Shown piece by piece: positions 1 to 64,000 of a DNA stretch of 64,000 bases. The stretch comes from an uncultured Alphaproteobacteria bacterium. GTDB lineage: Bacteria > Pseudomonadota > Alphaproteobacteria > HIMB59 > GCA-002718135. The stretch's first letter is position 1. Every line of letters begins with the position of its first letter. The notes below the pieces were generated by a model. That model saw nothing but the letters and a program-made list of their open reading frames with translations, was not told the origin of the DNA and searched no databases. The position numbers and the translations under genes were made by a program. The stretch lies in assembly GCA_902518895.1 (NCBI GenBank), contig CABYHL010000003.1, positions 1 through 64,000 on the forward strand. The letters run 5' to 3'.

Positions 1-1
1 A

Positions 2-331
2 ATAGAATCAATCGAGCTAAATAAAATTAAATTAAGTTTAGTTAATGTTTTTAACGAAGATCCACAAGAAGTTGATTCTGTTCTTAAAGATGCAGTTAAT
101 AATAAAAATAATTCAAAATCACTCCATCATTATACATCTTTTATAAATAAAAATTTTGACGAAGATAAGAAACTTCTATTAATTGAAGCTTTATGGGAAA
201 TTGTATTATCTGATGGCAAGATACATGATTATGAGTCAAATCTAATTAGAAGACTTGCTGGATTACTATATATTTCTGATGTAAATTCTGGAAATGCCAG
301 AAAAAGAGCTCTAAATAAAATTACTAATTAA
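2..331 (+). CDS. TerB-family (tellurite resistance TerB-like) protein, C-terminal fragment cut by window start
   Basis: Frame 2 is open from the window edge to TAA at 329-331. The translation ...[41 protein letters not shown]... resembles the TerB C-terminal helices. Confidence 0.7.
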
Positions 332-332
332 T

Positions 333-665
333 ATGACTTATGTAGTAGATGAAAAATGTATAAAATGTAAGCACATGGATTGCGTTGAAGTTTGTCCTGT
401 AGACTGTTTTTATGAGGGCGAAAATATGCTTGTTATACACCCTGATGAATGTATTGATTGTGGAGTATGTGAACCCGAGTGTCCTGTTGAAGCAATACTA
501 TCAGATACAGAAGATGGAATAGAAAAATGGGCTGAAATCAATAGAAAATATTCCGAAATATGGCCTAATATTAGTGAAAAGAAAGAGCCACCACATGATG
601 CACAAGATTGGCAAAATGTAGAAGATAAATTTAAGAAGCACTTTAGCGAAAAACCTGGAGGATAA
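333..665 (+). CDS. fdxA: 7Fe ferredoxin FdxA
   Basis: [43 protein letters not shown]: [3Fe-4S]/[4Fe-4S] cysteine pattern. Confidence 0.95.
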
Positions 666-1169
666 ATGACAACAAAAAAAAAATCTGAATTTAAAATTGG
701 TGAAGTTGTAGTATATCCTAAACATGGAGTAGGAGAGATTACAAAAATAGAGAATATGGAAATCTCTGATATTAAAACTAGTTTTTATGTAGTTAAAATG
801 GAACAATCTAAATTAATAATTAGAGTTCCTCTTGATAAAAAAGAAGAAGTAGGTTTAAGAAAAATTTCTTCAAAAAAAATTATTGATGAAGTTTACTCTA
901 CTCTAAAACTAAAACCTAAAATAAGAAGGATTATGTGGAGTAGAAGGGCTCAAGAATATGAAGCTAAAATCTTTTCAGGAGATCCCATAAAAATTTCTGA
1001 AGTTGTAAGAGATTTATTTAGAAAAAGTAGCCAAGCAGAACAGTCTTATAGTGAAAGACAAATGTTTCAGGTAGCAATAGAGCGTCTTGCTAGAGAAGTT
1101 GCTGCTGTTGAAAAAACTGATTACTTTCAATCAACTGAAAAAATTGAACAAATCTTAAATAAAAAATAA
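666..1169 (+). CDS. carD: CarD/CdnL family transcriptional regulator
   Basis: FKIGEVVVYPKHGVGEI N-terminal CarD/TRCF-type domain followed by WSRRAQEYEAKI. Confidence 0.93.
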   Translation: MTTKKKSEFKIGEVVVYPKHGVGEITKIENMEISDIKTSFYVVKMEQSKLIIRVPLDKKEEVGLRKISSKKIIDEVYSTLKLKPKIRRIMWSRRAQEYEAKIFSGDPIKISEVVRDLFRKSSQAEQSYSERQMFQVAIERLAREVAAVEKTDYFQSTEKIEQILNKK

Positions 1170-1173
1170 TATT

Positions 1174-1986
1174 TTGGATAATTTAGGTAACTTTGTTGAA
1201 CTAAATAAATCTGGTAAAATCTGGGCTATTGGATCAATTCATTCAAATTTAAAATCATTTAGTTCAATCAAAAAATATATTCTTAAAAACTTCGATTCTG
1301 ATGACAAATTAATTTTTCTTGGAAACGTAATTGGGCTCGGAGATAACTCAAAGGAAACTTTAACTAGTGTTATTAATCTAAGATTTAATTTAATGTCAAA
1401 ATTTAAATTAAAACCAGAAAAAATCGTTTTTTTAAGAGGTGCTCAAGAAGAAATGTTTAGTAAATTGTTGCAACTACAACTTGCTCCTAATCCTGAAGAA
1501 ATTGTAGAATGGATGTTCGATCATGGAGTAAATAAAACTATCAATTCTTATGGTTTTTCTGAAAATGAAGTTAAAAATATTGCTTCTTCTGGAACTATAA
1601 ATATTACAAAATGGACTATAAATCTTAATAGAGCATTATATATGAATCCTGGGCATGCTCAATACTTTTTAAATCTAAAACATGCTGCATATTCACACTC
1701 AAAAAAAATATTATTTGTTAACAGAGGTGTCGATATAACTAGACCGCTTTCTGCACAAAACGACTGTTTTTGGTGGGGGTTTCAAAATTTTTCTAAAATA
1801 CATAAACCATACAATACATTTTTGAGAATTGTTAGAGGTTATGAATCTGAACATTTAAATCATTCAGGAATTTCAAATAATAATGTTGTATGTACCTTAT
1901 TTAAACAACCATTATCAAACAAAAGCATTTTATGTGGTATATTTGGTGAAAATGGGGAAATTTTAGATTTATTTGAGAATAATTGA
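1174..1986 (+). CDS. Metallophosphoesterase (calcineurin/PPP-like) fold protein with degenerate catalytic motifs
   Basis: TTG start. IGSIHSN / IFLGNVIGLGDNSKETL / IVFLRGAQEEMF / LFVNRGVDITRPLSAQ / IVRGYES line up with PPP motifs GDIHG / FLGDYIDRGPDSKEVL / FLRGNHEEM / FVHAGIDPxRPLxxQ / VxGHT. Confidence 0.7.
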   Translation: MDNLGNFVELNKSGKIWAIGSIHSNLKSFSSIKKYILKNFDSDDKLIFLGNVIGLGDNSKETLTSVINLRFNLMSKFKLKPEKIVFLRGAQEEMFSKLLQLQLAPNPEEIVEWMFDHGVNKTINSYGFSENEVKNIASSGTINITKWTINLNRALYMNPGHAQYFLNLKHAAYSHSKKILFVNRGVDITRPLSAQNDCFWWGFQNFSKIHKPYNTFLRIVRGYESEHLNHSGISNNNVVCTLFKQPLSNKSILCGIFGENGEILDLFENN

Positions 1987-2017
1987 TCCAATCCGAATAT
2001 TCTACGTATATATATAT

Positions 2018-2884
2018 ATGGTAAACAAAAACTTCTTCTTTTCTAATAATCTTATAGAGCTCTCAAAAAAAGCAGCTATACTTGAAAAAGATGAAGAATT
2101 TTATCTAATTGACGATTGGAGAAATAGCAAAAATCCAAAATCTCTTCAAAAAATATTAAACTCTTACCTCCGTTTGGCCGTATCCTATGCGAGAAAGTAT
2201 TCAAGTTACGGTTTACCAATTGACGATCTAATACATGAAGGTGTTCTTGGCATAATGCATGCACTTGAAAAGTTTGATACTTCTAAAGACTTTAGACTTT
2301 CTACATATGCTTCTTGGTGGATAAGAGCTTCCATACAAGACTATATCCTGAAGAATTGGTCTGTGGTAAGAACAGGTTCTACAGCATCTCAAAAAGCACT
2401 TTTTTTCAACCTTAAAAAAATCAAACAACAAATTAATGATGTCTCTAGGGATTTTATGGGTCAAGAAGAAATAAACAAAGTTTCAAACATGCTTAACGTC
2501 AAATCCATAGAGGTACAAAACATGGAGTCAAGACTCACGGGTGGAGATTTACATCTTAATCAAAAAGTAGATAATGATAGTGACAACGATCTAATGAGCC
2601 TATTAGCAGATGAGCGTGAAAACCCTGAGGAAAGCTTCGAAGAGTTCAATGATAAAAAAATAAAAAAAGATTTTATCAAAAAGGCTATTGATACTTTAAA
2701 TGAAAGAGAACAAACAATTATTCGTCTTAGAAAATTTAGAGAAAAAAGTATAACTCTGGATGAATTAGGTCAAAAACTAAAAATTAGTAAAGAGAGAGTA
2801 AGGCAAATAGAAACTAAAGCGCTAGAAAAGCTAAAAAAATCTTTATTAGATATTTCCCAACAGAACCAAGAATTTTTTATTTGA
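2018..2884 (+). CDS. rpoH: RNA polymerase heat-shock sigma factor sigma-32
   Basis: YARKYSSYGLPIDDLIHEGVLGIMHALEKFDTSKDFRLSTYASWWIRASIQDYILKNWSVVRTG; region 4 HTH at the C-terminus. Start moved from 1973 to the ATG at 2018. Confidence 0.95.
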   Translation: MVNKNFFFSNNLIELSKKAAILEKDEEFYLIDDWRNSKNPKSLQKILNSYLRLAVSYARKYSSYGLPIDDLIHEGVLGIMHALEKFDTSKDFRLSTYASWWIRASIQDYILKNWSVVRTGSTASQKALFFNLKKIKQQINDVSRDFMGQEEINKVSNMLNVKSIEVQNMESRLTGGDLHLNQKVDNDSDNDLMSLLADERENPEESFEEFNDKKIKKDFIKKAIDTLNEREQTIIRLRKFREKSITLDELGQKLKISKERVRQIETKALEKLKKSLLDISQQNQEFFI

Positions 2885-2914
2885 TAGGTATTTCAATTAA
2901 TATATTATACTTTG

Positions 2915-3445
2915 ATGTTCAAAACATTCTTTTTAGTTTCAATTATATTGCTTTCAAATACTGCAATAAGTAAAGGAACTAATGTTTTTGGAGTTGGGGC
3001 TTTTGATATAAAGTTTGATGGTTCAGAAAAAAATCAAGCGACAGATTTAAGATATGAATATAGAAGTGATCAATCATTAATAAATATAGGGCCTGAAGAA
3101 GATAATTTTTTTTTTTTAAAACCTTTTTTTGGTGTTGAATATACTAGTGACTCAGCTTCATATTTCTTAACAGGAATTTATTTTGAAGATAACTTAGGTG
3201 AGTTGTTTGAGGGTAAAAAAAGTAAATATTATTTTACACCAAGTTTTGGAGCGGGTATTTACGATGATGGTTCTGGAAAAAAATTAGGAAACGATTTGCA
3301 GTTTAGAACTTCATTTGAATTAAGTTATCAATTAAAAAATCAAAATAGAGTTGGAATCTCATTTAGTCACATTTCAAATGCAAATCTAGGCGATAAAAAT
3401 CCAGGAGTTGAAATTCTAAGCTTTTCTTATCATATTCCTTACTAA
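2915..3445 (+). CDS. PagL-like acyloxyacyl hydrolase / lipid A 3-O-deacylase
   Basis: Signal peptide, beta-barrel-like sequence and C-terminal SFSHISNANLGDKNPGVE with His-x-Ser and a Glu 14 residues after the His, as in PagL. Confidence 0.75.
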   Translation: MFKTFFLVSIILLSNTAISKGTNVFGVGAFDIKFDGSEKNQATDLRYEYRSDQSLINIGPEEDNFFFLKPFFGVEYTSDSASYFLTGIYFEDNLGELFEGKKSKYYFTPSFGAGIYDDGSGKKLGNDLQFRTSFELSYQLKNQNRVGISFSHISNANLGDKNPGVEILSFSYHIPY

Positions 3446-3450
3446 AAAAT

Positions 3451-4425
3451 TTAACTAATATTTCTCTCACTTACAAATTTTATTAATAAATCCTCAATTA
3501 AATTAATCTTTTGATCCTTCATATAATTATTTATTTTAGATTTATAAGTTTTACTATGTGGAACTGAAAAAAAAATACTAAGTAGAGGGCTTAATAATCT
3601 AAATATTGATTCAAAACCTAATTTTGGTTTTATATATTCAAAATAACTATTAATTATTGTTTCATCAATTAATCTATCTTTTTCTTTAAAAATTTTTTTA
3701 TCAACCTCTTTTAATATAAAAGGATTATTTTTAATTAATCTTCCAACCATTACTCCATCGAATTCCTTTAATAGACTCTCTGCTTCATCAAGATTACTTA
3801 TTCCTCCATTGAGGACAAATGTTATATTAGGATATTTATTTTTGATTTTTTTTACAAAATCGTAACATAGAGGAGGTATTGTTCTGTTTCCTTGCGGACT
3901 AATACCGCTAAGTATCGCATTTCTTGCATGTACATAAATAAATTTAATTCCAGTTTTTGATATCTCATCGATAAACTCTTCAAAGAATTCGTAATTTAAT
4001 TCTCTGCCTAATCCCAATCTACATTTTAACGTAGCTTCAATCTTATCATTTTGTAAAGCTTCCATACAATTTCTAACAAGAATTTTATCACTCATTAGAC
4101 ATGCTCCAAAGCTTCCTTTTTGCACTGCTTTGCTAGGACAACCAACATTTAAATTAATTTCATCATAATTGTAATCTATTGCTATTTTTGAAGCTTTTGT
4201 TAAATCCTCTATTTCAGAACCACCCACCTGAAGAGCAACAGGATTATTAAAGTCATTATCAATAACATTATCTTTATTTTTTGAATAAATCAGTGATTTT
4301 GTTGCTATCATTTCACTAAATAAAAAACTATTGTTTGATAAAATTCTATAAAGTTTCCTTGCATAGGGCGTTGTATATCCCATCATCGGAGCAACACAGA
4401 ATTTTCTACTATTTTCCTTTTTCAT
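3451..4425 (-). CDS. dusA: tRNA-dihydrouridine synthase DusA
   Basis: VAPMMGYTTPYARKLYRILSNNSFLFSEM; NLNVGCPSKAVQKGSFGACLM. Confidence 0.92.
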   Translation of the reverse strand: MKKENSRKFCVAPMMGYTTPYARKLYRILSNNSFLFSEMIATKSLIYSKNKDNVIDNDFNNPVALQVGGSEIEDLTKASKIAIDYNYDEINLNVGCPSKAVQKGSFGACLMSDKILVRNCMEALQNDKIEATLKCRLGLGRELNYEFFEEFIDEISKTGIKFIYVHARNAILSGISPQGNRTIPPLCYDFVKKIKNKYPNITFVLNGGISNLDEAESLLKEFDGVMVGRLIKNNPFILKEVDKKIFKEKDRLIDETIINSYFEYIKPKLGFESIFRLLSPLLSIFFSVPHSKTYKSKINNYMKDQKINLIEDLLIKFVSERNIS

Positions 4426-4465
4426 TTAATTTTGATATATAAATAATTTCTAAAATAATAATTTT

Positions 4466-5098
4466 ATGGAAATACCAAAATTTTTAATTGAAAGATATCA
4501 ATTCTGGAAAAAGAATACATTTGAAGAATATAAAGACATTTACCAGCAAGCTTCTAAAACTCCACAAAAACCAATTGCTATGATTATTACTTGTTGCGAT
4601 TCTAGAATTCTTGAAAATACGATATTTGGTGGAAGTGTTGGAGATTATTTTATTCATAGAAATATCGCTAATATAGTACCTTCCAAAAATGATAAAGATC
4701 AAAATATACAAACATTATCTGCAATAGAATACGCACTAAAAGTTCTAAATATTAAAAATTTAATTATTCTAGGCCACTCAAATTGTGGTGGAGTTGAGTA
4801 TTCTTACAAAACATTTTTAGATAAAAAAAATATAAATGATTTCGAATACATAAATAAATGGATAAGTTGTTTACAAAATTCTTTCGACAATATCCCTAAT
4901 GATTTTTCAGAAAATGAAAAAATAACTTTTTTTGAGCAGGAAAATATAAAACAATCAATTAAAAATTTACGTGAATACGATTTTATAGATAAATTAATTA
5001 ATGAAAATAAACTAAATGTAATTGGTTTATGGTATCAGATTAATTCTGGTTTAATAAAGTTTTTGGATAACAATAATAACTTTAGTGATTTAGATTAA
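4466..5098 (+). CDS. Beta-class carbonic anhydrase
   Basis: ITCCDSRI and LGHSNCGGVEY zinc-ligand motifs. Confidence 0.93.
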   Translation: MEIPKFLIERYQFWKKNTFEEYKDIYQQASKTPQKPIAMIITCCDSRILENTIFGGSVGDYFIHRNIANIVPSKNDKDQNIQTLSAIEYALKVLNIKNLIILGHSNCGGVEYSYKTFLDKKNINDFEYINKWISCLQNSFDNIPNDFSENEKITFFEQENIKQSIKNLREYDFIDKLINENKLNVIGLWYQINSGLIKFLDNNNNFSDLD

Positions 5099-5880
5099 TT
5101 GTAAGTAAATTTAGCACTCGGAAATTTTTTAAGCTTAACTTCTCGATTGTATTTTTTAACTACATTGCCGGCGATTTTATTAAAATTAAAATAATTTTTT
5201 ACAAATTTTGGTTTTTTATCATCAATACTTAAATTTATTAAATCATCAAATACTAAAACTTGACCATCACAATATTTTGAAGCACCTATACCTATAGTAG
5301 GTATCGAAATATTTTCTGTAATCAGTTTAGCTATATCGGTTGTAACACACTCTAACAATACTGCTTTAGCTCCAAGTGCTTCAGATTCTTTTGCTAACTT
5401 TAACAAATTTTGTTTTTCTATATTAGTTTTTCCTAAAACTTTAATTTTATTAAAATTCTTATAACTTTGTGGTGTTACTCCTATATGAGAAATAACATTT
5501 ACTTTTTTATCTACTAAGTGTTCTAAAACAACTAATTTTTTTTTACTAATTTCTATCTTTAATAAATCTGGTTTACAGTGATTTAAAAGTATTTTAGCAT
5601 TTTTATATGCATCAATTTTATTATCATATGTTTTATAAGGCATATCTAATACTTTTAAACTTTTCTTAATTGTTTTATTTACAGCTGCCCCATGATTTTT
5701 CATCATATCCATAGTAACTCCTTGAGTATTCTTCATCCCATAGAGTGTTGAACCAATAGAGTCTCCAACTAGTATTAAATCAACCTTTCCATCTAAAATA
5801 TTTGCAATTGATGGAGAGTATGCAGTCAAACAGCTGATCGGTTTAGAAAAACTTTTGTGTAAAATTTTAACTTTTTTCAT
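5095..5880 (-). CDS. panB: 3-methyl-2-oxobutanoate hydroxymethyltransferase
   Basis: DLILVGDSIGSTLYGMKNTQGVTMDMM; IGIGASKYCDGQVLVFDDL. Confidence 0.93.
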   Translation of the reverse strand: MKKVKILHKSFSKPISCLTAYSPSIANILDGKVDLILVGDSIGSTLYGMKNTQGVTMDMMKNHGAAVNKTIKKSLKVLDMPYKTYDNKIDAYKNAKILLNHCKPDLLKIEISKKKLVVLEHLVDKKVNVISHIGVTPQSYKNFNKIKVLGKTNIEKQNLLKLAKESEALGAKAVLLECVTTDIAKLITENISIPTIGIGASKYCDGQVLVFDDLINLSIDDKKPKFVKNYFNFNKIAGNVVKKYNREVKLKKFPSAKFTYN

Positions 5881-5911
5881 TTTTAAATTTCAATTAAACT
5901 TTTTTTAAGAA

Positions 5912-7828
5912 TTAAACTTTTGACTTAAAATTCTTTATGTCAACAATATTGTTTTCATAAAAATTATTAATTTCTTTGATTATTGATTCCGTATCCATTT
6001 TAATATTTTGATATTGCTCATCCGGTGTCATATGTTCAACAAAACGATCTGGAAAAATTAAATTTTTTATTACTACGTTATCCTTTTTTGATCTTATATT
6101 ATGAACATAATGTAAAACATGAGATGAAAATCCACCTATAGAACCTTCTTCTATAGTTAAAATATACTTATGATTATTTAATAAGTCATCTATTAATTGT
6201 GTGTCTAATGGTTTTGCAAATCTTGCATCTGCAATAGTAGGATAAATATTATTTTGATTAAGAAACTTAATAGCTTCAATACATTTTTCAAGTCTTGTTC
6301 CTAAGTTTAAGATTGCAACATCATTACCTTCAATAAGAATATATCCCTTACCTATACTGATATCTGTAGGCTGATTATTAAATAGTTCCTCTGATCCTGT
6401 TCCTCTTGGAAATCTAAAAGCAGACGGTGTGTCATTAATCTCGCAAGATAATTCTATCATATTAGATAACTCTCTTTGGTTGCTAGGCGCCATAACTATA
6501 AAATTTGGTAATGTGGCTAAATAAGTAATATCAAATGAACCAGCATGAGTAGGGCCATCTGATCCTACTAATCCTGCTCTATCAATTGCAAATCTAACAG
6601 GTAATTTTTGAATAGCTACATCATGCACTATTTGATCGTAAGCTCTTTGTAAAAAAGTTGAATAAATTGCAACAAATGGTTTGAAACCCTCAGTAGCCAA
6701 TCCAGCTGCCATTGTAACAGCATGTTGTTCTGCAATACCAACATCAAAAAATCTTTTTTCAAAATTTTGTTGGAATAATTTTAATCCTGTTCCAGACATC
6801 ATAGCAGCTGTTATTGCCACAATTTTTTCGTCATTTTCAGCAAGTTTTGTTAGTTTTTCTCCAAAGACATTTGAGTAAGATTTTAGATTTGTTTTTTTAA
6901 CTGAGTTACCTGTATTAATATCAAACTTTTCTACACCATGAAATTTATCTTCTGACTTTTCAGCAGGACTATAACCTTTACCTTTTTTAGTTATACAATG
7001 AAGAAAGACTGGTTTATCAAATTTATTATCTCTAATGTTTTCAAGAACTGACACCATATCGTCTATATTGTGACCATCTATTGGACCAAGATAATAAAAC
7101 CCCAATTCCTCAAATAAAGTACCTCCAGAGATAAGTCCTTTAGAATATTCTTCTGTTCTATAAAGAGTCCTTGAAAGATTTGATGGTAATGTTTTAGAAA
7201 TTTTTTTAATAATATTTCTTAAGCTTGAGTAAGATTTAGATGAAAGCAATCTAGTTAGATATGTACTCATAGCACCAACTGGTTTGTCTATTGACATTTT
7301 GTTATCATTTAAAATAACAATTAAACCTTTTTTTTGTGCTCCTGCGTTGTTTAATCCTTCATAAGCTAAACCTGCACTTAAGGCACCATCTCCAACAACA
7401 CATATAACTTTTGAGTTGTCTTTATTTATATCTTTTGCAGCTTTAATTCCTAAGCCTGCTGAAACTGCTGTTGAACTATGGGCTGTGCCAAAGGGATCAT
7501 ATTCACTTTCTGATCTTCTAACAAACCCATACACCCCATCTTTTTTTCTCAGTGTCTCAATATTTTTTTTTCTACCTGTAATCATTTTATGAGGATACGC
7601 TTGATGTCCTACATCCCAAATTAATTTGTCATGTGGAGTGTTAAAGACATAGTGGATTGCCACAGTTAATTCAACAACACCTAATCCAGCACCTAGATGA
7701 CCACCAGTTTTTGAAACAGTCTCAATTGTTTTAGCCCTTAATTCTTCTGAGATTTGCTTTAGATCTTTCTTTTTAAATTCTCTTAAGTCAGATGGAAAAT
7801 TAATTTTATCTAAGAGCTCATAATCCAT
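5912..7828 (-). CDS. dxs: 1-deoxy-D-xylulose-5-phosphate synthase
   Basis: Full-length DXS: TGGHLGAGLGVVELTVAIHYVFNTPHDKLIWDVGHQAYPHKMITGR; CVVGDGALSAGLAYEGLNNAG; DRAGLVGSDGPTHAGSFD. Confidence 0.97.
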   Translation of the reverse strand: MDYELLDKINFPSDLREFKKKDLKQISEELRAKTIETVSKTGGHLGAGLGVVELTVAIHYVFNTPHDKLIWDVGHQAYPHKMITGRKKNIETLRKKDGVYGFVRRSESEYDPFGTAHSSTAVSAGLGIKAAKDINKDNSKVICVVGDGALSAGLAYEGLNNAGAQKKGLIVILNDNKMSIDKPVGAMSTYLTRLLSSKSYSSLRNIIKKISKTLPSNLSRTLYRTEEYSKGLISGGTLFEELGFYYLGPIDGHNIDDMVSVLENIRDNKFDKPVFLHCITKKGKGYSPAEKSEDKFHGVEKFDINTGNSVKKTNLKSYSNVFGEKLTKLAENDEKIVAITAAMMSGTGLKLFQQNFEKRFFDVGIAEQHAVTMAAGLATEGFKPFVAIYSTFLQRAYDQIVHDVAIQKLPVRFAIDRAGLVGSDGPTHAGSFDITYLATLPNFIVMAPSNQRELSNMIELSCEINDTPSAFRFPRGTGSEELFNNQPTDISIGKGYILIEGNDVAILNLGTRLEKCIEAIKFLNQNNIYPTIADARFAKPLDTQLIDDLLNNHKYILTIEEGSIGGFSSHVLHYVHNIRSKKDNVVIKNLIFPDRFVEHMTPDEQYQNIKMDTESIIKEINNFYENNIVDIKNFKSKV

Positions 7829-8011
7829 AGTTTAGTTTACTATTTTTGACTAGATTTGACATTTTTATATCTGAAAAAAAACAAGACTTTGTGGAAAGAT
7901 TTTATTAAACAATTTGAAATATTTAAGTTCTTTTTCCTAAAATTATTAAAGATAAACTTTAAAGTTAAAATCTCTAGACTTTTTAGAATATAAAAACTAA
8001 TTATAATATTA

Positions 8012-9250
8012 ATGTTTTATAATGTAGATCCAAAAAAAATTGATAAACTTGCACATCTATCCATCAAAAGAGGTGTTGCACTTCAAAAAGGTCAAAACCT
8101 TTTAATAACAGCACCGCTAGAGTCTTTACCCTTGGTTAGAAAAATAGTTGAATATGCTTACAAAGAAGGGGCTGGACTTGTTACTCCACTTTTTAACGAT
8201 TCTGATATTACATTGTCTCGATTTAAGTATGGAAATGATGAATCTTTTAATGTTGCAGCAAATTGGCTTTATAATGGAATGGGTGAAGCCTTTGACAACA
8301 ATACAGCCAGAATGGCAATTGCTGGTGATGATCCCATGCTATTATCTGAAATTGATCCTGATAAAGTTTCGCGTGCAAATAAAGCTAATGCTGTTGCATA
8401 CAAACCAGCTAGAGAAAGAATTACTGAATTTAAAATTAACTGGAATATAATTTCATGGCCAGGAAAAGCATGGGCAAAAAGAGTCTTCCCAGATCTTGAT
8501 GATAGTGAAGCAATTAAAAAATTAGGAGATGCAATATTTCATGCATCAAGAGTTAGTAATGATGATCCTGTAAGTGAATGGGACAAGCACAATAAAAATT
8601 TAAAAGATAAAACAGATTGGTTAAATGCTAAAAATTTTCATTCGTTAAAATACTCTGGTCCTGGAACATCTTTAAACGTAGGTCTTGCTGATGATCATGA
8701 GTGGATGGGAGGCGCGTCAGAGGCACAGAATGGTATTGTTTGTAATCCAAATATCCCATCAGAAGAAGTATTCACAACTCCTCATGCTGCTCGTGTAAGT
8801 GGTGAAGTCTGCTCAACCAAACCTCTATCTTATCAAGGAACCTTAATTGAAGATATTAATGTTCGCTTCGAAGATGGTAAAATTGTTGATGCAAAATCCT
8901 CTAAAGGACAAGATGTTTTATTAAAAGTTCTTGATTCAGATGAAGGCTCAAGAAGACTTGGTGAAGTAGCCTTAGTCCCTAATAGTTCACCTATTTCGCA
9001 ATTAGGAATAACTTTTTATAACACTCTTTTTGATGAAAATGCTGCCTCTCATATTGCTTTAGGACAGTGTTACTCAAAATGTTTCAAATCCAAAAAAGAC
9101 TTATCAAAAGAAGAGATTACTCAAAGAGGTGGTAATTCAAGCATGATACATATTGATTGGATGATTGGCTCCGGTAAAATTGATGTTGAGGGTGTTGATA
9201 AGGATGGCGCTGCTACGCCAATATTTAAACAAGGAGAATGGTGTAATTAG
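8012..9250 (+). CDS. M29-family aminopeptidase
   Basis: DKLAHLSIKRGVALQKGQNLLITAPLE start and HIALGQCYSKC / SSMIHIDWMIGSGKIDVEGV C-terminal metal-binding motifs. Confidence 0.9.
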   Translation: MFYNVDPKKIDKLAHLSIKRGVALQKGQNLLITAPLESLPLVRKIVEYAYKEGAGLVTPLFNDSDITLSRFKYGNDESFNVAANWLYNGMGEAFDNNTARMAIAGDDPMLLSEIDPDKVSRANKANAVAYKPARERITEFKINWNIISWPGKAWAKRVFPDLDDSEAIKKLGDAIFHASRVSNDDPVSEWDKHNKNLKDKTDWLNAKNFHSLKYSGPGTSLNVGLADDHEWMGGASEAQNGIVCNPNIPSEEVFTTPHAARVSGEVCSTKPLSYQGTLIEDINVRFEDGKIVDAKSSKGQDVLLKVLDSDEGSRRLGEVALVPNSSPISQLGITFYNTLFDENAASHIALGQCYSKCFKSKKDLSKEEITQRGGNSSMIHIDWMIGSGKIDVEGVDKDGAATPIFKQGEWCN

Positions 9251-9255
9251 TTTTT

Positions 9256-9378
9256 CTATTTTTTTAAATAAGGTCCAAAGCTAAGATCTAAACCAACACC
9301 AACTCTAGCTAATGAATAAATAATAACTAAGAAAAAAATTACTATAACTAAGTTTCTTATAATCTTTTTTTCATCCAT
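9256..9378 (-). CDS. Small single-TM membrane protein (40 aa), not in ORF track
   Basis: Complete minus-strand ORF MDEKKIIRNLVIVIFFLVIIYSLARVGVGLDLSFGPYLKK*; starts 4 nt after the stop of the upstream MFS gene. One hydrophobic helix. Confidence 0.55.
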   Translation of the reverse strand: MDEKKIIRNLVIVIFFLVIIYSLARVGVGLDLSFGPYLKK

Positions 9379-9382
9379 AAAA

Positions 9383-10636
9383 TTACGCTGTTTGTATATT
9401 TGTATTAGATAATGGTTTTTCTCTAATTGGTAAATGGATTATTGCAGAAAAGGCACCTACTCCTATACCAACCCACCATACAATATCATAACTTCCATAG
9501 ATATCATAAAATAGACCACCTAACCAAACACCTACAAAAGATCCTAGCTGATGAGAAAAAAATACAATCCCATATAATGTACCCATAAATTTTAATCCAT
9601 AAATATGGCCTATAATTCCTGAAGTTAAAGGAACTGTTGCTAACCATAAAGCACCCATAACTATTGAAAATATAGCAATAGAAGTTGGTGTAATAGGTAG
9701 TAAGATAAATAAAATTGCCGCAATAGTCCTTCCAGTGTAAATTAAAGATAAAAGATATTTCTTATAATATCCCTTTCCTAAGGCTCCAGCAATCAAACAA
9801 CCAATTATATTAAACAATCCTATAAGAGCCATAGATAATGCACCTAAACCTTCTACAGAACTACAAACCAAACTTATTAAACTTCCTTCTATAATTGGAC
9901 TACTAGATTCAACAATAAATGCTGGAAAATGTGCAGTAATAAATGCTAACTGAAAGCCGCAAGAAAAAAAACCAAAGAACAACATTGAGTATGTTGGATC
10001 TTTTAATGCAACAAATACAGCATCAGTAATTTTTTCATTTTCATTATTAATATTTGTATTTAATAATTCTGTTTTTAAAATTGGAACAAGTATCAGTGTT
10101 ATTAATAATATAATTGAAAAGATTTCAAACACTGAAGACCAAGGCAAAAATGATAATAGAATAGAAGCAAGTGGTGGACCAACCACTTGTCCAGCCGATC
10201 CTGCAGCAGTTGTAATACCTAGTGCTAAAGATCTTTTTTCTGGAGATGTGGCTCTTCCAACTACTGCTAAAATTGGACCAAAACCACTACCAGCTATACC
10301 AAAACCAATTAATAGGTTTAAAGTTTGATGCGCCTCTGGAGTTGTAGCAGTACTACTTATGAAAATTCCAATTGCATAAAGAATTAAGCCTAGTGCTATT
10401 GCTTTTCTATCACCATATTTTTCGGCAAAAGCACTAAATAGTGGAGTGCCTATACCCCAAGCTAAATTTTGAATAGCAATGGCAAGAGAAAATTCTGAAC
10501 GGTTCCATAAAAAATCAGACGCAATAGGAATTTGAAATAGGCCAAATGTTGAACGAATTGCAAAACTTATTAAAAGAATTAAACTTCCTCCAATTAGAAT
10601 AGGAGTAAATACAGAATTAATTCTCTCATCTTTCAT
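9383..10636 (-). CDS. MFS transporter (OxlT/monocarboxylate-like)
   Basis: 12-TM hydrophobic pattern; GLFQIPIASDFLWNRSEFSLAIAIQNLAWGIGTPLFSAFAEKYGDRKAI. Confidence 0.88.
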   Translation of the reverse strand: MKDERINSVFTPILIGGSLILLISFAIRSTFGLFQIPIASDFLWNRSEFSLAIAIQNLAWGIGTPLFSAFAEKYGDRKAIALGLILYAIGIFISSTATTPEAHQTLNLLIGFGIAGSGFGPILAVVGRATSPEKRSLALGITTAAGSAGQVVGPPLASILLSFLPWSSVFEIFSIILLITLILVPILKTELLNTNINNENEKITDAVFVALKDPTYSMLFFGFFSCGFQLAFITAHFPAFIVESSSPIIEGSLISLVCSSVEGLGALSMALIGLFNIIGCLIAGALGKGYYKKYLLSLIYTGRTIAAILFILLPITPTSIAIFSIVMGALWLATVPLTSGIIGHIYGLKFMGTLYGIVFFSHQLGSFVGVWLGGLFYDIYGSYDIVWWVGIGVGAFSAIIHLPIREKPLSNTNIQTA

Positions 10637-10686
10637 ATTTTATTAGATAACAGGAAGAATTTTTATTTCTAGAATTTTTATTATTA

Positions 10687-11163
10687 TTAAATCGTATTAT
10701 TTAATTCTGTCTTTTCGTTTTCTTCTTTTTCAGGAACAACATATGCAACAGCACAATGATCTAAACAATAAGGCTTATCTTCAAATCTATCTTTACCACA
10801 AAAACGAAAGTCAGCTTCATCAGGATGACCTTCAGGCCATTCACAACCTCTCTTTGGAGCTGCAGTGAATATATTTTTAACAACCGGTTGGAAAACAGCG
10901 GGCTCTTTAGAGACAATCTCTTGTTCTTTGGTGCTTTCAAAATTTAATTTTGGCATTACTGGAGATCTAGCTTTTTTTCGATCAGGCTTAACAGCTGTTC
11001 TTCTTATAGGTGATGGTCTTCTCTCTAGTCCAATTCTATGAGCTTTTCCAACCACTGCGTTTTTGGTGAAACCTAATAATTTTCCAATTTGAGCTGTTGG
11101 TAGACCTTGGTCCCATAAATCTCTAAGTTTTGCTACATTATTATCATCCCAAGGCATAATCAA
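10687..11163 (-). CDS. gcrA: GcrA cell-cycle regulator
   Basis: MPWDDNNVAKLRDLWDQGLPTAQIGKLLGFTKNAVVGKAHRIGL HTH and GCEWPEGHPDEADFRFCGKDRFEDKPYCLDHCAVAY C-terminal module. Confidence 0.93.
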   Translation of the reverse strand: MIMPWDDNNVAKLRDLWDQGLPTAQIGKLLGFTKNAVVGKAHRIGLERRPSPIRRTAVKPDRKKARSPVMPKLNFESTKEQEIVSKEPAVFQPVVKNIFTAAPKRGCEWPEGHPDEADFRFCGKDRFEDKPYCLDHCAVAYVVPEKEENEKTELNNTI

Positions 11164-11295
11164 ACTCCATTACTACATTTAGTAGCTTAAAAAAGGTTTA
11201 ATATACTAAATATATGTATTAAAAAAGATAAAACTGCAAATTTTTAAATAAAATCAATGATTTCCAGCATTTTTTTTATATACATGTGAATAGAA

Positions 11296-12492
11296 ATGAA
11301 AGAATTAAGAGATCTAGACTGTAAAAATAAAAAAATAATTGTTCGAGTTGATTTAAACGTACCAGTTTTGGAAGGGACAATTACAGATCATTCAAGAATT
11401 ATTGCTATTTTACCAACACTAGAAAAACTAATTAACAATAAAAATAAGGTATTCTTAATTGCTCATTTTGGCCGACCTAAAGGTGAAGTTAATAAAAAAT
11501 ATTCTATTGAATTTTTATGTTCAGAATTAAAAAAATTTTTAAATCTAAACACAATACATTTTTTAGCTAACTGTGAAAAAAAAATAATTGAGACAAAAAT
11601 TGCTGAAATGGAATGGGCAGAAATTTGTCTATTAGAAAATATACGTTTTAATTCTGAAGAAGAAAAAAATGATCTAGATTTTTCAAAATTATTAGCTTCT
11701 AGTTTTGACATATATATCAATGACGCCTTTTCTGCATCTCATCGTAATCATGCATCTATAACAGGTATTTCTAAATACTTACCTTCTTACGCAGGGTTAA
11801 GTTTCTCAAAAGAAATTGAAAATTTAGACAAATTTTTAGAAAATTCAAACAAGCCAAATCTAGCAATTATAGGTGGCTCAAAGGTTTCAACAAAAATAAA
11901 AGTTTTAGAAAATTTAGTTGAGATTTTTGACTCTCTTGTAATTGGTGGTGCAATGGCAAATACCTTTTTGCTATCAAATAACTATAAAGTTGGATCTTCT
12001 CTAGTAGAAAATGATTTTATTGAACTATCAAAAAAGATACAAAAAAAAGCAGAATCAAAAAATTGTAAAATACTTTTACCAATTGATGCTGTTTGCTCAA
12101 AAAACATAGAAGATAGAGTAAATATCGAGACTTACTCAATAAATAATATTCCAAATGACCAAATGATATTAGATGTTGGTGAGCAAACTACAAAGTTAAT
12201 TTCAGATGAAATATTAAAATCTAAATCACTATTATGGAATGGTCCATTAGGTGCATTTGAGTATAGTCCATTTGATAAAAGTACAATTTCAGTTGCAAAT
12301 ATTATACAAAATTATTCAAGTAAATCTCAATTAGATGCTCTAGCAGGAGGAGGAGATACACTTGCAGCAATAAAAAAAGCTAAAGCAAATGATGCATTTA
12401 AATATTTGTCTACAGCTGGGGGTGCATTTTTAGAGTGGCTTGAGGGAAATAAATCACCAGGATTTATAGCATTAAGAGAAAACAATTTTTAA
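11296..12492 (+). CDS. pgk: Phosphoglycerate kinase
   Basis: KKIIVRVDLNVPVLEGTITDHSRI; NDAFSASHRNHASITG; GGGDTLAAI. Confidence 0.96.
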   Translation: MKELRDLDCKNKKIIVRVDLNVPVLEGTITDHSRIIAILPTLEKLINNKNKVFLIAHFGRPKGEVNKKYSIEFLCSELKKFLNLNTIHFLANCEKKIIETKIAEMEWAEICLLENIRFNSEEEKNDLDFSKLLASSFDIYINDAFSASHRNHASITGISKYLPSYAGLSFSKEIENLDKFLENSNKPNLAIIGGSKVSTKIKVLENLVEIFDSLVIGGAMANTFLLSNNYKVGSSLVENDFIELSKKIQKKAESKNCKILLPIDAVCSKNIEDRVNIETYSINNIPNDQMILDVGEQTTKLISDEILKSKSLLWNGPLGAFEYSPFDKSTISVANIIQNYSSKSQLDALAGGGDTLAAIKKAKANDAFKYLSTAGGAFLEWLEGNKSPGFIALRENNF

Positions 12493-12493
12493 C

Positions 12494-13033
12494 TTAATCT
12501 TCAATTTGATATTTCTTAATTAAAGGGAATTGTGTCATTGTAAAAATAAACGTAATTGGCAAGATACCAAAAACTTTAAAATTTACCCAAACATCAGTAC
12601 TTTGTGTTCTCCAAACAATTTCATTTAAAACAGCAAGTGCAACAAAAAAAGCAATCCACCTTTGAGTTAATATTCTCCATCCATCTTCTTCTAGTTTAAG
12701 TGCAGCACCTAAAAGATACTTTAAAAGAGGTTTTTTAACAATCACTCCTCCATATAAAATTAATGCGAAGATCATATTTATTATTGTTGGTTTCATTTTA
12801 ATAAAAATTTCATTGTCAAAATAAATTGTTAGACCTCCAAATATTAATACAATCGTAGCCCCAAGAGTTGGCATAATTGGTATTTTTTTCTCAAGTATAT
12901 ATGAAATGATTACTGAAATTACAGTTGCAATCATAAGAGGAAGTATTGCTTCTTGAAGACCACTTCTTGTATAAAAAATAAAGAATACTGCTAGCGGTCC
13001 TATATCAATTAATAATTTATAAACTGACTTCAT
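12494..13033 (-). CDS. ispZ: Inner-membrane septation protein (IspZ/YciB family)
   Basis: LLIDIGPLAVFFIFYTRSGLQEAILPLMIATVISV; TQRWIAFFVALAVLNEIVWRTQSTDVWVNFKVFG. Confidence 0.92.
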   Translation of the reverse strand: MKSVYKLLIDIGPLAVFFIFYTRSGLQEAILPLMIATVISVIISYILEKKIPIMPTLGATIVLIFGGLTIYFDNEIFIKMKPTIINMIFALILYGGVIVKKPLLKYLLGAALKLEEDGWRILTQRWIAFFVALAVLNEIVWRTQSTDVWVNFKVFGILPITFIFTMTQFPLIKKYQIED

Positions 13034-13950
13034 TTTTGTTCTTCTAGATTTAAAATAGATCTAGCAAAGTTTTGAGAATTAAAGGTTACAAGGTCCTCAA
13101 TACTTTCTCCAAGACCAACATAACTTATAGGGATTTCAAATTTATTTGCAATTGAAATTAATGCTCCACCTTTTGCTGTTCCATCCAATTTAGTTATTAT
13201 AAGACTTGATACATTAAGTTCATATCCAAAGATTTCCACTTGCTTAATCATGTTCGAACCATTCGTTCCATCTAAAACTAACACAGTTTCAATATTAAAA
13301 GAGGAATTAACTTTTGAGATAACATTCTTCAATTTAATTAGCTGATTAATGAGGTTGGTATTATTTGATAATCTTCCAGCAGTATCTATAAGTAAAAAAT
13401 CATAATTTTCTTTTCCAAATTCTTCAGTTGCCTGATACGCTACGCTTGCTGGATCTTGATTACTTTTTCCAGCGATAAAACCATTATTGTTTTTTTTCGC
13501 CCATTTCTCCAACTGCTCAACAGCTGCTGCCCTAAATGTATCACAGGCCGCAATCAGAATTTTTTTATTTAATAAAATTTTATTTGCAATTTTACCAATA
13601 GTGGTTGTTTTTCCACTTCCGTTTACTCCAACAAATATTAATATTTTTTTTTCATCATTTTTTTCATTTATCAGAACATGTTCTCTTGGAAGTAATATAT
13701 TTTCTATATTTTGAGCTAAGATTTCTAATACATTTTTTATTCCATCATCATTTGAAATTTTTATTTTTTTTATAGAATCTATTAGCTGATTTACAACATC
13801 CAAACTAATATCAGATGAAATAAGTACATTTTCTAATTCTTCTAAAGTTAAATCGTCTATTTTTTTGTTTTTTAAAATCTCTAAAATATTAAAAGAAAGT
13901 ATATTTGAAGTTTTACTTAACTTATCTTTAAATATTGCGAACAAACTCAT
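13030..13950 (-). CDS. ftsY: Signal recognition particle receptor FtsY
   Basis: GVNGSGKTTTIGKIA; AACDTFRAAAVEQL; LLIDTAGRL; TKLDGTAKGGALISIA. Confidence 0.95.
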   Translation of the reverse strand: MSLFAIFKDKLSKTSNILSFNILEILKNKKIDDLTLEELENVLISSDISLDVVNQLIDSIKKIKISNDDGIKNVLEILAQNIENILLPREHVLINEKNDEKKILIFVGVNGSGKTTTIGKIANKILLNKKILIAACDTFRAAAVEQLEKWAKKNNNGFIAGKSNQDPASVAYQATEEFGKENYDFLLIDTAGRLSNNTNLINQLIKLKNVISKVNSSFNIETVLVLDGTNGSNMIKQVEIFGYELNVSSLIITKLDGTAKGGALISIANKFEIPISYVGLGESIEDLVTFNSQNFARSILNLEEQK

Positions 13951-15206
13951 GCTATTCTTGCTAATAACGTATCATTTTCTACGCCTGTGTATATACAGGA
14001 AATTATATTTCCCTCTTTAAACTCTTCTTCAAGTTTTACTTTTAAAAAATGCTGATCTTTTCCAAGTGAAAAATTTTCTTTTCTACTTTCAATTAAAATT
14101 TGTTCCTTCTTTCCAATATTTCTTTTTAAATGTTGTTTTAATTTTTCCATACCTCTTTCTCTAAGTCTTCTTGCTCTATCTTTGATAATATTTTTTTGAA
14201 CTTGAGGCATTCTAGATGCTGGAGTGTTTTCTCTTGGTGAATAAGGAAAAATATGAAGATGAGTTAAATTACACTCATCAACTAGTTTAATTGAATCTTG
14301 AAACATCGTTTCTGTTTCTGTTGGAAAACCGGCAATTATATCAGCACCAAATGTTGCATCTTTCCTAATAGATAAAACTTTCTTACAAAAATTAATTGCC
14401 ATTTCCCTTGAATGTCTTCTTTTCATTCTTTTCAAAATTAAATTGTTTCCAGCTTGTAAACTTATATGAAAATGAGGCATCAATCTTTCGTCCTTTAAAA
14501 CATCCCAAAAATCTTCGTCTATTTCAGCGCAGTCAATTGAAGACAAACGCAGCTGTCTTAATTCAGGTACTAATTTTAGAATTCTTTTAATTAAATTAGA
14601 AAAAGTAGGTTTTGCTGGAAGATCTTTTCCATAATCAGTTATATCTACTCCTGTTAAGACTACTTCATTATATCCATTGCTAACAATTTTTTTTATTTTA
14701 TTTACTATCTCTCCAGCAGGTACACTTCTATTATTACCCCTGCCAAATGGAATAATACAAAAAGTACAGCGATGGTTACAACCTTGTTGTATTTCAATAT
14801 AAGCTCTCGATTTTCCTTCAAATTTTTCAATTGAATTAGGTACTGTTTTACTTTCTTCTAATATATTTCCTACTTTAAGATTTTTAGACTGATCGATATT
14901 TTTCCATGTTAAAGTTTCTAATTTTTCTGTGTTCCCAATTACTGAGTCTACTTCTTTTAAATCTTTATATTTTAATGGATTGATTTGAGCCGCACATCCT
15001 GTAACTACTATTTTATTATTAGGAAAATTTTTTTTTGCCTTTCTAATTTCATAAGAAACTTTTTTCTCAGCTTCTTCAGTTACTGCGCATGAGTTTATGA
15101 CTGTAACATTATTTAAATTATTTATTTTAAGATGGTTTTTAATAATTTCACCTTCATAAATATTCAATCTACAACCTAGATTGACTACGTAGTTTTTATT
15201 TTTCAT
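13947..15206 (-). CDS. mtaB: tRNA (t6A37)-methylthiotransferase MtaB
   Basis: Radical-SAM CNHRCTFCIIPFGRG, NLGCRLNIYEGE N-terminus, TRAM-like tail. Confidence 0.93.
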   Translation of the reverse strand: MKNKNYVVNLGCRLNIYEGEIIKNHLKINNLNNVTVINSCAVTEEAEKKVSYEIRKAKKNFPNNKIVVTGCAAQINPLKYKDLKEVDSVIGNTEKLETLTWKNIDQSKNLKVGNILEESKTVPNSIEKFEGKSRAYIEIQQGCNHRCTFCIIPFGRGNNRSVPAGEIVNKIKKIVSNGYNEVVLTGVDITDYGKDLPAKPTFSNLIKRILKLVPELRQLRLSSIDCAEIDEDFWDVLKDERLMPHFHISLQAGNNLILKRMKRRHSREMAINFCKKVLSIRKDATFGADIIAGFPTETETMFQDSIKLVDECNLTHLHIFPYSPRENTPASRMPQVQKNIIKDRARRLRERGMEKLKQHLKRNIGKKEQILIESRKENFSLGKDQHFLKVKLEEEFKEGNIISCIYTGVENDTLLARIA

Positions 15207-15209
15207 AAA

Positions 15210-16028
15210 TTATATTTCTAAACTACCCCGATAACTTATTTCTGCAGGTCCTATCATAATAGATTCATTATTAATTATATTTATGTGCAGTGAACCTTTT
15301 TCAAGTTTCACTTCAGCATTATTTTCAATCAATCCTTTTTTCCACGCCGCATATACAGCGGCACAGGCACCACTACCACAAGCTAACGTAATTCCAACTC
15401 CACGTTCCCAAACTCTCATTTCAATTAAATTTGAATTAATAACTTCAACTATTTCAACATTAGTTTTTTTTGGAAAGAGCTCATGATTTTCTACTGTAGG
15501 ACCTATACTTTCAAGATCTGTATCTTTGATCGATTTTCCAAAAAAAACTACATGTGGATTACCTACATTAACAGCAACTCCATTACTATATCCATCAATT
15601 GAAATTGGTATATTCATTGTATCGACTTCTTTACTTAAAGGAATTTTATCCCAAGTATTTTTTATTGAACCCATGTTGACACTTATATTGTTATCTATTT
15701 TTTTTGATTCTAATATGCCTGCATCAGATTGAATTTTTAAAATTTCTTTATTTGAATCTTCATCAAATAGTATTTTTGCCACGCAGCGTGTTCCATTACC
15801 ACAAGCTTCGGCTCTATCACCACCAGGATTAAAAATTTCAATTTCAGCATCAGCAATTTGATTACTTGTATTATTAATTGTGATTAATTGATCACACCCT
15901 GCCCCAGTTCTTCTGTCACTGAGTCTTTTAATAATATCTTCAGTAATTGCGATATTGTTAGACCTTTTATCTATGATAACAAAATCATTCCCAAGTCCAT
16001 GCATCTTTATAAAGTCTACTTTTTGCAT
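15210..16028 (-). CDS. dapF: Diaminopimelate epimerase
   Basis: MHGLGNDFVIID; EACGNGTRCVAK; LACGSGACAAV. Confidence 0.96.
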   Translation of the reverse strand: MQKVDFIKMHGLGNDFVIIDKRSNNIAITEDIIKRLSDRRTGAGCDQLITINNTSNQIADAEIEIFNPGGDRAEACGNGTRCVAKILFDEDSNKEILKIQSDAGILESKKIDNNISVNMGSIKNTWDKIPLSKEVDTMNIPISIDGYSNGVAVNVGNPHVVFFGKSIKDTDLESIGPTVENHELFPKKTNVEIVEVINSNLIEMRVWERGVGITLACGSGACAAVYAAWKKGLIENNAEVKLEKGSLHINIINNESIMIGPAEISYRGSLEI

Positions 16029-16137
16029 ATTTGTTTTATAACCTAATTTATCGATAAATCTCAGTAAATATGGGAAATTTAAGAATACTTGACTTTCAAT
16101 TATTCAGCTAATAGAGGGTCACCAATAAATCCTATAT

Positions 16138-16164
16138 TTGTAAACGAATTGAGCTTGTTACAAT
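16138..16164 (+). promoter_or_regulatory. Putative sigma-70-type promoter of ffh
   Basis: TTGTAA (16138-16143), 15-nt spacer, TACAAT (16159-16164); would start transcription near 16170, just before the 16175-16205 hairpin. Confidence 0.4.
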
Positions 16165-16174
16165 TGTGATAGGT

Positions 16175-16205
16175 ACTCTAGCCCACGAGTTTCGTGCCCT
16201 GGAGT
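16175..16205 (+). ncRNA. Long hairpin in ffh 5' leader
   Basis: ACTCTAG-CC-CACGA-GTT-TCGTG-CC-CTGGAGT: 7 bp (one GU), symmetric CC/CC internal loop, 5 bp, GTT loop. Confidence 0.55.
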
Positions 16206-16225
16206 TAAAAGGCTATTGGAGATTT

Positions 16226-17590
16226 ATGTTTGATACACTGAACACAAAATTTGAAAAAATTGTTCAAAGTATTCGGGGTAAGGCTGTTATATCAGAAACA
16301 GATCTTGAAGTTACATTACGTGAAATTAGAATTGCTCTGTTAGAGGCAGACGTTTCATTAGTTGTAGTAAAAGAATTTATAAATTCCATCAAGTCAAACA
16401 TTTTAGGAAAAGAAATTCTCAAATCTGTTAAGCCAGATCAAATGATCATAAAGCTTGTGCAAGATGAACTTGTAAAAATTCTTGGATCAGAAAATAAATC
16501 TCTAAATTTATCCTCGTCTCAATTAACTAAAATATTGTTTTGTGGATTACAGGGATCTGGGAAAACAACATCAATTGCCAAACTTTCCTATTTGCTAAAG
16601 AAGTCTTCAAAGAAAAAAATTTTACTAGCATCAGCAGACATTTATCGACCAGCAGCACAAGAACAATTAAAAGTATTAGCTGAAGAAACCGGCTCAGATT
16701 TCTTTAATCACAATCTAAAATCAGTCATTAAGATTGTTGATGATTCCATAGACTATGCTCAAAAAAATTTATTTGATATTCTTATTTTAGATACTGCTGG
16801 ACGACAAGTTGTAGATAAAAAGTTAATGAGTGAATTAATAGAAATTGAAAATAAGTTTAAACCTGACGAAACATTATTAGTAGCAGATGCTCTAACAGGA
16901 CAAGATGCTGCAAATGTAGCTAAAAGTTTTAGTGATGCAATAAATATTACTGGATCAATTTTAACTCGAATAGATGGTGATAGCAGAGGTGGTGCAGCAC
17001 TATCAATTAAATCGATAACAAACTCTCCTATAAAATTTATAGGACTAGGTGAAAAAGTAGAAAATTTTGAACCTTTCCATCCTGAAAGAATTGCACAAAG
17101 AATTTTAGGTATGGGAGATATTGTATCTCTCGTCGAAAAGGCTGCTGAAAATATTGATAAAGAAGAAATGGAAGATATGGTAAAAAAGATCGCTAAAGGA
17201 AAATTTGATCTTGAAGATTTTGCCAATCAATTAAAGCAAATGGGTAAAATGGGTGGAGTCTCCGGGTTACTTTCTATGATGCCAGGTGTTTCAAAGGCAC
17301 AGAAGTTAATGGCAGAAAATAAAATTTCTAATTCAATGATTGATAAACAAATAGCTATAATCAGTTCAATGACAAAAAAAGAAAGGGCTGATCCAGATAT
17401 TATAAAGGCTTCACGTAAAATTAGAATTTCAAAAGGATCTGGAACAAAAGTTCAAGACGTTAACAGGTTATTAAAACAGTTTCTCCAATCACAAAAAATG
17501 ATGAAGAGAATGAAATCAATGGGCAAAGGAGGAATTCCCAGTGATTTAATGCAAAAATTACAAGGAAATCTTCCTCCAAACATAAATTAG
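16226..17590 (+). CDS. ffh: Signal recognition particle protein Ffh
   Basis: MFDTLNTKFEKIVQSIRGKAVISETDLEVTLREIRIALLEADVS; GLQGSGKTTSIAKL; Met-rich M domain. Start moved from the ORF-track 16166 to the ATG at 16226. Confidence 0.96.
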   Translation: MFDTLNTKFEKIVQSIRGKAVISETDLEVTLREIRIALLEADVSLVVVKEFINSIKSNILGKEILKSVKPDQMIIKLVQDELVKILGSENKSLNLSSSQLTKILFCGLQGSGKTTSIAKLSYLLKKSSKKKILLASADIYRPAAQEQLKVLAEETGSDFFNHNLKSVIKIVDDSIDYAQKNLFDILILDTAGRQVVDKKLMSELIEIENKFKPDETLLVADALTGQDAANVAKSFSDAINITGSILTRIDGDSRGGAALSIKSITNSPIKFIGLGEKVENFEPFHPERIAQRILGMGDIVSLVEKAAENIDKEEMEDMVKKIAKGKFDLEDFANQLKQMGKMGGVSGLLSMMPGVSKAQKLMAENKISNSMIDKQIAIISSMTKKERADPDIIKASRKIRISKGSGTKVQDVNRLLKQFLQSQKMMKRMKSMGKGGIPSDLMQKLQGNLPPNIN

Positions 17591-17602
17591 AAAGGAAATA
17601 AA

Positions 17603-18115
17603 ATGCCAGTAAGAATAAGATTATCAAGAGGTGGTGCAAAGAAAAGACCATTTTATAGAATAGTAGTTGCTGATTCTAGAAGAGCTAGAGATGGAAAATT
17701 TATAGATCAAATTGGAACTTATAACCCAATGCTTCCAAAGGATAGCGCTGATAGAGTTAAAATCGATTTAGACAAAGCTAAGGAATGGATTGCAAAAGGA
17801 GCAAAACCATCAGATAGAATTTCTATTTTTCTAAGCAATCTTGGTGTGATGGAAAAACCAGTTATTACTGAAAAAACAAAAAAACATCTACCTAAGAAAA
17901 AAGCACAGGAACGTTTAGCTGCTGCTAAAGAAAAAGAAGAAGCTGCGAAAGCTGCAGCAGAAGAACCAAAAGCAGAAGAAGCAGAAGCTAAGCCAGCTGA
18001 AGATGCACAACCTGCAGAAGAACCAAAAGCAGAAGAAGTAGAAGCTAAGCCAGCTGAAGATGCACAACCTGCTGAAGAACCAAAAGCAGAAGAAGCAGAA
18101 GCTAAAAAAGAATAA
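17603..18115 (+). CDS. rpsP: 30S ribosomal protein S16 with acidic Ala/Glu/Pro repeat tail
   Basis: [44 protein letters not shown]-terminal AEEPKAEE[AV][10 protein letters not shown] repeats. Confidence 0.97.
17957..18112 (+). repeat. 57-bp (19-aa) tandem repeat within rpsP, 2 full copies plus a partial third
   Basis: Copy 1 17957-18013, copy 2 18014-18070 (nearly identical at the nucleotide level), partial copy from 18071. Confidence 0.93.
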
Positions 18116-18129
18116 AATCAATTTTTGCT

Positions 18130-18636
18130 TTGAGTAATAAAGATATTATTCTTGTTGGTCAGTTTGGATCTCCTTTAGGATTAAAAGGTGAAATAAAAGT
18201 TAATATGATGACTACCTCTTTTGAAGTTTTTAAAAATTTAAAAAAATATTATAATTTTGATGGTTCAGTTGCTTGGAATTTTAAAAATATTTTATTCAAA
18301 AATAATAAGTGTGTTGTTCAAGTTGAAAAATACTTTTCTAGAGAAGATGTTTTAGAGCTTAAAGGTCAAAAAATTTTTTCAAATAAGAAATTTTTTCCAA
18401 AAACAAAAGATAATGAGTTTTACATAAACGATCTAATCGAATGCATGATTTTCTTGAAAGACAATACTATTATTGGAAAAGTTTTAAGTGTTCAAAATTT
18501 TGGGGCAGGTGATTTATTAGAAGTCAAATATAATACCAAACTTATTCTTATACCTTTTGATAAAACAAATATTTTATCAGTTAATATTAATAAAAAAGAA
18601 ATTATAGCTGATCCAATACATGGTATTCTTGATTAA
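18130..18636 (+). CDS. rimM: Ribosome maturation factor RimM (TTG start)
   Basis: ILVGQFGSPLGLKGEIKV; position between rpsP and trmD. Confidence 0.92.
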   Translation: MSNKDIILVGQFGSPLGLKGEIKVNMMTTSFEVFKNLKKYYNFDGSVAWNFKNILFKNNKCVVQVEKYFSREDVLELKGQKIFSNKKFFPKTKDNEFYINDLIECMIFLKDNTIIGKVLSVQNFGAGDLLEVKYNTKLILIPFDKTNILSVNINKKEIIADPIHGILD

Positions 18637-18637
18637 A

Positions 18638-19336
18638 ATGAGAGTAGTAATTTTAACTTGTTATCCTGAGATGTTCCCTGGTTCACTAGGATATTCTGTA
18701 ATCGGAAATGCATTAAAAAATAAAAAATTTTCTCTCAAGATAGTCAATCTACATAATTTTGGAATTGACAAAAGAGGAAGTGTTGATGATGAACCTTTTG
18801 GGGGAGGCCCTGGAATGGTTATTCGTCCAGATGTGATTGAAAAAGCATTAAATTCAATCACTTTCAAAACCGATAATTACTGCAAAATTTTCCTGACACC
18901 GTCAGGTCAGAAATTATCTCAAGCCAAACTTAATAATCTATCAAAATATGATGAAATGCTTATTTTATGCGGTAGATTTGAAGGGGTTGACCAAAGAGCT
19001 ATAGAAATTCTTGATTTTCAGGAAATAAGTATCGGTGATTACGTCCTTTCTGGTGGTGAGATTGCTGCCCAGGTGTTAGTTGAAGGTTGTATTCGTCTCA
19101 TTCCTGGAGTATTAGGGCAGCCACAAAGTTTATTAGAAGAATCTTTTTCTAATAATCTGCTTGAATATCCTCATTATACCAGACCACAAACATGGGAAGA
19201 TATTCAGGGAAACAAACATGAAGTTCCAGATGTTTTAACATCAGGTAATCATGAAAAAATTGATAAATGGAGAAAAGAAAAATCGGTTGAAAAAACTAAA
19301 GAATTAAGACCAGATCTTTATAAAAAGGAAATATAA
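18638..19336 (+). CDS. trmD: tRNA (guanine-N1)-methyltransferase
   Basis: [51 protein letters not shown]. Confidence 0.96.
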
Positions 19337-19337
19337 A

Positions 19338-19943
19338 ATGAGTAATTTATTAGAGACATTTGAAAAACAACAGATTGAAAAGTTAACTTCAAAAAAAAGA
19401 GTTCCTGCTTTTCGTCCAGGTGATACTCTTAAAGTTACTGTAAGAATTACAGAGGGAAGTAAGTCGAGACTTCAAGCATTTGAAGGTATTTGTATTGCAA
19501 GAAAAAATAATTCATTAAACTCTAACTTTACTGTGAGAAAGATATCTCATGGAGAGGGTGTTGAAAGAGTATTCCCTTTATTCAGTCCATTAGTAGAAAA
19601 AATTGAAGTTGTTCGAAAAGGAGATGTAAGAAGAGCTAAGCTATATTATCTAAGAGAATTATCTGGAAAGAAGGCAAGGATCGCAGATAAAGATAGGGGC
19701 GATGAAGCTGATCAATATGAATATATAGAAGAAGCTCCTCCGGTAGAAGAAACAAAAACTGCAGATACAGATACAAATGCTGCAGAGGAACCTAAAGCTG
19801 AAGAGGTAGAAGCAAAAGACGCAGATACAAAAGCAGATGAAGCAGAAGCCAAACCAGCAGAAGAATCTAAAGCAGAAGCTGCAGAGGAATCTAGTAAAGA
19901 AGAGGAAAAAGCAGCCGAAAATAAATCGGATGACAATAAATAA
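19338..19943 (+). CDS. rplS: 50S ribosomal protein L19 with acidic Ala/Glu/Lys-rich tail
   Basis: [33 protein letters not shown]; followed by a ~65-aa low-complexity acidic extension. Confidence 0.95.
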
Positions 19944-21333
19944 TCCTAAAACTCTTTTTGATAAAATTTGGGAACATCATCTTGTTGATAGACAGGATGA
20001 TGGAACTTGTCTTATATATATTGATAGACACCTTGTTCATGAAGTTACGAGCCCTCAAGCATTTGAAGGTTTAAGAAATAATAATCGTAAAGTTAGAAGA
20101 CCCGAAAGTACTTTTGCTGTAGCTGATCACAATGTTCCAACCTCAGATAGATCTAAAGGTATAGAAAATAAAGAAAGTAGAATTCAGGTTGAAACACTAG
20201 AAAAAAATTGCAAAGATTTTGATGTTACACTTTTTCCATTATTAGATAGCAGACAAGGTATAGTTCATATAGTTGGACCAGAACAAGGCATTACTCAGCC
20301 AGGTATGACAATAGTTTGTGGTGATAGTCATACAGCAACACACGGTGCATTTGGTGCATTAGCTTTTGGTATCGGCACAAGTGAAGTTGAGCATGTATTA
20401 GCTACTCAGACCTTAATTCAAAAACCTGCAAAGAATATGCGAATTTCTGTTGAAGGTAAGTTAAACTTAGGTGTTACAGCAAAAGATATTATTCTTCATA
20501 TAATAGGAGAAATAGGAACGGCTGGCGGAACTGGTTATGTTATTGAATATGCTGGTAATGCAATTTCCTCTCTTTCTATGGAAGGAAGAATGACAATCTG
20601 CAATATGAGTATTGAAGCAGGTGCTAGAGCTGGTTTAATCGCTCCTGACGAAAAAACTTTTGAATATATTAAAGGTAGACCTTACGCTCCATCAGGAGAT
20701 TATTGGAATAAAGCGGTAGAATTTTGGAAATCTCTTCCATCTGATGAGGGCGCAAAATATGATGAAGAAATTTTAATTAATGCTGAAGATATTTCACCAC
20801 AAATAACTTGGGGCACAAGCCCACAAGACGTTGTTGCTATAGATGGTATAGTACCAAACCCACAAGAAGAGAGTAACCCGAATAGAAAGAGGGCTATGGA
20901 ACGTTCTCTTGAATATATGGGTTTAGAACCCAATCAAGAAATACAAAAAATTAAAATTGATAAAGTATTTATTGGCTCTTGCACTAATGGAAGAATTGAG
21001 GATTTAAGAGAAGTTGCCAAAGTTGTAGAGGGCAAAAAAGTTTCTGTAGACTCAATGATCGTTCCTGGTTCAGGTCTAGTTAAAAAACAAGCTGAAGAAG
21101 AAGGTTTAGATAAAATTTTTATTGAAGCAGGATTTGATTGGAGAGAGCCAGGTTGCTCCATGTGTTTAGCTATGAATCCAGATCAATTAAAACCACAAGA
21201 AAGATGTGCATCAACATCAAATCGAAATTTTGAAGGTAGACAAGGTAGAGAAGGTAGAACACATCTTGTTAGTCCTGCAATAGCTGCTGCCTCCGCAATC
21301 AAAGGTTCTTTTGCAACAGCAGAGGATTTATAA
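19930..21333 (+). CDS. leuC: 3-isopropylmalate dehydratase large subunit
   Basis: [42 protein letters not shown]. Start reassigned to the ATG at 19930, overlapping rplS by 14 nt. Confidence 0.96.
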
Positions 21334-21936
21334 ATGGAATCATTTAAAACATTAATTGGTATCCCTGCGCCACTACCAATGATTAATGTCGATACCGATA
21401 TGATTATTCCAAAACAATTTTTGAAAACAATAAAGAGATCTGGTTTAGGTAAAAACTTATTTCATGAATTAAGATACGATATTCAAGGTAACATAAAGAA
21501 TGATTTTGTTCTTAACTGGGACCCTTATAAAACTTCAAAAATTTTAATTGCTGGGGCAAATTTTGGTTGTGGATCAAGTAGAGAGCATGCACCATGGTCA
21601 CTTTTAGATTTTGGTTTTAAGTCAATAATTGCACCAAGCTTCGCAGATATTTTCTATAATAATTGTTTTAAAAATGGAATACTGCCAATTAAGTTAGATC
21701 AACAAAAGGTAGATATATTAATGAACGAAGCAGAAAATAAAAATGATGTTTCAGTTGATTTAGAAAATCAAAAAATCACTTATCAAAATGACAAAACAAT
21801 AGAATTTGAAATTGATTCATTTCGAAAAAAATGTTTGCTAGAGGGTTTGGATGATATTGGTTTGACGCTCCAAAAAAATAAAAAAATTGATGTTCACGAA
21901 GAAAAAATACACAGTTTCCAACCTTGGATAGTGTAG
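21334..21936 (+). CDS. leuD: 3-isopropylmalate dehydratase small subunit
   Basis: [37 protein letters not shown]. Confidence 0.96.
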
Positions 21937-21942
21937 TCAGAA

Positions 21943-23055
21943 ATGAGTAATAAAAAAATTTTAATTTTACCTGGTGACGGAATCGGCAATGAAGTTATGG
22001 CTGAGGTATTAAAAATAATTGATTGGATGGAAAAAACTAAATCTTTATCTTTTGATATTTCTGAAAGATTAGTTGGGGGTACAGCATACGATAAAGAAGG
22101 TAATTCTATAAGTGATGAAACAATGCAAGTAGCTATGGATTGTGATGCAGTATTATTTGGTGCGGTAGGAGGTGCTAAATGGGATAATGTAGAAAGAGAT
22201 AAAAGACCTGAAGCAGCCTTATTAAGATTAAGAAAAGACCTAGATCTCTTTGCCAATCTAAGACCAGCTGTTGTTTTAGATGCTCTTTCAGATTCATCAT
22301 CTTTAAAATCAGATCTTGTTAAAGGATTAGATATTTTGATAATAAGAGAATTAACAAGTGGTGTATATTTTGGGCAACCAAGAGGTATATCAAAAATTAG
22401 TGAGACTGAAAGTAAGGCAGTTGATACTCAACTATATACCACATCAGAAGTTAATAGAGTTTCACGAGTGGCATTTGATTTAGCAAAGTTGCGTAATAAT
22501 AAAGTTACATCAGTAGAAAAATCAAATGTAATGGAAACAGGTTTATTTTGGAAACAAACCGTAACAGATTTACATAAACAGGAATATTCTGATGTTAATT
22601 TAGAACACATGCTTGCAGATAATTGTGCAATGCAGTTAGTTCGTTATCCAAAACAATTTGATGTCATACTTACAGATAACTTATTTGGTGATCTTTTAAG
22701 TGACACTGCTGCTATGCTAACAGGATCTTTAGGAATGCTTCCTTCAGCAGCTCTTGGACCAGTTAAAGAAAATGGAACTAGAGCAGCAATGTATGAGCCA
22801 GTTCATGGTAGTGCACCAGATATAGCTGGCCAATCTAAAGCAAATCCTCTAGCAATGATCATGAGCTTTGCTATGATGTTGAAATATAGTTTTGATATGC
22901 AAGAAGATAGTCAAATGGTTGAGAAAGCTGTACAGAATGTATTACTAAAAGGTCTAAGAACAGCTGATATTAAAGATGGAGCAGAAAAAATTATTTCTAC
23001 TCAAGAAATGGGAAATGCTGTTATTGAAGAATTAAAAATTCTATCTGGCAATTAA
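21943..23055 (+). CDS. leuB: 3-isopropylmalate dehydrogenase
   Basis: [40 protein letters not shown]. Confidence 0.96.
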
Positions 23056-24099
23056 ATGACTCAAAAATACAATATAGCAGTAGCAGGAGCAACAGGTGCG
23101 GTAGGAACAGAAATAGTTCAAATATTAGAGCAAAGGGATTTTCCAATAGAAAATTTATATTTACTCGCGTCATCAAAATCAAAAGGCAAAAAAGTAGAGT
23201 TTAAAGATAAAGAAATTGTTGTAGAAGACTTATCAGAATTTGATTTTTCAAAAGCTCACATCGGTTTATTTTCACCCGGAGGCAAAATTTCTGCCGAATA
23301 TGCACCAAAAGCAGCTAAAGCAGGATGTATTGTTATAGACAATACCTCTCATTTTCGAATGCAACAAAATATTCCTTTAATCGTGCCTGAAGTAAACGCT
23401 AATGCACTTGATGAATTTTTTGATGATGAAAACAGAACTAATATTATTTCAAATCCTAACTGCTCAACAATACAAATGGTTGTAGCATTAAAACCACTTC
23501 ATGAAAAAGCAATTATAAACAGAGTTGTTGTATCAACTTATCAAGCTGTTTCTGGAGCAGGGAAAACAGGTATGGATGAATTATTTAACCAGACTCAAAA
23601 TGTTTATGCTAACCAAGAATTAAAAAAAGAAAAGTTTACAAAACAAATTGCTTTCAATGCCATTCCTCACATTGGAGCTTTTTTAGAAAATGGTAATACA
23701 GAAGAGGAGCAAAAAATGATTGATGAAACAAAAAAAATTTTAGATGAAGGAATTAATGTTTCAGCAACTTGCGTTAGAACAGCTGTATTTATTGGCCATT
23801 CAGAAGCTGTAAATCTAGAGTTTGATTCACCATTAGATGAAAAAGAAGCTAAAGAAATATTATCTAACTCTGAAGGTATTTCAGTAATTGATCATCGAAA
23901 AGATGAAGGTTATGTGACCCCTGTTGAAATTGCAGGAGAGGATAAAGTGTATATTAGTAGAATTAGAAATGATCAATCAATAGATAATGGTTTGAATTTA
24001 TGGGTAGTGTCAGATAATTTGCGCAAAGGAGCAGCACTTAATGCTGTTCAAATTGCAGAGTTAGTAATTTCAAAGTACTCAGAAAAAATAACTATTTAA
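23056..24099 (+). CDS. asd: Aspartate-semialdehyde dehydrogenase
   Basis: VAGATGAVGTEIVQIL; SNPNCSTIQMVVALKPLH; TYQAVSGAGKTGMDEL. Confidence 0.95.
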   Translation: MTQKYNIAVAGATGAVGTEIVQILEQRDFPIENLYLLASSKSKGKKVEFKDKEIVVEDLSEFDFSKAHIGLFSPGGKISAEYAPKAAKAGCIVIDNTSHFRMQQNIPLIVPEVNANALDEFFDDENRTNIISNPNCSTIQMVVALKPLHEKAIINRVVVSTYQAVSGAGKTGMDELFNQTQNVYANQELKKEKFTKQIAFNAIPHIGAFLENGNTEEEQKMIDETKKILDEGINVSATCVRTAVFIGHSEAVNLEFDSPLDEKEAKEILSNSEGISVIDHRKDEGYVTPVEIAGEDKVYISRIRNDQSIDNGLNLWVVSDNLRKGAALNAVQIAELVISKYSEKITI

Positions 24100-24100
24100 T

Positions 24101-24175
24101 TGGCGGTCTCGTAGGGACTCGAACCCCAAATACATGTTCCGAAGACACGTGTGATATCCATTTCACCACGAGACC
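24101..24175 (-). tRNA. tRNA-Arg (anticodon TCG), CCA encoded
   Basis: Reverse complement GGTCTCG TG GTGA-AATGGATA-TCAC A CGTGT-CTTCGGA-ACATG TATT TGGGG-TTCGAGT-CCCTA CGAGACC G CCA folds as a complete cloverleaf; anticodon loop CT-TCG-GA. Confidence 0.93.
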
Positions 24176-24223
24176 TTTTATTTATAAAATATTATATAGT
24201 ATAAACTAAAGCTATAAAATATT

Positions 24224-25006
24224 ATGTCATTTTACCTATCAAAAATTCTTTGGTTAATATTAAATCCTTTTAATATTTTTATTTTTGTTACTTTGCTCTC
24301 AATATTTTTATATTTTGTTAAATTGAGAAGAATAAGTTTAATTATTTTTCTGATTAATTTTATATTTATCGCACTTATCTCTTTTTTGCCTATTGGAAGT
24401 TATCTAATTTATAATATTGAAAAAGAATATCACTCATACATAAAACCTCCAGACCAAGTCGATGGCATTCTTATTTTGGGAGGTGCAACAAACCCTTTAC
24501 TTTATAATGAATATGATCAAATCAGTTTAAATGGTTCTTCAGAAAGATTAGTTGAATCTGTTTTTATCATTAAAAAATTTGATAAGGCTAAAGTAATTTT
24601 TAGTGGTGGATCAGGTATTTTACATAGACCTGATTTTGATCATGCACAAGTTGCAAAATCTTTTTACAAAAAAATAGGAATAGAAATTGATAAGATAATT
24701 TTTGAAGATAATTCAAGAAACACCTATGAAAATATAATATATTCAAAAAAAATCGCTAATCCAAAAATAAATGAAAATTGGTTATTGATAACATCTGCCT
24801 CGCATATGAAAAGAGCATTACTTATAGCAGATAAAAATAACTGGGATTTAATTCCATATGCAGTGGACTTTAAAAATATTAAAGAATTTAAATTAACTCC
24901 TAATTTTAATTTATTATCTAATCTAAATTCTTTTCAGCAAGGATCACACGAATGGTTAGGTCTAGTGTCATATTATTTAATGGGAAGAACTGACAAAGTT
25001 TTCTAA
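24224..25006 (+). CDS. YdcF/ElyC family (DUF218) membrane protein
   Basis: Two N-terminal TM segments then DGILILGGATNP...VIFSGGSG...NTYENIIYSKKI...LITSASHMKRAL. Confidence 0.88.
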   Translation: MSFYLSKILWLILNPFNIFIFVTLLSIFLYFVKLRRISLIIFLINFIFIALISFLPIGSYLIYNIEKEYHSYIKPPDQVDGILILGGATNPLLYNEYDQISLNGSSERLVESVFIIKKFDKAKVIFSGGSGILHRPDFDHAQVAKSFYKKIGIEIDKIIFEDNSRNTYENIIYSKKIANPKINENWLLITSASHMKRALLIADKNNWDLIPYAVDFKNIKEFKLTPNFNLLSNLNSFQQGSHEWLGLVSYYLMGRTDKVF

Positions 25007-25909
25007 TTTTTTAATAAAATCTTTTAAAATTGCATCCCTTTTGATTTCGTAAACTATTTTTATTGGATGTCTGTTTTTGTCTGAACTCCAACTCATATCA
25101 TTCAATAAAATTGGAGAAGGTATTATATTAGTTGGAGCCCAATCTTCGTTTAAAACATAACCAACAGCTGCCATGTCCCAAATTTCTTTTGACCAACCTT
25201 TATGTATATTATTGTACTCTTTAAATCGCATTGCAAGAAATTTACCAATTTGACCATGAGGCTCTATATATTTTTCGATTTCTGGAACTGTAGAAATAAG
25301 ATGTGAAGTTACACCCTTGCAAGGAACCATCACTAGTGAGACACCGCAATCAAATAAAACTTGAGCACCTCCAATATCTTGCTTTAGATTAAACTCTGAA
25401 TTTTGTGGCCAATAAATTGCATTACCACCCAACCAAACTACAACAATTTTTTTAATAATTTCTGGCTCTTTCAATAATGCCGAGGCAACATTAGAAATAG
25501 CACCTATGGCTATTACGTGTAGAGGATCTTCTTCAGTACATTTTAAAGCACTTTCTATGATATTATCTGCTGCAGGTGAACAAATAGGTTTTTTTTCAAA
25601 ACCTACATATTTTGTTGATCCTTTAAAAACAAAATCATTTTTTTTAAAATTTATTTTTTCTAACAACCGAAAGATTTCATCATAACTGAGCTCCATTCCC
25701 TTCTTTGGATTATCTGAACGATTATTCATTGAAAAAGGAGCAGCATTTATACTTTGCACTTCTATTTTTTCTTTTGAAAACAACATTTGCACTAAAGCAA
25801 ATTGATCATCAATTTCATTGTAGGTGTCCGTATCAAGAATAGCTTTAATTTTTCCTTTTTTAAACTCAAGTTGTTTTAAAATATCTGAAAAATCTCTCTC
25901 TAAAAGCAT
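24977..25909 (-). CDS. Nucleoside hydrolase (inosine-uridine preferring family)
   Basis: KAILDTDTYNEIDDQFALVQML; VIAIGAISNVASALLKEPEI. Confidence 0.88.
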   Translation of the reverse strand: MLLERDFSDILKQLEFKKGKIKAILDTDTYNEIDDQFALVQMLFSKEKIEVQSINAAPFSMNNRSDNPKKGMELSYDEIFRLLEKINFKKNDFVFKGSTKYVGFEKKPICSPAADNIIESALKCTEEDPLHVIAIGAISNVASALLKEPEIIKKIVVVWLGGNAIYWPQNSEFNLKQDIGGAQVLFDCGVSLVMVPCKGVTSHLISTVPEIEKYIEPHGQIGKFLAMRFKEYNNIHKGWSKEIWDMAAVGYVLNEDWAPTNIIPSPILLNDMSWSSDKNRHPIKIVYEIKRDAILKDFIKKLENFVSSSH

Positions 25910-25918
25910 ATCTTTATC

Positions 25919-26512
25919 TTACCAAGAACTATTTGGTTGTGTTAAAAATAACTCTTCTTCATTTGTTGATTTTCTATTTAATATTTTATTTCTATGCGGA
26001 TACCTTCCAAATTTTTTAATTGCCACGCTATGATCATCCCAAGCTTTTTTAATATTAGTGTATTCTGGATGATAATTTAAATATTTATCGACTAATTTAT
26101 GACCAAGTTCATGATCCGTGATATCTTCACTATGAATTAATGGCAGTAATAAAAAATGTATTTTATCAATATCTAGGCTATCTAAATAATTTTTACTTAT
26201 TGCTTCTTTGGCAATTAAAACACACTTATTATCCTGGTCATAAGCTTTTGAATTATTTCTGAAAAAATTTCTTGATAATTGATCAAGTAATATAATCAAA
26301 GCTACACATTCCTCAGCATCATTTTTCCAATTATCATAATCATTGTTAATGGCTTTAATGTAATCATCCATAAAAGTACTTTTTAAAATATTATCAAATT
26401 CATCATCTTTTTTAAACCATTGTTCAAGTGGAGTTTTGATGAAACAAAATTCTAGAATAGCTTTAGCTCTTTCATTAATCACAGAGCTGTAATATAAATA
26501 TATATTTTCCAA
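25919..26512 (-). CDS. DUF924 family protein
   Basis: LEFCFIKTPLEQWFKKDDEFDNIL; LIILLDQLSRNFFRNNSKAYDQD; FLLLPLIHSED. Confidence 0.88.
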   Translation of the reverse strand: MENIYLYYSSVINERAKAILEFCFIKTPLEQWFKKDDEFDNILKSTFMDDYIKAINNDYDNWKNDAEECVALIILLDQLSRNFFRNNSKAYDQDNKCVLIAKEAISKNYLDSLDIDKIHFLLLPLIHSEDITDHELGHKLVDKYLNYHPEYTNIKKAWDDHSVAIKKFGRYPHRNKILNRKSTNEEELFLTQPNSSW

Positions 26513-27184
26513 ATGACATTAAGTAATTTAAACAAATCTATCATTCATTGCAGAAAGTGTGAACGCTTAGTTAACTTCCGTGAAAAAATTGCCAAAGAAA
26601 AAAGAAAGCAATATATTGATCAGAGTTATTGGGGTAAACCAATTACTGGTTACGGAGATGAAAAAGCCAAATTATTAATGGTAGGCCTTGCACCAGCAGC
26701 GCACGGAGGAAATAGAACAGGTAGAGTCTTTACAGGGGATAAATCAGCAGATTTTTTATTCTCTTGTTTATATAAAACTGGATTTGCAAACCAGCCAGAT
26801 TCAGTAGATAGAGGAGATGGTTTGGAACTTCAAAATATGTATTTAACTACTGCTCTTAAATGTGTACCCCCAGAAGATAAACCTACTTCACAGGAATTGA
26901 AAACATGTTTTAATTTTTTCAATAAAGAAATTACTTTGTTAAAAAAAATAAAAGTCATTGTTGCCCTTGGTAAAATTGGTCATGATGCCTGTTTAAATTA
27001 TTATAAGCAACAATATGAAATACGAAATAAAGATTTTATTTTTTCTCACGGATCTATGAATATTTTACCCGATAAGAAAATTTTGGTTGGTAGTTATCAT
27101 CCAAGTCCAAGAAATGTTAACACAGGAAGAATAGATAAAAGTAAAATGGTAAAACTTTTAAATAGTATTAAAAAATTGCTTTAA
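26513..27184 (+). CDS. Uracil-DNA glycosylase, family 5-like (UdgB)
   Basis: CRKCERLVNFREKIA; GLAPAAHGGNRTGRVFTGD; VGSYHPSPRNVNTGR. Confidence 0.85.
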   Translation: MTLSNLNKSIIHCRKCERLVNFREKIAKEKRKQYIDQSYWGKPITGYGDEKAKLLMVGLAPAAHGGNRTGRVFTGDKSADFLFSCLYKTGFANQPDSVDRGDGLELQNMYLTTALKCVPPEDKPTSQELKTCFNFFNKEITLLKKIKVIVALGKIGHDACLNYYKQQYEIRNKDFIFSHGSMNILPDKKILVGSYHPSPRNVNTGRIDKSKMVKLLNSIKKLL

Positions 27185-27190
27185 ACCATA

Positions 27191-28381
27191 ATGAAAAAAT
27201 TTTTTTTACATGATCCAAATCTCTTAGTATACGGATTTGCCATGGTCTTCTTTGCAAGTTTTGGACAGACCTTTTACATTGCATTATTTAACGAAGATAT
27301 TCGAAATCTATATAAAATAACAGATGGTGAGTTTGGATTAGTTTACGCAATTGCCACACTTGTAAGTTCTTTTTTATTCATTAACTTTGCTAAGTTAATA
27401 GATAAGATTGATTTAAGATTATACTCCATAGGTGTTATTCTAGGTTTAGCTTTTGCTTGTATTGGTTTTTATTTTATTTTTAAAAATATTTTTCATCTTT
27501 TTCTTATTTTATTTTTATTACGTTTTTTTGGACAGGGAGCTATGACACATGCCGGCTCAACATCAATGGCGAGATATTTTTTAATTGATAGAGGTAAAGC
27601 AATATCAGTTGCAACACTTGGAGGAATGTTAGGCATAATGTTTTTACCAAAGATTGTCGTTAATTTGGACTCATACTTTAATTTTAAAACTCTTTGGTTT
27701 TTAACAACTTTGACTCTTTTAATCTTAATTCCAATAATATACTTTATTCTTCATAATCAAAAAAGTAGGGATGCTGTCCTTCAAAAAAATATTGATAATG
27801 AGAAAACACATAAAAGTTGGACCATTACAGAAATTTTAAAAGACCGAGTTTTTTTTATCTATTTTCCATTAGCTGCATCCTTTCCATTTATTGGTACAGG
27901 GTTAATGTTTCATCAGATTTATATTTTTGATGCTAAAGGGTGGACAATGGAAATGCTGGGGAACGGTTATATATATTTTGGATTATTCTCTATTTTAGGA
28001 TTATTAATAGGAGGGCCTTTAATAGATAAGATAAATACAAAGAAAGCAATACCCTTTGTGCTATTACCTTTGTTAGTCTGTATTACTATTCTTTATTTTT
28101 CTAATAATTTTTGGTCATTCGTGCTTTACATGTCTTTATTTGGATTTAACTTAGGTTTATCAGCACCGTTTATGGGATCACTCTGGGCAGAAATTTACGG
28201 AGTGAAAAGTATTGGAACTGCTAAAGCTTTACTGCACGCAGTCGGGGTTTTTGCGAGTGCCTTATCGCCTGTTGTTTTTGGATATATTATTGATTGGGGT
28301 TATGGAATATCAGTTATATTTTTAATTAGCTTCATTATGATTGTTGTATCATCAATTTTGCCTATAATTTATAGAACATGA
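27191..28381 (+). CDS. MFS transporter
   Basis: 12-TM pattern; FFASFGQTFYIALFNEDIRNLYKITDGEFGLVYAIATLVSS. Confidence 0.88.
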   Translation: MKKFFLHDPNLLVYGFAMVFFASFGQTFYIALFNEDIRNLYKITDGEFGLVYAIATLVSSFLFINFAKLIDKIDLRLYSIGVILGLAFACIGFYFIFKNIFHLFLILFLLRFFGQGAMTHAGSTSMARYFLIDRGKAISVATLGGMLGIMFLPKIVVNLDSYFNFKTLWFLTTLTLLILIPIIYFILHNQKSRDAVLQKNIDNEKTHKSWTITEILKDRVFFIYFPLAASFPFIGTGLMFHQIYIFDAKGWTMEMLGNGYIYFGLFSILGLLIGGPLIDKINTKKAIPFVLLPLLVCITILYFSNNFWSFVLYMSLFGFNLGLSAPFMGSLWAEIYGVKSIGTAKALLHAVGVFASALSPVVFGYIIDWGYGISVIFLISFIMIVVSSILPIIYRT

Positions 28382-28518
28382 ATAAACAAATAATGGAGAG
28401 TCTTAATTTTCTAATCAAGGAATATAAAAGATTAAAAAAGAAAAAAGAAAATAGAAATATCAGCAGTAATGAACTAGAAACTTTAAAACAACTTGAACAG
28501 TACTTAGGAAAAAAATAA
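28378..28518 (+). CDS. Small charged protein (46 aa), not in ORF track
   Basis: MNKQIMESLNFLIKEYKRLKKKKENRNISSNELETLKQLEQYLGKK*; ATG overlaps the MFS stop (ATGA) and its TAA overlaps the zapE ATG (TAATG). Confidence 0.55.
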   Translation: MNKQIMESLNFLIKEYKRLKKKKENRNISSNELETLKQLEQYLGKK

Positions 28519-29552
28519 TGTTTAATGTTATTGATCAATACAATAGTTTTGTTGAAAATAATTTTATTAAAAAAAATAAAGATCAAATTGAATTTTTAAA
28601 ACAAGCAGATAATGTATGGTCATCTTTTAGTAAAACAAAGTTATTTTTTAAGGATAAAATTTTCGAAGGAATTTATCTTTATGGTCAAGTTGGGACAGGA
28701 AAAACATTTTTATTAAATTTATTTTATCAAAATACCAAGATTGGAAAAAAAATTCATTTTAATAACTTAATGAATGAAATCCATGAACAAGTTAAAAAAT
28801 CAGAAAATAAAGAACTTGCAATCGAAAACTATGTAAAAAATTTAAGTAGAGATTTCAAAATAATATTTATTGATGAACTACATATTTTTAATATTGTTGA
28901 TGCACTAATAATAAAAAAAATATTTAATTATTTTTCTAAATATAAAATATTTGTATTACTGTCGTCAAATTTTCATCCAGATAATTTATATAAAGATGGT
29001 TTGCAGAGAAATGACTTTCTGCCATTTATTGATTTAGTTAAAAAAAATTTTTTTCTTTATGATATTAGTATTAAAACTGATTTTCGTCGACAAACTTTAA
29101 ATCAATCAAAGACATATTTCACACCTATAACAACTGACACAACAAATGAATTTGAAAAATTATTTAATCGCTTTGTTGATCCCTCCCATTTAACAACTGT
29201 AAAAATTAAATCTAAAAGTCGTGAACTAGAGTTTGATAAATGTACATCAAATCTAATGATGATAGATTTTGAAAATCTTTGTGAAGTAAATTTTGGTAAT
29301 GAAGATTATAAAAATATTGCAGATAAATTTAAGTTGGTATTTTTAAAAAATGTTCCTGAATTTGATAATCATAAAAAAGATGCGTGCAGAAGATTTATTG
29401 GATTAATTGATATGTTATATGAAAATAATTGCTCAACAGTAATTTTAGCATCAAAACCTATAAATTCATTAAATAATATAAATACTCTAGCAGAAGAATT
29501 TAAAAGAACCGCTAGCAGATTATATGAAATGACCATAGTAAAACCAGATTGA
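28518..29552 (+). CDS. zapE: Cell division protein ZapE (AFG1-like ATPase)
   Basis: GIYLYGQVGTGKTFLLNLFY; IIFIDELHIFNIVDALI. Confidence 0.92.
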   Translation: MFNVIDQYNSFVENNFIKKNKDQIEFLKQADNVWSSFSKTKLFFKDKIFEGIYLYGQVGTGKTFLLNLFYQNTKIGKKIHFNNLMNEIHEQVKKSENKELAIENYVKNLSRDFKIIFIDELHIFNIVDALIIKKIFNYFSKYKIFVLLSSNFHPDNLYKDGLQRNDFLPFIDLVKKNFFLYDISIKTDFRRQTLNQSKTYFTPITTDTTNEFEKLFNRFVDPSHLTTVKIKSKSRELEFDKCTSNLMMIDFENLCEVNFGNEDYKNIADKFKLVFLKNVPEFDNHKKDACRRFIGLIDMLYENNCSTVILASKPINSLNNINTLAEEFKRTASRLYEMTIVKPD

Positions 29553-30538
29553 TGAAATACATAATAAGATTTTTAGTCAGTACAGTAGTTTTATTAGTAG
29601 TAGTTTATTTTACTGCAGGTTTTTATGTTGCTTATCAAATTTTAAAAATAGATCCAACTTGTGGATTACACGAAGGATCCCTTCCTAATACATGGAGTAC
29701 AACAGTTGATTCACATGAATACTCAATTCTTGCACGACAAAAAGTAAGAGAAAATTTTAACTTTAAAGATTATTATTTAGATGAATGGCAAGATGTATAC
29801 TTTCAATCTCGTGATTCTGACATTAAGATTAATGGATGGCTGTTTAATTATTTTCCAAATAGACCAATTATAATTGTAACACATGGTATAAGCCCAAATG
29901 GTAAATGTAAGTCTGAAGCCAATCTTATTGCAAGTTTTTTAGTTAATAAAAAATTTAATGTTCTGACGATAGATTTAAGAAACTACGGCCAAAGTGATAC
30001 TGTAAGTAGTTATGATGATTTAGGCTTAAAGTCATATAATGATATTCTTGGTGCATTTGATTTTTTAAAAAAAATTGGTTTCAAGTCTAATAGCATTGGA
30101 TTACATGGAATATCTCTTGGTGCAAGCACCTCTATTTTTGCAGCACATTCAGAACCGGAAATACGTGCAGTGTGGGCAGATAGTTCACTTGCTGAATTTA
30201 ATATGATCTTAAAAGATGAAATAGCAAGATATGGTCTTACTATAGAATTTGGGCCAGTAGTAAGTTTAGCTGGAAGAATCTTAACTGGAACTGATCCAAG
30301 AGAATTATCTCCAGCTAAAAAATTATCAAATACACAATACTATTTTTTTACTCATGGTGATTCTGATACAAGAATCTTAACACGACACTTTAATTATTTT
30401 AAAGATTATACAAATCAAAATAAAATTAATGCTGATTTTTGGTTAGTTGAAAACTCTTATCATGTAGATGCTATGTTTAAATATCCAGAAGTATATTCTA
30501 AAAAGATGGAAGATTTTTTTAATAAAAATTTAAAGTAG
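29552..30538 (+). CDS. Alpha/beta hydrolase (membrane-anchored)
   Basis: N-terminal TM; PIIIVTHGISPNGKCKSEANLIA; GLHGISLGASTSIFAAHS nucleophile elbow. ORF track begins at a TTG at 29549; ATG is at 29552. Confidence 0.85.
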   Translation: MKYIIRFLVSTVVLLVVVYFTAGFYVAYQILKIDPTCGLHEGSLPNTWSTTVDSHEYSILARQKVRENFNFKDYYLDEWQDVYFQSRDSDIKINGWLFNYFPNRPIIIVTHGISPNGKCKSEANLIASFLVNKKFNVLTIDLRNYGQSDTVSSYDDLGLKSYNDILGAFDFLKKIGFKSNSIGLHGISLGASTSIFAAHSEPEIRAVWADSSLAEFNMILKDEIARYGLTIEFGPVVSLAGRILTGTDPRELSPAKKLSNTQYYFFTHGDSDTRILTRHFNYFKDYTNQNKINADFWLVENSYHVDAMFKYPEVYSKKMEDFFNKNLK

Positions 30539-30674
30539 GCCGGACTCTAAAACTAGTTTGTACCTTGGCAGACACCTCTCTAGAATAAGAAACTCAAATA
30601 ATTATCAAACGGCGGGTAAGATAATTAAAAATTCTTGGCGTTCCTCCGAAGCTAAGAAACGAGTATTATCCGGC
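30539..30674 (+). ncRNA. Candidate structured RNA (unclassified) between hydrolase gene and sdhC; strand uncertain
   Basis: Closing stem GCCGGA(30539-30544)/TCCGGC(30669-30674) plus CTC/GAG; hairpin TAATTATC(30599-30606)/GATAATTA(30620-30627), loop AAACGGCGGGTAA; hairpin TTCTTGGC(30632-30639)/GCTAAGAA(30651-30658), loop GTTCCTCCGAA. GC-rich loops in an AT-rich genome. Confidence 0.6.
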
Positions 30675-30868
30675 TTATTAAGAGTAATATCTATCTATTT
30701 AAAATTCAAGATTTTTAGTTAAATCTGGTATAAAATTTGGTCGATTTTCATAAAATTTGCTACTTTTTATCAACATTTTACAAACTTCCATGATAGTAAG
30801 AAAAGATAACTAAACCATTAATATTTTGAAATTTGAAGAAAAATACTTACTTATGAAACATAAGAAAA

Positions 30869-31249
30869 ATGAAAAAAATGACTGATAATAGACCATTATC
30901 ACCTCACCTATCTATTCACAAAAGAGTACTTACAGCAGTATTTTCAATTTTTCATAGGATATCTGGAATAGGATTAAGTGTGGGCGCAATATTAATTTCA
31001 ATTTGGTTTTTATTAATTAGTTTTGGTCCTGAATTTTATATTTATTTTGAAATTCTTTCTAAAAGTATTTTGTTTAAACTTGTTCTAATGATTTGGACTG
31101 TCGGTATTTTTTACCATTTATTTAATGGATGTAGAAAATTATATTGGTCATTCGGTATTGGAATGGAATTATCTCAAGTATATAAATCTGGTTATGCTGT
31201 TATATGTTTAACTCTAATTTCTAGTTTAGTTGTCTGGTATTTTGCATGA
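30869..31249 (+). CDS. sdhC: Succinate dehydrogenase cytochrome b556 subunit
   Basis: RPLSPHLSIHKRVLTAVFSIFHRISGIGLSVG; HLFNGCRKLYWSFG. Confidence 0.93.
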   Translation: MKKMTDNRPLSPHLSIHKRVLTAVFSIFHRISGIGLSVGAILISIWFLLISFGPEFYIYFEILSKSILFKLVLMIWTVGIFYHLFNGCRKLYWSFGIGMELSQVYKSGYAVICLTLISSLVVWYFA

Positions 31250-31575
31250 AAAATTATGCTCTTAAATGGTTAACCCAAAGAATTACTGCTTCAGTTTTAA
31301 TACCTTTGGCGTTTTGGTTTATATACTCAGCAATATCATTATCCAAGATGACTTATTCTGAAATAGAAATTTTTTTTCAATCCTATTTTAATGCATTCTT
31401 ATTTTTTGTTATGATGCAATCTATGCTTCTGCATTCAAAATTAGGACTGCAAACAATTATTGAAGATTATGTCACATCGAAAAAGACAGCCAAATTTATT
31501 AAAGTATTAGTTAATTATCTTATTTATTTTATCATGATTTTAATTACAGTTAATTTAGTGAGAATGGTGTTTTAG
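31246..31575 (+). CDS. sdhD: Succinate dehydrogenase membrane anchor subunit
   Basis: WLTQRITASVLIPLAFWFIYS; LHSKLGLQTIIEDYV. Confidence 0.9.
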   Translation: MKNYALKWLTQRITASVLIPLAFWFIYSAISLSKMTYSEIEIFFQSYFNAFLFFVMMQSMLLHSKLGLQTIIEDYVTSKKTAKFIKVLVNYLIYFIMILITVNLVRMVF

Positions 31576-33369
31576 ATGACTAATTCATATAAAATTATTG
31601 ATCACCATTATGACGTTGTAGTTGTAGGAGCTGGAGGTTCAGGACTGAGAGCAACGCTAGGATGTGCAGAAGCCGGATTAAAAACAGCCTGTATATCAAA
31701 AGTGTTTCCAACAAGAAGTCATACTGTTGCAGCACAAGGTGGAATTGGAGCAGCTCTTGGTAATATGGGCGAGGATAACTGGAAGTGGCACATGTATGAT
31801 ACAGTTAAGGGTTCAGACTGGCTCGGAGATCAAGATGCAATTGAATACTTATGTTCTAAAGCCCCTGAAGCAGTAATTGAACTTGAAGAATATGGCATGC
31901 CATTTAGTAGAACAGATGATGGTAAGATCTATCAAAGACCTTTTGGCGGACACTTAACCAATAATGGCGAGGGAGCTCCTGCTATGAGAGCTTGTGCAGC
32001 AGCTGATAGAACGGGACATGCTTTACTCCATACACTTTATCAGCAATCACTTAAAAATAATGTAGAATTTTATATTGAATATTTTGTTTTAGATTTAATT
32101 TCTGATGATCAAGGTAATTGCATTGGTGTGGTAACATGGTGCTTAGAAGATGGATCAATCCATCGATTTTTATCTCATCAAACAATTCTAGCTACTGGTG
32201 GATATGGAAGAGCTTACTTCTCATCCACGAGTGCTCACATTTGTACTGGTGATGGTAGTGCAATGGCTTTAAGACAAAACCTACCTCTTTCTGATATGGA
32301 ATTTATTCAGTTCCACCCAACAGGAGTTTACGGTGCAGGAGTGTTAATCACTGAAGGAGCAAGAGGAGAAGGTGGATATTTAACTAATAGCGATGGTGAA
32401 AGATTTATGGAAAGATATGCTCCAAATGCAAAAGATCTAGCATCAAGGGATGTAGTAAGCCGAGCAATGACTATTGAAATTAGTGAAAATAGAGGTTGTG
32501 GAGAGAATGCCGATCATGTGCTACTTCATCTTGAGCACATTGATGCTGATACACTACATAAAAGATTGCCTGGTATTTCAGAAACTGCAAAAATATTTGC
32601 TGGAGTTGATCTGACTAAAGATCCAATACCAGTTCTTCCAACGGTTCATTATAATATGGGCGGTATACCGACAAATTATAGAACAGAAGTTCTAAGGCCA
32701 ACAAATGAAAATCCAGATAATGTATGTGAAGGTTTAATGGCTGTTGGTGAGGCTGCATGCGTTTCTGTGCACGGTGCAAATAGATTAGGAACAAATTCAT
32801 TAATCGATCTTGTTGTTTTTGGCAAAGCAGCTAGCCTAACATGTAAAGAAAAAGTTAAACCAAATTCTAAAAAAATTGAAATTAGTAAATCAAAAACAGA
32901 TAATATTATTGAGCGATTTGATAAGATTAGAAACAGCAAAGGAAACTCTACAACTGGAGAACTTCGTACTTCCATGCAACATATAATGCAGCAAAAATGT
33001 GCAGTATTTAGAACACATGATCTCATATCAAAAGGTATTGAAGAATATTCAAAAGTTGAGAGCTCAATGGATGATATAGATATTAAAGACAAATCATTAA
33101 TTTTTAATACTGACTTAGTCGAAGCTTTAGAGTTACACAATTTAATGGCACAATCAAAAGTTACTCTTCATTCTGCGTTAAATCGAACTGAAAGTAGAGG
33201 CGCACATGCAAGAGAAGATTATAAAGAAAGAGATGATAATAATTGGTTAGTTCACTCTTTAGCCTGGTTAAACGATAAGGGAGATGTGAGTATGGGTTCC
33301 AGAGGTGTTCATATGAATACTCTAACTAATCATGTTCAACCAATACCACCTAAAAGAAGAGTTTACTAA
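31576..33369 (+). CDS. sdhA: Succinate dehydrogenase flavoprotein subunit
   Basis: [48 protein letters not shown]. Confidence 0.97.
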
Positions 33370-34157
33370 TGGCTCAGTTTACACTTCCTGCAAATTCAAA
33401 AATAACTAAAGGGAAAACTCACCAACTAAAAGAACCTGCAAACGATCCAAAGAAACTTGCAATCTACAGATGGGATCCCGAAGATGATAAAAATCCTAGA
33501 ATAGATAATTATGAGATAGATCAAGAAAAGTGTGGTCCAATGGTATTAGACGCACTTATGAAAATAAAAAACGAAATTGATCCAACTTTAACATTTAGAA
33601 GATCTTGCAGAGAAGGAGTTTGTGGTTCCTGTGCTATGAATATTGATGGTGTTAACACATTAGCATGTTTAAAAAGTATGTCTGATGTTAAAAATGAAAT
33701 AAAAATTTACCCTCTTCCACATATGCGTGTAGTAAAAGATTTAGTTCCAGATCTTAGTAAGGCTTATGAGCAACTGGCTTCTATTAAACCTTGGTTGCAG
33801 CGTGAAAAAACAAATGAAGAAAAAAACTCAGGAGACGAAAAAAAACAATCACCAAAAGATAGAGAAAAACTAGATGGTAAATGGGAGTGTGTATTATGTT
33901 TTTGCTGCACTACTTCTTGTCCAAGTTATTGGTGGAATGGAGATGAATATCTAGGACCTGCAGTTCTTTTACAAGCAGCAAGATGGGTAAGTGACTCTAG
34001 AGACTCAGAAAGAAAAGAGAGATTAAAAGCAATAAATGATTCATTAAAACTTTATAGATGTCATTCAATAATGAATTGTACTAGGTCTTGTCCTAAAGGT
34101 CTAAATCCAGCTAAAGAAATTGCTGGACTTAAAAAGGCTATTGTTACAGAATTGTAA
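33369..34157 (+). CDS. sdhB: Succinate dehydrogenase iron-sulfur subunit
   Basis: [53 protein letters not shown]. Confidence 0.97.
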
Positions 34158-34175
34158 TTAAAGTATAAAACTTAA

Positions 34176-35138
<963 letters not shown>

Positions 35139-35178
35139 TTGTATTTTTCATCTAATCTAACTATTACCTTTTATCAAA

Positions 35179-36363
35179 ATGAATTTGCATGAATACCAAG
35201 CTAAAGATCTACTAAGAAAGTACAATCTACCTATACTTGAAGGCAAAAGTTACATTGAAAATATTGATGATTTAGAAAAAGATTTACAAAATATAAAAGG
35301 ACCACCTTGGGTTATCAAATCACAGATACATGCTGGAGGAAGAGGAGCAGGGAAATTTTTAAAACCATTTAATACAAAAGGTGGAGTACAAATAACAGAA
35401 TCAATTGATGATGCAAAAAAAATTGCAAAAGGAATGATGGGCAACATATTGATTACAAAACAAACAGGTAATGAAGGAAAGTTAGTAAATAGAATTTATA
35501 TAGAAGCTGGATGTAAAATTGATAGGGAATATTATTTAAGTATTCTTCTTGATAGGAATCAATCAAAATTAATGATGATGGTATCTGATGCTGGTGGTGT
35601 AGACATAGAAGATGTAGCTGAGAAAACACCAGAAAGAATTCAATATGTTTATTTTGATAACTTAGAAGATTTTACAATTAGTGATAGTCTTCAAAATAAA
35701 TTAAACTTTTCTATTAATGAGTTTAACCAATTTAAAGAAATTGTTTCAAATTTATGTAAGGCCTATGTCGAAATAGATGCTTCTTTAATTGAAATTAATC
35801 CTCTTGTTGTGACAAATGATGAAAAACTAATTCTTTTAGATGCTAAAATTAATATTGATGATAATGCCCTGTATAGACAGGCTGACATTGAAAAATTAAA
35901 AGATACTTCAGAAGAAAATGATTTGGAACTTGAAGCTTCTGAAAACGATATGGTTTACATTAAGCTCGACGGAAAAATAGGCTGTATGGTTAATGGAGCT
36001 GGACTTGCTATGGCAACTATGGATATCATTAAACAATTTGGAATGGAGCCAGCCAATTTTTTAGATTTAGGTGGTACAGCAAATAAAGAAAGAGCCATTA
36101 AAGCTTTCAAGATCATTCAGTCAGATAAAAACGTGAAATCAGTATTCATAAATATTTTTGGAGGAATTATACATTGCGATATGATTGCGAATGGCATCAT
36201 TGATGCAATTAAAGAATTAGAATTTAAACTTCCTGTTGTTGTACGTTTTCAAGGAACAAATTCTACAGAAGGAAGAGATATTATAAATAATTCATCATTA
36301 GGATTAATTTCAATTGATGATTTTTCAAATGCAGCCCAGAAAGCTGTGGAGTTATCAGAATAG
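35179..36363 (+). CDS. sucC: Succinyl-CoA ligase beta subunit
   Basis: [39 protein letters not shown]. Confidence 0.97.
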
Positions 36364-37247
36364 TGTCAATTTTAGTTAATAAAAATACAAGACTCATTTG
36401 CCAAGGCTTTACCGGTTCACAAGGAACATATCATTCTGAACAAGCTATAGCATATGGTACAAACCTTGTTGGTGGTGTCACGCCTGGAAAAGGAGGTCAG
36501 ACTCATTTAAATTTACCGGTGTTTAATACTGTTGCCGATGCAGTGAAACAAACTGAAGCAAACGCAACAGTTATTTATGTTCCTGCAAAGTTTGCTGCTA
36601 AAGCAATCCATGAGGCTTTAGATGCAAAGATTGAATTAATTGTTTGTATTACAGAAGGTATTCCAGTCTTAGATATGATTGATATAAAAAAAAGAATTAT
36701 TAACAATAAAACATATTTGATTGGACCAAACTGTCCAGGCTTAATCACACCTTCCGAATGTAAGATTGGAATCATGCCTGGTTTCATCCATAAAAAAGGT
36801 AAAATAGGTATAGTAAGCAGATCAGGAACATTAACTTATGAAGCTGTTGCACAGACAACAGAGGTAGGATTAGGTCAATCAACATGTATTGGTATTGGTG
36901 GAGATCCAATCCATGGAATGGATTTTGTAGATTGTATAAAGTTATTTTTAGAAGACGATGAGACTGAGGGAATTTTAATGATAGGTGAAATTGGTGGTGA
37001 GGAAGAAGAAAATGCAGCAGAATTTATTTTAAATTCAAAAAGAAAAAAACCAGTTTCAGCATTTATAGCTGGTCAATCTGCACCTAAAGGAAAGCGTATG
37101 GGTCATGCAGGTGCTATCGTTTCAGGTTCAAAAGGTACAGCAAATTCCAAAATTAAATCTTTAGAAAAGGCTGGAGTTTTGGTGTCAAAATCCCCAGCAT
37201 CATTGGGAAAAACAATGAAATTAGCAATGCAAAATGGGAATAATTAG
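36363..37247 (+). CDS. sucD: Succinyl-CoA ligase alpha subunit
   Basis: [42 protein letters not shown]-type active site ([14 protein letters not shown]). Confidence 0.97.
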
Positions 37248-37298
37248 TTTCCATTAGTATGATTGTTATGCGAAATGGTTTTAGTTTAATAGAAATCT

Positions 37299-40202
37299 AT
37301 GAATGATACTTTCTTAAATAGTGCTAATGCGCCATATGTAGCTGAACTGTATTCTAAATATAGAAATGATCCTGAAAGTGTGGATACAACTTGGAAAGAT
37401 TTTTTTAATAATTTAAATGAAGATGACTACTCTGTTCTTAAAGATTTTGGAGGACCAGAATGGAAAGAACGTCCATCAAGTATAATAGATAAAAATTACA
37501 TAACTAAGGTTATAAAATCAAATGCGAATTACAATTCTGAGGAATTTAGAATATCAACCTTAGATTCAATTAGAGCATTAAGATTAATTAGAGCTTTTAG
37601 AATTAACGGACATTTAATTGCAGATCTTGATCCCTTAGGAATATCTGAAAGAGAGTATCCTCAAGAATTAGATTATAAAAGCTATGGTTTCCTTGAAACA
37701 GATTTAGAAAAAGAAATATTCATTGATGGAAGTTTGGGTTTAGAAAAAAGTAAATTAAAAAATATTATTAAAATATTAAAAGAAACTTATTCTGCTTCAA
37801 TAGGTGTTGAATTTTTACACATACAACAAGCTGATCAAAAACAATGGGTCCAAGAAAGAATTGAAGAAGTAAGAAATAAAACAAATTTTACAAATGAGGG
37901 AAAAAAAGCAATCTATAAAAGATTAGTTGAATCAGAACTATTTGAGCAGTTTTTAGATAAAAAATTTTTAGGTACAAAGAGATACGGTATCGAAGGTGGT
38001 GAAGCGATGATACCAGGGATAGAGCAAATTGTTAAACAGGCATGTTTGTCTGGAATTGAAGATATTATTATTGGAACTGCTCATAGAGGCAGACTAACAC
38101 TTCTATCAAGTGTTTTGGAAATGCCTTACAAAAAAATATTATCAAAATTCCAAGGATCTTTAAACGATCCAAATGAGGTACTAGGTTCGGGTGATGTAAA
38201 ATATCATTTAGGAGTTTCTGCTGATCGTGAATTTGAAAAAAAGAAAATTCATTTATCGCTCACTTCTAACCCATCACATTTAGAAGCAGTTAATCCAGTT
38301 GTGGCAGGAAAAGTAAGAGCTAAACAAACTTTAGCTAAAGATAAAACGACAGATAAAGTTATAGGTTTATTAATTCATGGAGATGCAGCAATTGCTGGAC
38401 AAGGAGTTGTGGCCGAAACATTTGCTATGTCACAATTAAGAGGGTTTAAAACAGGTGGTACCATTCATTTTGTAATTAACAATCAGATAGGTTTTACAAC
38501 TATGCCACAATATGGACGATCAGCACCTTATTGTACTGAAATTGCAAAAATGGTTCAGGCACCAATATTTCATGTTAATGGCGATGACCCAGAAGCAGTA
38601 GTTCATGTCTGTAGACTTGCAACGGAATTCAGAAATAAATTTAAAGTCGATGTTGTTGTAGATATGTTTTGCTACAGAAGATCAGGACATAACGAAGCTG
38701 ATGAACCTTCTTTTACTCAGCCACTAATGTATAAGGCTATCAAAAAACAAATTACTACAAGAAAAAAATATGAAAAAAAATTAATTGAGAATAATACTCT
38801 TTCAGAAGAAGAATCTAGAGACATTGTAGATTCTTTTAAAAATTTTTTAGATAAAGAATTTGAATCAACTAAAAATTATAAACCAAATAAAGTAGATTGG
38901 TTAGAGGGAACTTGGACAGGTTTATCTACTGCAACATTTGATGCAAGAAGAGGAAAAACATCTGTAAAAGAAAAAACATTAATTAACGTTGCTAAAAAAA
39001 TTCATGAAATACCTGCTGATTTTAATGCTCATAGAAGAATAAAAAAAATTTATGGGGATCGATTAACAAGTGTCATCAACGGAAAAGGTATTGATTGGGC
39101 AACCTCTGAAAGTTTAGCTTTAGCAACACTTCTTGATGAGGGATACGGTGTTCGAATATCTGGACAAGATGTTGGAAGAGGAACATTTAGTCATAGACAT
39201 GGTGTTCTATACGATCAAGAAAACGAAAATCGTTTTGTTCCATTAAGACACTTTCAAAACAAGCAAGGTTACTTTGAAATTATAGATAGTTTTCTATCTG
39301 AGTTTGGTGTTCTTGGTTTTGAATATGGATATTCACAAGTTGATCCTAAGACACTTGTTATATGGGAAGCGCAGTTTGGTGATTTTGCAAATGGCGCACA
39401 AATAATGATTGATCAATTCATTAGTTCTGGAGAAAGAAAATGGTTGAGAATGTCTGGTTTAACGATGCTTCTTCCCCACGGACATGAGGGCCAAGGTCCT
39501 GAGCATACAAGCGGAAGATTAGAAAGATTTTTACAGATGTGTGCAGAAGATAATATGCAAATTGTTAATTGTACAAGTCCTGCAAATTATTTTCATGTTT
39601 TAAGAAGGCAACTACATAGAAACTTTAGGAAACCTCTAATTATATTTACACCAAAATCTACACTTAGACACAAATCTAATGTTTCTAATATTGAGGATTA
39701 TATTAATGGATCAACTTTCCATAGAATTCTTACTGATAAATTATCTGTTAAAGAAAAAAGGAAAAATAAAAGATTAATCATTTGCTCTGGTAAATTATAT
39801 TTTGAACTTGCAGATCACATAGCAAAAAATAAAATTAAAAATCTCTCCATAATAAGATTGGAGCAGATTTATCCATTTCCTTATGAAAACTTTAGAGATG
39901 AATTAAAACATTATACTGATGCTGAAATTATTTGGGCACAAGAAGAGCCAAAAAATATGGGTGCCTGGGGTTTTGTGAAAGGTAGATTGGAAAGTGTTAT
40001 GCAGGAAGCCAAAGTTAAACAAGAAAAAATATTCTATGTTGGTAGAAGTCCAGCTGCGTCTCCTGCCGCTGGTTCTTTAGAAAGACACTTAAGTAACCAA
40101 GAAACTATTATAAAAATGGCAACTGAAGATTCGATTAGCAAAATTATCAAATCTTGGGCAGGTATTTCAACAAAATTAAAGACTAATCTGCCAATTGAAT
40201 AA
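37299..40202 (+). CDS. sucA: 2-oxoglutarate dehydrogenase E1
   Basis: GTAHRGRLTLLSSVLEMPYKKILSKF; GQDVGRGTFSHRHGVLYDQ. Confidence 0.97.
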   Translation: MNDTFLNSANAPYVAELYSKYRNDPESVDTTWKDFFNNLNEDDYSVLKDFGGPEWKERPSSIIDKNYITKVIKSNANYNSEEFRISTLDSIRALRLIRAFRINGHLIADLDPLGISEREYPQELDYKSYGFLETDLEKEIFIDGSLGLEKSKLKNIIKILKETYSASIGVEFLHIQQADQKQWVQERIEEVRNKTNFTNEGKKAIYKRLVESELFEQFLDKKFLGTKRYGIEGGEAMIPGIEQIVKQACLSGIEDIIIGTAHRGRLTLLSSVLEMPYKKILSKFQGSLNDPNEVLGSGDVKYHLGVSADREFEKKKIHLSLTSNPSHLEAVNPVVAGKVRAKQTLAKDKTTDKVIGLLIHGDAAIAGQGVVAETFAMSQLRGFKTGGTIHFVINNQIGFTTMPQYGRSAPYCTEIAKMVQAPIFHVNGDDPEAVVHVCRLATEFRNKFKVDVVVDMFCYRRSGHNEADEPSFTQPLMYKAIKKQITTRKKYEKKLIENNTLSEEESRDIVDSFKNFLDKEFESTKNYKPNKVDWLEGTWTGLSTATFDARRGKTSVKEKTLINVAKKIHEIPADFNAHRRIKKIYGDRLTSVINGKGIDWATSESLALATLLDEGYGVRISGQDVGRGTFSHRHGVLYDQENENRFVPLRHFQNKQGYFEIIDSFLSEFGVLGFEYGYSQVDPKTLVIWEAQFGDFANGAQIMIDQFISSGERKWLRMSGLTMLLPHGHEGQGPEHTSGRLERFLQMCAEDNMQIVNCTSPANYFHVLRRQLHRNFRKPLIIFTPKSTLRHKSNVSNIEDYINGSTFHRILTDKLSVKEKRKNKRLIICSGKLYFELADHIAKNKIKNLSIIRLEQIYPFPYENFRDELKHYTDAEIIWAQEEPKNMGAWGFVKGRLESVMQEAKVKQEKIFYVGRSPAASPAAGSLERHLSNQETIIKMATEDSISKIIKSWAGISTKLKTNLPIE

Positions 40203-40233
40203 ATTGACGTAAATGTTATTAAGCATTTAATTA

Positions 40234-41415
40234 ATGAGCACTGAATTAATAGTTCCAACACTTGGAGAGTCAATTACGGAAGCAACTGTTTCAAAATGGC
40301 TTAAGAATATAGGCGATAATTTTGAAGCAGATGAACCTTTAGTTGAAATTGAGACAGACAAAATTACAGTTGAAGTACCAGCACCTCATGCAGGCTCTCT
40401 AAAAGAAATAAAAGTTTCTGAAGGCACTGATGTTGAAATTGGTGGTATTTTAGGAATCTTAGATGAATCAAAAGGCAAAACACCAAGTCCTAAAAAAACT
40501 GAAACTAAAGAAGATAAAATAAAAGAAGAAGTAAAAGCAGTTAAGGTTGAAACAAAATCTTCGCCTGCCAAATCTTCACCATCTGCAAGAAAAATAGCTG
40601 AAGAAAATAATATTAAACTTGAAGATGTCACCTCATCCCGTTCTGATGGAAGAATTAATAAAGAAGATGTAGTTTCTCATCTTTCTTCTTCAAATAAAAC
40701 AACCACTAACAAAGGTGAAAGAGAAGAAGTTGTTAAAATGTCTAAGATCAGACAGACAATATCTAAACGTTTAAAGGAGGCTCAAAATACAGCAGCCATA
40801 CTTACAACTTTCAATGAAATTGACATGTCCAAAGTCATGGAAATTAGAAAATCAAAAAACCAAGAATTTCAAAGTCGGTATGAGGTCAAATTAGGTTTCA
40901 TGTCATTTTTTGTAAAAGCGGTAGTAAAAAGTTTGCAAGAGTATCCAGCTGTGAATGCCGAAATAAAAGATGAAAATATAATTTATAAAAATCATTTTGA
41001 TATAGGTATAGCTGTTGGAACTGAAAAAGGATTAGTTGTACCAATACTTAAAGACGCCGATCAATTGAGTTTTGGAGAAATAGAAACTAAAATTATTGAT
41101 CTTAGTACAAAAGCCAAAGATGGAACGCTGACCATGGACGATTTGACTGGTGGAACTTTTACAATTTCAAATGGTGGCGTTTACGGATCAATGCTCAGCA
41201 CCCCAATAATCAATAGACCTCAATCTGGAATTTTAGGGATGCATAATATTCAAAAAAGAGCAGTAGTTGTAAATGATGAAATAGTAATTAGGCCAATGAT
41301 GTATGTTGCATTAAGTTATGATCATAGAATTATTGATGGAAAAGAAAGTGTTGGATTTTTAGTGAAAGTGAAAGAACTTCTAGAAGATCCATCCGAATTA
41401 GTATTAGGAATATAA
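40234..41415 (+). CDS. sucB: 2-oxoglutarate dehydrogenase E2 (dihydrolipoamide succinyltransferase)
   Basis: Lipoyl domain [19 protein letters not shown]-terminal [18 protein letters not shown]. Confidence 0.97.
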
Positions 41416-41416
41416 A

Positions 41417-42814
41417 ATGGAAGATTTTGATTTAATAGTAATTGGTGCGGGACCTGGCGGATATGTAGCTGCAATCAGAGCAGCTCAACTTGGAATGAAG
41501 GTTGCTTGTATAGAAAAAGAGCCATCACTCGGTGGAACTTGTTTGAACATTGGATGCATACCTTCTAAAGCATTATTAAATTCATCTGAAAAATTTTATG
41601 AAATTTCAAATCATGCTGCAGAGCATGGCATAAAAACATCAAAGATAGATTTAGACCTAAATGTTTTGATGGATCGCAAAACTAAGATAGTAAAAAAACT
41701 CACAACAGGGATCGGTTTTTTATTTAAGAAAAATAAAATAACACATATCCCTGGCATGGCTTCATTTGTAGATAAAAATACTATTTCTATTACAAATGGA
41801 AAAAATGAAATTACTGCCAGTGCTAAAAATTTTATTATCGCAACAGGATCATCTTCTATTGAGATACCAAATATTCCTGTTGATGAAAAACAAATAGTAT
41901 CTTCAACAGGTGCTCTTTCTCTACCTAAAATACCAACATCACTCCTAGTTATTGGTGGTGGATATATTGGACTAGAGATGGGATCAGTATGGAGTAGATT
42001 AGGCTCAAAGGTAACAGTTGTTGAAGCTCTTGACAGAATTGTTCCAACTATGGATGCTGAAATTGCAAAAGAGTTTATGAAAATGTTAACTAAACAAGGA
42101 TTAGAATTTAAATTATCTCATAAAGTTAGTTCTGCAAAATCTGGTAAGTCTGGTGTAGATGTTGAGATGGAAACATTAGATAAAAAGAAAATAAAAGAAA
42201 ACTACGAAATAGTTTTAATGTCAGTAGGAAGAAAACCAAATACAGAGGGACTGGGTCTCGAAAAAATTGGTATTAAATTAACCGCAAAAAAATCCATTGA
42301 AATTAAAGATAATTTTCAAACTTCTGTTGAAGGAATCTACGCAATTGGTGATGTAGCTCCAGGACCAATGCTAGCACACAAAGCTGAAGAAGAAGGAGTT
42401 GCTTGTGTTGAATTTATAAACGGTCAAAAACCTCATATAAACTACGACGCTATACCAGCGATTGTTTATACCAATCCAGAGATAGCATCAGTTGGAAAAA
42501 CAGAGGAACAACTCAAGCAAGAAAAGAAAGACTTCAAGGTTGGAAAATTTCCTTTTATGGCAAATGGTCGTGCCTTAACTACCTCCGCATCAGAAGGATT
42601 TGTTAAAATTTTGGTTGATAAACAAACAGATGAAATTTTAGGTGCTCATATAATCGGTCATGATGCTGGACAACTGATCGCTGAAATTGTTACGACAATA
42701 GAATTTGGTGGTAGTGCAGAAGATATTGCTAGAGTATGTCATGCTCATCCGACAACTAGTGAAGCAGTAAAAGAAGCAGCTTTAAGTGTTGATGGTAGAG
42801 CAATTCATATTTAA
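41417..42814 (+). CDS. lpdA: Dihydrolipoyl dehydrogenase
   Basis: LGGTCLNIGCIPSKALLNSSE; CHAHPTTSEAVKEAAL. Confidence 0.97.
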   Translation: MEDFDLIVIGAGPGGYVAAIRAAQLGMKVACIEKEPSLGGTCLNIGCIPSKALLNSSEKFYEISNHAAEHGIKTSKIDLDLNVLMDRKTKIVKKLTTGIGFLFKKNKITHIPGMASFVDKNTISITNGKNEITASAKNFIIATGSSSIEIPNIPVDEKQIVSSTGALSLPKIPTSLLVIGGGYIGLEMGSVWSRLGSKVTVVEALDRIVPTMDAEIAKEFMKMLTKQGLEFKLSHKVSSAKSGKSGVDVEMETLDKKKIKENYEIVLMSVGRKPNTEGLGLEKIGIKLTAKKSIEIKDNFQTSVEGIYAIGDVAPGPMLAHKAEEEGVACVEFINGQKPHINYDAIPAIVYTNPEIASVGKTEEQLKQEKKDFKVGKFPFMANGRALTTSASEGFVKILVDKQTDEILGAHIIGHDAGQLIAEIVTTIEFGGSAEDIARVCHAHPTTSEAVKEAALSVDGRAIHI

Positions 42815-43014
42815 ATTTTAGCTAGATCCATTCCTTTTTTGTATTTTTTTGATGATTGTTTTACAATTGCTTGACCGCATCTCATAACTTTTCTTTTATG
42901 ATCAAAAGTCATTTTTGGCTCACCATGTAATTTCCATCCATTAGAGAGTGCCTCTGTTACTCTTTGGCAAAAATCAACAGTGTCATCATCTGTAATAAAT
43001 CTATAACCTTTCAT
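42811..43014 (-). CDS. DUF1737 domain protein
   Basis: YRFITDDDTVDFCQRVTEALSNGWKLHGEP. Confidence 0.85.
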   Translation of the reverse strand: MKGYRFITDDDTVDFCQRVTEALSNGWKLHGEPKMTFDHKRKVMRCGQAIVKQSSKKYKKGMDLAKI

Positions 43015-43026
43015 TTTACCTTCCTT

Positions 43027-43689
43027 TCATTTAATACTTAATAAATTTACTTCTATAATTTTAATTAAGTACTCAACAAGATCAGTTTGCATATCAACTG
43101 TAAATTTATTTTTATCTTTTGATCCCATAGCCAATATTAGAGTATCTTCACGAAATTTAACTTTTAATAAAATATATGATTTTATTGTTGCTGATTTATT
43201 AGGAAAAAATAAAAGTAAACCTTTAGGATTTTGATTTAAATTTGTAACCATTTTGTTTTTAAAATAACTATTTGCAATTTTAATATCCAGTTGTGATAAA
43301 TTTTCTGCTCTAATATTTTCATTTGTAACAAAACAATTCATTTCATCACAACCTAAAATTGTTTTAAGATCATTTTTAATTAAGCTTATTAATTTTTGTA
43401 AACTTTTTACATTTAGAATTCTAATTGTAGATTTTAGAATTCTTTTTTGAGCATTTAAATGACTTTTTCCTGCAAGTAGTACTTTTGTCATTTGATTTTG
43501 TAGATCTATATTTTGTTGCGATATTTTTTTATATCTATAAGCTTCTAAATCAACAACCTTATCAGAACTATTATCTAAGGTTGGAAAATTTAGTTCATTA
43601 ACTAATTCTGAATTTTTAATAAAAAAATTTTTATTTTTTTTTAAAAAATTTATTATTTGTTTTTCACTAATTTCATCTTCATGCGCCAT
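43027..43689 (-). CDS. DUF484 family protein
   Basis: ISEKQIINFLKKNKNFFIKNSELVNELNFP...VVDLEAYRYKKISQQNIDLQNQM. Start trimmed to the ATG at 43689 (ORF track 43731 overlaps the upstream gene). Confidence 0.82.
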   Translation of the reverse strand: MAHEDEISEKQIINFLKKNKNFFIKNSELVNELNFPTLDNSSDKVVDLEAYRYKKISQQNIDLQNQMTKVLLAGKSHLNAQKRILKSTIRILNVKSLQKLISLIKNDLKTILGCDEMNCFVTNENIRAENLSQLDIKIANSYFKNKMVTNLNQNPKGLLLFFPNKSATIKSYILLKVKFREDTLILAMGSKDKNKFTVDMQTDLVEYLIKIIEVNLLSIK

Positions 43690-43694
43690 GATGA

Positions 43695-44354
43695 TTATTT
43701 TGGCAAGATTTGCTGTCCTGTTTTTGCCCAATCATCAAGAAATGCTTTCAGCCCTTTATCTGTGAGAGGATGTTTATATAATTCGTGAATAACTTTAGGT
43801 GGTAGAGTTGAAACATGGGCACCAATCACAGCTGCATCAATAAGATGTTGAGTATTTCTTACTGAAGCAACTAATACTTCAGTATCAAATCCATAATTTT
43901 CATACATTATTACTATATCTGAAATTAGATCCATACCTTTTTCACCAATATCATCGAGTCTTCCCACAAATGGAGAAATAAATGTTGCACCAACCTTAGC
44001 GGCTAGTAATGCTTGAGCAGCACTAAAACACAACGTTACATTTACCATGATATCTTTTTCTCTAAGAGCTTTGCATGTCTGAAGACCAGCGGGTGTAAGA
44101 GGAACTTTTACAGCAACATTCTTAGCTAATGATGCTAAGTATTCACCTTCTTCAAGCATTTTGTCATATTCCGTTGCTGTCACTTCTGCACTTACTGGAC
44201 CAGATACTATGGAACAAATTGTTTTAATTGTTTCCCCCATATCTTTATCACTTTTTGCAATTAGAGATGGGTTTGTCGTAACACCGTCTATTAATCCACT
44301 AGGCATTAACTCTTCGATCTGAGGTATATTGGCAGTGTCTATAAAAAATTTCAT
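43695..44354 (-). CDS. tal: Transaldolase / fructose-6-phosphate aldolase family
   Basis: [49 protein letters not shown]. Confidence 0.93.
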
Positions 44355-44417
44355 TGTTTGTTGTATACCATATACAAGTTATTTAGAAAGTTAACATATA
44401 AAAAATACGTAAATATA

Positions 44418-46373
44418 ATGTTGTACGATGTAGTAGTAACAAGACCTTTCGACAAAGTTTTCACTTATTATTCAACAAATGAACAACTTGAAATTGGTCA
44501 AGTAGTTTTAGTTCCATTTGGAAAAAAAATAGAAGCTGGAATTATTTGGAAGAAGAATGTTAAAAATCCTGGTTACGAAATTAAAGAGGTTACAAAAATT
44601 TGTAATGATCTTATCCTTCAGAATTCTTCAATCGATTTTATAAATTGGATCGCAAGCTATACTTTAGCTCCACTAGGAGCAGTTTTAAAATTATTTCTTA
44701 TTAATAATGATATAGTTGAATTTGATAAAGAAAAATTAGATAGTTTCAATAACACCGAACCTTCTTTAGTGACCTTGAGTGAAGAGCAAGCAAATTCATT
44801 TAAAGAAATCACCCAATCATTTAATAAATTAAACAAACCTGTTTTATTAGAAGGTGTAACAGGCTCTGGTAAAACTGAAGTATATTTTGAAATAATAGAT
44901 AAATTTTTAAAAGAAAAAAAACAAATATTAATAATGGTTCCAGAAATTAGCTTAACACCGCAATTAGAGACAAGAGTAAAGAAGCGTTTTGGAATGGAAG
45001 TATGTTTGTGGCATTCTAAAATTACAAAAAAAAATAGGAAAAAAATTTGGCATAAATGTTTTACCGGAGATCCAGTCATTGTTATTGGTGCTCGTTCAAG
45101 TTTGTTTCTTCCTTTTACAAACTTAGGATTAATTGTTGTCGATGAAGAACATGACTCTAGTTATAAACAAGAGGACAATATACGTTACCAAGCAAGAGAT
45201 CTTGCAGTTGTAAGAGCTAAAATTGAAAAAAATTTTATATTATTAGCTTCGGCAACACCATCTTTAGAAACAATAAATAATGTTAAAATTAAAAAATATA
45301 ATCAAGTCTATTTATCAAAACAATTTTCTGGAACTCCATTACCTGAAATTACTATAATTGATTTAAATAAAAATAAACTTGGAAAAGATAAATGGATATC
45401 ACAATCAATTATAGATTCTATTTCTCACTGCTTAGAAAATAAAGAACAAACTCTTATTTTTTTAAATCGTAGAGGATACTCACCATTAACTTTGTGTAAT
45501 AGTTGTGGATTCAGATATGAATGTGATCAATGTTCATCATGGATGGTTATGCATCAACACAAAAAAGTTTTCTTATGCCATCAATGTGGAACTATAAAAA
45601 AATTAAATTTAGATTGTCCACAATGTAATGAAAAAGATAGTATAAAATTTGTTGGTCCTGGTGTTGAGAGAGTTGCAGAGGAGCTAAAAGAATTATTTCC
45701 TGGAAAAAAAATTTCCATCATGTCTAGTGACAACGTTAACACACCAAACAAAATTAAAAAATTTATAACTGATATAAATAACAAAGATATAGATATAATT
45801 GTAGCCACACAAATTATGGCAAAAGGATATGATTTTCCAAATTTGTCTTTAGTAGGAATCGTTGATGCGGACGCAGGTTTATTTGGTGGTGATCCTAGGG
45901 CTATAGAAAAAACTTTTAATCTACTTCAGCAAGTTGGAGGAAGAGCTGGTAGAGGAAAAAAAATTGGTAAAGTTTTTCTTCAAACATATTTTCCAGATCA
46001 AGAAATAATTAAGTCGATTCAACTTAGAGAAAGAGAGGCTTTTATTGAAAAAGCTTTAGAAGAGAGAAAGAATTTTAATATTCCTCCTTTTGGTTTTATG
46101 ACTTCAATAATTCTTTCTAGTCATACAAAGGCATTAGTTCTGAAACACGCTTCAAGACTGGTTCAACAAGATCAAAATAGTGAAAATATTAAAGTTCTAG
46201 GTCCGGTTGAGGCTCCAATTTCTTTGCTTAGAGGACAATATCGGTACAGAATATTATTGAAAAGCAAAAGTAGAAAAAATCTCAATAAATTTACAAAAAA
46301 AATTGTTGAAAAGACTAAACTACCTTCTTCTGTAAAGTTAATTATTGATGTTGATCCCTACTCATTTATGTAA
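44418..46373 (+). CDS. priA: Primosomal replication protein N' (helicase PriA)
   Basis: GVTGSGKTEVYFEII; VVDEEHDSSYKQEDNIRYQARDLAVVRA; zinc cysteines CNSCGFRYECDQCSSW. Start moved to the ATG at 44418 (MLYDVVVTRPFDKVF). Confidence 0.95.
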   Translation: MLYDVVVTRPFDKVFTYYSTNEQLEIGQVVLVPFGKKIEAGIIWKKNVKNPGYEIKEVTKICNDLILQNSSIDFINWIASYTLAPLGAVLKLFLINNDIVEFDKEKLDSFNNTEPSLVTLSEEQANSFKEITQSFNKLNKPVLLEGVTGSGKTEVYFEIIDKFLKEKKQILIMVPEISLTPQLETRVKKRFGMEVCLWHSKITKKNRKKIWHKCFTGDPVIVIGARSSLFLPFTNLGLIVVDEEHDSSYKQEDNIRYQARDLAVVRAKIEKNFILLASATPSLETINNVKIKKYNQVYLSKQFSGTPLPEITIIDLNKNKLGKDKWISQSIIDSISHCLENKEQTLIFLNRRGYSPLTLCNSCGFRYECDQCSSWMVMHQHKKVFLCHQCGTIKKLNLDCPQCNEKDSIKFVGPGVERVAEELKELFPGKKISIMSSDNVNTPNKIKKFITDINNKDIDIIVATQIMAKGYDFPNLSLVGIVDADAGLFGGDPRAIEKTFNLLQQVGGRAGRGKKIGKVFLQTYFPDQEIIKSIQLREREAFIEKALEERKNFNIPPFGFMTSIILSSHTKALVLKHASRLVQQDQNSENIKVLGPVEAPISLLRGQYRYRILLKSKSRKNLNKFTKKIVEKTKLPSSVKLIIDVDPYSFM

Positions 46374-46491
46374 TTTACCCACAATTTTAAAAATATCTTC
46401 AATTTAACTCATTTGACGCACAAACTGACAGTTTACCTACTTTTTCTGATGTGTTAATAGCCTATTTTTAAACTTCTTATGAACATAACTT

Positions 46492-47049
46492 ATGGCATCT
46501 AACACGTTATCTGGAGACCTTATATCTGAAAGATACGGAGCAGCTCTGTATGATCTTGCATCTGAAAAAAAATGCATTGATGATATTCTATATGATTTTG
46601 AATTAGTGCAAAACGCATTGAAAGAAAGTTCAGAATTGAGACAAGTTATTAAAAGTCCATTAGTAAATTCAGATGAGAAGCTTAATATTTTGCTAAAATT
46701 ATTTTCTAAAGCAAATTTACATAATCTTACGACAACTTTTTTAAAAGTTCTTGATAACAATAAGAGAATTTCAAATATCGCTTCTATCATTTTACAATTT
46801 AAAAAAATAAACTCTGAAAAAAGGGGTGATATTACTGCTGACGTAACATCAGCAAATATATTATCTGATGATGAAAAAAATAATATTACAAATCAGCTTA
46901 AAAAATCTTTAGGTGAAAAATTATCTTTAAATTTTGATGTTGATGGAGACATTATAGGCGGTTTAATTGTTAAGGTTGGTTCCAAAATGATTGATACATC
47001 TATAGCTAATAAAATTAATAAACTTAAAATTGCAATGAAGGGGGCATAA
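46492..47049 (+). CDS. atpH: ATP synthase delta subunit
   Basis: [22 protein letters not shown]; first gene of the F1 cluster. Confidence 0.95.
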
Positions 47050-48584
47050 TGGAAATTAAAGCTGCAGAAATATCGTCTGTAATTAAAGACCAAATAGCTA
47101 ATTTTGAAACTAAAGCGGATGTTGCTGAGGTTGGAACAGTACTAAGTGTTGGAGATGGAATTGCACGTGTGTATGGTCTTGATCAAGTACAAGCTGGAGA
47201 GATGGTAGAATTCCCAGGCGGCATTAAAGGTATGGCCCTCAACCTTGAAATGGATAACGTTGGTGTTTCAATCTTTGGTGATGATACTGGAATTAAAGAA
47301 GGTGACACAGTTAAACGTACAGGAGAAATTGTTGACGTTCCTGTGGGAAAAGAATTGCTAGGACGTGTTGTTGATGGTCTAGGAAATCCTATTGATGGTA
47401 AAGGACCTATTCAATCATCTGAAAAGAGAAGAATTGAATTAAAAGCTCCAGGCATTATTCCTCGCCAAAGTGTATCTGAACCAATGCAGACAGGTATTAA
47501 AGCACTTGATGCTCTTGTTCCAGTTGGAAGAGGACAACGTGAATTAATAATTGGTGATAGACAAACAGGTAAAACTGCTGTTGCCATTGATACAATCTTA
47601 AATCAAAAATCTGTAAATCAATCAGACAATGAAAAAGAAAAGTTATATTGTATCTATGTTGCGATTGGTCAGAAAAGATCAACAGTTGCTCAAATTGTAA
47701 AAACGCTAGAAGATAATGGTGCTATGGAATACACAATTGTTGTATCTGCAACTGCATCAGAGCCTGCACCTTTGCAATTTTTATCTGCTTATACTGGTTG
47801 TACAATGGGAGAATATTTTAGAGATAATGGTATGCATGCATTAATTGTTTATGATGATTTATCAAAGCAAGCTGTTGCTTACAGACAGATGTCGCTTCTT
47901 TTAAGAAGACCTCCTGGACGTGAAGCATATCCTGGAGATGTATTTTACATTCATAGTCGTCTTTTAGAAAGAGCTGCCAAAATGAGTGATGAACATGGTG
48001 GTGGAAGTTTAACTGCTCTTCCAATTATTGAGACTCAAGCTGGAGACTTATCTGCTTACATTCCAACAAATGTTATTTCCATTACGGATGGACAAATATT
48101 TTTAGAAACAAACTTATTTTTTGCTGGTATTCGTCCTGCGATTAACGTTGGTCTTTCTGTAAGCCGTGTTGGTTCTGCAGCTCAAACAAAAGCAATGAAA
48201 AAAATTGCTGGTCCTGTAAAACTAGAATTAGCTCAATATCGTGAGATGGCTGCTTTTGCCCAGTTTGCATCAGATTTAGATGCTTCAACGAAACAATTAC
48301 TTGATCGTGGTGCAAGACTAGTTGAAATCTTAAAACAAGGTCAATATTCACCACTAACGGTTTCAGAGCAAGTTGTATCTATTTATGCAGGTGTACGCGG
48401 ATATCTTGATAAAGTTGCTGTAGGTGATGTAGTCAAGTTTGAAGCAGAAGTTTTAAATGAGATTAGAACTAAGCATAGTGATTTATTAGATGCAATTGCC
48501 AATGAAAAAGAATTATCTAAAGAAAATGATGATAAATTAAAATCAATCTTAGATAATTTGGTTGGAAAGTTTGCAAGTAACTAA
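47049..48584 (+). CDS. atpA: ATP synthase alpha subunit
   Basis: [19 protein letters not shown]; full-length F1 alpha. Confidence 0.98.
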
Positions 48585-48587
48585 TCT

Positions 48588-50912
<2,325 letters not shown>

Positions 50913-50913
<1 letters not shown>

Positions 50914-51311
50914 TGGCAACAATTTCTTTTGATTTAGTTTCTCCAGAAAACCTTGTTTTCAATGATGAAGTTGGTACTATAATTGTCCCTGGTAAAGATG
51001 GCGACTTAGGTATTTTACCAGGACATAGTAAGGTAATGTCCTCTCTTAGACCAGGAAGAGTAATGGTATATAATGAAGATAAAAGTTTAATTAAATCCTT
51101 TTTTGTTTCTGGTGGTTTTGCAGAAATCAATCCTGAAAAATGTATTGTTCTTGCTGAAAGTGTTGTTGAAGTGAATTCTTTAGAAAAAACATCAATTGAA
51201 AAAGAAATACAAGAATTAGAAAATAAGGAAGGCAAAGAAACAGAGGAACAACTTTCTGTGGCTAAAGCAAAATTAGAAGCAATAAATGTAAATTATTACG
51301 ATAAAATTTAA
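50913..51311 (+). CDS. atpC: ATP synthase epsilon subunit
   Basis: FDLVSPENLVFNDEVGTIIVPGKDGDLGILPGHSKVMSSLRPG. Confidence 0.95.
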
Positions 51312-51323
51312 TTTCTCTTTAAA

Positions 51324-51794
51324 TTATACATTAGCTAAATTACTTCTAAATTCTTTTTGAATTTTTATATAAACATTTTTTTTAAATGGTACTGCGTTTC
51401 GGCTAATTTCATCATAATCCATCCATTGCCATTCACTAAATTCGGGATTTTCTGTTCCTACATTTATATCGTTATCAATTCCTGTAAAACGAAATAAAAA
51501 CCACTTTTGAATTTGACCTATGTATTTATCACCCCATGGTAATGTCTTTAGTGTTTCTCTAGGTATGTCATAAGAGATCCATTCTTGAGATGAAGTAATC
51601 AAAGATGCATTATTTGTACCAATCTCTTCCATCATTTCTCTCCAAACTGCTTCTTCAGGATTTTCATTTTCATCGATACCACCTTGAGGCATCTGCCAAT
51701 ATCCACTTGGATGATCTAATCTTCGACCAACTAAAATTTGATTTCTTGCATTGAGAATCATCATTCCCACACATTTTCTATATTTTTTTTGCAT
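51324..51794 (-). CDS. rppH: RNA pyrophosphohydrolase (Nudix)
   Basis: YRKCVGMMILNARNQILVGRRLDHPSGYWQMPQGGIDENENPEEAVWREMMEEIG. Confidence 0.95.
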   Translation of the reverse strand: MQKKYRKCVGMMILNARNQILVGRRLDHPSGYWQMPQGGIDENENPEEAVWREMMEEIGTNNASLITSSQEWISYDIPRETLKTLPWGDKYIGQIQKWFLFRFTGIDNDINVGTENPEFSEWQWMDYDEISRNAVPFKKNVYIKIQKEFRSNLANV

Positions 51795-51796
51795 TA

Positions 51797-53092
51797 TTAT
51801 TCTTGAGTTTCATTAAAGAGACTTACACCTTGCACAAGATCAAAGGCTCTCCGAAGTTGATAATCAATCTCTAAACGTTTTTCAAATTCACTTAATTCAT
51901 TATCTTCATTTTCTTCTACATCTTCTTCATTATTTTTATCAAGAGAATCTTTTAGATCTGATTCAGAAAATCTTTTATAATCAAAAGATTCAAATTCTCC
52001 TTGTTCAATGATTATGTCTGGTACGATCCCCTTACCTTGGATTGATTCACCTGAAGGAGTATAATATCTGGCGGTAGTTAATCTTATACCAGTTAGATTA
52101 TCACTATTTGAAACTTGAAAAGGAATTATTGTTTGAACTGAACCCTTTCCAAAAGATTGTGTACCTATAATGATTGCTCTTTTATGATCTTGAAGTGCGC
52201 CTGCAACAATTTCAGAAGCTGATGCAGAACCACCATCAATAATTACAACAAGTGGTTTTCCATTAGTTTTATCAGATTTTTTTGCACGATATCTTCTTAT
52301 GTCTTTTTTATCTCTGCCTCTTGTTGAAACAATTTCTCCTCTTTCCAAGAATATATCCGTTACCTTAACTGCTTGTGTAAGAAGACCACCTGGGTTTGAT
52401 CGCACATCTAAAACGTAACCCTTTATTTTATTTTCTTGTTCAATCTTTTTTATAGCATTTAGAAGACCACTTTCTGTTTGTTCATTAAAAGATGTTATTC
52501 TTAAGTATCCAATATTGTTAAGCACTTCACTTTTAACTGATCTAATTTTGATATAATCTCTGATAATTTCAATCTCAAAGGGTTCAGTATTTGCTCTTGA
52601 AACAGTAATTACTATTGGCTCACCTTTTTTGCCTCTCATTAATTCAACAGCTTCATTTAGAGTTAGACCAAAAACAGGTGTTTCGTCTATTTGAATAATA
52701 TAATCACCTGCAAGAACTCCAGCATCATATGCCGGCGTATCTTCTATCGGAGCAATGACTTTTACAAAACCTTCTTCCATAGTAATTTCAATACCTAATC
52801 CACCAAATTTACCCTCTGTATCCATTTGCATTTCTTGAAATACTTCTTCATTCATAAAACCAGAATGAGGATCTAAACCTGACAACATTCCATCAATCGC
52901 TTTTTCAATTAATTCTTGATCCGTAACCTCTTCCACATAGGAAGATCTTACCCTGTCAAACACTTGTCCAAATAGATCTAAATATTTGTATTTTTCTTCA
53001 TCTGAAGAAGATCCATATGTTTTAGGTGCAAGAAGTGTAATGAGGGTGAACAGTAGTATTACTTTTAAAAAAACATTTTTTGAAATTATCAT
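51797..53092 (-). CDS. ctpA: C-terminal processing protease (S41), PDZ-containing
   Basis: GLDPHSGFMNEEVFQEM; LRSNPGGLL-type core (DVRSNPGGLLTQAV); GGSASASEIVAGAL; GTQSFGKGSVQT. Confidence 0.94.
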   Translation of the reverse strand: MIISKNVFLKVILLFTLITLLAPKTYGSSSDEEKYKYLDLFGQVFDRVRSSYVEEVTDQELIEKAIDGMLSGLDPHSGFMNEEVFQEMQMDTEGKFGGLGIEITMEEGFVKVIAPIEDTPAYDAGVLAGDYIIQIDETPVFGLTLNEAVELMRGKKGEPIVITVSRANTEPFEIEIIRDYIKIRSVKSEVLNNIGYLRITSFNEQTESGLLNAIKKIEQENKIKGYVLDVRSNPGGLLTQAVKVTDIFLERGEIVSTRGRDKKDIRRYRAKKSDKTNGKPLVVIIDGGSASASEIVAGALQDHKRAIIIGTQSFGKGSVQTIIPFQVSNSDNLTGIRLTTARYYTPSGESIQGKGIVPDIIIEQGEFESFDYKRFSESDLKDSLDKNNEEDVEENEDNELSEFEKRLEIDYQLRRAFDLVQGVSLFNETQE

Positions 53093-53097
53093 ATATT

Positions 53098-53433
53098 TTA
53101 AGCTAGTTTAGTTTGTGAAGAATCAAAGCTTACTTCCCATAATTTTTCTAATGCATATAATTCTCTAATTTCTTGTCGAAACAAATGAACAATAATCTCA
53201 CCTGCATCAACAATTATCCAGTCACATTGAGGTCTTCCTTCAGGATTTGGACACTTTATCCCTGCTTTTTTTAATTTTTTTACCATTTCGTCTGCTGTAG
53301 CATCTGAATGTCTAGTTGACCTACAGGTAGCAATCACAAAGGCATCAGCAACGGATGATTTATTAGATAAATCAATAACTTTTATATCTTCAGCTTTTGC
53401 ATCACTTAGTATTGATACAATATTTTCCGTCAA
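53098..53433 (-). CDS. rsfS: Ribosomal silencing factor RsfS
   Basis: DAKAEDIKVIDLSNKSSVADAFVIATCRSTRHSDATADE; CDWIIVDAGEIIVHLF. Confidence 0.95.
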   Translation of the reverse strand: MTENIVSILSDAKAEDIKVIDLSNKSSVADAFVIATCRSTRHSDATADEMVKKLKKAGIKCPNPEGRPQCDWIIVDAGEIIVHLFRQEIRELYALEKLWEVSFDSSQTKLA

Positions 53434-53446
53434 TGAAGTAAATTTA

Positions 53447-54025
53447 TTAATATTTACCTCTTAATTTATTTCTTTGATTTCTAATTTCAGATGATGAAAT
53501 TTTAATTTCTTTATTTTGAATCAAAGTCCAAGCAGGAATTTTTTTTGAAACATGTTCTATGTCTTGAGCTATATATTTATTATGAATAAATTTCTTTGCT
53601 GCAACACTTTTCAAAGCATTCGTATTATATCCATGTCTTCTAAAAATAACAATAGAGATAATATGAAAAATTGATTGCCATTTTTCCCATTCGTGGAAAT
53701 TAACTAAATTGTCTGCACCCATTAACCAAAAAAATTTAATATTTTTATAATATTGAATTAGAAATTTAATTGTTTGATAAGAGTATTGAGATCTAATTTT
53801 TTTTTCTACTTCTAATATTTTTATAGGAAAATTTTTTGTAATTTGTTTACAATTTTGTAATCTCTCTTCGTATGTTGCGGGCTTTGAAATCTTCAAGGGG
53901 TTTTGAGGTGTAACTAGCCACCAAATCTCATCTAGCTGTAATACTTTTTTAGCTTCATTTGAAATAAATAGATGCCCTCGATGTGGCGGATCAAAAGACC
54001 CTCCCAGAAGTCCAATCTTTTTCAA
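53447..54025 (-). CDS. nadD: Nicotinate-nucleotide adenylyltransferase
   Basis: KIGLLGGSFDPPHRGHLFIS; WWLVTPQNPLK; ISSSEIRNQ. Confidence 0.94.
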   Translation of the reverse strand: MKKIGLLGGSFDPPHRGHLFISNEAKKVLQLDEIWWLVTPQNPLKISKPATYEERLQNCKQITKNFPIKILEVEKKIRSQYSYQTIKFLIQYYKNIKFFWLMGADNLVNFHEWEKWQSIFHIISIVIFRRHGYNTNALKSVAAKKFIHNKYIAQDIEHVSKKIPAWTLIQNKEIKISSSEIRNQRNKLRGKY

Positions 54026-55275
54026 TTAAGGTCTTTCCTGGCCATTACCATTAACTACATATTTAAATGTAGTTAAATGTTTTGTTCCCACTGGTCCTCT
54101 TACATGTATTTTGTCTGTTGAGATTCCTATCTCAGCACCAAAACCAAATTCACCGCCATCCGCAAATTGTGTAGATGCATTTTTAAGTATTATTGCGCTG
54201 TCTATTTTATTATAAAATTTTTCAAAGGTTTTTTCACTTTCTGTAATTATACTTTCTGTATGTCCAGAAGAATAATCATTTATATGCTTAACCGCTCCAT
54301 CAACTCCTGAAACAATTTTTACTGATAAAATTTTATCTAAATATTCTAATGACCAATCTTCTTCACTTGCCGTTTTAAAATCACTATCTAAAGACTGAAT
54401 ATATTCATCACCTCTAATTTCACAATTTACTTCTTTTAGAGGTTCTAATATTTTCATTGCTTCGTCTTTAATTTTTTCATCAATTAAAAGTGTTTCTGCA
54501 GCACCACAAATTTCAGGACGTCTCATTTTGCTATTAAAAACTACTTTTTCTGCAATGCTTAAATCAGCATCTTTATCTACATACACATGACATATACCGT
54601 CTAAATGTTTGATAACGGGTATTTTGCTTGCTGAATTAATTTTTTCAATCAAACCTTTGCCACCTCTAGGAATAATTACGTCAACATAATCTCTCATGCT
54701 TAGCAAATGATCAACCGCTTCTCTTTCAGGTGTATTAATCATTTGGACACAATGTTCAGGGAGTCCAGCTTCTGTGAAAGCATTTGTAATGTTATTTACC
54801 AATTCCTTAGAGGAATGAAAACTATCACTACCACCTCTTAAAATTATACAATTGCCAGATTTTATAGAAAGACAAGAAGCATCAACAGTGACGTTCGGTC
54901 TGGATTCATAAATCACGCCTAATACACCAAGTGGTGTTGAAATTTTACGAAACTGCAAACCATTAGGTCTTTCCCATTTTTCTAATGTAATGCCAATTGG
55001 ATCTGGTATCTCGATAATATCTTCAATGGATGTAATCAATCCATCAATAGATTTTTTAGTTAATGTAAGTCTATTTATTAAAGGCTTAGCTAAAGATTTT
55101 TTTTCACCATTTTCTAAATCTATTTTATTAGCGTCAAGAATTTTATTTCTATTTTTATCTAAATTTTTAGTGAGTTTTTTTAAAGCAAGATTTTTTTGAT
55201 CACTTCTACAGACTTTCATATTTAGAGAGGCAGATTTTGCTCTTTTACCTAATTCAATAATATTATTTTCAATAC

Positions 55276-55279
<4 letters not shown>
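54026..55279 (-). CDS. proA: Glutamate-5-semialdehyde dehydrogenase
   Basis: PLGVLGVIYESRPNVTVDASCLSIKSGNCIILRGGSD; RGPVGTKHLTTFKYV. Confidence 0.96.
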
Positions 55280-57373
<2,094 letters not shown>

Positions 57374-57387
57374 TTAATTAATTGGGA

Positions 57388-57645
57388 TTATTGTTCTGTG
57401 GGAACAACTGATACAAAAGTTCTTACTCTTGTTTTTTTAAAAGTTACTTTTCCATTTATTGTAGCAAATATAGTGTGATCTTTACCTATGCCAACATTAT
57501 CACCTGGATGAAACTTTGTGCCTCGTTGCCTAATAATGATGTTTCCTGCTATTACGTTTTCACCACCAAATTTCTTAACTCCAAGTCTTCGACCCGCAGA
57601 GTCTCTTCCATTCCTAGAACTACCACCTGCTTTTTTCGTTGCCAT
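57388..57645 (-). CDS. rpmA: 50S ribosomal protein L27
   Basis: [29 protein letters not shown]. Confidence 0.98.
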
Positions 57646-58166
57646 TATTTATCTTCTTTTTTAGTTTTAACAGTTTTTTTAACAGTTTTCTTTACTGATT
57701 TTTTCTTAGTAGGTGAAGCTTTATTTACTGCTTTTTTTGTAACTGTCTTCTTTTTTGTAACTTTTACCTCTTTAGACTCAATTTTTTCTTTACTAAATTT
57801 AGTTTCAGTTTTTTTAACTTTTTTTGTTTCTGGTTCAGCGGTTGACTTTTTTCCACCATAAGAAATTGATTCTATTCTTAATACAGTTAGATATTGTCTA
57901 TGACCTTGTGTTAGTCTGTAATTTTGTCTTTTTCTTTTTTTAAAAACTATTATTTTTTTATCTCTGATTTGATCAACAATTTTTGCTTCAATTGAAGCAT
58001 CTTTTAGTAATGGCTCGCCTAAGCTATTTGTGCTTTGATCACTGATCGCTAATACATCAGTAATAGACACTTTATCACCTTTGGATCCCTCAAGTTTTTC
58101 TACTTTAAGTATCTGACCAGCTCTTGCTGAGTATTGCTTTCCACCAGTTTTGAAAATTGCTAACAT
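57645..58166 (-). CDS. rplU: 50S ribosomal protein L21 with ~70-aa Lys-rich C-terminal extension
   Basis: [56 protein letters not shown]; then KKVKKTETK...[15 protein letters not shown]. Confidence 0.96.
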
Positions 58167-58246
58167 ATCTTTTGATGGCGGGGTTTATAGTGAACTATGC
58201 TAATAGTCAAACTAAAAATATGGCGTAAATACTGGAAATAAAGACC

Positions 58247-58999
58247 TTAAAAGCTATCCTTTGCTTTTCGCAAATAAGCAAATAATTCAAAGTCTGTAAA
58301 ACCTAGCTCTTTCTTAATTATAGTACCTAATTTTGAATTTTGATTCAGGAATAAGTTATATTGTTTTTCATCTTCTAATAAAAAAGGTACGGATTTTCCT
58401 TTATTATTTAAATCATCAATAATTTTGTTTCTAACTGTCAAATAAGCACTTTCTTTTTTGAGTGTTTTCTCAAGAAAATTTAAATTGCTTAATGTATATT
58501 CATGACCACAATAAATAATTGTATTTTTATCTAACTCATTGATTATTTTTAAACTGTTAAACATTTCATTTAATGTTCCTTCAAACACACGACCACAACC
58601 AAGTCTGAACAGTGTATCACCACAAAATAAAACACCATTATTTTCATCATAGTAAATTATATGATCTAATGTATGCCCGGGTGTTTTTATTATTCTAAAT
58701 GTATTTAAGCAGGAGCTGACTTCATCTCCATCATGTAAAACGAATCTTGTATTTTCAATCTGAGCACTTGGAGAGTGTATATTAACTTCTGGAAAAGCAT
58801 TAAGTATTCCTTTTATACCTGATGTGTGATCTTTATGATGATGTGTAATAAATATATCTTCTATAGTTAAATTGTATTCAAGAGCAAAATTTAATATAGG
58901 ATTACTATCAGCAGGATCTATAACACAGCTCCTAAGCTTGTCATTATATAAAACAAAAGAGTAGTTATCTTTTAATTGATTTATAATTTCAACTTTCAT
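58247..58999 (-). CDS. gloB: Hydroxyacylglutathione hydrolase (glyoxalase II)
   Basis: ITHHHKDHTSGIKGI; PGHTLDHIIYY; LFCGDTLFRLGCGRVFEGT; YCGHEYTLSN. Confidence 0.95.
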   Translation of the reverse strand: MKVEIINQLKDNYSFVLYNDKLRSCVIDPADSNPILNFALEYNLTIEDIFITHHHKDHTSGIKGILNAFPEVNIHSPSAQIENTRFVLHDGDEVSSCLNTFRIIKTPGHTLDHIIYYDENNGVLFCGDTLFRLGCGRVFEGTLNEMFNSLKIINELDKNTIIYCGHEYTLSNLNFLEKTLKKESAYLTVRNKIIDDLNNKGKSVPFLLEDEKQYNLFLNQNSKLGTIIKKELGFTDFELFAYLRKAKDSF

Positions 59000-59006
59000 C
59001 TAATAA

Positions 59007-59690
59007 CTAATTTGCAATAACAGAATTTTTTGCAAAAACTTTTTTTGATGATTTAATTTTTATTGGTTCAAAATTTTTATAACTTAATAAAAAGATAGCT
59101 TCGTGAGTGAAAAAATTTACTCCAGTAACTGATTCACTTATATCAAATTGCTTACCTTTTGATGTTAATCCAATACTTTTTTCAATCACAATATTCATTT
59201 CATTACACAAATTCAAAAAATCCTTAATTGTAAAAAAATGAATGTTAGGTGTGTCATACCATGTATAAGGTAAACTTTCTGTTACTGGCATTTTTCCAGA
59301 TATTAAAAGCTGTAATCTTATTTTCCAATGTCCAAAGTTAGGAAAAGAAACAATTGCTTTTGATCCTATTCTTAATAATTCAGATAGAATATCTTTGGGT
59401 TTCATCATTGCTTGTAAAGTTTGACTTAAAATTACATAATCAAAACTATTATTTGAATATTGAGATAAATCTAATTCGGCATTTCCATGTACAACATTGA
59501 AACCCCTTGCGATAGCATTTGCTGCTAGATCTCTATTTAATTCAATGCCATGAGTTATCGCATTACGATTATTTTCTAATTGCTCCATAAGACCGCCATC
59601 ACCACATCCAATATCTAGGATTTTTCTATCTTGTGCGATAAGTGTTTCAATAAGAGACCAATCTTTTCTTATGCTATTAATTTTATTCAT
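59007..59690 (-). CDS. metW: Methionine biosynthesis protein MetW
   Basis: ILDIGCGDGGLMEQL; YVILSQTLQAMMKPKDIL; downstream of metX with 8-nt overlap. Confidence 0.94.
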   Translation of the reverse strand: MNKINSIRKDWSLIETLIAQDRKILDIGCGDGGLMEQLENNRNAITHGIELNRDLAANAIARGFNVVHGNAELDLSQYSNNSFDYVILSQTLQAMMKPKDILSELLRIGSKAIVSFPNFGHWKIRLQLLISGKMPVTESLPYTWYDTPNIHFFTIKDFLNLCNEMNIVIEKSIGLTSKGKQFDISESVTGVNFFTHEAIFLLSYKNFEPIKIKSSKKVFAKNSVIAN

Positions 59691-60831
59691 CTATCTTTGC
59701 AAAGTTGTTTGTTAGGAAACCTTTTATTACATCATCTAACTGTGGTTCCTCTAATAAAAAACTATCATGTCCTTTATCAGTATCAATTTCTAAAAAGCTT
59801 ACTTCTCTTGATAGAGAATTTAATTGATTTACAATAATTTTACTTTCTATTGTAGGGAATAACCAATCCGAGGTAAAAGAGACAATTAAATATTTTAAAT
59901 GGTTATTTGGATTATGACTAAACTCAATATTTTTTCTAAATGTTTCATCATGATCAAAATAATCCATAGCCCTTGTTAAATAAAGATATGAATTTGCATC
60001 AAATCTTTCAACAAATGATTTACCTTGATATCTCAGATAACTCTCAACTTGAAAATCAGCATCAAACCCAAAAGAAATAATATCTCTTGATTGAAGTTTT
60101 CTTCCAAATTTTCTATGCATCGCATTTTCGGATAAATATGTGATATGTGCAATCATTCTTGCTACTGATAGACCTCTTTCTGGCACTTCATTATTTTCAA
60201 AATACTTTCCATTTTTCCAAATAGGATCACTCATTATTGCCTGTCGCCCAACTTCATGAAATGCAATATTTTGAGCGGAATGTTTTAAAGCGCCCGCAAT
60301 ATGTATAATATTTAAAATTTTATCTGGAAAATCGATTGCCCATTGAAGTGCTTGCATTGCTCCCATCGAACCACCAATGACAGAAAATAACTTCTCTATA
60401 TTTAAACTTTCAATCAATAAAGATTGAGCCTTCACCATATCTTTTATTGTTACGGAAGGAAAATTACCACCATATGCAACATCAATTCCATTTTGTAACT
60501 CTTTAGGACCAGTTGATCCAGCACAACCGCCGAGTACATTTGAGCAAATTACAAAAAATTTGTTTGTATCAATTGGTTTATTAGGTCCAACCATTCTAGA
60601 CCACCAACCTTCTCTCCCAGTAATGGGATTGTTCCCAGCAACATATTGATCTCCAGTTAAAGCATGGCAAACAAGAATAGCATTTGTTTTATCAGTATTT
60701 AATTTACCATATGCTTTGAATGCTAGTTTAAAACTATCTATTATATCTCCTGATTCTAGTTTTAAATTAATATTCTCAAAATAGGCTATTTCGCTTTCAA
60801 GTTTTGTATCAGTAGTAAATTTTGTATTCAT
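59683..60831 (-). CDS. metX: Homoserine O-acetyltransferase
   Basis: ILVCHALTGDQYVAG; VIGGSMGAMQALQWAIDFPDKI. Confidence 0.95.
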   Translation of the reverse strand: MNTKFTTDTKLESEIAYFENINLKLESGDIIDSFKLAFKAYGKLNTDKTNAILVCHALTGDQYVAGNNPITGREGWWSRMVGPNKPIDTNKFFVICSNVLGGCAGSTGPKELQNGIDVAYGGNFPSVTIKDMVKAQSLLIESLNIEKLFSVIGGSMGAMQALQWAIDFPDKILNIIHIAGALKHSAQNIAFHEVGRQAIMSDPIWKNGKYFENNEVPERGLSVARMIAHITYLSENAMHRKFGRKLQSRDIISFGFDADFQVESYLRYQGKSFVERFDANSYLYLTRAMDYFDHDETFRKNIEFSHNPNNHLKYLIVSFTSDWLFPTIESKIIVNQLNSLSREVSFLEIDTDKGHDSFLLEEPQLDDVIKGFLTNNFAKIDE

Positions 60832-60876
60832 ATCTTTTTAGTCTAACACTATTTGAAAGAACGAAGGAGGAGTGTA

Positions 60877-60930
60877 AACGCTTTAGCTGATTATTGCTCC
60901 ACCCGCAAGCTGTCTCAAATCGGTGATAAT
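60877..60930 (-). ncRNA. SAM-II-type riboswitch aptamer upstream of metX-metW
   Basis: Minus strand ATTATCACCGATTTGAGACAGCTTGCGGGTGGAGCAATAATCAGCTAAAGCG: P1 CACC/GGTG, L1 GATTTGA...CTTGC and 3' AGCTAAA match the SAM-II pseudoknot core; upstream of a methionine-biosynthesis gene. Confidence 0.85.
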
Positions 60931-60934
60931 AGGT

Positions 60935-60962
60935 CTTATATTTATATATCTTTCTAAGTCAA
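60935..60962 (-). promoter_or_regulatory. Putative sigma-70 promoter driving the riboswitch-metXW transcript
   Basis: Minus strand TTGACT (60962-60957), 16-nt spacer, TATAAG (60940-60935), just upstream of the aptamer. Confidence 0.6.
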
Positions 60963-61040
60963 TAAATCGTCATTTTTTAAATTAAATACTACTTTATTTT
61001 GATTTATCGTTAGATAGTTTGTAAAGAAACGTCCAAAATT

Positions 61041-62390
61041 ATGAAAAATAAAGAATTAGACAATTTAAGAAGCAAAATTAATAACATTGATGATGAGATT
61101 TTATCTTTATTATCTAATCGCTCTAAAATTGTTTTAGAAATAGGAAAACACAAAAAAGATAATTCAGTTGTTGATCTAGATAGAGAACAAAAGATTCTCG
61201 ACAGATTAAGCTCTAAATTTACAGGATCTTATCCGAAAGATACTATTGTTAGACTTTGGAGAGAAATTTTTCAATCTTCTGAAAAACTTCAAAAGTTAAC
61301 TAAAGAAAATATTCAATCAAAAAGATCTATAGAAAATATTAATGTTTATAAAGGTGGTAAGGCAAAGTTAAATAACAATAAAAGAGTTATCAAACTTTCT
61401 TCAAATGAAAATCCTTATGGTGCTTCACCGAAAGCAATTGAATTGTTAGAGACAAAAAATATTAATCATGATTTACACAGATACCCAGAAATTGATGGAT
61501 CATCATTAAGAGAAGCAATAGCTAAAAATTTTTCTATTGATAGTAATAGAATTATTCTTGGCTCTGGCTCAGATGAAGTTTTATTATTTGCAGCTTTGGC
61601 ATTTTGTCAAGATGGCGATGAAATTCTTCACGCAAACCACGGCTTTGAGATGTATTCAATTGTGAGTAAAGTAGTTGGTGCTGTTCCAAAAAAAATTAAG
61701 GAAGATGCAAATTTCAATTTAAATATTGAAAATCTCATAGATCAAACAAATGACGCTACTAAAGTTATTTATATTGCATCACCTAATAATCCAACTGGAA
61801 CTTATTTGTCTAGAGACCAACTCGTTAAGTTAATGAGTAGTATTTCTAAAAATATTATAGTTGTTATAGATGGGGCATATGTCGAATATGTACAAAAAGA
61901 CGATTATGATAAAGGATTTAGTTTAACAGATGAATACGAGAATCTTATTTTAACAAGAACATTTTCAAAAACATATGGACTCGCAGCTTTAAGAGTAGGC
62001 TGGTGTTATACCAGTCAAAAAATAGCTGATATAATTAATAAAATAAAACCTCCTTTTAATACGACAACTATTTCACAGTCTCTTGCAATTAAAGCTTTGG
62101 AAGATAAAGAACATATTGAAAACTCTGTTAAATTAAATTCTGAAATTAAAGATTGGTTTGAAAAAGAGCTCAAACTTCTAAATATTAAGATCAGACAAAC
62201 TGAAGGTAATTTTACTTTAATTGAAACTTCAGAAGAAGAAGCTGAGAAAATTAGTAATCATCTTATGAATGATGGCATTATTATAAGGCGTTTAAATAGT
62301 TATAATCTGCCCAATTTTTTGAGAATTAGTATTGGTACAAAAGAAGAAATGAATTTGACAGTTGAAAGTTTGAAGAAATTTAATGTCTAA
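61041..62390 (+). CDS. Fused chorismate mutase (AroQ type) / HisC-type aminotransferase
   Basis: N-term LDNLRSKINNIDDEILSLLSNRSKIVLEIGKHKK...REQKILDRL (AroQ); C-term KLSSNENPYGASPKAIELL...YIASPNNPTGTYLSRDQL...TRTFSKTYGLAALRVGW (PLP class I/II, HisC-like). Confidence 0.92.
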   Translation: MKNKELDNLRSKINNIDDEILSLLSNRSKIVLEIGKHKKDNSVVDLDREQKILDRLSSKFTGSYPKDTIVRLWREIFQSSEKLQKLTKENIQSKRSIENINVYKGGKAKLNNNKRVIKLSSNENPYGASPKAIELLETKNINHDLHRYPEIDGSSLREAIAKNFSIDSNRIILGSGSDEVLLFAALAFCQDGDEILHANHGFEMYSIVSKVVGAVPKKIKEDANFNLNIENLIDQTNDATKVIYIASPNNPTGTYLSRDQLVKLMSSISKNIIVVIDGAYVEYVQKDDYDKGFSLTDEYENLILTRTFSKTYGLAALRVGWCYTSQKIADIINKIKPPFNTTTISQSLAIKALEDKEHIENSVKLNSEIKDWFEKELKLLNIKIRQTEGNFTLIETSEEEAEKISNHLMNDGIIIRRLNSYNLPNFLRISIGTKEEMNLTVESLKKFNV

Positions 62391-63294
62391 AATAACTTAT
62401 GATTCAGCTCTGGTCATTGGTATGGGATTAATTGGATCATCCATAGCAAGGGCTCTCAAGGAAAATCAATTATCAAAAAAAATTTTTGCTATTGATAAGG
62501 AAAGTGAGGTAATAAGTACTTCAAAAAATTTAAATCTTGTGGATGCAATAGAGTGTGATTTAAATAAATATAATCAACAATTTGATATTATTTTTATTTG
62601 TACGCCTTTGAGTTCATATAGGGAAATATTTAAGCAATTGAATAGCTATGTTAATGAAACAACACTAGTAACAGATGTTGGTTCAACAAAAGTAAGTGTT
62701 ATAGAAGATTTTAAAGAATCAACTAATAATAAAAAAATTTTATTTGTTCCTGCCCACCCTATTGCTGGATTAGAGAAAAGTGGACCAGAATTTGGTTTCG
62801 CAAAGCTGTTTGAGAATAGGTATTGTATTTTGACCCCAACAGAAACTCAGAGTGAGATAACAAGATCAGTTTCAGATATTTGGGAGTCATTCGGAATGAA
62901 TATAGAAATCATGGAACCTAAACGTCATGACAGAGTACTAGCTATGACATCTCATATTCCACAACTCATTGCATATTCTGTCGTAGGAACTGCAACAGAG
63001 CTTGAATCTCAAATGAAAGATGAAGTAATTAAATATTCAGCTGCAGGTTTTAGAGATTTCACAAGATTGGCAGGTAGTGATCCAGTAATGTGGCGTGATG
63101 TTTATGAAAAAAATAAAGAAGCCGTTTTAGAAATGCTTGGTCGTTTCAGTGAAGATCTACTTACTTATCAAAAAGCAATAAGAAATAATGATTTAAAATA
63201 TTTGGAAGAAAAATTTATAAAATCAAAAGAAATTAGAAAAATTATTGAAGAGATTGGTCAAGCAGGAACTTTTGATCCCACAGAAAAGAATTAG
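62383..63294 (+). CDS. tyrC: Prephenate/arogenate dehydrogenase (TyrC/TyrA)
   Basis: ALVIGMGLIGSSIARAL; VTDVGSTKVSVI; PAHPIAGLEKSGPEFG; AAGFRDFTRLAGSDPVMWRDV. Confidence 0.94.
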   Translation: MSKITYDSALVIGMGLIGSSIARALKENQLSKKIFAIDKESEVISTSKNLNLVDAIECDLNKYNQQFDIIFICTPLSSYREIFKQLNSYVNETTLVTDVGSTKVSVIEDFKESTNNKKILFVPAHPIAGLEKSGPEFGFAKLFENRYCILTPTETQSEITRSVSDIWESFGMNIEIMEPKRHDRVLAMTSHIPQLIAYSVVGTATELESQMKDEVIKYSAAGFRDFTRLAGSDPVMWRDVYEKNKEAVLEMLGRFSEDLLTYQKAIRNNDLKYLEEKFIKSKEIRKIIEEIGQAGTFDPTEKN

Positions 63295-63998
63295 TTATCC
63301 AATAATAAATTTGATGCAGTTTCTATTCTATTTTGAACTTCGTTTAATAAAACTTTTTTATCTAAACCTTCATCAATTGTCGGTAAAAATTTTATAGTAA
63401 TTAACCCTTTCTCTAATACCCATGATTGTTTTGGCCAACATAAACCTGAATTTAAAGCTACAGGAAGGATTTTTCTTTTTGTATGATTATAAATTCCAAT
63501 AAAACCTGTCTTATAATCAGGTTTACTACCAGGTAGTTTTCTTGTTCCTTCGGGGAAAATAATAATTGAAGATCCAAAAGATAATTTTGATTGAACTTTT
63601 TGTAACATATCTCTCATAGCTTTTGTTCCACCATCTCTATTAATCGCAACCATATTAGACTTGAATAAATACTGGCCAAAAATTGGTATAAAGAAAAGCT
63701 CTCTTTTATGGACAAAAAAACAATCTTTTAAATAATAATAGAGTGCGAGTGTCTCAAATGCGGACTGATGTTTAGACGCAATTAAGACACTTTCATTTGG
63801 AATATTTTCTAAACCCTCAATTTTATGTTTAATATTACATATAAGATTAAGAAAAATAAAAATAACACGTATCCAAAGTTTCGTTGGATATTTAAGTAAA
63901 TAACTTGGCAATAAGAGAAAAGGTAAACATAAAATACCCATCAACACAGTCCATATAACCAAGGAAATATAAAATATTATACTTTTTAAAATTAACAT
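63291..63998 (-). CDS. plsC: 1-acyl-sn-glycerol-3-phosphate acyltransferase (PlsC family); start near window edge
   Basis: IASKHQSAFETLALY (HX4D-like region) and IIFPEGTRKLPGS. Confidence 0.88.
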   Translation of the reverse strand: MLILKSIIFYISLVIWTVLMGILCLPFLLLPSYLLKYPTKLWIRVIFIFLNLICNIKHKIEGLENIPNESVLIASKHQSAFETLALYYYLKDCFFVHKRELFFIPIFGQYLFKSNMVAINRDGGTKAMRDMLQKVQSKLSFGSSIIIFPEGTRKLPGSKPDYKTGFIGIYNHTKRKILPVALNSGLCWPKQSWVLEKGLITIKFLPTIDEGLDKKVLLNEVQNRIETASNLLLDN

Positions 63999-64000
63999 AC

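Follow-up and report, generated by a model that had tools for sequence, protein, structure and literature searches.

A conserved, structured small RNA gene on the minus strand beside sdhC in one family of ocean Alphaproteobacteria, probably acting in trans

The gap between an alpha/beta hydrolase gene and sdhC in an uncultured alphaproteobacterium appears to hold a noncoding RNA gene that is read from the minus strand, that would have a promoter of its own, and whose product would act in trans, probably together with a protein. Judged from sequence comparison, this statement as a whole has a probability of roughly 0.7. Its first part taken alone, a minus-strand small RNA gene, is very probable; the protein-bound role in trans, likewise taken alone, is only somewhat better than an even bet. 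In the window (the whole stretch of DNA analysed, 64,000 nt) the gene and its neighbours lie as follows:

30674..30539, minus strand: structured small RNA of about 136 nt, with its 5' end near 30674-30677 and its 3' end near 30539
29549..30538, plus strand: alpha/beta hydrolase gene, the convergent neighbour (Pfam Abhydrolase_1 and Peptidase_S9)
30869..31249, plus strand: sdhC, the divergent neighbour (Pfam Sdh_cyt, E 1e-24)

The small RNA points away from sdhC and lies tail-to-tail with the hydrolase gene; a possible short U-rich tail would extend it to about 30524 (minus strand). An earlier sequence-only reading had remarked on the length of the gap, and the hydrolase stop (30538) is indeed separated from sdhC (30869) by 330 nt, of which the RNA takes up the first 136; about 195 nt lie between it and sdhC, and the sequence from 30680 to 30869 is mostly unconserved. 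The inverted repeats noted in that reading are all in place on the plus strand: GCCGGA (30539-30544) with TCCGGC (30669-30674), TAATTATC (30599-30606) with GATAATTA (30620-30627), TTCTTGGC (30632-30639) with GCTAAGAA (30651-30658), and CTAG (30553-30556) with CTAG (30580-30583). No open reading frame is shared by the homologues, which are 134-144 nt long and were compared in all three frames.

The elements of the fold, all on the minus strand, are these:

30668..30674, minus strand: 5' strand of P1, GCCGGAU, pairing with 30539-30545 (7 pairs, standard in 28/28 sequences)
30539..30545, minus strand: 3' strand of P1, GUCCGGC, with covariation
30661..30664, minus strand: 5' strand of P1b, ACUC, pairing with GAGU (three pairs standard in 28/28, one in 27/28)
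30592..30595, minus strand: 3' strand of P1b, GAGU, standard pairing in 28 sequences
30632..30658, minus strand: hairpin P4, core GCUUCGGAGGAACGCC, GGAG tetraloop
30599..30627, minus strand: hairpin P3, loop 30607-30619 with invariant CCGCCG
30553..30583, minus strand: hairpin P2, CUAG-AGAG-GUGUCU-GCCA-AGGUAC-AAA-CUAG

P1, the closing helix, would meet P1b and P2 at a three-way junction, and P1b would carry the hairpins P4 and P3, with loops able to touch. The earlier proposal of a structured RNA is borne out: core-helix pairing is standard in 27-28 of 28 sequences from six genera, compensatory changes in helices are present across genera, the consensus fold has a z of -7.4, and none of 500 shuffles reaches the covariation observed on the minus-strand structure. 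Sliding the partners by 1-3 columns lowers pairing from 95% to below 46%.

The helices differ greatly in how they vary. P1 shows the exchanges C-G/U-A, G-C/A-U, A-U/G-C and U-G/U-A/C-G. This closing stem had been proposed from the inverted repeats and is real; the inner extension then assigned to it (CTC at 30545-30547) is not, the true one being ACTC 30592-30595 with GAGT 30661-30664, that is, P1b. In some genera P1b is lengthened to about 8 pairs (AUAAACUC/GAGUUUAU in L286; L286 and L288 were folded), and one relative (L291; G061:C2, minus strand upstream of 2120) has an insertion of ~20-25 nt between P1 and P1b. (P1b figures from an initial plus-strand count were set aside, a register shift having inflated them.) The two 8-bp hairpins of the sequence-only reading, P3 and P4, both hold. 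P4 is nearly invariant in the 28 sequences and six genera, its outer pairs varying through U-G only, bar one U-U cell, and the stem of P3 is varied, with swaps U-A/C-G/A-U. In L292 an end pair is lost (C to G) alongside an A-U gained at the other end, a single event. Both loops are invariant. The P3 loop (CCGCC) can pair with P4 GGAGG over one mismatch, and the loop-loop contact proposed in that reading stays plausible.

The segment that had been described as weaker CTAG/CTAG pairing does pair, but it is anything but weak: on the minus strand it forms the firm hairpin P2, almost invariant on both arms, with 10 pairs standard in 28/28 and single changes only to U-G or G-U. (P2 in relatives reads CUAG-AGAA-GUGUCU-GCCA-AGGUAC-AAA-CUAG; AGAG replaces AGAA in the window.) Variation within P2 and the loops is near zero across the 28 sequences.

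From which strand is this RNA read? The plus strand, proposed at first, is the wrong one: single changes in the helices produce G-U pairs on the minus strand and A-C mismatches on the plus strand. Restricted to pairs that at least 60% of the 28 sequences support, the minus-strand reading contains 121 G-U cells vs 5 A-C cells (56 of the 121 come from two invariant P2 pairs; without these the count is 65 vs 5), and in the plus-strand alignment the imperfect helix cells are C-A 32 times vs G-U 13 times. We read the RNA from the minus strand because G-U so far exceeds A-C there. Mapped on a host-gene tree built from the proteins encoded next to the RNA, the single substitutions in P1b, P2 and P4 yield G-U and not once A-C, a few U-U cells excepted. 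Folding energies speak for the same strand: 1) the consensus fold reaches -25.4 kcal/mol on the minus vs -15.4 kcal/mol on the plus strand; 2) its z against column shuffles, for 17 homologues, is -7.4 on the minus and -4.0 on the plus strand; 3) 24 of the 28 sequences fold better on the minus strand. For the single sequence the z against shuffles is -2.9 on the plus and -2.4 on the minus strand. A pairing from the plus-strand minimum-energy fold, GUUUGU/GCAGAC, was considered and rejected, being broken by changes in relatives. The locus is a clean example of G-U vs A-C counts correcting the strand of a predicted RNA.

Sequences resembling a promoter and a terminator flank the RNA, the promoter-like block lying on its minus-strand side:

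30704..30709, minus strand: promoter-like -35 box, TTGAAT; TTGAA lies upstream of P1 in relatives too
30684..30689, minus strand: promoter-like -10 region, TATTAC, a TATAAT-like hexamer
30524..30538, minus strand: T-rich stretch after P1, overlapping the hydrolase 3' end

TTGAA is found 35-37 nt upstream of P1 in 28/28 loci (once as TTGTA; the g5 loci L287, L289 and L290 were counted by their first TTGAA). The -10 hexamer appears in relatives as TGTAAT, TATAGT, AGTAAT or ATTAAT, and the spacer after the TTGAA box is about 15 nt, below the usual 17. The T-rich tract is present in most copies; it is terminator-like in relatives (GTCCGACTTTTTTATTTT) and weaker in the window. An automatic scan of 30300-31000 returned no terminator-like site, the reason being that P1 encloses the entire RNA and not a short loop. 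A promoter and a 3' end belonging to the small RNA itself are thus supported but not proven by the sequence patterns. Farther right a second conserved block, also with a TTGAA box, belongs to sdhC, and the 195-nt spacer is therefore best read as two back-to-back promoters. Two options had been offered at the outset, a leader of the sdhC operon and an independent sRNA. The second has stood up, with a promoter-like block of its own on the minus strand, and the first has not: the RNA heads away from sdhC, and its 3' end lies in the tail of the hydrolase gene. By this sequence evidence it is very probably an independently transcribed small RNA and not an sdhC leader.

How widely is it distributed? 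With blastn the small RNA is found in 23 genomes of the same genus, the window's own included, always flanked by the same two genes. A covariance model search extends this to six genera, all in one family: 80 of the order's 162 genomes hold the RNA, among them all 10 genomes of that family at 90% completeness or more. The same search did not find it in the sister family of the order (G037-G060) and gave nothing beyond weak matches in 386 other genomes of the class. Scanning genome and viral contigs for the pattern yielded true copies in AG-319-E03, AG-404-B13, AG-897-D18 and AH-287-M11, all single-cell alphaproteobacterial records and the only true copies among the alphaproteobacterial and few other loci that were checked with the model; the sole exact match to the P2 core in viral contigs lies within an open reading frame and scores 13 bits, and no true copy was seen there. 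Comparison thus shows the small RNA, as a sequence family, to be restricted to one family of genomes. (Some stray matches deserve mention. The class-wide matches L305, L306 and L307 and the f2 matches L301 and L302 were rejected as chance, lying in or across coding open reading frames with partial fit to the model. In an unrelated small alphaproteobacterial genome, a stretch outside long open reading frames, L308 (G457:C84, 1503-1589, minus strand), resembles P2 alone (AGAAGTGTTTGCCCAAGTACTTACTAG), probably by chance. One fragmented genome has a second, partial copy at a contig edge (G036:C77:1-60, model positions 63-122), probably duplicated in assembly.)

What might such an RNA do? The inner hairpins are near-invariant across genera in which the neighbouring proteins are only about 40-60% identical, a sign that a precise shape is under strong selection. 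The sequence is invariant on both arms of P2 and of P4 and in the P3 loop; P1, P1b and the P3 stem vary freely. This pattern of conservation resembles a core held fixed for tertiary contacts or protein binding, mounted on a replaceable frame. The small RNA would accordingly act in trans, as a regulatory or housekeeping RNA of rigid shape that binds protein, a role suggested by the invariance of the paired regions themselves and by the failure to detect Hfq, the partner of a classic antisense sRNA. (A profile search for Hfq, PF17209, found nothing in 10 genomes of the order and was positive in 5 control genomes; the absence is a miss by profile search rather than proof.) That the RNA keeps its place beside sdhC across relatives could point to a local function instead of one in trans.

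The main rival is also a trans-acting RNA: a base-pairing sRNA whose exposed loops (GGAG, CCCGCC) would block or mimic the ribosome-binding sites of many mRNAs. Its loops are invariant and GGAGG does resemble a Shine-Dalgarno sequence, but conservation spans both strands of the helices and not just a seed, each loop is able to pair with the other, and Hfq went undetected in the 10 genomes of the order; we hold base pairing to be unlikely, if still to be reckoned with. More ambitious, and a slim prospect only, is the notion of a lineage-specific global regulator that, in this family of streamlined marine bacteria, has taken the place of 6S RNA (or of a comparable RNA-protein regulator acting on RNA polymerase or the ribosome). 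With no 6S RNA and no Hfq detected, the small RNA may be among the lineage's few trans-acting regulatory RNAs. An order without detectable 6S RNA or Hfq, yet with tmRNA and SRP RNA, would in any event possess an unusual toolkit for RNA regulation.

A cis-acting leader of the sdhC-operon mRNA, riboswitch-like or protein-bound and read from the plus strand, has in its favor that the element always lies upstream of sdhC and that the plus strand, too, folds better than shuffles. As a plus-strand RNA, however, it would turn the changes in its helices into A-C mismatches and would lose P2, a hairpin with two invariant G-U pairs that the minus strand alone can form; it would also have to accommodate a promoter-like block that stands between it and sdhC and is directed away from sdhC, and ~195 nt of mostly unconserved sequence before the gene. 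No expression platform was found between the element and the sdhC start (there is no terminator-like site, and 30680-30869 is mostly unconserved). This makes the leader quite improbable.

Could it be a 6S RNA so far diverged that its Rfam model fails to see it? Searches for 6S RNA (RF00013) succeed in 136 of 190 genomes of the class and in none of 61 genomes of the order, nor in nine genomes of the family or order by a more sensitive search up to E 10 (the search was positive in its Caulobacter control), and the two RNAs are alike in their small size, in independent transcription (from a promoter-like block in the present case) and in having a long-range closing helix. The predicted folds part company: the 6S RNAs of the class are long rods with a central bubble, whereas the small RNA is branched, with two junctions. 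Up to E 10 the window yields no RF00013 match, the small RNA covariance model matches none of eight 6S loci, and the sister family has neither 6S RNA nor the small RNA. Divergence from 6S is very unlikely.

The same holds for an antisense or convergent-termination device serving the hydrolase mRNA, locally and only at the hydrolase 3' end. The 3' end of the RNA abuts or overlaps the hydrolase stop codon, as such a device would have it, but the conserved sequence is intergenic rather than in the overlap, and in one relative (L293; G062:C45, about 2093-2461) the RNA is intact although the hydrolase is mostly gone (residues about 98-288). Least credible of all is an element of the DNA itself, such as a cruciform or a site bound by protein: the inverted repeats, and the conserved DnaA-box-like pairs in the same gap of relatives, would suit it, but the G-U vs A-C strand asymmetry has no reason at the DNA level, and the promoter-like block and T-rich tail flank exactly this segment.

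The DnaA-box-like sites are an observation in their own right. In relatives from all genera examined (L286-L295 and L023) the spacer that separates the RNA from sdhC has two such 9-mers exactly 12 bp apart (e.g., TTATCCACAGATTTATACACA), flanked by the two putative divergent promoters. Of these the lineage of the window retains only TTATCAACA, at 30767 (30766-30775), and has lost the second box. DnaA possibly controls the sdh operon or the small RNA, to judge from these sites. On account of its DnaA-box pairs the gap was also considered as the chromosomal origin and rejected: in a near-complete relative (G111:C1), over the 400 kb examined, cumulative GC skew is lowest at about 305196, in a gap between a reverse-strand ccm-like block and a forward aconitase-like gene. 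That gap is a candidate replication origin, but it is about 36 kb from the small RNA, and the window's lineage is without the second box.

The preferred reading, a minus-strand RNA gene whose product acts in trans, concerns an RNA that matches nothing catalogued, as the sequence-only reading had supposed. No Rfam family reaches its gathering score; at E up to 10 there are two chance matches only, far below the gathering scores, and the most diverged relatives of the small RNA have no Rfam match either. The papers searched yielded no description of it, nor of 6S RNA or Hfq in this clade. The family appears to be new; its kind, the small structured noncoding RNA, is already known. It would be an uncatalogued family in a probably abundant, compact-genome ocean lineage in which RNA regulation is hardly known. 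The alphaproteobacterial tmRNA (RF01849) and SRP RNA (RF00169) are structured housekeeping RNAs to be expected in such genomes; both map elsewhere in them, and the small RNA is therefore neither. The sucA-II and sucC motifs (Weinberg et al. 2010, PMC2864571; RF01758, RF01759) are candidate structured RNAs named for TCA-cycle genes, but they are cis leaders of other genes, in Gammaproteobacteria, and the small RNA is without a match to them and is directed away from sdhC. The nearest in spirit is the SAR11_0636 candidate RNA of 'Ca. Pelagibacter ubique', described as three stems, one of them well conserved, that meet at a junction, and as probably a noncoding RNA with separate transcription (Meyer et al. 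2009, PMC2704228; the fourth motif of their Figure 3). Compared by description only, the two differ in gene context and have in common that each is a junction RNA of streamlined marine Alphaproteobacteria.
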